Below, one piece after another: positions 1 to 36,557 of a stretch of 36,557 nucleotides of DNA. Origin of the DNA: a bacterium (GTDB lineage Bacteria > Desulfobacterota_D > UBA1144); assembly GCA_002708105.2 (NCBI GenBank), contig PAOQ02000013.1:1-36557 (forward strand), given 5' to 3'. The position numbers and the translations under genes are program-made. The notes beneath the pieces were generated by a model. That model was given only the letters and a program-made list of their open reading frames with translations, was not told the origin of the DNA and made no database searches. Position 1 is the stretch's first letter. Every line of letters begins with the position of its first letter.

Positions 1-37
1 CAATAATCCCTAATAGTAATTTATAAACTTTATCCAT
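1..37 (-). CDS. Start of an unidentified gene, cut by the left edge
   Basis: An ATG at 37 on the minus strand opens a frame that runs off the window; the visible residues are MDKVYKLLLGII. A good Shine-Dalgarno sequence, AAAGGAGT, lies at 46-53, eight bases before the ATG, which is the main reason to believe in it. The hydrophobic beginning could be a signal peptide or a membrane segment. It follows guaA by about 70 bases and may be in the same transcript. Twelve residues are too few to assign a family. Confidence 0.45.
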   Translation of the reverse strand, partial: MDKVYKLLLGII

Positions 38-107
38 AACAAATGACTCCTTTAATTTTAAATCTAACGATTCTTTTAAAAATATAAATAATTGTTAAAG
101 AATAATA

Positions 108-1643
108 TCATTCCCATTCAATAGTACTTGGGGGTTTGTTTGAAATATCAAAGACAACTTTATTTATACCTTTTACATTATTAATAATTTCTGAAGATAT
201 TAGATCCAATGTGTCGAATGGAATTCTTGCCCAGTTAGCAGTCATACCATCTACACTGTTAACAGCTCTTATTGCAATTGTATTTTCATAAGTTCTTTCA
301 TCTCCCATTACGCCTACTGTTTTAATAGGTACAAGAACACAAAAAGCTTGCCAGATTTTATCATAGAGTTTTTTTTCTTTTAAGATATCAATAAAGATTT
401 TATCTGCTGCCTGAAGTAGCTTAACTCTATCCTTTGTAACCTCGCCTATTATTCTAATTGCTAGGCCTGGTCCAGGAAAAGGATGTCTTCCAATTAAACT
501 TTTTTTAATTTTCAATGCTTTACCTAGATATCTTACTTCATCCTTAAAAAGATCTCTTAAAGGCTCAATCAATGAGAGCTTCATTTTTTTTGGTAAACCA
601 CCAACGTTATGGTGAGATTTAATTATAGCTGAGGGGCCACTAACATTAACACTTTCTATTACATCTGGATACAAAGTTCCCTGAACTAAAAATTTTGCAT
701 TTGAAACTTTTCTTGATTCTTTATCAAATAATTCAATAAATGTTTTACCTATTATTTTTCTTTTCTTTTCAGGATCAACAATGCCCTTAAGCCTTGAAAG
801 AAAAAGGGTTCCTGCATTTATCACCTTTGGTTTTACTCCCAGACTATTTAGAACAGGAACTATTTCTTTAACTTCGTTATGCCTCATTAATCCTGTATCT
901 ACTATAAAGCATTTAAGTTTACTACCTATTGCTTTACTAACAAGAACTGATGAAACACTAGAATCAACCCCACCAGAAATTGCTGATATTGCGATATTCT
1001 TTCCTACTAAATTTTTAATTTCTCTAATTTTCTGGCTTACCAGTTTGTCTGGCTTCCAGTTTTGTTTACATCCAACAACATCAACTATAAAATTTCGTAA
1101 AAATTGTTTTCCAAACTCCGTGTGAACAACCTCTGGGTGAAATTGTGTACCAACTATTTTTAAGTCTGAAGATGAAAACAAAGAAATAGAGCCAAATTCA
1201 GATTTAGCTAATACTTTCATTTTGTTTGGCAACTTAACTATTGTATCTCCATGAGACATCCATGAGATTTGATTATTGTTAATTTTTTTTAATAATTTAG
1301 AATTCAAAATCTTTTTAAGCTTTGATGGTCCAAATTCTCTAGTTTTAGATTTAGCGACTTTTCCCCCCAATTCTTGAGATAGGAATTGTGCTCCATAACA
1401 TATTCCAAGAATTGGGATTCCCAAATCTAAGACTCTTAAATCAGGCTTAGGTGATTTCTTATCATGAACGCTGGCAGGGCTTCCGGAGAAGACTATGCAA
1501 TCTGGACTGATTTCTTTTATTTTTTTTAAACTTGTTTTATAAGGCAAAATTTCTGAGTAAATATTTAGCTCTCTTATTTGGCGAGCTATTAGTTTTGTAA
1601 CTTGTGAGCCAAAATCTAGAATTAAAACTTTGCTATAGTTCAT
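108..1643 (-). CDS. guaA: GMP synthase (glutamine-hydrolysing)
   Basis: Converts XMP to GMP with ATP and the amide nitrogen of glutamine; last step of guanine nucleotide synthesis, cytoplasmic. The 511 residues match the usual length. The N-terminal class I glutamine amidotransferase has its nucleophile Cys82 in GICYGAQ and the His169/Glu171 pair in FHPEVVH. The ATP pyrophosphatase follows with the P-loop SGGVDSS at about 223-229. The C-terminal dimerisation domain has HPFPGPGLAIRI and ends in the family-typical KPPSTIEWE. It starts 4 bases after guaB stops, so the two form one operon that makes GMP from IMP in two steps. No Shine-Dalgarno sequence is visible before the ATG, consistent with coupling to guaB translation. 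Identification is secure. Confidence 0.97.
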   Translation of the reverse strand: MNYSKVLILDFGSQVTKLIARQIRELNIYSEILPYKTSLKKIKEISPDCIVFSGSPASVHDKKSPKPDLRVLDLGIPILGICYGAQFLSQELGGKVAKSKTREFGPSKLKKILNSKLLKKINNNQISWMSHGDTIVKLPNKMKVLAKSEFGSISLFSSSDLKIVGTQFHPEVVHTEFGKQFLRNFIVDVVGCKQNWKPDKLVSQKIREIKNLVGKNIAISAISGGVDSSVSSVLVSKAIGSKLKCFIVDTGLMRHNEVKEIVPVLNSLGVKPKVINAGTLFLSRLKGIVDPEKKRKIIGKTFIELFDKESRKVSNAKFLVQGTLYPDVIESVNVSGPSAIIKSHHNVGGLPKKMKLSLIEPLRDLFKDEVRYLGKALKIKKSLIGRHPFPGPGLAIRIIGEVTKDRVKLLQAADKIFIDILKEKKLYDKIWQAFCVLVPIKTVGVMGDERTYENTIAIRAVNSVDGMTANWARIPFDTLDLISSEIINNVKGINKVVFDISNKPPSTIEWE

Positions 1644-1647
1644 AATA

Positions 1648-3114
1648 TTAATCTAATGAATAGTTTGGTGCTTCTCTACTAATTGAGATATCGTGGACAT
1701 GACTTTCTTTAAGGCCAGCGTTTGTAAGCTTAAGAAAATTAGCTGTTTTAAGTGATACTAAGTCTTTTGAACCTGTATATCCCATTCCAGCCTTTAGACC
1801 TCCGACCAACTGATAAACCACTTTACTTATTGGTCCCCTATAAGAAACCCTACCCTCAATCCCTTCAGGTACTAACTTAGAATCAATAATATCATCTTGC
1901 GAATATCGATCTTTACTACCTTCTTTCATTGCCTCTACGGACCCCATACCCCTATATGTTTTGAATGTTCTTCCTTGATATAAGACCATTTCTCCTGGTG
2001 CTTCATCTGTACCAGCAAGCAAATTTCCTATCATTACACAGTTTGCACCTGCAGCAAGCGCCTTCGTGATATCGCCGGAATATTTAATACCCCCATCAGC
2101 AATTACAGGAATTTTATTTTTCTTTGCAATAGAACAAACGTCTAATATTGCTGTTAATTGAGGCACACCGATTCCTGCAATTATTCGAGTTGTACAAATT
2201 GATCCTGGACCTATTCCTACCTTTAACGAATCTGCTCCCGCTTTTATTAAATCCTTTGCGGCTTCTGCAGTAGCGATATTTCCAACTACCACTTGGAGAT
2301 TCTTATGCTTTTTCTTAATGAATTTAAGAGAATCTATAACTTTTTTAGAATGTCCATGAGCTGTATCAATAAAAAGAATATCTAGGCCATTAGCAATTAA
2401 ACTTTCAACCCTATCTTTCATATCCGCACCAACCCCTACTGCGGCTGCTGCCAATAGCCTTCCTTGCTTATCTTTTGAAGCATGAGGAAATTCCTTACTT
2501 TTTTCGATATCTTTCATCGTAATTAGACCTTGAAGCCTAAACTTTTTATCAACTACAGGTAGTTTTTCTATCTTATATTTATGCAATAATTCACGAGCTT
2601 GATTTGGACTTGTTCCAGATTCAACAACTTTTAAATCACTCTTTTGAGTCATTAGCTTATTTACTTTATAATGAAGATTTTTTTCATATCTTAAATCTCT
2701 CATTGTTATTATTCCTAGCAAAACTCTATCATTCTCAGTGACAGGTAATCCGGTGAAATTTTTTGATATCATTATATCAAGAGCCTGTTTTCCAGTTGAA
2801 TGTGGAGAAATAGTATGGGGCTCAATTATCATTCCTCCTTCATATTTTTTAACTTTCTGAATTTCCTCAGACTGCTCTTGTATAGTCATATTTTTATGAA
2901 TTACTCCAATTCCGCCTTCTTGTGCCATAGCAATAGCTGTTCTTGCCTCAGTAACTGTATCCATTGCCGCACTGATAATTGGAATATTTAATGAAATCTT
3001 TTTTGTAATCTTAGTCTTAACGTTAACAGCCGATGGCATAATTGCGGAATAGGAAGGGACGAGTAAAACATCGTCAAACGTTAGTGATTCTTTTATTCTT
3101 ACTTCTTTACTTAT
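1648..3114 (-). CDS. guaB: IMP dehydrogenase, probable AUA start
   Basis: Oxidises IMP to XMP with NAD+, the committed step to GMP. The barrel is split by two CBS domains (about residues 95-208), and the catalytic Cys307 lies in GPGSICTTR. The first ATG, at 3039, would give only 463 residues and drop a segment conserved in the family. In frame upstream of it, the sequence reads [17 protein letters not shown], exactly the conserved IMPDH N-terminus. No ATG, GTG or TTG occurs between that segment and the in-frame stop. The best start is ATA at 3112-3114, eight bases after GAGG in the tail of the preceding gene and two bases after that gene's stop. This gives 488 residues, the normal length. The product is certain; the AUA start is inference, and a sequence error is the alternative. 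Confidence 0.9.
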
Positions 3115-3116
3115 CT

Positions 3117-3689
3117 TTATTTCCTCTTACTTTTTTTTGTATTCTTTTTTACTGCTCCTTTTTTAACTGAAGCTTTCTTAGTAGTAGATTTTTTAGCTAC
3201 TACTTTCTTTGCAACTTTTTTAGTAGCTTCTTTTTTTGGTGCAGACTTCTTTTTAACAACAGCCTTCTTTTTAGATGCTTTTTTTGCTTTTGTTTTGAGT
3301 GGACTAGTTCCAACAACTGATTTCCGCTTAGGCTTTACTTCTTCTTTTTTCTCTTTTTTTCCTTTAGATGCCTTTTTCTTAGGCTCTACAACAGGTTCTG
3401 GATCTGGTTCAATAAAATCTTGCAGACTTACTACATTTACAAACTCAACCACCTTCTTACGAAAATCAGGGATAGCTCCAATTTCAAATTCAATTTCTTG
3501 TGTTTTAGTACTTGCAATAATTTTAACTGGCATTACTCCAGCATATGTAGAATCGTCAATTTTTTCAAAACCAGTTGATCTTAAAATTTGCTTTTGAATA
3601 GGTGGAATAAATATTTTTCCAAGTAGGGTAACTTCTTCTGGCAAAAGCCCATCTTGAGTTACACTTATCTTTATAGTTGTTTCCTTCAT
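3117..3689 (-). CDS. Uncharacterised protein with a histone-like lysine-rich tail
   Basis: 190 residues in two unlike halves. Residues 1-95 look like a small folded domain of mixed helix and strand that I do not recognise. After an acidic, proline-containing linker (about 94-103), residues 104-190 are almost only Lys, Ala, Val, Ser and Thr, with repeated KKxxxKK and KKA patterns and no aromatic residue. Such tails occur in histone H1-like and AlgP-like bacterial proteins and usually bind nucleic acid or polyphosphate non-specifically. There is no signal peptide. It is the first gene of the guaBA operon: its stop lies two bases before the proposed guaB start, and its last codons contain guaB's Shine-Dalgarno sequence. 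Nucleic-acid binding is inferred from composition only. Confidence 0.85.
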   Translation of the reverse strand: MKETTIKISVTQDGLLPEEVTLLGKIFIPPIQKQILRSTGFEKIDDSTYAGVMPVKIIASTKTQEIEFEIGAIPDFRKKVVEFVNVVSLQDFIEPDPEPVVEPKKKASKGKKEKKEEVKPKRKSVVGTSPLKTKAKKASKKKAVVKKKSAPKKEATKKVAKKVVAKKSTTKKASVKKGAVKKNTKKSKRK

Positions 3690-3694
3690 TTTAT

Positions 3695-3700
3695 ATTCTA
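3695..3700 (-). promoter_or_regulatory. Candidate -10 box of the guaBA operon
   Basis: TAGAAT on the minus strand, five bases before the ATG at 3689. Transcription would begin at or next to the A of the ATG, giving a leaderless mRNA; no Shine-Dalgarno sequence is present. No convincing -35 box. Confidence 0.4.
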
Positions 3701-3814
3701 CCCCATTGTAGGAATTTTTGTAGTACGATTTTACTTAATTAATGCATAAAAAACAAATATTCCCTATTAAATAATAAATAAATTGGTTTTAAATATTTTA
3801 AATTCCTTAATTTA

Positions 3815-3823
3815 TGCTATATT
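3815..3823 (+). promoter_or_regulatory. Candidate extended -10 promoter of the moeZ gene
   Basis: TGCTATATT is an extended -10 element. Initiation near 3830 would leave a leader of about 25 bases containing AAGGTGAGG before the TTG start at 3855. No good -35 element is seen, which extended -10 promoters can lack. Confidence 0.35.
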
Positions 3824-3854
3824 TTCAACTTAACTTTTTAAACAAGGTGAGGAA

Positions 3855-4973
3855 TTGAGTTTAACCAAAAGTCAAATAGGAAGATACAGTAGGCATTTAA
3901 TAATGCCAGAAGTTGGAGTTAATGGACAGGAAAAGCTAGCAGCTGCCAAAGTACTTTGTATTGGTGCAGGCGGCTTAGGTTCACCGCTAGCTCTATATTT
4001 AGCTTCTGCTGGTGTAGGAACTCTTGGAATTGTAGATGATGACGTTGTAGACTTGAGCAATCTTCAGAGACAAATTTTACATGCGGAAGACAGAATTGGG
4101 GTCCTTAAAGTTGAATCTGCAAAACAAAGACTCCTAGAATTAAATTCAGACATAAATATTAATACTTACAACTTAAGGCTAACATCAGAGAATGCACTAG
4201 ATCTCTTTAAGGACTATGACGTAATAGTTGATGGAACAGATAATTTTGCAACTAGATATCTTGTAAACGATGCCTGCGTATTATTAAACAAGCCAAATGT
4301 TTATGGAAGTATTTTTAGGTTTGAAGGTCAAGCTACAGTATTTAACTATAAAGATGGTCCTCACTATAGAGACTTATACCCTGAACCACCTCCGCCTGGG
4401 ATGGTTCCTTCTTGTGCTGAAGGCGGTGTTCTAGGAATCTTACCTGGAATAATCGGAGTAATTCAGGCCACAGAGACAGTAAAAATAATTCTAGATGTTG
4501 GAGAATCTTTAAGCGGGAGATTAATGCTTTATGATTCATTAAAAATGACATTTAGAGAAATTAAACTTAGGAAAAATCCTGATACACCCAAGATTACAGA
4601 GTTAATTGATTATAATGAGTTTTGCGGAATAAACACGGCGCCCGAAAACGAAGATCAATTCGAAGTACATGTTGATGAACTTAAAAAGATTATTGATGAA
4701 AAAAGAAAAATTACATTATTAGATGTAAGGGAATATGGAGAATATGAAATATGTAAACTCCAAGATTCCACACTAATTCCATTAGGCGAAATTACATCAA
4801 GAGCAAACGAACTTGATAGTGCTGATGAGATAATTGTTTATTGCCACCACGGAATGAGAAGCTTGCAAGCAGCAAGAATCTTAAAAGGTATGGGTTTTAA
4901 GAAAGTTAAAAATCTTGCTGGCGGAATAGATGCTTGGGCTGCAAACTATGATGAAAAAATGCCTAGATATTAA
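3855..4973 (+). CDS. moeZ: MoeZ-type E1-like adenylyltransferase / rhodanese
   Basis: Adenylates the C-terminal glycine of a small ubiquitin-like sulphur carrier (MoaD, ThiS or CysO type) and supplies sulphur from its rhodanese domain, for molybdopterin, thiamine or cysteine synthesis. Residues 1-250 are a ThiF/MoeB domain with the nucleotide loop GAGGLGSP (37-44), DGTDN (126-130) and Cys187 in VPSCAEGGVLG. Residues 270-372 are a rhodanese domain with active Cys330 in CHHGMRS. The two CxxC zinc motifs of E. coli MoeB are replaced (GPHYRDLYPEP and NPDTPKI), as in actinobacterial MoeZ. The start is a TTG with AAGGTG upstream. The carrier partner is not in the window, so the pathway cannot be fixed. 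The 3' end overlaps the convergent DUF805 gene by four bases. Confidence 0.88.
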   Translation: MSLTKSQIGRYSRHLIMPEVGVNGQEKLAAAKVLCIGAGGLGSPLALYLASAGVGTLGIVDDDVVDLSNLQRQILHAEDRIGVLKVESAKQRLLELNSDININTYNLRLTSENALDLFKDYDVIVDGTDNFATRYLVNDACVLLNKPNVYGSIFRFEGQATVFNYKDGPHYRDLYPEPPPPGMVPSCAEGGVLGILPGIIGVIQATETVKIILDVGESLSGRLMLYDSLKMTFREIKLRKNPDTPKITELIDYNEFCGINTAPENEDQFEVHVDELKKIIDEKRKITLLDVREYGEYEICKLQDSTLIPLGEITSRANELDSADEIIVYCHHGMRSLQAARILKGMGFKKVKNLAGGIDAWAANYDEKMPRY

Positions 4974-5425
4974 GACTTAAAGCTGTCTAATTCTCCATAT
5001 TTATTTGATCCATCGTCACCCTTAAGAACACCGGTATTAACAAAAATATAAGCTTTTAAGGCCCACATACATATAATATAGAATTTAAGCAAAAACTCAG
5101 GAACAAAGTGAAACTGTAATGGAATTGCGAATATATATGGGAGTATCGCAAGAAGTCCATTAATCGACCTATCTTGCAATCTTTTAGAATCCGGAAAAAT
5201 AGATAATGCCGATATTAGAAGAACTAAGAAAGAAACAAGTTTTTCAACCTGGAATTTATCAAAATTCAAAAAGCCTAATAAAGAAGAAAGTGGTATTAGC
5301 ATTAATACTCCAAAAAAAACGAGAAAAAACTGTGAGTACCACCAAGTTTTTCGATCAATTCTTCCATTTAAAGAAAGAAAAAGAAACTTAAGGAAATTAA
5401 CATCTAAAAACTTTTTTATATTCAT
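4970..5425 (-). CDS. DUF805 family membrane protein
   Basis: A 151-residue inner-membrane protein of unknown function. The DUF805 signature is visible: NGRIDRKTWW near residue 19-28, SKRLQDRSINGL in the middle, and a terminal GDDGSNKYGE that parallels the usual G-x-N-x-YG ending. Four hydrophobic segments suggest a small multi-pass protein. I start it at the ATG at 5425, just after tRNA-Leu; the frame continues upstream only because it reads through the tRNA. It ends four bases inside the convergent moeZ gene. It is probably transcribed with the tRNA and the NUDIX gene. The family is clear; its role is unknown. Confidence 0.8.
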   Translation of the reverse strand: MNIKKFLDVNFLKFLFLSLNGRIDRKTWWYSQFFLVFFGVLMLIPLSSLLGFLNFDKFQVEKLVSFLVLLISALSIFPDSKRLQDRSINGLLAILPYIFAIPLQFHFVPEFLLKFYIICMWALKAYIFVNTGVLKGDDGSNKYGELDSFKS

Positions 5426-5436
5426 AAAATCCTCTA

Positions 5437-5520
5437 TGGGCGAAAAGGGACTCGAACCCTTATGGACATAAGTCCAGCGGCTTTTGAGGCCGCCGCGTCT
5501 ACCAGTTCCGCCATTCGCCC
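5437..5520 (-). tRNA. tRNA-Leu (anticodon CAA)
   Basis: Complete cloverleaf on the minus strand. The acceptor stem GGGCGAA pairs with TTCGCCC and the discriminator is A. The anticodon stem GCGGC/GCCGC encloses the loop CTCAAAA, giving anticodon CAA, which reads UUG. There is a long variable arm, as expected for leucine, and a T arm with loop TTCGAGT. The 3' CCA is not encoded. It lies between the NUDIX gene (3 bases) and the DUF805 gene. Confidence 0.96.
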
Positions 5521-5523
5521 TGA

Positions 5524-6072
5524 TTAACGTGCGTTTATGATGTTGTACCAATAAATTGCATTAATTACAAGCGAATGGGTAATTTTACCTTCGATTACCA
5601 TTTTGTCTAAATCTTTAAGATCCACAAATTTTATCTGTGTATATTCACTTCCTGCATTTTGCGGTTTTGATATTTCTTCAACATCTAAAGCTAAGAAAGT
5701 ATGACATCTATTATTAAGTATTGCGGGATTTGGATTAACGTAACCCAATTTGGACCATTCTCCATTCGAAAAACCTGTTTCTTCGAATAACTCTCTCTTA
5801 GCAGAATCAATTGGCGATTCGTTCTTATCAGCCATTCCACCTGGAAGCTCAAGTGTAATCGAATCAGTTCCTGCCCTATATTGTTCAACAAATACGACTT
5901 TACCTGACTTTGTAATAGGAAGTATGTTAATCCAATCAACAGAATTTAATACATAAAAGTTAAATCTTTCCTTCTTTTCGTTAGAATATGGAGAAACTAA
6001 CTTATACTCAAACAAGTCAAATATTTTAAGATTTTTTAATAATGTTTTATCTTCAATTTTCCATTTCTTCAT
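5524..6072 (-). CDS. NUDIX hydrolase, ADP-ribose pyrophosphatase-like
   Basis: A 182-residue hydrolase of nucleoside diphosphates linked to another group, probably ADP-ribose or a sugar nucleotide. The NUDIX box is complete: GMADKNE, seven residues, then RELFEETGF, with the Mg2+-binding glutamates in place. The segment before it (VEQYRAGTDSITLELPGG) is typical of the NudF/ADP-ribose branch. The short sequence AAGG precedes the ATG closely. It lies immediately upstream of tRNA-Leu on the same strand and is divergent from tRNA-Ser. Substrate is not provable from sequence. Confidence 0.88.
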   Translation of the reverse strand: MKKWKIEDKTLLKNLKIFDLFEYKLVSPYSNEKKERFNFYVLNSVDWINILPITKSGKVVFVEQYRAGTDSITLELPGGMADKNESPIDSAKRELFEETGFSNGEWSKLGYVNPNPAILNNRCHTFLALDVEEISKPQNAGSEYTQIKFVDLKDLDKMVIEGKITHSLVINAIYWYNIINAR

Positions 6073-6154
6073 TGCCTTTTCAAGATTAACTGATTGAGTA
6101 AATAAATAAAATCTTAAAGATAATAAGTACGGAAAATGTTAATATTGTTTCGTT

Positions 6155-6241
6155 GGAGAGTTGGCCGAGTGGCCGAAGGCGCACGCTTGGAAAGCGTGTA
6201 GAGGATCAAACCTCTCGTGGGTTCGAATCCCACACTCTCCG
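6155..6241 (+). tRNA. tRNA-Ser (anticodon GGA)
   Basis: Complete class II tRNA. The acceptor stem GGAGAGT pairs with ACTCTCC, with discriminator G as usual for serine. The anticodon stem CACGC/GCGTG encloses TTGGAAA, giving GGA, which reads UCC and UCU. A long variable arm (around TAGAGGATCAAACCTCT) and T loop TTCGAAT follow. CCA is not encoded. It is directly upstream of the SRP RNA, as in Bacillus subtilis. Confidence 0.97.
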
Positions 6242-6250
6242 AAAATTTAA

Positions 6251-6348
6251 GCTGGCTAGTCATTTTGATGACAGTCTATTGTAAACTCCGCCAGGACAGA
6301 AATGTAGCAACGGTAGCAATTAAGATTGGGTATCCTTGATTAGTCAGC
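6251..6348 (+). ncRNA. ffs: Signal recognition particle RNA, small bacterial type
   Basis: About 98 nt. The ends GCTGGCTAGTCA (6251-6262) and TGATTAGTCAGC (6337-6348) pair over 12 positions, two of them G-U. The tip is the conserved Ffh-binding hairpin: CCGCCAGG, ACA, tetraloop GAAA (6299-6302), TGT, AGCAACGGTAGC. The AGG/AGCA symmetric loop and the GNRA tetraloop are the SRP RNA hallmarks. It lacks the Alu domain. It lies 9 bases after tRNA-Ser and its 3' end is 11 bases before the dnaX start, so processing and dnaX translation initiation share this sequence. Its protein partner Ffh is at 29760-31091. The exact ends are inferred from pairing. Confidence 0.93.
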
Positions 6349-6359
6349 CGAGAGTTTAT

Positions 6360-7955
6360 ATGTCATATAAAGTTTTATCTAGAAAATACAGACCAAAAAT
6401 CTTCAATGATGTTATTGGCCAAGAAAATCCATTAACTGTATTAAAAAGTTTTATTCAATCTAAATCTATACCTCATGCCCTTATTTTTTGTGGATCACGA
6501 GGAATAGGAAAAACTTCTATGGCAAGGATATTTGCAAAGACAATCAATTGTGAGAACTTAAAAAGCGATAAAGATTGTTCAGGATGCACAGTTTGCAAAG
6601 AAATAGACGAAAATAAATCATTAGATGTTATTGAAATAGATGCTGCCTCTAACAATGGAGTAGATCAAATAAGGGAGCTTATAGATAGCTCGAATTACTC
6701 ATCAATTAATTGTGAATATAAAATATTTATAATCGACGAAGTCCATATGCTTTCAAAAGCTGCATTTAACGCACTTCTTAAAACCCTAGAAGAACCTAAT
6801 GACAACACTATTTTCATTTTAGCCACAACAGAAGTTGAAAAAATTCCTTTGACAATTTTATCTAGATGCCAAGTCATAAACTTTAAGGTTATAAAAAAGG
6901 AAGAATTAATAAAGAATTTAAAAAATATCTGTTCAAAAGAGTCGATATCAATTGATGATGAATCCTTATCTCTAATTGCAGAAGAATCGCAAGGTTCCGC
7001 AAGAGACTCACTTGGCATTCTTGAGCAACTGATGACTTCACTGAACAAGAAGATAAGTATTGAAGGAGTAAGGAAAATTTTAGGCGTAACTAGTAATCAA
7101 ATACTATTTCAGGTTTCCAGTAATCTTCTTGCAAGCAATGTCAAGGAATGCTTAAAGAATTACGACGAAATTTTTAAAAAAGGTCAGGACTCAAAAAAAT
7201 TTGTTTATTCGCTACTTAATTACTTCAGGTCAGCAATTTATTATAAGCTAGGTATTCAAGATGACATAGAAGGCCTTATTTCAATTGAAGAATCAGAAAT
7301 TGAAGAACTATGCAAGCATGATATTGAATTATTTGAAAACTTATTTGATGAGTTAATCAAATTATATGAGCAATGTAATAAAACTGAAAATATAAAGTTT
7401 CTTATTGAATCAAATCTTATAAAGTTATGCTTAATTTCAAACTATATAAACTTATCTGATATAGTTGATGATACTGTTATAAACACGGAACTAGATGACG
7501 CCGAAAACAAGCTAAAAGAAAGATCAGAAAGACCAAAAAATGTAGAGAAAGAAAAGCCAATGGAAAAAAAAAGCCTAAAAAAGAAAGATGAACAATTTAA
7601 TGCATCTTTATTGCTGGACCATCTAAAAAATTTAAATGATGAAAACCACAAACTACTTAAAAGCTGTAAATTCAAAGTTGAAAACCTAAAGATTGTAATT
7701 GATACAGAAAATTCACTTCTATACGAAATATTAAAAGAAGATAAAAAAATTTTAAGAATAGAAGATATTGTTAGCGAAATTTTTGGTAGTAAATTTAAAA
7801 TTGCTATAGTAAATAGTAAAGTTGATAAAAATAATCCTGATTCTGAGGATTTTAAATTCGCTGAAAAAAAAGATAAACTATTTGAGTCAGAAACTATTAA
7901 AAATTTATTTAGCAATTTTGACTGTAGAGTGCTAAATATAGAAAAGGATAATTAA
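6360..7955 (+). CDS. dnaX: DNA polymerase III subunits gamma and tau
   Basis: The AAA+ clamp-loader motor of the replicative polymerase. Residues 1-220 hold Walker A GSRGIGKT (45-52), the zinc module Cys64/73/76/79, Walker B IIDEVH, sensor LATTE and the SRC arginine finger (168-170). The clamp-loader collar follows to about residue 360, then a charged linker and a C-terminal tau-like region, 531 residues in all. I start at ATG 6360 because the family begins MSYKVLSRKYRP; an upstream TTG would lie inside the SRP RNA. A run of nine A at 7564-7572 in the linker could allow a shift to the -1 frame, which stops at 7589-7591 and would give a gamma-like form of about 410 residues. First gene of dnaX-ybaB-recR. 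Confidence 0.95.
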   Translation: MSYKVLSRKYRPKIFNDVIGQENPLTVLKSFIQSKSIPHALIFCGSRGIGKTSMARIFAKTINCENLKSDKDCSGCTVCKEIDENKSLDVIEIDAASNNGVDQIRELIDSSNYSSINCEYKIFIIDEVHMLSKAAFNALLKTLEEPNDNTIFILATTEVEKIPLTILSRCQVINFKVIKKEELIKNLKNICSKESISIDDESLSLIAEESQGSARDSLGILEQLMTSLNKKISIEGVRKILGVTSNQILFQVSSNLLASNVKECLKNYDEIFKKGQDSKKFVYSLLNYFRSAIYYKLGIQDDIEGLISIEESEIEELCKHDIELFENLFDELIKLYEQCNKTENIKFLIESNLIKLCLISNYINLSDIVDDTVINTELDDAENKLKERSERPKNVEKEKPMEKKSLKKKDEQFNASLLLDHLKNLNDENHKLLKSCKFKVENLKIVIDTENSLLYEILKEDKKILRIEDIVSEIFGSKFKIAIVNSKVDKNNPDSEDFKFAEKKDKLFESETIKNLFSNFDCRVLNIEKDN

Positions 7956-7956
7956 T

Positions 7957-8286
7957 ATGAGAATGCCAGGCAATATGAATATGAAAGGTATGATGAAGCA
8001 AGCCGAAAAGATGAAAGCAAAGATGGACAAGCTTCAAGAGGAGTCCGGGAATAAAACCTTAGAGATTTCAACTGGTGGTGGAATGGTAAAAGTAACCGCT
8101 AAATGCAACGGGGAAATATTAAAAATTAACATTGATAATGAAATTATGTCTTCAGGTGATAAAGAAATGCTTGAGGATTTAATCCAAGCTGCAATAAATG
8201 AAGCCCTAGCAAAAGGAAAAGAAGAAGTTGATGGAGAAATCTCTCGAGCTGCAGCATCACTTGGTATTCCACCTGGATTCCTCTAA
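7957..8286 (+). CDS. ybaB: YbaB/EbfC nucleoid-associated protein
   Basis: A 109-residue DNA-binding protein of the YbaB/EbfC family, which forms a tweezer-like dimer and coats the nucleoid; in many bacteria it is tied to RecR and DnaX by gene order. Visible: a methionine- and lysine-rich start with a helix MKQAEKMKAKMDKLQEE, then the conserved core (STGGGMVKVTAKCNGEI), and the C-terminal helix. It begins one base after dnaX stops and ends directly before the recR ATG, so the three are co-translated. Its length is typical. The name ybaB refers to the family; the cellular role here is inferred from relatives. Confidence 0.93.
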   Translation: MRMPGNMNMKGMMKQAEKMKAKMDKLQEESGNKTLEISTGGGMVKVTAKCNGEILKINIDNEIMSSGDKEMLEDLIQAAINEALAKGKEEVDGEISRAAASLGIPPGFL

Positions 8287-8892
8287 ATGACTAAAAGTTA
8301 TTTGCCGAAAGAATTAGAGAGACTAATTCAGTCTTTATCAAAACTTCCTGGAATAGGTAAAGCTACTGCCTCAAGATTATCACTATATTTAATGAAGAAA
8401 CCTGCTGACCTAAGTGTTGAGATAGCAAAAACACTAATAGAGGCTAGAAAGAATGTAAAAATTTGTCCAAATTGTAATAATTTTATGTTTGATAATAAAT
8501 GTAGCTGCTCAGACTCCACTAGAGATAATGATATTCTCTGTATAGTTGAAAATACCACTGATGTTATGTCAATAGAAAATAGTGGCGAATATAATGGTCA
8601 ATATCATGTTTTACAGGGCCTCTTGTCAATCTCCCAAGGAATTGATCCAAACGACTTAAAAATCGATCAATTAATATCTAGAGTAAAGATAAGGAAATTT
8701 AAAGAAATTATTTTAGCAACTGACCCTACCAGTGATGGTGAATTTACTGCTCAATATATTCATGAAAAAATAAAAGATTTATGTCCTATGATTACCAGAA
8801 TTGCTATAGGTGTCCCTATTGGTTCGGAGGTTAATTATATTGACAAGAATACGCTAGCAAAATCTATAATAGACAGAAGGAAAATAAGTTAA
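8287..8892 (+). CDS. recR: Recombination mediator RecR
   Basis: Forms a DNA-clamping ring that helps RecF/RecO load RecA at gaps. The 201 residues show the standard order: helix-hairpin-helix (SKLPGIGKATASRLSLYL), a zinc site with CPNC and, after about eight residues, CSC, then a Toprim domain with VENTTDVMSIE, GQYHVLQGLLS and ATDPTSDGEFTAQYI, and a C-terminal RIAIGVPIGSEVNYID. The Toprim segment usually reads NPTxEGEATA; here Asp replaces the first Glu and Phe replaces Ala, conservative changes. The ATG follows the ybaB stop with no gap. The identification is secure. Confidence 0.95.
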   Translation: MTKSYLPKELERLIQSLSKLPGIGKATASRLSLYLMKKPADLSVEIAKTLIEARKNVKICPNCNNFMFDNKCSCSDSTRDNDILCIVENTTDVMSIENSGEYNGQYHVLQGLLSISQGIDPNDLKIDQLISRVKIRKFKEIILATDPTSDGEFTAQYIHEKIKDLCPMITRIAIGVPIGSEVNYIDKNTLAKSIIDRRKIS

Positions 8893-8974
8893 ATCAGAAT
8901 AATCTCGACAAAAAGCCTATATTAGTTTACAATTTTTTTTTGGTTTTTTTTATTCACGAAATGGAGGTTAAAGA

Positions 8975-9811
8975 ATGAAAATCGTAGTAATCGTAAGACA
9001 AACACCTGATACTGAAGCTAAAATTGCTGCAAATTCCTCAGGTAATGGAATAGACGAAAACGGCTTAAAATGGATATTAAATCCTTTTGACGAATTCGCA
9101 GTTGAAGAAGCTGTGAAAATTAAAGAAAGTAACGGAGCTGAAGTTATAGTTCTGGGAATAGGTCCTGATAGAGCACTTGAAACTATAAGAACTGCTCTAG
9201 CTATGGGAGGAGATTCTGCTATTCATATTAAAGATGAAAATTTTGGCAACACTGACTCCTATGCAACTGCTAAACTTATTGCATCAAAGATTAAGGCAAT
9301 GGGTGACGTTGATCTAATACTTGCGGGAAAGAAGTGGATAGACGAGGAATCCGGACAAGTTCCAATACAAGTAGCAGCTGAGCTTGATATTCCTCAAGCA
9401 ACAATTGCAACCAAAGTAGATGTAGATGAAGGTGCAAAAACTGTTAAAGTTCAATCTGAAATAGAAGGTGGCCAAAGAATCCTTGAACTAAGTTTCCCTG
9501 CATTAGTTACAACAGAAAGAGGAATAAACGAGCCTCGATACGCCTCACTTCCTGGTATTATGAAAGCAAAAAAGAAGCCTTTAGAAGAGGTTACTGTTGA
9601 CTCTGTAAACTTAGAGGAACTTGGGTTAACTTCAGAAAATCTTGGAATTGAAGGGTCAAGATATAAAGTGGATAGCATTGATATCCCTGTTATAAATAGA
9701 AGTTTAAATGTCTTAAAAGGTGGTAATTCTGATATGGTCGAAAGTGGGGAAGTCCAAGCTGTCGCAGAAAATCTAACAAAACTTTTAAGAGAAGAAGCAA
9801 AAATCATCTAA
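8975..9811 (+). CDS. etfB: Electron transfer flavoprotein, beta subunit
   Basis: Beta subunit of the EtfBA heterodimer, which takes electrons from acyl-CoA and related dehydrogenases and passes them to the quinone pool through ETF:quinone oxidoreductase. It binds AMP. The beta-subunit signature is clear: VTTERGINEPRYASLPG around residues 178-194 followed by the lysine-rich KAKKKP. At 278 residues it is about 25 longer than many homologues, the extra being C-terminal. A strong GGAGG (8963-8967) precedes the ATG by seven bases. It is the first gene of etfB-etfA. The pattern fits the respiratory, non-bifurcating group. No partner dehydrogenase is in the window; the acyl-CoA synthetase at 16345 would fit the same beta-oxidation pathway. 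Confidence 0.96.
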   Translation: MKIVVIVRQTPDTEAKIAANSSGNGIDENGLKWILNPFDEFAVEEAVKIKESNGAEVIVLGIGPDRALETIRTALAMGGDSAIHIKDENFGNTDSYATAKLIASKIKAMGDVDLILAGKKWIDEESGQVPIQVAAELDIPQATIATKVDVDEGAKTVKVQSEIEGGQRILELSFPALVTTERGINEPRYASLPGIMKAKKKPLEEVTVDSVNLEELGLTSENLGIEGSRYKVDSIDIPVINRSLNVLKGGNSDMVESGEVQAVAENLTKLLREEAKII

Positions 9812-9821
9812 GGAGAGAAAA

Positions 9822-10799
9822 ATGAGTGAAATTTGGGTATTAGTAGATACAACAGCAGACGGCTCCATAAGAAACGTAACATATGAAGTATTAACAGCTG
9901 CTGTGAAACTAAAAGAAAAGAATAGTGGTACCGTTGCTGCAGTCTTTCTAGGTGAAAGCGCGGGTGCAATTGAGAGTGATCTTGGTAAATATGGTGCTGA
10001 CAAAGTTTATAAAATTGAAAATCCAGGATTAAAAGAATTTAATCCTAGCGCATATGCCTCTGCACTTTCAGAAAGTATAAAAAAACATAGTCCCGATATA
10101 GTTTTAGGTGGGAACACATTACAGAACCAAGACTTTTTACCTAGAGTCTCTGCATTGACATCAGGTGGGCTTGTTCTAGATGCAGTTGATCTAGATATAA
10201 GTGCTTCCTCAACTCTTGCAATTAAAAGATATAGATATTCGGGTAAATCAATTTCTGGGATGACATTCCATGATGTGAAACCTATGATCGCAACAGTTAG
10301 GCCGAATACATTCAAGCCTAATGAAAGCTCAGGTGCAGGTGAAGTAGTTCAAGAAGCAGTTGAAATACCTGCTCAGGATAATGTAAAAATTCTTGAAACT
10401 AAACTTGTGCCAAAAGATAGGCCAGAGCTAACAGAAGCTGACAAGATTGTTTCTGGAGGAAGAGGAGTTGCTAGCACAGAAAACTTCCAGCTAATATTTG
10501 ACATTGCAGATAGTATTGGTGCTGGTGCTGGTGCATCAAGAGCAGCTGTTGATTCAGGATATGTACCATATGAAATGCAAGTTGGTCAAACTGGTAAAGT
10601 TGTTGCGCCAAACTTATATATAGCTGTAGGAATTTCAGGCTCAGTTCAACATTATGCTGGGATGGGATCATCCAAAGTTATTGTAGCAATAAACAAAGAT
10701 CCTGACGCACCTATTTTCCAAAAATGTGACTACGGAATATGCGGTGATCTTTTTGAAGTTCTTCCTGCTCTTACAGAAGAATTCAAAAAATTATCTTAG
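9822..10799 (+). CDS. etfA: Electron transfer flavoprotein, alpha subunit
   Basis: FAD-binding alpha subunit, 325 residues. The N-terminal domain pairs with EtfB. The C-terminal FAD domain (about 210-315) has SGGRGVAS, GAGAGASRAAVDSG (233-246), QVGQTGKVVAP, GISGSVQHYAGM and INKDPDAPIFQ, all standard. No ferredoxin domain is fused, unlike some bifurcating forms. It lies 10 bases after etfB with AAGGAGAG as ribosome site. Transcription probably ends at the hairpin 10806-10846, directly after the stop codon. The identification is secure. Confidence 0.97.
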   Translation: MSEIWVLVDTTADGSIRNVTYEVLTAAVKLKEKNSGTVAAVFLGESAGAIESDLGKYGADKVYKIENPGLKEFNPSAYASALSESIKKHSPDIVLGGNTLQNQDFLPRVSALTSGGLVLDAVDLDISASSTLAIKRYRYSGKSISGMTFHDVKPMIATVRPNTFKPNESSGAGEVVQEAVEIPAQDNVKILETKLVPKDRPELTEADKIVSGGRGVASTENFQLIFDIADSIGAGAGASRAAVDSGYVPYEMQVGQTGKVVAPNLYIAVGISGSVQHYAGMGSSKVIVAINKDPDAPIFQKCDYGICGDLFEVLPALTEEFKKLS

Positions 10800-10805
10800 T
10801 ATTAA

Positions 10806-10846
10806 TTGATATAAAGTAAGGCTAAATTAGCCTTACTTTATATCAA
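10806..10846. terminator. Perfect 19-bp hairpin between convergent etfA and murI
   Basis: The arms 10806-10824 and 10828-10846 are exact reverse complements with a three-base loop (AAT). The element lies between two converging genes and covers the last three codons and the stop of murI. No strong run of T follows on either strand, so it may act as a two-way terminator, a 3'-end protector or a barrier against read-through. The hairpin itself is certain; the terminator role is inferred. Confidence 0.75.
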
Positions 10847-11621
10847 CAACTCTAATTTTAAAATCCAATTTATTAAATATTTTTTTGGTAACAGACTGAA
10901 AATATTCTGATTTGTCTGTCAAATAAATATTCCTCTTTTTCCTTTTCTTATTAAATTGATTAGGGTAGTTAGTCTTTAAATATTTCTTTAAAGAAAGAGT
11001 TATTTCCAAAGCAGAATCTACCAGTATTACTTCTTCTCCCATATAATCTCTAATACTTTTTTTTATCAAAGGATAATGAGTACATCCAAGAATCAAAGCA
11101 TCTAAGTTCTTTTTTCTTAGAGGCCTTAAACTTTCTTCAATTATCTTATCGTAATATTTCTCCTTCACTAGTCCTTGCTCTATTATTGGTACAAAAATTG
11201 GGCAAGCTTTACTATAAACTTTTACCCCTTTTTCTTTTGACAAAATTAATTTTTTATATGACTCGCTATTAATAGTAGAGGAAGTCCCTATAACTCCCAG
11301 GGATTTAGGATTAAGGGCAATTGCTGCTTGAACACCGCAAGTTAGTACATCAAAAATAGGAAGTTTAAACTTTGATTTTAAAAGTTTTGTTGAATATGAA
11401 GACGCAGTGTTGCAAGCAATTACTATTATTTCACAATTAAGGGATTTAAGAAAATTAACATTATTAATAGAATAACTATCTATAGTTCTTTTAGATTTAA
11501 TTCCATAGGGTAGTCTTGCAGTATCCCCTAAATATACTATCTCAAAACTTGGTAAAACCTTTGAGATTTCCTTAAAAACTGTCAAGCCACCAATACCAGA
11601 ATCAAAAATACCAATTTTCAT
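10833..11621 (-). CDS. murI: Glutamate racemase
   Basis: Makes D-glutamate for peptidoglycan without cofactor. 262 residues, the usual length. The first catalytic cysteine is Cys70 in ACNTAS and the second Cys180 in GCTHYP; the N-terminal DSGIGGLTV and LGDTARLPYG are also typical. The ATG follows radA by 13 bases, so the two form one transcript. The last codons lie inside the convergent hairpin, which fixes the C-terminal sequence VVDIK. Its presence implies a peptidoglycan cell wall. The identification is secure. Confidence 0.96.
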   Translation of the reverse strand: MKIGIFDSGIGGLTVFKEISKVLPSFEIVYLGDTARLPYGIKSKRTIDSYSINNVNFLKSLNCEIIVIACNTASSYSTKLLKSKFKLPIFDVLTCGVQAAIALNPKSLGVIGTSSTINSESYKKLILSKEKGVKVYSKACPIFVPIIEQGLVKEKYYDKIIEESLRPLRKKNLDALILGCTHYPLIKKSIRDYMGEEVILVDSALEITLSLKKYLKTNYPNQFNKKRKKRNIYLTDKSEYFQSVTKKIFNKLDFKIRVVDIK

Positions 11622-11634
11622 TTATTTATACCAA

Positions 11635-12969
11635 CTAGGAACTAAAGAATTCTATTATTTCACTAATGTGTCCGATTTCCTTTATTTTTAAATTTTTATT
11701 CTCTAATTTAAGATCTTTGAAGGAGTTGCTAGGAATAATTGAGTATTTAAATCCAAGCCTAGAAATTTCCTTAAGCCTTTTATTTATATTATCAATTCTT
11801 TTAACTTCTCCATTTAATCCAAGCTCTCCTATAAAAACATATTGATTTGAAATTGGAATATTTTTAAAGCTCGAGAATATAGAGACTGCAACTGCAAGAT
11901 CATTAGAAGTATCTTTCACCTTTATTCCTTTTGTTAGGTTAATAAAAATATCTTTGTCTGAAAGTTTTACATCACAATATTTTTCCAAAATTGCAACAAT
12001 AAGAGTGGCACGATTATTATCAATTCCTGTTGAATACCTTTTGCCAAATGATTGAATAGGTTTAGAAACCAGGGACTGAATTTCGACAAGCATTGGTCTT
12101 GTGCCTTCATGAGTTGATGATACAACAGAACCCGGTGATGATTCCTTTTGCATAGAAAGAAATAAGCTAGTTGGATCCTTTATCTCCTCTAAACCTTTGT
12201 TACTCATATTAAAAATACCAATTTCATCGGTTGCACCAAAACGATTTTTTGATGTTCTTAGTATTCTTAAATTTCCAGTATCTATTTTTTCAAAATATAA
12301 GATTGTATCAACCACATGCTCTAAAACTTTCGGTCCTGCTATAACCCCTTCTTTTGTAATATGTGCTATCAGTATTAATGTAAAATTTAATTCTCTAGCC
12401 AGCAAAGTTAATGCCTGGGAGCAAAATCTAACCTGATTAATTGAACCTCCAATACTTTCTACTTCATCTGATTCCATAGTATGAATGGAATCAATTATTA
12501 ACAATTTAGGTTTGGTCATTTTTACTTGTTCTACTATAACCCCCAAATTATTATTTGAAGATACGACCATATTTTTAGAATCAACTCCTATTCTTGATGC
12601 TCGAATTTTAATTTGTTTTAAAGATTCTTCACCTGATATATACAATAATTTAAATTCATCTGAGGCTAATTGTGCTAATTGTAAAGCGAGAGTTGATTTG
12701 CCTATTCCCGGCTCCCCCCCTATTACTATTGAGGACCCCAAAATAAAACCACCTCCAAGAACTCTATCTATCTCCCCAACCCCACTGGTATATCTAATAT
12801 TATCTTCAATTTCAATCGAGGAAAGATCTGTCATATCGTTATTTACAGCTCTTGTTTTACCTTTGGTTTTTGTTTTTTCTAGAGGAATAACACAGTTCCA
12901 CTCATTGCAGCTTGTACATTTACCTACATGTTGTATATGTTCTTGGCCACATGATGTGCATTGATACAT
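11635..12969 (-). CDS. radA: DNA repair protein RadA
   Basis: A RecA-like ATPase that promotes branch migration during recombinational repair. 444 residues in the family order: a zinc finger with Cys4/Cys7 and Cys18/Cys21; a RecA-type core with Walker A GGEPGIGKST (84-93) and Walker B LLIIDSI; the RadA-specific KNRFG motif; and a C-terminal Lon-protease-like domain with GELGLNGEVKRI. No Lon catalytic activity is expected. The start ATG at 12969 puts the first zinc cysteine at residue 4, as in other RadA proteins. A perfect -10 box lies six bases upstream, so the message may be leaderless. murI follows in the same transcript. Confidence 0.97.
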   Translation of the reverse strand: MYQCTSCGQEHIQHVGKCTSCNEWNCVIPLEKTKTKGKTRAVNNDMTDLSSIEIEDNIRYTSGVGEIDRVLGGGFILGSSIVIGGEPGIGKSTLALQLAQLASDEFKLLYISGEESLKQIKIRASRIGVDSKNMVVSSNNNLGVIVEQVKMTKPKLLIIDSIHTMESDEVESIGGSINQVRFCSQALTLLARELNFTLILIAHITKEGVIAGPKVLEHVVDTILYFEKIDTGNLRILRTSKNRFGATDEIGIFNMSNKGLEEIKDPTSLFLSMQKESSPGSVVSSTHEGTRPMLVEIQSLVSKPIQSFGKRYSTGIDNNRATLIVAILEKYCDVKLSDKDIFINLTKGIKVKDTSNDLAVAVSIFSSFKNIPISNQYVFIGELGLNGEVKRIDNINKRLKEISRLGFKYSIIPSNSFKDLKLENKNLKIKEIGHISEIIEFFSS

Positions 12970-12975
12970 GATTTT

Positions 12976-12981
12976 ATTATA
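12976..12981 (-). promoter_or_regulatory. Candidate -10 box of radA-murI
   Basis: A perfect TATAAT on the minus strand, exactly six bases before the radA ATG. That spacing predicts that the transcript begins at the start codon. No Shine-Dalgarno sequence is present. No clear -35 element. Confidence 0.5.
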
Positions 12982-13017
12982 CTATATATCTAATTCCTTA
13001 AATCATATAATAACTTT

Positions 13018-13120
13018 AAAAAAAATAGGATGACAAAAAATAAATAGTAGTTAACTTAATATATGAGCTCCTTCAAGATGTTTTTTTTACGGGGTGCATC
13101 TTGTATAAGGGGCTTTTTTT
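13018..13120 (+). ncRNA. Candidate small RNA or attenuator leader of about 100 nt
   Basis: A perfect -10 box TATAAT lies at 13006-13011 on the plus strand, predicting a start near 13018. A strong terminator ends at 13120. There is no plus-strand gene between them, so the terminator needs some transcript to end. The RNA could be a free small RNA divergent from radA, or a leader that controls the zinc-ribbon/tautomerase pair at 13137. It contains a five-codon frame starting at the ATG at 13030 that I do not consider coding. No known riboswitch family is recognised. The call rests on promoter plus terminator only. Confidence 0.35.
13066..13120 (+). terminator. Rho-independent terminator upstream of the zinc-ribbon gene
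   Basis: AGCTCCTT (13066-13073) pairs with AAGGGGCT (13107-13114) and CAAGATG (13074-13080) with CATCTTG (13097-13103); a TAT bulge lies between the two helices on the 3' side. The 16-base loop holds eight T. Seven T (13114-13120) follow the stem. On the minus strand there is no T run, so it acts on plus-strand transcripts. Confidence 0.75.
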
Positions 13121-13124
13121 ATTG

Positions 13125-13130
13125 TAAAAT
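13125..13130 (+). promoter_or_regulatory. Candidate -10 box of the zinc-ribbon/tautomerase pair
   Basis: TAAAAT six bases before the GTG at 13137, again the leaderless spacing. It begins only five bases after the terminator T run, so the pair could be transcribed independently of the upstream RNA. Confidence 0.35.
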
Positions 13131-13136
13131 ATACTT

Positions 13137-13316
13137 GTGGAAAAAAATAATTTAGTAGAACCAATTTCTGCATATCACCAAGACTGCCCTACTTGTGGAA
13201 GTAAACTTTTTCCTGTTGTTCACGAAAATATAGACAAGAATAATACCGAAGAAAGCAAGGCCGATAAAGAATGTCATTGTTGCGGTAAGAAATATATGGT
13301 TCTATTTGGATGCTAA
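13137..13316 (+). CDS. Small zinc-ribbon protein
   Basis: A 59-residue protein that starts at GTG. It contains CPTCGSKLF near residue 17 and ECHCCGKKYMVLFGC at the end, four to six cysteines arranged as a zinc ribbon with a charged linker between the two knuckles. It stops one base before the tautomerase ATG, which supports it as a real gene. I do not recognise the family; such small ribbons are often RNA- or protein-binding adaptors or metal sensors. No Shine-Dalgarno sequence is visible; the -10 box lies six bases before the GTG, consistent with a leaderless message. Confidence 0.75.
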   Translation: MEKNNLVEPISAYHQDCPTCGSKLFPVVHENIDKNNTEESKADKECHCCGKKYMVLFGC

Positions 13317-13317
13317 T

Positions 13318-13503
13318 ATGCCATACATAAATGTTAAAGTTGCTGGGAAATTAACCCAAAAACAAAGAAAGGAAATAGTTAAGGACATCACAAATACGAT
13401 GAATAGAGTTGCAGGAAAACCGCCCTCATCAACTTATGTACAAATAGATGAAATTCCTAGAAACCAATGGGGTGTTGGTGGTAAAATGCTATCTGAAAAG
13501 TAG
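13318..13503 (+). CDS. 4-oxalocrotonate tautomerase family protein
   Basis: 61 residues. This superfamily uses an N-terminal proline, exposed when Met is removed, as general base. The ATG at 13318 is chosen because it gives MPYINVKVAGKLT, with Pro in position 2; a start four codons earlier would bury it. The rest (KQRKEIVKDITNTMN, YVQIDEIPRNQWGVGGK) fits the family, including the helix and the final GGxxL-like end. Substrate is unknown: small members act in aromatic degradation or on unrelated enols. It is the second gene after the zinc ribbon and converges on amt with four bases between the stop codons. Confidence 0.88.
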   Translation: MPYINVKVAGKLTQKQRKEIVKDITNTMNRVAGKPPSSTYVQIDEIPRNQWGVGGKMLSEK

Positions 13504-13507
13504 TAAC

Positions 13508-14740
13508 TTAGCTACTTAAATCATAAGCTTTTTCACCATGTTCTGACTGATCTAACCCAACTTCCTCACTCTCAGATTCAACTCTAATAGGCACGATTGC
13601 TTTTACAATGATCACAATAATTGTTGTTATAACCAGTGTATAAATTCCGACGGATAGCACACCAAAGACCTGCTCATACCAACCAGCATGACCAAATACT
13701 GCAATAGATAGAGTACCTAGTATTCCCCCAAAGCCATGGACAGCAAAGACATCTAACGAATCATCAATATTAAATCTATTTTTGACCACTGAACACATCT
13801 CTTGACAAGCTATACCTGCAAAGGTTCCAATTAAAATTGCCTCTATAGGTGTAACAGAACCTGAAGCCGGAGTGATTGACGCAAGGCCTGCAATTGTCCC
13901 AGTTACAAGTCCAACCATAGATGATTTTCCGTATTTAAAGTATTCGTAGCCTGCCCAAGATAGTGAAGCTGCTGATGCAGAAAGATGTGTAACCAAAAGA
14001 GTAGTACCAGCACTTCCATTAGCAGCCAATTGAGATCCAGCATTAAAGCCAAACCAACCTACCCAAAGCATACAAGCTCCAATCATTACATAAGCAGGAT
14101 TATGAGGGGGTTTCGATGAATCTTTTCTACTTCCAAGAAAACATGCAATTACTAAAGCAGCCAAACCTGCGGTCTCGTGAACAACAAGTCCTCCAGCTAA
14201 ATCAACTGTACCAAGGTCCATTAAAAATCCACCACCCCAAACCCAATGAGTAACAGGCGCATAGCATAAAAGCATCCACAAAGCTGTAAAAATCAAAACA
14301 AAAGAAAACCTAATTCTTTCTACAAATGCACCAATAATTAAACCAGGTGTTATTATTGCAAAAGTCATTTGGAAAGATACAAAAACTGACTCTGGAATAG
14401 TTCCTGAAAGAACCATTGAATCCACACCAGATAAAAATGACTTTGTAAGCCCTCCCCAATAACTATTAAATCCTAATCCATCTCCAAACGCTATCGAATA
14501 GCCTGCAATAACCCATAAGATTGACATCAAACAAGCAACTGATATACATTGCATGAGAACTGATAAAACATTTCTAGACCTAACTAATCCTCCATAAAAT
14601 AAAGCCAAACCAGGTAATGTCATAAATAATACCAATGCGGTTGATGTTAAAATCCAAGATGTGTCACCAGAATCTATAGACGCATAACTGTTTAGTGGAA
14701 TAAATAAAATTGATAGAATAAAAATAAAAAGAATACTCAT
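13508..14740 (-). CDS. amt: Ammonium transporter, Amt family (first copy)
   Basis: Moves ammonium into the cell through an 11-helix trimeric channel. 410 residues. The first 20 form a signal-peptide-like segment, common in AmtB. The twin histidines of the pore are at His188 (AGGLVVHETAGLAAL) and His335 (DVFAVHGFGGILG). LVRSRNVLS, ERIRFSFV and GWFGFNAGSQL are family blocks. The C-terminal tail (VESESEEVGLDQSEHGEKAYDL) carries the conserved segment through which GlnK/PII blocks the channel. No glnK is adjacent. The ATG follows AGGAGT at 14746-14751. It has its own sigma-54-type promoter at 14832-14847, so it probably responds to nitrogen limitation. Confidence 0.95.
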   Translation of the reverse strand: MSILFIFILSILFIPLNSYASIDSGDTSWILTSTALVLFMTLPGLALFYGGLVRSRNVLSVLMQCISVACLMSILWVIAGYSIAFGDGLGFNSYWGGLTKSFLSGVDSMVLSGTIPESVFVSFQMTFAIITPGLIIGAFVERIRFSFVLIFTALWMLLCYAPVTHWVWGGGFLMDLGTVDLAGGLVVHETAGLAALVIACFLGSRKDSSKPPHNPAYVMIGACMLWVGWFGFNAGSQLAANGSAGTTLLVTHLSASAASLSWAGYEYFKYGKSSMVGLVTGTIAGLASITPASGSVTPIEAILIGTFAGIACQEMCSVVKNRFNIDDSLDVFAVHGFGGILGTLSIAVFGHAGWYEQVFGVLSVGIYTLVITTIIVIIVKAIVPIRVESESEEVGLDQSEHGEKAYDLSS

Positions 14741-14763
14741 AATTAACTCCTAATATAAGTTTT

Positions 14764-14820
14764 ATAAGTAAAATCTCTATTTATATTTTTTTAAATATAT
14801 AATGCCTAGCTTTTACTTAT
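14764..14820 (-). promoter_or_regulatory. Inverted repeat in the amt (first copy) leader
   Basis: ATAAGTAAAA (14764-14773) and TTTTACTTAT (14811-14820) are exact inverted repeats, with a smaller TATATTT/AAATATA repeat inside. If transcription starts near 14821, the repeat forms the 5' end of the amt mRNA as a long AT-rich hairpin just upstream of the ribosome site. Could be a stability or translation element; no known motif. Confidence 0.4.
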
Positions 14821-14831
14821 GATTAGTTATT

Positions 14832-14847
14832 GGCAATTCGTGTGCCA
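14832..14847 (-). promoter_or_regulatory. Sigma-54-type promoter of amt (first copy)
   Basis: On the minus strand: TGGCAC, five bases, TTGC, with GG and GC 12 positions apart, the classical -24/-12 arrangement. The predicted start is near 14821, leaving a leader of about 80 bases. The site is also a dyad (TTGGCA-N7-TGCCAA). Confidence 0.75.
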
Positions 14848-14854
14848 AATAAAA

Positions 14855-14900
14855 AAAAGAACGGAAAAGCCCACGAAAGCTAGGAAACTAGGGCTTTTCC
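14855..14900 (-). terminator. Rho-independent terminator after amt (second copy)
   Basis: On the minus strand GGAAAAGCCC (14900-14891) pairs with GGGCTTTTCC (14872-14863); after GTTC comes a run of eight T (14858-14851). The stem of ten pairs and T run are textbook. It ends the transcript of the upstream amt gene, so the downstream one depends on its own promoter only 15 bases further. A second possible hairpin (GTAGC/GCTAC, about 14905-14930) lies between the stop codon and this terminator. Confidence 0.85.
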
Positions 14901-14954
14901 AGGAGGTAGCCATCAGATTTTAGATGCTACTCAAAGTAGGTTTATTTAATCTTT

Positions 14955-16244
14955 TTATTTAATTGTATATGCCTCTATACCAACTTCATTTTTATCAGAA
15001 CCTAACACCTCTTCTTCCTCACTAGGTCTAACTCCTATAGTAATTTTGAGTACCGACCATACTATTACCGAAACAATAAAAACAAAGACTACTACTGACA
15101 ATGCTCCAATAGTTTGAGTTAGAAACGATGTATCAGGGTTTGTTATTGCAACAGCAATTGTTCCCCAAATTCCAGCAATCAAATGAACGGGTAAAGCACC
15201 TACGACATCATCAATTTTTAAACTTGAAATAAATTGTGTACCAAGAACTGCTATCATGCCACCTACTCCACCAATCAACATAGAGCTATATGCTGTTGGC
15301 ATTAAAGGCTCAGCAGTAATTGAAACTAGCCCGGCCAAAGCTCCATTTAATGCAAAAGTAACATCAACTTTTCCATATAGTGTTTGTGACAAAATCATAG
15401 AAACTATCAAGCCAGCGCAAGCTGCTATGTTTGTGTTTACAAATATATTAGAGACTGCAACTGCATCGTCCATAGAACCGATTGCAAGCTGAGATCCGCC
15501 ATTGAAACCAAACCAACCTAACCAAAGTATGAATGTACCTAAAGTTGCTAATGGTATGCTAGATGCTGGAATCGGAGTAGATGTGCCATCTGAGGCAAAT
15601 CTTCCAATCCTCGGACCAATAATAATAGCACCAGCTAAAGCTGCTGCACCACCCGCTGCATGAACCAATGTAGATCCTGCAAAATCAGAGAATCCAATTG
15701 ATGCTAACCATCCTCCACCCCATTGCCATCCCATTTCTATTGGATAAATAATTCCAGCTAAAATTGCGGCAAAAATGAAAAAAGGCCATATTTTTATTCT
15801 TTCTGCTATTGTTCCAGATACTATTGAAACTGTAGTTGCACAAAAAACCATTTGGAAAAACCAGTCTGAATGTGCCGAATATCCAGTCGCTATATCTTCA
15901 ACAGCAGTAAAGGATGTAAAGCTACCCATATATCCGCCTTCTGATATTCCATAAGCTAAATTGTATCCAACTATGTAAAACATAATCCCTGAAATTGAAT
16001 ATAGACCTACGTTTTTTAAACAAATTGTGGAAACATTTTTTGATCTAACCATACCGGATTCCAACATAGCGAAACCAGCGGCCATCCACATGACTAGAAA
16101 ACCACATATCAAAAATAATAATGTATTGAAAATAAATGCAGTTTCATCCGGTGAACTGGATGCAGAAGCACTATTAACTGAAAAAAGCGATAAGATTGAC
16201 AAAAAAACAAAAGTGAAAAAATTTTTTACTTTATTTTTAAACAT
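14955..16244 (-). CDS. amt: Ammonium transporter, Amt family (second copy)
   Basis: 429 residues. A cleavable-looking signal segment (to about residue 28, ending VNSASASS) precedes 11 predicted helices. Pore histidines are in DFAGSTLVHAAGGAAAL and GALPVHLIAGIWGT; MVRSKNVST, ERIKIWPF and GWFGFNGGSQLA are also typical. The C-terminal tail EEEEVLGSDKNEVGIEAY keeps the GlnK contact motif. It differs from the first copy throughout, so this is not a recent duplication; two Amt paralogues of different subtypes sit in tandem. GGAGG lies at 16252-16256 before the ATG, and a sigma-54-type promoter at 16281-16296 gives a leader of about 26 bases. Its transcript ends at the terminator 14855-14900. Confidence 0.95.
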   Translation of the reverse strand: MFKNKVKNFFTFVFLSILSLFSVNSASASSSPDETAFIFNTLLFLICGFLVMWMAAGFAMLESGMVRSKNVSTICLKNVGLYSISGIMFYIVGYNLAYGISEGGYMGSFTSFTAVEDIATGYSAHSDWFFQMVFCATTVSIVSGTIAERIKIWPFFIFAAILAGIIYPIEMGWQWGGGWLASIGFSDFAGSTLVHAAGGAAALAGAIIIGPRIGRFASDGTSTPIPASSIPLATLGTFILWLGWFGFNGGSQLAIGSMDDAVAVSNIFVNTNIAACAGLIVSMILSQTLYGKVDVTFALNGALAGLVSITAEPLMPTAYSSMLIGGVGGMIAVLGTQFISSLKIDDVVGALPVHLIAGIWGTIAVAITNPDTSFLTQTIGALSVVVFVFIVSVIVWSVLKITIGVRPSEEEEVLGSDKNEVGIEAYTIK

Positions 16245-16280
16245 TTTTTAACCTCCAAGATTTACTATTACTTTGGAGGT

Positions 16281-16296
16281 GGCAAAATTTGTGCCA
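16281..16296 (-). promoter_or_regulatory. Sigma-54-type promoter of amt (second copy)
   Basis: On the minus strand: TGGCAC, five bases, TTGC, with correct -24/-12 spacing. Predicted start near 16270, then GGAGG and the ATG at 16244. As at the other copy the site is a dyad (GTGGCA-N7-TGCCAC). It lies about 50 bases from the divergent acyl-CoA synthetase start. Confidence 0.75.
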
Positions 16297-16333
16297 CTTA
16301 ATAAATCAATAAAAAATTATCATCATATTGTAT

Positions 16334-16339
16334 TATTAT
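16334..16339 (+). promoter_or_regulatory. Candidate -10 box of the acyl-CoA synthetase gene
   Basis: TATTAT five bases before the ATG at 16345, in very AT-rich sequence, so weak evidence. It agrees with the leaderless spacing seen at other genes here, and no Shine-Dalgarno sequence is present. Confidence 0.3.
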
Positions 16340-16344
16340 ATTTT

Positions 16345-17979
16345 ATGACTTCTGAAATTCAGACATTAAAAAACTTATATGAATTAATTGAAATTTCATC
16401 ATCTAGGTTTCCTGATAGAGTTGCATTATCCGAATATAAAAATAATCAAATTATCGCCTTAACATACTCCGAGCTGCTATATGCAATAGAAAAAAAAAGC
16501 AATGAAATAAGCAAGTTAGCTATTCCTAAAGGATCAAATATAGCTTTGTCTGGCGCAAACTCGATCAATTGGGTAATAACTTTCTTTTCAATATTAAAGG
16601 TTGGCCATATCGTAGTACCAATCGACTCAAAAATGAACCAACAGGGTATGGAATTTATTTTAAATTTTACAAATACGCAACTTTTTATTGTTGATAATGT
16701 TTCTAGTATTAAAATTTCAGATAAATTTAAAACAATCATTCAAGAAATGGATCATGTTTTAATAAAATTAGAAGCAGAAGAAAACAAAAACCTTCAGTCT
16801 ACTATTCTATTAAAGAATGTAACAAATATTAATGAAGAAGAAAAAAATGATGTTGCACAAATCCTTTTTACCTCTGGAACAACAGGTGAGCCTAAAGGGG
16901 TGGTTCTTACGCATAAGAATATTTTATCAAATATTAAGGATATTCATGAAATCTTGCCAACAAAGAACTATGAAAAATCTTTTTCCATCCTCCCTCTTCA
17001 TCATGTCTATGAATTAACATGTAGTCTTTTGCATAATCTTAGCAAAGGCAACTCAATACATTTTTGCTCAAAAATAGACTTAGTAACTATGGTTAGAGAA
17101 ATGAAAATAATAAAACCTACAATATGGCCAGTCGTACCATTGATTCTAGAGAAAATATATAAAAATATTAATAAAAACGTTTCCAAATCTCTAATTCAGA
17201 AAATATTACTTAAGTTTGCTCCAAAACTTTTTGGCTATATCTTAAGAAAAAAACTAGGCCTTAAAGAACTTGGACTTCTTTTAAGCGGTGGAGCAGCATT
17301 AAACACTACGGTTGAAAAATTCTTTAAAGATATTGGCATGACCGTCACTCAAGGCTACGGACTATCTGAGGCTTCCCCTCTAATATCCGTAAACCCTCTT
17401 GGGAATGAGAGGATAGGCTCTGTTGGAAAAATAATAAAATCTTGTGAGGTAATAATAGAGAATAAAAATAGCTTAGATCATGGAGTGATTACAGTTAAAG
17501 GACCAAATATTTTTAGCGGGTACTATAAAAATAAAGAATATTCTAATCAAATTCTTAAAAATGGCTGGTTAAATACTGGCGATATAGGATATATGGATAG
17601 TGACGGATATCTATACATAACTGGAAGAGATAAATTTGTAATAGTTAATAAAGGAGGTAAAAATATTTATCCTGAAGAAATTGAAGAATTTTTTTCATCC
17701 TCAAGTTTTATAAAAGATATTATAATTTTTAGTAACGATGACGAGAATATCATTGCTCTCATACGACCTGATGATGAACTATTTGAGAAGGAATCTATAG
17801 ATACAATAAAAAAAATAGTTTATGAAAGTTGCTTAGAAGTTAATCAGAAGCTTGAAGGCTACAAGAGAATTAAAGAAATTTACATAACAAATAAAGATTT
17901 TGAAAAAACATCGACACAAAAAATAAAAAGATCTTTTTTAAAAAATATTAATTTATCTGAATATATTTCAGCAAAATAA
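16345..17979 (+). CDS. AMP-forming acyl-CoA synthetase (probably long-chain)
   Basis: Activates a fatty or related acid to its adenylate and then to the CoA thioester. 544 residues. The AMP-binding P-loop TSGTTGEPKG lies at 176-185, GYGLSEASPL is the adenine-binding motif, NTGDIGYMDSDGYLYITGR the hinge region, and the catalytic lysine is probably in KTSTQKIKR near the end. The overall shape is closest to FadD/long-chain synthetases. I start at ATG 16345 rather than an upstream TTG, which would lie within the amt promoter. It ends 12 bases inside the convergent DUF3891 gene. Exact substrate is not predictable; an electron-transfer flavoprotein at 8975 fits a role in fatty-acid use. Confidence 0.88.
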   Translation: MTSEIQTLKNLYELIEISSSRFPDRVALSEYKNNQIIALTYSELLYAIEKKSNEISKLAIPKGSNIALSGANSINWVITFFSILKVGHIVVPIDSKMNQQGMEFILNFTNTQLFIVDNVSSIKISDKFKTIIQEMDHVLIKLEAEENKNLQSTILLKNVTNINEEEKNDVAQILFTSGTTGEPKGVVLTHKNILSNIKDIHEILPTKNYEKSFSILPLHHVYELTCSLLHNLSKGNSIHFCSKIDLVTMVREMKIIKPTIWPVVPLILEKIYKNINKNVSKSLIQKILLKFAPKLFGYILRKKLGLKELGLLLSGGAALNTTVEKFFKDIGMTVTQGYGLSEASPLISVNPLGNERIGSVGKIIKSCEVIIENKNSLDHGVITVKGPNIFSGYYKNKEYSNQILKNGWLNTGDIGYMDSDGYLYITGRDKFVIVNKGGKNIYPEEIEEFFSSSSFIKDIIIFSNDDENIIALIRPDDELFEKESIDTIKKIVYESCLEVNQKLEGYKRIKEIYITNKDFEKTSTQKIKRSFLKNINLSEYISAK

Positions 17980-18744
17980 ACCTATTCTTCTATATCTTAA
18001 TCTTGCATTCTTATATTCATCCTTTAGTTTCCTTGGGGTTCTAATTAGTTCAGCAGGAATCATCTTATATGGAATCTCAACCAAATTCTGCTTTTCCCTA
18101 AAAAACCCAGATGGAAACTGATATAAAGAATCATCGACTTTCTTAATATTAATATTTAAATCGTTATTATCTAGCATTTTTATAGATGGAATTAAATCAT
18201 CAACTATTTCTCTTTCTCTACAAATTATTAGTGATATTAAATCAGTAAATTTTAAAAAGCCTAATTCAACAGAAAAATTTTTATTTTCTATATCAGTTAA
18301 CAATTTAGGATAATTCTTCTTTGTATATGAATCACATATTTTAATAAAATCATTCTCATTCTCTCTACTTATAGAATTTTTACTTAAGAATTTAAAGTGC
18401 TCGGCTATCAAGAGTGCAGAATAAGGAATTATTGAGCTTGATACACTTTTTAACCAAAGCTCATTTTGTAAGCCCGGTTTCATATTCTGGAAAGTATAAA
18501 TCTGCCCAGATTTATTAGTTTTAGGTATTTTATCATATTCAATCCACCCACAATCATGATTTCTAATTGCATATTTTAGCTCCTCAGATTGTTCAATACC
18601 TTGTGTTATTTCACTATTAATCATTAAAAAAATATCTAACGATACCCTCGCATGATCATGCTGAGTTATAAAGCAAATATCTTCTAAGAATTCTTTTGTT
18701 ATCAAAATCTTTTCACCAAAAATATACTCTTGAAATATTATCAT
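17968..18744 (-). CDS. DUF3891 family protein
   Basis: 258 residues from the ATG at 18744 (a TTG two codons upstream is possible). DUF3891 features are visible: ITQHDHARVSLD near the N-terminus, then AIRNHDCGWIEYDKIP, then YSALLIAEHFKFL. The conserved histidines and aspartates (QHDHA, NHDCGW) suggest a metal-dependent helical fold similar to HD-domain enzymes, but no activity is established to my knowledge. There is no signal or membrane segment. It is divergent from purE, with 20 bases between the starts, and convergent with the acyl-CoA synthetase, overlapping by 12 bases. Confidence 0.75.
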   Translation of the reverse strand: MIIFQEYIFGEKILITKEFLEDICFITQHDHARVSLDIFLMINSEITQGIEQSEELKYAIRNHDCGWIEYDKIPKTNKSGQIYTFQNMKPGLQNELWLKSVSSSIIPYSALLIAEHFKFLSKNSISRENENDFIKICDSYTKKNYPKLLTDIENKNFSVELGFLKFTDLISLIICREREIVDDLIPSIKMLDNNDLNINIKKVDDSLYQFPSGFFREKQNLVEIPYKMIPAELIRTPRKLKDEYKNARLRYRRIGLFC

Positions 18745-18764
18745 ATTCAAGATAAGTTAAAACC

Positions 18765-19253
18765 ATGGCTAGAGTAGGAATTATTTGTGGAAGCGATTCA
18801 GATTTAGAAAAAGCTTCTGATGCTTGCAAGATTTTAGATGAATTAGGGGTTCCATATGATCTCCGAATTGCATCTGCCCATAGGACTCCAGAGCTACTTG
18901 AAGAATATATGAGTACAGCTGAAGAGCGAGGAGTTGAAGTAATAATTGCTGCGGCTGGATGGGCTGCTCATTTACCTGGGGTTGTAGCTTCATACACAAC
19001 TTTACCTGTTATTGGTATACCAATAGATTCATCATGTCTTAACGGTATGGACTCATTATTATCTATTGTTCAAATGCCGCCAGGAATTCCGGTAGCAACT
19101 ATGTCTATTGGCAAAGGGGGAGCTAGAAATGCTGGTATTTATGCAGCATCAATTCTTGCTATAAAATATCCCGAAATTAAAGAATCACTAAATAATTTTA
19201 GACAAAGTTTAAAAGAAAAGGTAAAGAAAGCTGCTGAAAAACATAATAAATAA
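18765..19253 (+). CDS. purE: N5-carboxyaminoimidazole ribonucleotide mutase
   Basis: Purine synthesis: rearranges N5-CAIR to CAIR, or carboxylates AIR directly if of class II. 162 residues with GSDSDLE, IASAHRTPE, AAAGWAAHLPGV, GIPIDS, SLLSIVQMPPGIPV and GKGGARNAGIYAA. The usual AGGAAHLPG (class I) or AGRAAHLPG reads AGWAAHLPG here, with Trp in the position that differs between classes, so the class is open. No purK is next to it. It begins a run purE-tsaC-DUF1015 with gaps of 2 and -14 bases. No clear Shine-Dalgarno sequence. Confidence 0.93.
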   Translation: MARVGIICGSDSDLEKASDACKILDELGVPYDLRIASAHRTPELLEEYMSTAEERGVEVIIAAAGWAAHLPGVVASYTTLPVIGIPIDSSCLNGMDSLLSIVQMPPGIPVATMSIGKGGARNAGIYAASILAIKYPEIKESLNNFRQSLKEKVKKAAEKHNK

Positions 19254-19255
19254 AA

Positions 19256-19882
19256 TTGCTAGTCTATAATAAATCAGAAATACAATTTGATAAAATAGTT
19301 AAATCTCTAAAATTAGGTTCTACTATTTGCTATCCTACCGAAACTCTTTACGGAATTGGCTGCATTGCCAATAACTATGAAGGAATAGAAAAGATTTATG
19401 AAATAAAAAAAAGAGACCGTGAAAAAAACTTTACTTTATTATTTAAAGATTTAGATATGCTATCTAAGCATTGCAACATTAAGGATATTGAAAGAGAACT
19501 AATATTAAATTTTTCTCCAGGTCCTTTCTCGATCTTGCTAGAGGCAAAGAAGAGCTCTACTATTGATTCTCGAGTTATAAACGATAACAACAAAATCTGC
19601 TGTAGAATCTCGCCTCACATATTCGTTAAAACTCTATTCGAATTTATAGATCTTCCAATAATCTCAACAAGTGCAAATATAAGTGGAAATAAAAATATTT
19701 TTTTATTTAAAACAATATATAATACTTTTCATAATTTAGTTGATTTTATAATAGACTATGGAGATATTCCTGAATCACTTGGTTCAACTATTGTCATGAA
19801 TACTAGAGATGGACTAATAGTTTTAAGAGAAGGTGATTTAGACTCAGAAATAATTAAGGATTTTTATAATGGCCAAAGTTAA
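19256..19882 (+). CDS. tsaC: L-threonylcarbamoyladenylate synthase
   Basis: Makes threonylcarbamoyl-AMP from threonine, bicarbonate and ATP, the first step to the t6A base at position 37 of tRNAs reading ANN codons. 208 residues, a YrdC/Sua5 domain without the Sua5 C-terminal extension. Motifs: YPTETLYGIG, IKKRDREKNFTLL (the KR...K substrate-binding stretch), FSPGPFSILL and ISTSANISGN. It starts at TTG two bases after purE; no ATG lies near. Its last 14 bases overlap the DUF1015 gene, an arrangement that couples translation. Confidence 0.9.
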   Translation: MLVYNKSEIQFDKIVKSLKLGSTICYPTETLYGIGCIANNYEGIEKIYEIKKRDREKNFTLLFKDLDMLSKHCNIKDIERELILNFSPGPFSILLEAKKSSTIDSRVINDNNKICCRISPHIFVKTLFEFIDLPIISTSANISGNKNIFLFKTIYNTFHNLVDFIIDYGDIPESLGSTIVMNTRDGLIVLREGDLDSEIIKDFYNGQS

Positions 19883-21059
19883 AGGATTTAAAGGGATAAG
19901 ATATAACAAAAATAAAATTGAAAATATTAGTGATGTAATAGCTCCTCCATATGATGTAATTAATCAAGAGCAACAAGAGCTACTATATTCTATGCATGAT
20001 AAAAATATTATTAAAATTGATTTAAATAAAACAGAAGGTGATGCGAAATACGTAGAAGCGAGTAAATTGTTAAACGAGTGGATAAATAACGAAATACTAA
20101 TCCAGGAAGATAAAGAAAGTATATATCCGTATTATCAAAAATTTGATTTCAAAGGCAAAAATTATGAAAGAATTGGAATTGTAGCTTTAGTAAAGCTATG
20201 TGATTTCAATGAAAAAGTAATACTTCCTCATGAGCAAACGTTTAGCGGGCCAAAGGCTGACAGACTTAAGCTTATGGACTCATGTAAAACTAATATATCT
20301 CCAATTTTTGGTGTTTATGATAATTCTGATAATTTAATTGAAGAAATTGTTCATCGATTTATAGAATCCAACAAGCCTATAATGGAAGCTAAATCATTGG
20401 ACGGGATTTTAAACAAGATATGGAAAATTGATGATGAAAATATTCTCTCCCAAATCACTCAATTATTTACCTCTAAAGAAATACTAATAGCAGATGGGCA
20501 TCACAGGTATGAAACTTCACTTAATTATTCAAAAAAAAATAATAACGAAGAAGCGGGCTATGTAATGTTTTATCTAACAGGAACAATTCAAGATGGTCTT
20601 TTAATTAATCCAACACATCGAGTTTTAAATGAAATTGAAAACTCAGCCGAAATTACAAAGAAAGTTACATCTAGTTTCATAACTGAACCCTGGTCAGGAG
20701 ATATGAATGAGGAGCAACTGGAGGCAGATGAATTCTTCTATATAGATATACAAAATCAGTCAAAACTAAAATGCAAGATAAAAGAATCGGATTTACAAAA
20801 CTTTTACTCAATGAGTGTATATGCAGTTCAAGAAAAAATAATTGATTCATTTAAGAATAATTACTCTAGCGTTGGACACTTTAAGAGCCTGGATGATGCA
20901 AAGTCTTCAATAAGCTCCGAATCAATTGGGTTAATATTACCAAAATTTATTCCATCTGATATCATGAAAGTTGTACTTAATAACGATAAAATGCCTCAAA
21001 AATCAACTTATTTTTACCCTAAAGTAGCAACTGGATTATTATTAAATAAATTATATTAA
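19869..21059 (+). CDS. DUF1015 family protein
   Basis: 396 residues. Recognised as DUF1015 by the N-terminal GFKGIRYN...APPYDVI, by LPHEQTFSGPKADRL with SPIFGVYD, and by the hallmark IADGHHRYETSLNY near the middle. The His-His-Arg motif suggests an active site. The N-terminal part resembles the ParB/sulfiredoxin-like fold. No function can be assigned from the sequence. In many genomes it sits near amino-acid genes; here it is translationally coupled to tsaC and followed by lepA 21 bases later, so it may share a transcript with translation genes. Confidence 0.85.
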   Translation: MAKVKGFKGIRYNKNKIENISDVIAPPYDVINQEQQELLYSMHDKNIIKIDLNKTEGDAKYVEASKLLNEWINNEILIQEDKESIYPYYQKFDFKGKNYERIGIVALVKLCDFNEKVILPHEQTFSGPKADRLKLMDSCKTNISPIFGVYDNSDNLIEEIVHRFIESNKPIMEAKSLDGILNKIWKIDDENILSQITQLFTSKEILIADGHHRYETSLNYSKKNNNEEAGYVMFYLTGTIQDGLLINPTHRVLNEIENSAEITKKVTSSFITEPWSGDMNEEQLEADEFFYIDIQNQSKLKCKIKESDLQNFYSMSVYAVQEKIIDSFKNNYSSVGHFKSLDDAKSSISSESIGLILPKFIPSDIMKVVLNNDKMPQKSTYFYPKVATGLLLNKLY

Positions 21060-21080
21060 ATGATTTATACTCAAAGATAG

Positions 21081-22880
21081 ATGAACAAAGAGAATATTAG
21101 AAATTTTAGCATTATTGCTCATATTGATCATGGCAAATCTACACTTGCCGATAGAATACTTGAACTCACAAATACTGTAACAAAAAGGGATATGACAAAT
21201 CAGTTCCTAGACAATATGGATATAGAAAGAGAAAGAGGAATTACTATAAAGTCTCAATCTGTGCGAATAAACTATAAAAATAAAAACGGACAGGACTATA
21301 TATTTAACTTAATAGATACTCCAGGTCATGTTGATTTCAGCTATGAGGTTTCAAGGAGCCTTATGGCATGTGAAGGTGTATTATTGGTAGTTGACGCAAC
21401 TCAAGGAGTTGAAGCTCAAACTTTGGCGCATGCTTTTCTTGCTGCGGATATGGGTCTTGAGATAATTCCTGTAATCAATAAAATTGATCTTCCATCATCT
21501 GATCCAGAAAAAGTTTGCGAAGAGATTGAAAATACTATTGGTGTTGATTGTAGTAAAGCTATTCTCGTTAGTGCAAAAACCGGTGAAGGCGTGCTAGATA
21601 TAATTGATGAAGTTATTGATAGGGTACCACCTCCAAATAAGGAAAATTCAGAATACTTTAAGGCTTTGATAATTGATAGTTGGTTTGACACATACTTAGG
21701 CGTTGTTCTCTTAGTTAGAATCTTTAATGGAAGATTAAAAGTTGGTGAAAAAATAAAAATGATGGCAACTGAAAGAGCATATGAAACAAGAAACTTAGGA
21801 ATATTCAATCCAAAATCCAAGAACGTAAAAGAATTAAATTCTGGAGAGGTTGGATTTATTACAGCATCAATTAAAGATCTAGGAGATGCAAAAGTAGGAG
21901 ATACTGTAACCCTAGCAGAAAAACCTGCTACTGAGGCTTTACAAGGATTTAAGAATATTAAGCCAATGGTTTTTTGTGGCCTATACCCTGTTGACTCTAA
22001 TTTTTATGAGCAACTCAAAGAGGCGCTAGAAAAAATTAGCTTAAATGACTCCTCAATAGATTATGAAGCGGAGAATTCTGCAGCTTTAGGTTTTGGTTTC
22101 AGATGTGGATTCCTAGGATTGCTCCATATGGAAATAATAAAAGAAAGGCTTGAGAGAGAATTTAACCTGTCTTTAATTGCCACATCACCTACAGTTGTTT
22201 ATGAAGTTGAAAAAACAAATAGAGAAAAAGTTAAAGTTGATAATCCTAAAAATCTTCCTAACTTAAGTGAAATAAATAAAATATTAGAGCCCTTTGTTTT
22301 AATTAGTCTTCATTCTCCAAAAAATTTTCTGGGTGGCCTTTTAGAACTATGTGAATCAAGACGGGGGGTGCAAAAAAATATAAATTTCATCTCGGAAGAA
22401 AGGCTTATATTGGAATATGAAATCCCTTTATCTGAAATGATTTATGATTTTTATAATAAGGTTAAATCAATTACAAAAGGTTACTGCTCCATGGACTATG
22501 AACCAACAAATTTAGTAGAATCTGACCTTGTTAAATTAGATATATTGATAAATGGTGAGATTGTTGATGCTTTATCTCTAATAACACATAGATCAAACTC
22601 CTATTATAGAGGTAGAGATATAACAGAACAATTAAAAGAAATAATTCCCCGACAACTTTTTGAAGTTAGAATCCAAGCAGCAATTGGATCTAAAATAATA
22701 GCTAGTGAAACTGTTAAAGCATTAAGAAAGGATGTAACTGCTAAATGTTATGGTGGTGATGTAACTAGAAAAAGGAAGTTATTAGAAAAACAAAAAGAGG
22801 GTAAAAAAAGAATGAAGAATGTAGGTAGCGTTGAGATACCACAAGAAGCATTTATGGCTGTATTAACCAGCAAAGAATAA
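21081..22880 (+). CDS. lepA: Elongation factor 4 (LepA)
   Basis: Ribosome-bound GTPase that back-translocates or helps initiation and ribosome assembly. 599 residues, full length. G1 is AHIDHGKST (13-21), then RERGITI (switch I), [14 protein letters not shown] and SAKTGEG. The LepA-specific C-terminal domain follows and ends with [14 protein letters not shown]. It begins 21 bases after the DUF1015 gene. A -10-like TATACT at 21066-21071 may give an extra start. Its last 35 bases are repeated, with 5 differences, after the next gene (23906-23940), which suggests that this 3' end was replaced or duplicated when that gene arrived. Confidence 0.97.
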
Positions 22881-22881
22881 A
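22847..22881 (+). repeat. Direct repeat, copy 1 (lepA 3' end)
   Basis: 35 bases that encode the last LepA residues [10 protein letters not shown] and stop. They match 23906-23940 at 30 of 35 positions; the last 16 bases, ACCAGCAAAGAATAAA, are identical. Similarity stops just after the stop codon. Confidence 0.85.
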
Positions 22882-22923
22882 ATTATCTAGATTATACAAT
22901 GAGCAATATAAGGAATATGTATT

Positions 22924-23901
22924 ATGAATAACTTTGGGAAAGGATGTTTATCAATACTTTTAATACTTTTATTTATTTTTATATTTATCAAATACAATGA
23001 TTCACTCATAGAAAAAGAGGAGAAGAAAATATTCTGTAAAGAGGTACCTGAGAAATATAATATCTCATGCAATAAAAATTATAGAGACTACCTATATATA
23101 AATTCACAACTTAAAGATGAAGTTAAAGCAAGAATTAAATACAATAATGTATACAACAAAAAAATAGATTCAATCAATAAAAAGAAAATACTTTCAAAAA
23201 CTGATAAAACCTTATATAAAGAAGTAAAAATAGATAGTCAATCTGATTTTATAAAAATCCCGAGTAATACAAAAATTAAGTTTTTATCAGTCATTTCAGA
23301 GGGCGAATACAGGGATAATGAAAATAAGAATCTTTATAAAATTGAAATAACAAATATCAATCAATTCAACCTGTTTGTCGCTATGAATTATGTTGTTAAT
23401 AAGAAGAAATACGCAGATAAACGTCTACATGGTGAATACTTTACTGATCCAGATACAAACAAACTATATTTAATAAAAGTTAAGTTCAATTCAATCTTAG
23501 TTGAAGAGAAGCTTCGTCTAATGAATGATTGCATGCTTTTAAATAAAGATATTGAATCTCTAAACAAAATTATAGAAGATTCAGATTTAAAAAACTGCTT
23601 GGCTCCTTTTAATATTAATGGGGCTCCACTGCTTGAGACAAATTTTAATTATATTAATTGGTCAAGATTTAATCAGATTGATACTCTAGTCATTGGCCTA
23701 GTTAAAGAAGAGGAAAAGGAGATAACAAATAAAATTTTACATATTAGTGATTTAATTTTTAAGGAAATTGTAAAGACTGAAAACCAAGTTCTTGAAGATG
23801 TACTTTTCAATTATATAAATGAACGCCATAGTAATAGGAACAAACCTAATCATGAGGATTTCCTAGAATATGCAAGATATTTTTATAAAAATAGAATATA
23901 A
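22924..23901 (+). CDS. Orphan membrane-anchored protein within a duplicated lepA end
   Basis: 325 residues, not recognised. Residues 8-23 form one strong transmembrane segment (LSILLILLFIFIFIKY), probably a signal anchor with the rest outside. The remainder is rich in Lys, Asn, Ile and Glu, mostly helical, with a mid-part of strands (residues about 108-180) and a cysteine pair near residues 38 and 49. No catalytic motif, lipobox or repeat is seen. AAGGA lies upstream of the ATG. It is not coupled to lepA (43 bases) and is bracketed by two copies of the lepA 3' end, which marks it as likely acquired. Base composition is as AT-rich as the neighbours, so it gives no extra sign of transfer. Confidence 0.75.
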   Translation: MNNFGKGCLSILLILLFIFIFIKYNDSLIEKEEKKIFCKEVPEKYNISCNKNYRDYLYINSQLKDEVKARIKYNNVYNKKIDSINKKKILSKTDKTLYKEVKIDSQSDFIKIPSNTKIKFLSVISEGEYRDNENKNLYKIEITNINQFNLFVAMNYVVNKKKYADKRLHGEYFTDPDTNKLYLIKVKFNSILVEEKLRLMNDCMLLNKDIESLNKIIEDSDLKNCLAPFNINGAPLLETNFNYINWSRFNQIDTLVIGLVKEEEKEITNKILHISDLIFKEIVKTENQVLEDVLFNYINERHSNRNKPNHEDFLEYARYFYKNRI

Positions 23902-23905
23902 GAAA

Positions 23906-23940
23906 AGCTTTCATGGCAGCATTGACCAGCAAAGAATAAA
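23906..23940 (+). pseudogene. Remnant of a second lepA 3' end (direct repeat, copy 2)
   Basis: Reads K-AFMAALTSKE-stop in frame, against [11 protein letters not shown]-stop in lepA. Three of the five base differences are synonymous in the LepA frame. It begins four bases after the orphan gene's stop and has no start of its own. Most simply it is the displaced end of lepA, or of a lepA from a related strain. Confidence 0.75.
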
Positions 23941-23986
23941 GTAACTTTAAGTCGATTTTGTTAAACTCTATAGATATCAGAAATCA

Positions 23987-25663
23987 CTATGTTCTTGTCA
24001 TCATTGCTGTAATAGCATGAGTTGCTGCGCTTGTTGCATTTGGATTAGTAAGAACATTAATCAAAGAAGGTAACCCAGATTGTGTAGCTCGCTCTAATGC
24101 TGGAATTAAATCTTTAGAATCTTCCACCAACTCCCCATAACCCCCCATTGCCTTAACTATTTCGTGAAACTTTATAAAAGGTAGTTCATGGCCTGCTGGT
24201 GTTTTGTCCTCACCATAAGTAAGCCAGTGTTGATGTTTAGTCATACCCCATGATTGGTCATTACATACTACGCAAACAAAAGGAAGGTTGTGCTTAACGG
24301 CTGTTTCAAACTCCATTAAGTTCATTCCAACAGCACCGTCACCTGTTATCAGAACAACTTGTCTGTGTGGGAAAGCTGTTTTGCTTCCTAAAGCAAAAGG
24401 TACTCCTACTCCCATGCATCCTAATGGACCACCTTTAACATAAATTCCCGACCGATCTACATTATATGTTGAATCTGTCCAGGCTTGAGTATCTCCACCG
24501 TCAATACAAAGCATAATATCTTTTCCAAAATAATCCTCTACAGCCTTAACTACTCTTAAAACATGTAATGGTTTATCATCACTTAATTTCAATTTTTCAA
24601 CTTCTGACCACTCTTCTTTTTTCCACTTTTTACAAGTTTTAAGCCATTTTGAAAAATCTAAATCATTACCAATATTTAAATTTACTTTTTCGATTGCTTT
24701 ACTTATATCAGACAATATTGGTAAGTCAGCAGGTCTATTTCTCCCAATTTCTTCGGCCTCAATATCAACTTGTATTACTTTTGCGTCAGGATTAAAAGTC
24801 CTACCCCAACCAATATACAAACTTAGTCTTACTCCCAACAAGATAATTAAGTCAGCCTCAGAAGTAGCCTTTTTAAATCCATTAAGCGCGGAAGGACTAG
24901 CTTGTCCCATGCAATTCTCATGATTATCTGAAACTACACCCCTACCAAAATTAAGAGTGAATATTGGAGCGTTAATCTTCTCAACAAACTCTTTTAGAGA
25001 ATCCTCTGCTCCTGAATACCAAGAACCACTACCTGTTAGTACTACGGGTCTAGAAGATGACATTAATAATTTTTTAAACTTTTCACAATCCTCATCAGAC
25101 ATTTCTGGATTAGATGCCATTTCTATTTGAGGTCTATCGAGCTGGCTAGCATCAACTTCATCATATAGAACCTCATGAGGGAACCCTAAATATACTGGTC
25201 CTGGCCTCCCAGATGTGCACATTTTATATGCCTGAGCTGTATATTCAGATAATCGCTTAGTGTCGTACACTGCTCTTGCCCACTTAGTAATTGGTCGAAC
25301 CATATTTTCTTGATCAATTTCTTGAAGCGGTAATCTATCCAATTCCTCTACTCCAGATTTACCTGAAAGAAACATGCATGGTGAATTAGATAAAAAAGCA
25401 CCTGACATTCCAGTTACGACATTCGTTAAACCTGGTCCAGCTGTTATTAAACATACTCCTGGAGTTTTTGTTACACGACCATATGCATCTGCGGCCATTG
25501 ATGCACCTTGCTCATGATGGAAATCAATCAATCGAATCCCCATATCTTTACATGCATTATAAATGGGATTTATATGACCCCCTGCAAGTGTAAAAATATC
25601 TTTAATCCCTAATTCTTTTAGTGTCTTTACTATTGCAAAGCCACCATCAATTTTTTTGCTCAT
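23987..25663 (-). CDS. Thiamine diphosphate-dependent enzyme of the acetolactate synthase / 2-hydroxyacyl-CoA lyase group
   Basis: 558 residues in the three domains of the family. The PYR domain carries catalytic Glu51 in FHHEQGASMAADAYGR. The central domain has LTGSGSWYSGA and GRGVVSDNHEN. The PP domain has the ThDP/Mg motif GDGAVGMNLMEF, 20-odd residues, then CND. It splits or forms bonds next to a carbonyl; candidates are acetolactate synthase-like enzyme, 2-hydroxyacyl-CoA lyase or oxalyl-CoA decarboxylase. No ilvN regulatory subunit is next to it, so branched-chain amino-acid synthesis is not the first guess. It is divergent from the 137-residue gene and convergent with the orphan gene. 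No Shine-Dalgarno sequence is visible. Confidence 0.85.
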   Translation of the reverse strand: MSKKIDGGFAIVKTLKELGIKDIFTLAGGHINPIYNACKDMGIRLIDFHHEQGASMAADAYGRVTKTPGVCLITAGPGLTNVVTGMSGAFLSNSPCMFLSGKSGVEELDRLPLQEIDQENMVRPITKWARAVYDTKRLSEYTAQAYKMCTSGRPGPVYLGFPHEVLYDEVDASQLDRPQIEMASNPEMSDEDCEKFKKLLMSSSRPVVLTGSGSWYSGAEDSLKEFVEKINAPIFTLNFGRGVVSDNHENCMGQASPSALNGFKKATSEADLIILLGVRLSLYIGWGRTFNPDAKVIQVDIEAEEIGRNRPADLPILSDISKAIEKVNLNIGNDLDFSKWLKTCKKWKKEEWSEVEKLKLSDDKPLHVLRVVKAVEDYFGKDIMLCIDGGDTQAWTDSTYNVDRSGIYVKGGPLGCMGVGVPFALGSKTAFPHRQVVLITGDGAVGMNLMEFETAVKHNLPFVCVVCNDQSWGMTKHQHWLTYGEDKTPAGHELPFIKFHEIVKAMGGYGELVEDSKDLIPALERATQSGLPSLINVLTNPNATSAATHAITAMMTRT

Positions 25664-25684
25664 AGTTTTTAACTTAATTAACAG

Positions 25685-25690
25685 TATAAT
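25685..25690 (+). promoter_or_regulatory. Candidate -10 box for the gene at 25723
   Basis: A perfect TATAAT with a predicted start near 25697 and a leader of about 26 bases containing AAGGAG. No clear -35. On the opposite strand the same region holds TATACT, possibly for the ThDP gene. Confidence 0.4.
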
Positions 25691-25722
25691 GTATTAAAGT
25701 AGATATTTTAAGGAGCTTTATT

Positions 25723-26136
25723 ATGACCGAAGAAACAAAGACAGAAACGAAACAACCAAGCCCTGAAGAGGCAATGCAAGCAATTCAAAGTTCAATAGCA
25801 AATGCCTTTAATTTAGGTCTTCAACAGCAGCCTAAAGAGGGTGCCGATACGATAGCCGATATTGTTACAGGAATTCAAGAAACAATTTATGCCCAGTTAA
25901 AACAAGCATATGGAGATGTTCCAGAAGATTTCATTAAAGCAAATGCTGAATTTTTTGTTCAAGTCGCCGCAATGGGCTATATCATCCCTCGTGTTTGTGC
26001 ATTTGATCAAGACTTCCAAGCTAGATTATTTAAATTAATAGAAACTAGAGTGCTTGAAACACAAAAAGCTGCACAAGAAAAAGCAGGCGAAGAAAAAGGG
26101 AAAATTATTACCGAAGATAAGAAAATAATACTTTAG
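25723..26136 (+). CDS. Uncharacterised small acidic protein
   Basis: 137 residues, not recognised. AAGGAGC lies eight bases before the ATG, one of the best ribosome sites in the window, suggesting good expression. The N-terminal 20 residues are polar and probably disordered (TEETKTETKQPSPEE). Residues 17-120 look like four or five amphipathic helices, with conserved-looking blocks IVTGIQETIYAQLKQAYG and NAEFFVQVAAMGYIIPR. The C-terminus is charged (KAGEEKGKII). There is no signal or membrane segment. It precedes the SDR gene by 12 bases and may be in an operon with it. No function can be proposed. Confidence 0.8.
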   Translation: MTEETKTETKQPSPEEAMQAIQSSIANAFNLGLQQQPKEGADTIADIVTGIQETIYAQLKQAYGDVPEDFIKANAEFFVQVAAMGYIIPRVCAFDQDFQARLFKLIETRVLETQKAAQEKAGEEKGKIITEDKKIIL

Positions 26137-26148
26137 GATTATCTTTAT

Positions 26149-27129
26149 TTGAATATTTTAGTTACAGGTGCTACAGGCTACATAGGCCCATTCCTAGTCA
26201 ATAGACTAAAGGAAATGAATCACAATGTCACAATACTTGTAAGAAAAGAAAATGACTTCAAAGAATTAAAAGCCAAAGGTTTTAATTGTGTCATAGGTGA
26301 TATAACAAATAAAGAATCTTTAGTTGGAATATTTGAAGATATTGAAGTTTTATTCCATCTGGCAAATATAGCCTCATGGTGGCTTCCAGATAATCAAACA
26401 TATTACAATGTTAATGTTGATGGAACTATTAATTTGTTTGAAGAAGCAAAAAAATTCTCACTTAAAAAAATTATTCATATAAGCAGTATTGCCGCAATCA
26501 GACAACCGGAGGGCTTTATTGCAAATGAAGAATCAGTTCATCAAGGAGACTTTGAAAGTCACTATAGTAGGTCAAAATATCTGGTTGAAAAAGAAGTTTA
26601 TAATTACTTAAAAGAAGGTCTGCCTATTGTTATATTAAACCCTGGTGTTGTAACTGGACCCAATGACAATAAAACATTCGGTAAAACAGTCTTAGGTATT
26701 GCGAACGGTAAAATTAAAGCAAAATTTTTTCCTAATTCATTTATACCGCTTGTTTATATTGATGATGTAATTGAAGTAATGATAAAATCAATAGATCTAA
26801 AAAATGGATCTAAATATATAGTTGTCGGAGAAAATATTAAAATCGGTGACGTATTTGATAAGGTGTGCAATCTTACAAATCAAAAAAATATATCCAAGAT
26901 AACGCCGGAGTGGCTTCTTCTATTAATATCTTACTGGTCTGAATTTGTAAGTTTTTTTTCAAACAAAAGACCATCTCTACCTATTGATGGACTTAAAGCA
27001 ATTAAAATCGGAGCTCAAGCAAGCTCTAAAAAATCTAGCAAAGAACTAGGCATTAAATATAATGATGCGGAACAGATTTTAACCAAATTAATTAATTGGT
27101 TAAATAAAAATAATTTAATCAATAATTAG
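26149..27129 (+). CDS. NAD(P)-dependent epimerase/dehydratase (extended SDR)
   Basis: 326 residues. The Rossmann motif GATGYIG is at 7-13 and the catalytic YxxxK is YSRSK, with Ser upstream in HISSIAAI. It resembles dihydroflavonol reductase-like and hopanoid-associated sugar epimerase-like SDRs, with VNVDGTINLFEEA, LNPGVVTGPND and VYIDDVI in the right order. It starts at TTG; the first residues MNILVTGATGYIG match the family without an extension. It follows the 137-residue gene by 12 bases. A sugar nucleotide or a ketone intermediate is the likely substrate; which one is open. Confidence 0.85.
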   Translation: MNILVTGATGYIGPFLVNRLKEMNHNVTILVRKENDFKELKAKGFNCVIGDITNKESLVGIFEDIEVLFHLANIASWWLPDNQTYYNVNVDGTINLFEEAKKFSLKKIIHISSIAAIRQPEGFIANEESVHQGDFESHYSRSKYLVEKEVYNYLKEGLPIVILNPGVVTGPNDNKTFGKTVLGIANGKIKAKFFPNSFIPLVYIDDVIEVMIKSIDLKNGSKYIVVGENIKIGDVFDKVCNLTNQKNISKITPEWLLLLISYWSEFVSFFSNKRPSLPIDGLKAIKIGAQASSKKSSKELGIKYNDAEQILTKLINWLNKNNLINN

Positions 27130-27162
27130 AGTAACTTAGGTTCTAATGTAAAGATAAAAAAT

Positions 27163-27191
27163 TTGACATATTTTTCTTCTTTATTTAAATT
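27163..27191 (+). promoter_or_regulatory. Candidate sigma-70 promoter of the topoisomerase gene
   Basis: A perfect TTGACA (27163-27168), 17 bases, then TAAATT (27186-27191). Predicted start near 27198, three bases before the ATG at 27201, so the leader is almost absent. The only clear -35 element among the promoters noted here. Confidence 0.5.
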
Positions 27192-27200
27192 TGGGTTTCT

Positions 27201-29732
27201 ATGTGTTCAATGAAATCATTAATCATAGCCGAGAAGCCTAGCGTTGCAAATTTAATTGCTGATGCTTTATCTATAAGTAAGAATTCAAAAAAGGCTGACT
27301 TCTTTGAAAATGATCGCTTTATAGTTACTTCAGCACAAGGTCATATAGTTGAATATGAAAAACCAAAGCAAAAATGGAATCTAGACTTACTACCTTTAAA
27401 TCGGCCGGAAAAGTTACAGCCTATCCCAAGGGTAAAATCAAAAGTTGATTTAATTAAAAAATTAAGCAAAAGAAAGGATGTAGAGTCTCTTATCAATGCT
27501 TGTGATGCAGGAAGAGAAGGTGAGCTTATATACAATCAAGTCATAAGCTACCTAAAAATCAATAAACCTTCAAAAAGACTTTGGCTTCAATCCATGACAA
27601 AAGATGGAATCTCAAAAGCATTCACCGAGATAAAGCCAGACTCAGATTTTAAAGGGTTAAAAAACTCCGCTCTAGCAAGGACGCATGCAGACTGGGTTAT
27701 TGGAATGAACGGAACAAGAGCAATTACAGGGTGGTCAAGCAAGGCATACAATGTAGGTTTTAATAAACAAGTGGTTGGAAGAGTTAAGACTCCTACGCTA
27801 GCTTTAGTTGTGAAACGAGATAGTGAAATTGATAATTTTATTTCTGAGAAGTATTTTGAGGTAACAGCAGAATTCAAAACGAAATCCGGAAACTATTTGG
27901 GAACATATTTTGATAAAGATTTTACAAATAAAGATTTTAACGATGAGGAAAAAAGAACAAAAAAAAATGATAGGATATTTAAGTTAGAAACGGTGGAATC
28001 AATAATTTCATCATGTAAAAATCAAGACGGTGCGATAAATGAGGAAAAAAAGGAAAGAAAAGAATATTCTGAAGCTCTTTTTGATTTAACTAGCCTTCAA
28101 CGAGAAGCAAATAGTAGGTTTGGCTTCAGGGCTCAACAAACATTACAAATAACTCAGGGTCTATATCAACCAAGAAGCGGAGAAGGTTACATAACATACC
28201 CAAGAACAGACTCTAGGCGGCTCCCTGATGATTACCCAAAACAAGTTCTTGAAACACTTAATAATTTTATTGGAACAAAATATAGTTCATTTTCTGAGAA
28301 TATATTAAAAAAGAATCTTGTTAATCCTAAAGAGAAAAAGGTCTTTGATTCAAATAAGGTTTCAGATCACTTTGCTATTATCCCAACCAATATTGTTCCA
28401 GCTAATGGAAAACTCTCCGAGCCTGAGACAAAAATCTATGATTTAATTGTAAGAAGATTCTTAGCTATTTTTTATCCACCTGTTGTAACTCAAGAAACTA
28501 CTAGAATTACTACCATTGGAAAACACAACTTCAGAACCAAAGGGAAAATTTTATTAGATAAAGGCTGGAAGGAAGTTCTTGAAAGTGCTACTTCAGAGAC
28601 AATATTGAATGCGATTGATGAAAATGAAAAAGCTAAGTGCTTTGAAGTATCAAAATTAGAGAATTCAACTAAGCCAAAAGCAAGATATACAGATTCAACT
28701 CTTTTAAGGGCAATGGAAACTGCAGGAAATGATCTAGGTGATGAAGAAATAGCTATGGCTATGAAAAATAAAGGTATAGGTACGCCTGCAACCAGAGCTA
28801 ATACAATTGAGGACTTAATCAAAGAGAACTATTTATTTAGGACCGAAGAGGAGAATGGTAAAAAATGTATTGCTTCTCATATAAGAGGAAAGCAACTAAT
28901 ACAAGATTTAGATATTTTAGACTTAAAACGACTTACAGAGGCAAATTTAACTGGTGAATGGGAGTTGAAATTAAAAGAGATGGAAGAAGAAAAATATTCA
29001 TATGATGATTTCATGAAAGAAACTGATAAATTAAGAGATGAAATCATCGAAAAAGCTAAATCTGTTAATGTTGATACTGATACCTTTATTAGACCATTAG
29101 ATATTGATTGTCCAATCACCGGCCTACCTGTTATGGAAACTTTTAATAGATACACTACTGATAAACCTGACGAATCAACTAATATTAATAAAATTATTTC
29201 TGGTCGGCCCGTAAGTAGAAATGAAGCTATTTCATTAATTAAATCTTTTAATGGAAAAGAAGGGCGAATAAAGCTTGAGGGGTTTTTAAGCAGATTTGGA
29301 ACTTTTTATGGAGCAGATGTTGTTTTAAAAGAAACTGGTAAATATGAATTGGATTGGGGACAAGAGAAAGAGGTGGACCTTAAAGAAAAGACTAGCTTAG
29401 GGCATTTTGATTTTATTAATACTGAGGTATTTTATGATGATAAATTTTATTATTTTGGAAAAAAAGGATCCAATAGAATATCAACTCTTATACTTTCTCC
29501 ATATTTAAATTCTGATGATGAAGAAGAGAAAAAAAGATTTTCATTACCTTTAGATGAAGCAAAAAAATTATTTAATGGGGAAAAGACTAATATATTACAG
29601 TTTAAATCAAAAAGAAAAAATGCCAGAAAACCTTTTTTTAAAGCAAGGCTATATTTGGACCCTAAATTTAAACCAAAATTTGAAATGATAAAGCCCGAAA
29701 AAATTAGCCCGAAGAAAGAAGAAAAAAATTAA
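27201..29732 (+). CDS. topB: Type IA DNA topoisomerase, topoisomerase III-like
   Basis: Relaxes and decatenates DNA by single-strand passage. 843 residues. The start SLIIAEKPSVANLIADAL is typical of topoisomerase III rather than TopA. The Toprim domain has Glu11 and NACDAGREGE (99-108); the catalytic Tyr333 is in GYITYPRTDSR. After residue about 640 comes a domain like the C-terminal repeats of topoisomerase III, GRPVSRNEAISLI and LEGFLSRFGTFYGADV, but without zinc cysteines. A basic tail ends the protein. The ATG at 27201 fits the promoter position; an ATG at 27210 gives MKSLIIAEKPS and is an alternative. No Shine-Dalgarno sequence. Whether this is the only type IA enzyme cannot be seen. Confidence 0.9.
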   Translation: MCSMKSLIIAEKPSVANLIADALSISKNSKKADFFENDRFIVTSAQGHIVEYEKPKQKWNLDLLPLNRPEKLQPIPRVKSKVDLIKKLSKRKDVESLINACDAGREGELIYNQVISYLKINKPSKRLWLQSMTKDGISKAFTEIKPDSDFKGLKNSALARTHADWVIGMNGTRAITGWSSKAYNVGFNKQVVGRVKTPTLALVVKRDSEIDNFISEKYFEVTAEFKTKSGNYLGTYFDKDFTNKDFNDEEKRTKKNDRIFKLETVESIISSCKNQDGAINEEKKERKEYSEALFDLTSLQREANSRFGFRAQQTLQITQGLYQPRSGEGYITYPRTDSRRLPDDYPKQVLETLNNFIGTKYSSFSENILKKNLVNPKEKKVFDSNKVSDHFAIIPTNIVPANGKLSEPETKIYDLIVRRFLAIFYPPVVTQETTRITTIGKHNFRTKGKILLDKGWKEVLESATSETILNAIDENEKAKCFEVSKLENSTKPKARYTDSTLLRAMETAGNDLGDEEIAMAMKNKGIGTPATRANTIEDLIKENYLFRTEEENGKKCIASHIRGKQLIQDLDILDLKRLTEANLTGEWELKLKEMEEEKYSYDDFMKETDKLRDEIIEKAKSVNVDTDTFIRPLDIDCPITGLPVMETFNRYTTDKPDESTNINKIISGRPVSRNEAISLIKSFNGKEGRIKLEGFLSRFGTFYGADVVLKETGKYELDWGQEKEVDLKEKTSLGHFDFINTEVFYDDKFYYFGKKGSNRISTLILSPYLNSDDEEEKKRFSLPLDEAKKLFNGEKTNILQFKSKRKNARKPFFKARLYLDPKFKPKFEMIKPEKISPKKEEKN

Positions 29733-29744
29733 TCTGATAATTAA

Positions 29745-29753
29745 TGCTATAAT
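29745..29753 (+). promoter_or_regulatory. Extended -10 promoter of ffh
   Basis: TGCTATAAT, a perfect extended -10, ends six bases before the ffh ATG at 29760. Initiation would fall on the A of the ATG, so the mRNA would be leaderless. No Shine-Dalgarno sequence is present. Confidence 0.6.
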
Positions 29754-29759
29754 TAGAAC

Positions 29760-31091
29760 ATGTTTGAGAAAATTACAGACAAAATAAGCAGTTCTTTTAA
29801 GAAATTAAGAGGGAACAATGTAATAACAAATGAAAACATTAAGGACTCTCTAAAAGAAATAAGAATGAGCCTATTAGAAGCTGATGTTAATTATAAAGTT
29901 GTCAAAACTCTAGTTGAAAAAATAGAAGAGAAGGCTTTAGGGCAAGAAGTAATTAAAAGTATTTCTCCTAGCGAACAATTTATTAAAATTTTTAACGATG
30001 AATTAGTAAAATTGCTTGGCGAAAAAACCGAGCCCTTGAACATAAAGGTTTCACCACCCGCTGTAATTATGATGGCTGGACTCCAGGGTTCAGGTAAAAC
30101 CACAACCGCTGCAAAGTTAGCAAAATATTTAAAAGAAAAAGAAAAAAGAAATCCATGTCTTGTATCAGCTGATATATATAGGCCTGCTGCTATAGAGCAA
30201 TTAAAAATATTATCAAATCAAATAAAAGTTCCTTTTATTGAAAATGATTCAAAGAATGTTGTAGATATTTGTAGTAATGCCTTTAATTATTCATACAATA
30301 ATGGATTTGATACATTGATCATTGATACAGCAGGAAGACTACAAATAGATTCCGATGTGATTAATGAATTAAAATCTATTAAAAAGGAAATTAAAGTTCA
30401 TGAAACGATTCTTGTAATAGATTCAATGATTGGTCAAGAAGCAATAAATGTTGCCAAAGAATTTGACCAAGAAGTGGTAATCGAAGGAATACTCCTAACC
30501 AAGCTAGATGGAGATGCGAGAGGTGGAGCTGCATTATCAGCCAAATATATAACAGGTAAGCCAATAAAATTTTATGGTTTTGGTGAAAAATTGGATATGT
30601 TAGATATTTTTCATCCTGACAGAATGGCATCAAGAATTTTGGGAATGGGCGACGTTGTATCATTGGTAGAAAAAGCTTCCGACTCAATAGATCAAGTCGA
30701 AGCTGAAAAACTCACAGATAAATTTAAGAAGAATGAGTTTGATTTTAATGATTTCAAACAGGCTATAAAATCTATGAATAAAATGGGATCATTAAAAAGT
30801 ACTCTATCTATGATTCCAGGATTAGGTAAACTTTCGGACGATGAAGAGGCTATAAAGAAAGCAAATATAGAGCTTAAGAGAACCCTGGCTATAATTGACT
30901 CGATGACTAATAAAGAGAGAGGCGATCATGGTCTTTTAGATGGAAGCAGACGTAGAAGAATTGCCAAAGGAAGTGGAACCTCGGTACAAGATATAAATTC
31001 TCTTGTTAAAAAATTCTTACAAATGAGAAAGATGTCTAAGAATATGGGGAAATTCAAAAAAAAATCTAAAAATATGTTGAATTTTAATTAA
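29760..31091 (+). CDS. ffh: Signal recognition particle protein Ffh
   Basis: GTPase that binds SRP RNA and signal sequences and delivers ribosomes to FtsY at the membrane. 443 residues. The N domain is followed by G1 GLQGSGKTTT (about 107-116), SADIYRPAA, DTAGRLQ, TKLDGDARGG and the M domain with SRRRRIAKGSGTSVQDIN, which contacts the RNA hairpin. A methionine-rich C-terminal tail (FLQMRKMSKNMGKF) is present. Its RNA is at 6251-6348. It leads the ffh-rpsP-khpA-rimM-trmD-rplS block, as in many bacteria. Confidence 0.97.
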   Translation: MFEKITDKISSSFKKLRGNNVITNENIKDSLKEIRMSLLEADVNYKVVKTLVEKIEEKALGQEVIKSISPSEQFIKIFNDELVKLLGEKTEPLNIKVSPPAVIMMAGLQGSGKTTTAAKLAKYLKEKEKRNPCLVSADIYRPAAIEQLKILSNQIKVPFIENDSKNVVDICSNAFNYSYNNGFDTLIIDTAGRLQIDSDVINELKSIKKEIKVHETILVIDSMIGQEAINVAKEFDQEVVIEGILLTKLDGDARGGAALSAKYITGKPIKFYGFGEKLDMLDIFHPDRMASRILGMGDVVSLVEKASDSIDQVEAEKLTDKFKKNEFDFNDFKQAIKSMNKMGSLKSTLSMIPGLGKLSDDEEAIKKANIELKRTLAIIDSMTNKERGDHGLLDGSRRRRIAKGSGTSVQDINSLVKKFLQMRKMSKNMGKFKKKSKNMLNFN

Positions 31092-31121
31092 TTTTAATCA
31101 TTATTAATGGACGGAGGAATT

Positions 31122-31583
31122 ATGATAAAAATTAGACTAGCAAGATTAGGACGAAAAAAAAGACCTTTTTATAGAATTGTAGCAACAAATTCCAGATCCC
31201 CTAGAGACGGAAAATTCTTAGAAATACTTGGAACATATGATCCGCTTCAAGAGCCTTCAATGGTTTCTATAGATAACGATAAGCTCAATGAGTGGGTTAA
31301 AAAGGGGGCTCAGCTCAGCAACAGAGTGCAAAAACTCACTGACCCTGAAAAGTATGCAGAATTAGTAAAAGATAAACCAAAAAGAAAACCAAAAAAAGCA
31401 CAACCAGAGGAAAGCAAACCTGCGGAAACTGAACAATCTTCTGAAGAACAAACTGCTATAGATAGTGAAGCATCTACTGCTGAAGAATCACCGACTGAAA
31501 ATAAAGAGATTGATACTCCCGAGGAATCAGTTTCATCTTCAGATGAATCTACCAGCTCAGAAGATGAGGAAAAGCCTTCATAG
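31122..31583 (+). CDS. rpsP: 30S ribosomal protein bS16 with an acidic tail
   Basis: Ribosomal protein needed for 30S assembly. Residues 1-82 are a complete bS16: MIKIRLARLGRKKRPFYRIV, then SPRDGKFLEILGTYDP. The start is ATG 31122, preceded by GGAGG at 31113-31117; an ATG at 31107 would add five residues and put the ribosome site inside the gene. After a short basic patch (DKPKRKPKKA), residues 93-153 form a tail of Glu, Ser, Thr, Pro and Asp with no predicted structure. Typical bS16 ends near residue 80-90, so this extension of about 65 residues is unusual. It lies 30 bases after ffh. Confidence 0.95.
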   Translation: MIKIRLARLGRKKRPFYRIVATNSRSPRDGKFLEILGTYDPLQEPSMVSIDNDKLNEWVKKGAQLSNRVQKLTDPEKYAELVKDKPKRKPKKAQPEESKPAETEQSSEEQTAIDSEASTAEESPTENKEIDTPEESVSSSDESTSSEDEEKPS

Positions 31584-31651
31584 AAAAGCCTTTTTAAAAC
31601 TTCATTAAAGAACATGATAAAAAAAACTGAGCTTATTTAACCGAAGTATTG

Positions 31652-31657
31652 TATAAT
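31652..31657 (+). promoter_or_regulatory. Candidate internal promoter before khpA
   Basis: A perfect TATAAT with a predicted start near 31664, followed by GAGGT as ribosome site and the ATG at 31675. The 91-base gap after rpsP is the largest in the block, which supports a separate start. No clear -35. Confidence 0.4.
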
Positions 31658-31674
31658 CGTGAATAGAGGTAGAT

Positions 31675-31917
31675 ATGAATAAAGTTGCAGAATTAATTAA
31701 ATCAATCGCAAGCTCTCTAGTAGATAAACCAGAGGAAGTAGAGATTCACGAAGTAACAGGAGATACTACTACCGTTTATGAACTAAAAGTAGCTCAGGAA
31801 GATTTAGGCAAGATAATTGGTAAACAAGGAAAAATAGCAAAAGCAATGAGAATTCTTTTGGGTGCAGCTGCGGCAAAAGACAAGAGAAGAGCCGTTCTCG
31901 AAATTGTAGAACAATAA
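31675..31917 (+). CDS. khpA: KH-domain RNA-binding protein KhpA
   Basis: 80 residues, a single KH domain with the GxxG loop in IIGKQGKIAKAMR. Members of this family (YlqC, KhpA) bind RNA and pair with KhpB/Jag in cell-division and small-RNA related roles in Gram-positive bacteria. Here the only support for function is family and location: it stands between rpsP and rimM, as in Bacillus. GAGG precedes the ATG. The C-terminus is short and typical. Confidence 0.9.
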   Translation: MNKVAELIKSIASSLVDKPEEVEIHEVTGDTTTVYELKVAQEDLGKIIGKQGKIAKAMRILLGAAAAKDKRRAVLEIVEQ

Positions 31918-31946
31918 TTTTCAATCTCATTGATATAGGCATTTTT

Positions 31947-32210
31947 ATGGCTGACTCTGATGGATCAACTATTTTAAGTATCAATGATTATTTAAATTAT
32001 GACTTTGTGAACTTCACTATTGTTTCTTCGTCTAATAAATCTTATGGAACTGTTTCAAGGGTCTTAGGCTCAAAAACAACTTCCTTACTTGAAGTATCAT
32101 TTGAAAACAAAAAATATCTTATCCCGATAAATGATTCATTTATTACTTCTCTAGATTTAGAGGAAAGAAAAATAAAAGTTACGAATATAGAGGAAATTTC
32201 AAACTTATGA
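31947..32210 (+). CDS. rimM: Minimal RimM: PRC-barrel domain only
   Basis: 87 residues. RimM proteins have about 170, with an N-terminal RimM domain that binds uS19 and a C-terminal PRC barrel. Only the barrel is here: DYLNYDFVNFTIV, GTVSRVLGSKTTSLLEVSF, and KKYLIPINDSFITSLDL match it. The gap to khpA is 29 bases and no reading frame there restores the first domain, so the truncation is real in this sequence. Position (between khpA and trmD) and a four-base ATGA overlap with trmD support the assignment to the rimM slot. Whether it still helps 30S maturation is unknown. Confidence 0.75.
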   Translation: MADSDGSTILSINDYLNYDFVNFTIVSSSNKSYGTVSRVLGSKTTSLLEVSFENKKYLIPINDSFITSLDLEERKIKVTNIEEISNL

Positions 32211-33499
32211 TCTTTAATGTGTTAACAGTTTTTAGAGAGCTGATTAAGCCAAGTACTAAATATGGGATTCTGTCTAAGGCAATAAAAAATAAAAAAATCA
32301 AAATAAATATTTTTTCTTATTCTGACTACCTAAATGATAACGAAAGAATTGACGACAAACAATTTGGTGGTGATCCTGGAATGATCATTAAAGATGAGGT
32401 AGCATCTAAGGCTTTACGGTCAATCAAGAAACTAAACCCTGAAACAAAAACTATTTTCCTTACCCCAAAAGGAAGAAGGCTTAACAATAACCTTGCAAAA
32501 GAACTTTCCAGGTATAAGAATATATCCATTATCTGTGGCAGATATGAAGGATTTGATGAAAGAACCATAGATAAGCATGCCGATATGGAAATCTCTATTG
32601 GAGACTTTATTGTGTCTGGTGGAGAAACTCCTGCAGTTATATTGATGGATTCTATTAGTAGAATGATTAATGGTGTAGTTGGAAATGAAGAATCTGTTAC
32701 AAACGACAGTTTAAATAACTCATTATTAAAACATCCTGTATATACAAGGCCTGCCAGCGTAAAAGGAAAAAAGGTTCCTAAATTACTTGTATCAGGTAAT
32801 CACAAAAAGATTAGAGAGTTTAAAAGAAAAAAGTCTCTAATTGAGACAGTTAAGAAAAGAGAAGATTTACTTGAGTATGCAAATATAAACTCTCAAGAAA
32901 GAGAAATGTTAATGAAGATTAAGGCAAAAACTATTAAGTCCTCTTGTTATGTAGCTCTTGTTCATTATCCAATTGAAAATATTAAAGGCGAAATAATTAA
33001 AACATCGCTTACAAATCTAGACATACAGGATATTGCTAGAACTTGCCAAACGTATGGGATTAAAAAATATTTTATAACCCACCCTGTTAAGGAACAAAGG
33101 GAGCTGGCGAAGAATGTACTTGATTACTGGGAAAAAGGTACAAATATAAGAAATCATAGTACGAAACATGCTGCTTTAGAAAATATAGAAATTAAAAATA
33201 GTATTCAGACAGCAATAAAGTCAATAAAAGATATTCATGGTAAAAAACCTAAAATAGTTGCAACCGATGCAAGAATTATGCATAATATGGTTAATTATTC
33301 TGACATCAAGCGCAAATTAGATACTGATGATAATCCTTATTTGTTTTTGTTTGGAACCGGATGGGGATTAACTAATGAAGTTTTGGATAATTCAGATTAT
33401 ATTTTAAAGCCTGTCGGAAGCTATTATGAATATAATCATTTGTCGGTACGGAGCGCTGTTGCAATAATTTTAGATAGAATTTTTGGTTGTAAATTTTAG
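32207..33499 (+). CDS. trmD: TrmD fused to a second SPOUT RNA methyltransferase domain
   Basis: 430 residues. Residues 1-225 are TrmD, which methylates N1 of G37 in tRNAs: [42 protein letters not shown] and [10 protein letters not shown], with the catalytic Asp in the NDSLNN stretch. Residues 246-430 match the PF09936 family of SAM-dependent RNA methyltransferases: [22 protein letters not shown] and [16 protein letters not shown]. That domain is usually a separate gene between trmD and rplS; here both are in one frame, joined by a charged linker of about 20 residues. Its target is unknown to me. The TrmD half has Phe for Tyr and Asp for Gly in the usual YGGGaGM motif. The start overlaps rimM by four bases. 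Confidence 0.9.
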
Positions 33500-33506
33500 G
33501 TGCAAT

Positions 33507-33848
33507 ATGAATATTATAGATAAATTAGAAAACAAAAGTCTTAGAGATATACCTGATTTCAAATCAGGGGATACCGTCGCTGTTTCATATAAAATTAAAG
33601 AAGGTGAAAAGGAAAGAATTCAGATCTTTGAAGGAATAGTAATTGCCAAAAGTGGTGCTAGTATAAAAGAAACTTTCACAGTTAGAAAAATCTCATATGG
33701 TATTGGAACAGAAAGAATTTTTCCAATTCATTCCAAGCAAATAGATAAAATTGTTGTCAAGAAAAAAGGTAAAGTAAGAAGAGCTAAGCTTTACTATATC
33801 AGAGGACTTTCCAAGAAAGCATCAAGAATTAAAGAAAGTACTAAATAA
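33507..33848 (+). CDS. rplS: 50S ribosomal protein bL19
   Basis: 113 residues from the ATG at 33507, seven bases after trmD; an upstream start within trmD would add eight non-family residues. AGGTG stands before the ATG. Motifs: [46 protein letters not shown] and a terminal [15 protein letters not shown]. bL19 lies at the subunit interface. The stop codon touches the stop of the convergent phosphatidyltransferase gene with no base between; no hairpin is visible there. Confidence 0.96.
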
Positions 33849-34628
33849 TTATTGTTTTAAACCTAGTAATAATCTTTGAATGGTTGCATATAAAGAAAGT
33901 ACTGTTATGAATATGATAGTTAGCATAAAGATTAAATGCTCTATTTCCAAAAAAGTAATACCATAATACTCAAAAGCTGAGCTGATTAGCCCTCCTAATC
34001 CAAGACATACAACACGCTCTGGCCTTTGCATAATCCCTATATTTGTTTTAAATCCATGATTTTCTGCAGCAGATTTAATATAGCTCACAGCCAGACTAAA
34101 AACGGCAGCAAGGTAAATAATAAATACGAACTGTGTTCCATAATAAAGAATCATTAAACCAAACATTACTACAATTTCAGAAAATCTATCAAGGCAACTA
34201 TCTAAGAACGCGCCCTTTTCTGATTGTGTTGAATTAATTCTTGCTACTCTTCCGTCTAAAATATCAAAACTTGATCCTGCAAGAAGAACTAAAGAAGCAA
34301 GAAAGATTGACCCTATAGAAAATAAAAAGGCAGTTATGAATGAAACCAAGAAAGACATTAGTGTCAGAAAATTTGGGCTAATTTTACTTTTAACAAGGTT
34401 ATCTTCGATTGGGGAAATTACATAAGTCCACCATTCCTTAAAAACATTCGATATAACTGTATTATCTTGATAGCCCTTAGTGCTCTTTGTAGCTTTTAAT
34501 ATAGTTTCATCATAATTATTCTTTATATCTTTGTACAAAAAAATTGTTAAGACTTTATAAAGAACAAGTATCAATATTATTGCAATAAAAATATTTTGTG
34601 GATTGATTAATGTAAAGTAATTTCCCAT
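33849..34628 (-). CDS. CDP-alcohol phosphatidyltransferase family membrane enzyme
   Basis: Transfers a phosphatidyl group from CDP-diacylglycerol to an alcohol, a step of phospholipid synthesis in the inner membrane. 259 residues. The active-site motif D-x2-D-G-x2-A-R-x8-G-x3-D-x3-D is complete (FDILDGRVAR to FLDSCLDR, about 121-148). Five or six membrane helices surround it, and one more helix precedes residue 30. The start is ATG 34628, with AGAGGA just upstream; a longer frame to 34679 would run into argS and lacks a ribosome site. Substrate alcohol (glycerol phosphate, inositol phosphate, serine or other) is not resolvable. It follows argS by 25 bases. Confidence 0.88.
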   Translation of the reverse strand: MGNYFTLINPQNIFIAIILILVLYKVLTIFLYKDIKNNYDETILKATKSTKGYQDNTVISNVFKEWWTYVISPIEDNLVKSKISPNFLTLMSFLVSFITAFLFSIGSIFLASLVLLAGSSFDILDGRVARINSTQSEKGAFLDSCLDRFSEIVVMFGLMILYYGTQFVFIIYLAAVFSLAVSYIKSAAENHGFKTNIGIMQRPERVVCLGLGGLISSAFEYYGITFLEIEHLIFMLTIIFITVLSLYATIQRLLLGLKQ

Positions 34629-34653
34629 AGTTCCTCTAATATAATAAAATCTA

Positions 34654-36297
34654 TCACATCCTTTCAGGTGATGAAACACCTAAGAGATTTAAACCATTTG
34701 TAAAAATTATCTTTAATGATCTTAATAGTACGATTCTGGCCTTTGTGAGCTCTAGGTCATCAACTAAAACTTTTGTATTTTTATAGTAGCTATGAAATAT
34801 TTTAGCTAATTCTTGCAAATAAAAAGCTATCTTATGTGGAGACATAGTATTCGATGACTCTAAGACAACGTCAGAAAAATTTAACATCTTTTTTATCAAC
34901 CTTATTTCTTGCTCCTCCTTCAGTAAAGACAAGTCAATTCCATCTAAACTACCACTACCCTCTTTATTCTTTGATAAAATACTATTAATTCTTGCACTCG
35001 CATATTGTATATAAAAAATAGGATTATCATCTGAACCCTCTCTACACTTATCTAAATCAAAATCAAAATGTGAGTCCGAACTTCTTGAGACCATCATGAA
35101 TCTTACTAAATCTTTGTTAAATTCGTCTAACATATCTTTAATCGTTGTATAGCTACCAGACCTTTTAGACATCGAAACATCTTTTCCATCTTTTATTAAT
35201 CTAACAAACTGAATAAGAACAAATTTAAGCTTGTTTAAATCATTCGATAATAAATTCATTGATGCATTTAATCTTGCAATATGGCTATGATGGTCAGCAC
35301 CCCAGATATTTACAATCAAATCAAATCCTCTTCTATACTTATCATGATGATAAGCAATATCATTCATAAAGTAGGTCGAAGTATTATCTGTTTTCCGTAT
35401 TACCCAATCATCATTATCACCAAAATCTGATGTTTTAATCCATTCTGCATTTTCTTTTTCATATAAGCCATTATTCGCTTTAATCAGCTCCCTTACTTCT
35501 AGTAATAAATCAGAATCATGTACTTTTTCTTTTTCTGAATACCATGAATCAAAACTAATATCTAACTCTTTAAGATCTTTTATTATTTCTTTTTTTAAAT
35601 ACTCTATGGCAAAATCAGAAAAAAAAGATCTGTCATTGTCTAGAATAGAATTGGAATTACTGCTTGATACTATCTCTTTAGCTATATCAATTAAATAGTC
35701 ACCTTTATATCCCCCCTCAGGAAGCTCAAAATCTAAACCAAGATTCTCTGCAATTCTTGCTTTTAGAGATTCTGCTAATAAACGAATTTGGTTTCCATAA
35801 TCATTTATATAATATTCTTTTGTGACATTGTAGCCAGAAAATTTTAACATTCTTGCAATCGAATCGCCTACAGCGGCATTCCTTAAATGTCCTAAATGTA
35901 GTAATCCTGTTGGGTTAGCAGAAACAAACTCTATTAGGACTTTTTTACCGTTTCCTGTTGATGAACCAAATTTTGCATCTTTTATAACTATATCTTTTAA
36001 ATATTCCTGATAAACGTTATTTGAAATTTTGAAATTAATAAATCCAGGCTCTTCAACTGAAATATTATCAAAGAAGGGGTCCTTGTTTCGATTTATTATT
36101 TCAAGGATATCTCTTGCTAAATCCATAGGCCTAGTTTTTAATTTTCCCGAACTTACTAAAGCAAAATTGGTAGAGTAATCACCATGTTCAGTATTTCTGG
36201 GAATAGATAAAGAGAGTTTAGAAAAATCTAAATCAGAAAACTTGCTATCATTTGCTAAGAACTCTTTAATTTTATTGGCTACTTTATCCTTTAACAT
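34654..36297 (-). CDS. argS: Arginyl-tRNA synthetase
   Basis: Charges tRNA-Arg. 547 residues, the usual length. The N-terminal additional domain (SIPRNTEHGDYSTN) comes first, then the HIGH-type motif in ANPTGLLHLGHLRN and NIWGADHHSHIARL; VSMSKRSG stands for KMSKS, a degenerate form common in ArgS. The anticodon-binding domain ends in the family-typical GLNLLGVSSPERM. It starts at ATG 36297, 20 bases after the histidine phosphatase. The identification is secure. Confidence 0.97.
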   Translation of the reverse strand: MLKDKVANKIKEFLANDSKFSDLDFSKLSLSIPRNTEHGDYSTNFALVSSGKLKTRPMDLARDILEIINRNKDPFFDNISVEEPGFINFKISNNVYQEYLKDIVIKDAKFGSSTGNGKKVLIEFVSANPTGLLHLGHLRNAAVGDSIARMLKFSGYNVTKEYYINDYGNQIRLLAESLKARIAENLGLDFELPEGGYKGDYLIDIAKEIVSSSNSNSILDNDRSFFSDFAIEYLKKEIIKDLKELDISFDSWYSEKEKVHDSDLLLEVRELIKANNGLYEKENAEWIKTSDFGDNDDWVIRKTDNTSTYFMNDIAYHHDKYRRGFDLIVNIWGADHHSHIARLNASMNLLSNDLNKLKFVLIQFVRLIKDGKDVSMSKRSGSYTTIKDMLDEFNKDLVRFMMVSRSSDSHFDFDLDKCREGSDDNPIFYIQYASARINSILSKNKEGSGSLDGIDLSLLKEEQEIRLIKKMLNFSDVVLESSNTMSPHKIAFYLQELAKIFHSYYKNTKVLVDDLELTKARIVLLRSLKIIFTNGLNLLGVSSPERM

Positions 36298-36317
36298 GGC
36301 AATAATTTTTATTAAAT

Positions 36318-36557
36318 TTAACCTTCACTAAACCTTACAATTTTATCTTCAACTTTTAAATGATCCGTAAAATTGATTGCTTCTAAGGATAAAACACCGT
36401 TAAGAAAACTTACTTCGGATATTGAACCAGATTCAGTTGTAAAATCAGTAAAAAATTTCAACTCTTTATTGGATATAGTACATAGCACAGAGGCGATTAC
36501 TAAGTTATGGGTGACAACTAGTATAGTGCTATCCTCAGGCAAGCCAAATACTATTGA
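36318..36557 (-). CDS. Histidine phosphatase family protein, C-terminal part (cut by the right edge)
   Basis: The frame is open from the window edge to a stop at 36318, about 79 residues. The visible part has DSTILVVTHNLVIASVLC, matching the second histidine motif (VVxHgxvi) of phosphoglycerate mutase-like phosphatases, followed by a short strand pattern. The catalytic RHG motif would be upstream, outside the window. A TTG at 36542 is not a likely start, because in-frame sequence continues to the edge. Substrate unknown; relatives include alpha-ribazole phosphatase and phosphoglycerate mutase. Confidence 0.7.
   Translation of the reverse strand, partial: SIVFGLPEDSTILVVTHNLVIASVLCTISNKELKFFTDFTTESGSISEVSFLNGVLSLEAINFTDHLKVEDKIVRFSEG

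Follow-up and report, generated by a model that had tools for sequence, protein, structure and literature searches.

The two tandem ammonium transporter genes analysed here are very probably each transcribed from a sigma-54 promoter of their own, within a small nitrogen regulon in which the palindrome covering the promoters does not seem to be a separate operator and the activator probably works free of enhancers. Both genes lie on the minus strand of the window, by which we mean the whole stretch of 36,557 nucleotides that was analysed, and both open reading frames downstream of the promoter elements match PF00909 (Amt). The amt1 gene (13508-14740) encodes an ammonium transporter of 410 aa that scores above the TIGR00836 cut-off, and amt2 (14955-16244) one of 429 aa and of the 'marine subtype', above the cut-off of TIGR03644. 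A sequence-only reading of this DNA had placed TGGCAC-N5-TTGC with exact spacing upstream of both genes, and the motif is confirmed on the minus strand, as TGGCACACGAATTGC at 14833-14847 for amt1 and as TGGCACAAATTTTGC at 16282-16296 for amt2, each with exact GG-N10-GC spacing; the intervals given by that reading, 14832-14847 and 16281-16296, begin one base sooner because they include the following C. The window holds two matches to this motif compared to 0.02 expected from dinucleotide shuffles, none of which reached two, and both elements are kept at the orthologues. From the position of the -12 element, transcription is predicted to start at about 14821 for amt1 and at about 16270 for amt2. 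The proposal that the two elements are sigma-54 promoters is supported, and both are predicted to be active.

The DNA upstream of the amt2 promoter is the start region of a divergent AMP-binding (acyl-CoA ligase-like) gene (16345-17979, plus strand). Just 5' of the predicted amt2 start, ACCTCCAA (16273-16280, minus strand) can pair with TTGGAGGT (16251-16258) at the Shine-Dalgarno sequence, so that only transcripts begun further upstream would have the ribosome site masked; this pairing is absent at the amt2 orthologues of four relatives (G001-G004).

The strong terminator that had been claimed to separate the two transcripts is real. An intrinsic terminator of amt2 occupies 14851-14900 on the minus strand, with a 10-bp stem at 14863-14900 enclosing an 18-nt loop, followed by a T run at 14851-14858. 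The amt2-amt1 intergenic stretch folds with z = -2.93, no shuffle folding equally well, and the stem carries compensatory changes in relatives. A simple terminator scan missed this structure, since its 18-nt loop is above the loop limit of the scan. We infer that amt1 and amt2 are transcribed separately, each from its own promoter. Directly before the terminator, the amt2 3'UTR contains an element (14901-14932, minus strand) in which a GAGTAGCATC..GATGGCTAC hairpin is followed by TACCTCCT, and the stretch 14851-14932 (minus strand) thus holds, in that order, a GUAGCA-type hairpin, an anti-Shine-Dalgarno-like (U)ACCUCCU and the terminator. The same arrangement is found in G001 and in the G008 copy, and partially in G003, G004, G006, G009, G012 and G013. 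It is possible that a 3'UTR-derived small RNA is made here, comparable to GlnZ, the sRNA from the glnA 3'UTR (PMC9731577); both come from the terminator-bearing 3'UTR of a nitrogen-regulated mRNA, although their sequences are unrelated and the amt2 element is known from DNA alone. In addition, the terminator loop (14863-14900, minus strand) contains a word, CCTAGCTTT, whose complement AAAGCTAGG lies in the amt1 leader (14805-14813), a match that is longer in G001 and in the G008 copy, while G004 has the leader word alone, and RNA pairing between the loop and the leader is a possibility. Around the amt genes no known RNA family was matched even at E<=1.

The machinery that such promoters require had been proposed as a check, and rpoN, an NtrB/NtrC-type pair and a P-II gene are all present, one of each, in the window's genome (0.91 Mb, 88% complete). 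The kinase gene adjoins the gene of the full sigma-54 activator, and the P-II protein matches PF00543 above the cut-off, its T-loop reading GAEY with the conserved Tyr. In a comparison set of 14 family genomes, of about 0.8-1.1 Mb each, exactly one RpoN was found in every genome, always with the helix-turn-helix (HTH) and the RpoN box intact (HESTISRITSNKY and ARRTIAKYR-type motifs). Every one of the 14 also encodes one full NtrC-type activator with a GAFTGA loop, a count from which weaker, partial AAA+ matches were left out.

A genome scan for sigma-54 sites, likewise proposed beforehand, found them clustered at nitrogen genes. The only match to the strict motif beyond the window lies upstream of P-II, and the strict palindrome TGGCA-N7-TGCCA is found at three sites of the genome, at amt1, at amt2 and upstream of P-II. 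The relaxed TGGYAY-N5-TTGC has ten matches in the genome, which are intergenic only before amt1, amt2, P-II and a porin gene; the remaining matches to it and to TGGCA-N7-TGC, the porin site excepted, proved on inspection to be in coding sequence. A reversed-pattern control for the relaxed motif is biased, as it holds CG and CGTT, which are rare in this AT-rich genome, and it was set aside as an estimate of chance. The fourth site, TGGTATGGGAATTGCCAT (L251:1342-1356, corresponding to G000:C8:17841-17855), is of the TGGTAT version and lies 51 bp before a BBP2 porin gene, itself downstream of an MFS gene. The list of members rests on strict motifs and on the genome at its 88% completeness.

Across the 14 family genomes, TGGYAYR-N4-TTGC is kept at 47 amt, P-II and porin sites. 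The 34 amt/P-II promoters read TGGCA[CT]-N5-TTGC, a count that selects on the core, with four of 38 genes, all downstream amt copies, having no site. The porin site is kept in 13 genomes, and all 13 promoters read TGGTA[CT]-N5-TTGC, so that the base at -23 is C at every amt/P-II site versus T at every porin site. Together with leader length this difference may set the strength of each gene; that it is gene-specific is left unexplained by our best explanation and counts against it. Beyond the core, 40 of the 47 sites have C at -11 (1.87 bits), and the preference for A at -10 is weak (0.43 bits).

Several loci of the family depart from this pattern or add to it. Three of the four genes lacking a site, the amt1 genes of G003, G006 and G009 (L053, L055, L056), have lost it together with their normal 5' end, which is truncated or rebuilt; in G006 and G009, TATTATCTTTGA or a near variant stands before the ATG that opens the frame, possibly a leaderless constitutive start. 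In seven family genomes (L252, L182, L183, L184, L212, L217, L225) sigma-54-like sites precede a circularly permuted ATP-grasp gene (PF14403); the same pattern gave no site before such a gene in the genome of the window. In Pseudomonas putida, a gene of this type is up on nitrate relative to ammonium (PMC8050072). The P-II leader (L013:1424-1500) contains in most genomes a well conserved TATGTCATAATAT-like block that resembles an extended -10, a possible second P-II promoter of the sigma-70 type. Further upstream (L013:1515-1700) the 3' end of an acyl-CoA ligase gene (..GCTAGAAAATAAT..) occurs twice, the copies flanking what is left of the end of a beta-barrel gene. Elsewhere in the class, the P-II promoters identified in other families mostly read a near-invariant TGGTATGTT[G/C]TTTGCA lacking the dyad, and no sigma-54 site was seen at the twelve P-II loci inspected in a large genus of the class (g6, L140-L166).

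The activator is less conventional than its promoters. It has receiver and sigma-54 AAA+ domains with a GAFTGA loop, and its best match of all is the NtrC equivalog of NCBIfam (TIGR01818), at 452.3 bits against a cut-off of 558.6. Of the 'nitrogen-type activator' expected from the sequence-only reading, the NtrB/NtrC-type pair is thus present, but the protein falls short of the equivalog cut-off and has a degenerate DNA-reading helix. Mean identity within the family is 66% in the receiver, 73% in the AAA+ domain and 38% in the recognition half of the HTH, which usually lacks arginines in the 14 members. HTH_8 was detected in two of the 14 at E<0.1, and the window's protein reaches 13.5 bits, under the cut-off of 22, compared to 51.8 bits for E. 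coli NtrC as a control. Judged by these profiles, the C-terminal Fis-type HTH is degenerate in the sole full activator of each genome.

Nor did a partner for such a domain appear in the DNA. An NtrC-like dyad, GCAC-N4-9-GTGC, was absent within 220 bp upstream of the four promoters of the window's genome, while in E. coli the same scan found GCAC-N-GTGC before both glnA and glnK. Likewise, no upstream dyad is shared among the 34 amt/P-II promoters of the family, a scan that would pass over any enhancer peculiar to the lineage that lacks palindromic arms or lies more than 220 bp away. ATAATTTTTTAT, common to three upstream regions, was considered as an enhancer and rejected, as at P-II it coincides with the ...YNFLF-stop with which a beta-barrel gene, intact in relatives, ends, and it is also under the shuffle maximum.

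As the HTH is degenerate, no enhancer-like dyad was seen and many promoters lie within tens of bases of an upstream stop codon, activation is likely to be enhancer-independent, by analogy with FlgR of Helicobacter, CtcC of Chlamydia and Rrp2 of Borrelia (PMC3162934, PMC7482065, PMC3037356). Like the activator described here, these are the sole full-length sigma-54 activators of small genomes and have no recognisable enhancer. In the three known proteins, as seems to be the case here, specific DNA binding is absent or non-functional; in the present activator, however, the HTH fold is predicted to persist, the targets are nitrogen genes and enhancer independence is likely rather than established. 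In its fullest form the proposal states that the whole sigma-54 regulon of the family is addressed by sigma-54 alone, the activator having retained its switch and motor but lost its sequence-specific reading of DNA, the enhancers having gone and the -12 element having gained the C at -11, and this we put forward tentatively, at somewhat less than even confidence.

Best placed among the competing explanations, although we regard it as unlikely, is that the activator still binds enhancers, whose sites have in each species diverged in step with its recognition helix and are too weakly palindromic for the scan. AlphaFold2 predicts a three-helix Fis-like domain at the C-terminus with pLDDT of about 81-91, in a model built from 14 sequences only with a mean pLDDT of 70.6 and a pTM of 0.43, and according to this model the HTH may bind DNA in an altered way that scans miss. 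The first HTH helix is partly conserved, and the fall in pairwise identity from 0.73 in the AAA+ domain to 0.38 in the recognition half would fit such divergence. However, no upstream dyad is common to the promoters of one genome or to orthologues, the closeness of many promoters to an upstream stop codon speaks against it, and the longest shared upstream words (12-13 bases) consist of A/T only and are below the shuffle maximum of 14.

We return to the palindrome, for which the simpler account in terms of sigma-54 also appears sufficient. The dyad TGGCA-N7-TGCCA covers the amt1 element at 14831-14847 and the amt2 element at 16280-16296, two full dyads in the window compared to 0.03 expected from shuffles. 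Their outer pairs are as the sequence-only reading gave them, T/A at 14830/14848 and G/C at 16279/16297. Beyond the sigma-54 core the dyad requires only the C at -11 and the A at -10, and these dyad-only positions vary (TTGCAT, TTGCCT, TTGCCG), while every core base is invariant. Reviews of sigma-54 promoters give A or T at -11. The class relatives have A at this position, so the C is unusual, which leaves some room for an additional reader at amt and P-II, and a literature search for TTGCCA with sigma54 returned nothing relevant. Since sigma-54 holds the early-melted DNA of the closed complex at -12/-11 (PMC3844500), a sigma-54-based role for the C is plausible. The palindrome is therefore best read, from the pattern of conservation, as the -24 TGGCA and a lineage-typical extended -12 element TGCCA that are by chance reverse complements, its palindromic look probably being incidental to the way the sigma-54 of this lineage recognises DNA; the simplest reading of the comparison is that the extended element arose within the window's family.

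The idea that a regulator with twofold symmetry overlaps the promoters is not supported. In this alternative a dimeric repressor or co-activator would read TGGCA-N7-TGCCA over sigma-54 at the amt and P-II genes and add a further level of control by nitrogen or carbon, which we consider quite improbable. It has in its favour that 24 of the 34 amt/P-II sites are full 5-bp dyads, that the C at -11 is missing from the P-II promoters of most site-bearing relatives of the class and hence arose in the family, and that BosR at Borrelia rpoS is a precedent for an additional DNA-binding protein at such a promoter (PMC3037356). Nevertheless, the two arms are not conserved jointly: the right half TTGCCA persists at the porin promoters of 8 of the 13 genomes in spite of a TGGTA left half, and the dyad is lost through its right arm at amt1 of G001, which belongs to the window's own genus, and at both G005 sites. 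The outer pair is a mismatched T..T at P-II, the third strict site of the genome, and over the 24 full dyads it is complementary in 11 compared to 7.4 expected (p=0.06, not significant); pairing does not extend inward, and no candidate regulator was found. That the palindrome marks a sigma-54 promoter working in both directions, and so drives the divergent AMP-binding gene at 16345 as well, is the least probable of all and was rejected, for although GG-N10-GC is present on both strands of each dyad and amt2 does have a divergent neighbour, the base at -21 is always a pyrimidine (C/T), making the opposite-strand -15 always G/A as against T on the forward strand in 34 of 34 sites, and the amt1 and P-II dyads have no divergent gene.

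Taking sigma-54 itself as the reader of these sites, the regulon would comprise amt1, amt2, the single P-II gene and the BBP2 porin gene, joined in some relatives by the circularly permuted ATP-grasp gene. Nitrogen limitation would act by way of P-II and an NtrB-type kinase that phosphorylates the genome's only sigma-54 activator, and the activated AAA+ ring would then open RNA polymerase-sigma-54 poised at TGGYAYR-N4-TTGC, at all sites at once, with the terminator past amt2 keeping the amt transcripts apart. As the activator HTH lacks its family signature and no upstream dyad was seen, the choice of targets is probably made by sigma-54, the activator having no dedicated enhancer. The arrangement recalls the glnKp-amtB and glnAp2 promoters of E. 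coli, which share the TGG-N9-TGC core with exact -24/-12 spacing before P-II and ammonium transporter genes as well as RpoN, NtrB/NtrC-type proteins and P-II in the genome. In E. coli there is one glnK-amtB operon, whereas here amt1, amt2 and P-II have separate promoters, with an extended -12 element, TTGCC(A), and with no NtrC-type dyad visible upstream. Similarly, the activator shares with NtrC (NR-I) regulators the receiver, the AAA+ domain with GAFTGA and, in the window's genome, the adjoining kinase gene, but differs from them in its score of 452 bits, below 558.6, and in a Fis-type HTH that goes unrecognised.

Apart from two odd traits, the extended -12 element and the degenerate activator HTH without visible enhancers, we regard this sigma-54 nitrogen regulon as ordinary; the genome that carries it is unusually small. 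The extended element carries a warning for dyad-based operator prediction, as a conspicuous promoter palindrome can be the by-product of two sigma-54 contacts, and the sharp 15-base sigma-54 address makes relatives open to scanning. A complete yet tiny sigma-54 nitrogen regulon of two amt genes, P-II and a porin survives in a streamlined genome. If the activator is truly enhancer-free, these genomes would amount to a minimal sigma-54 system provided by nature and to an evolutionary series for the joint loss of enhancers and of the activator's DNA-binding domain; promoter choice would have shifted from the activator to the extended -12 element, giving a streamlined nitrogen switch.
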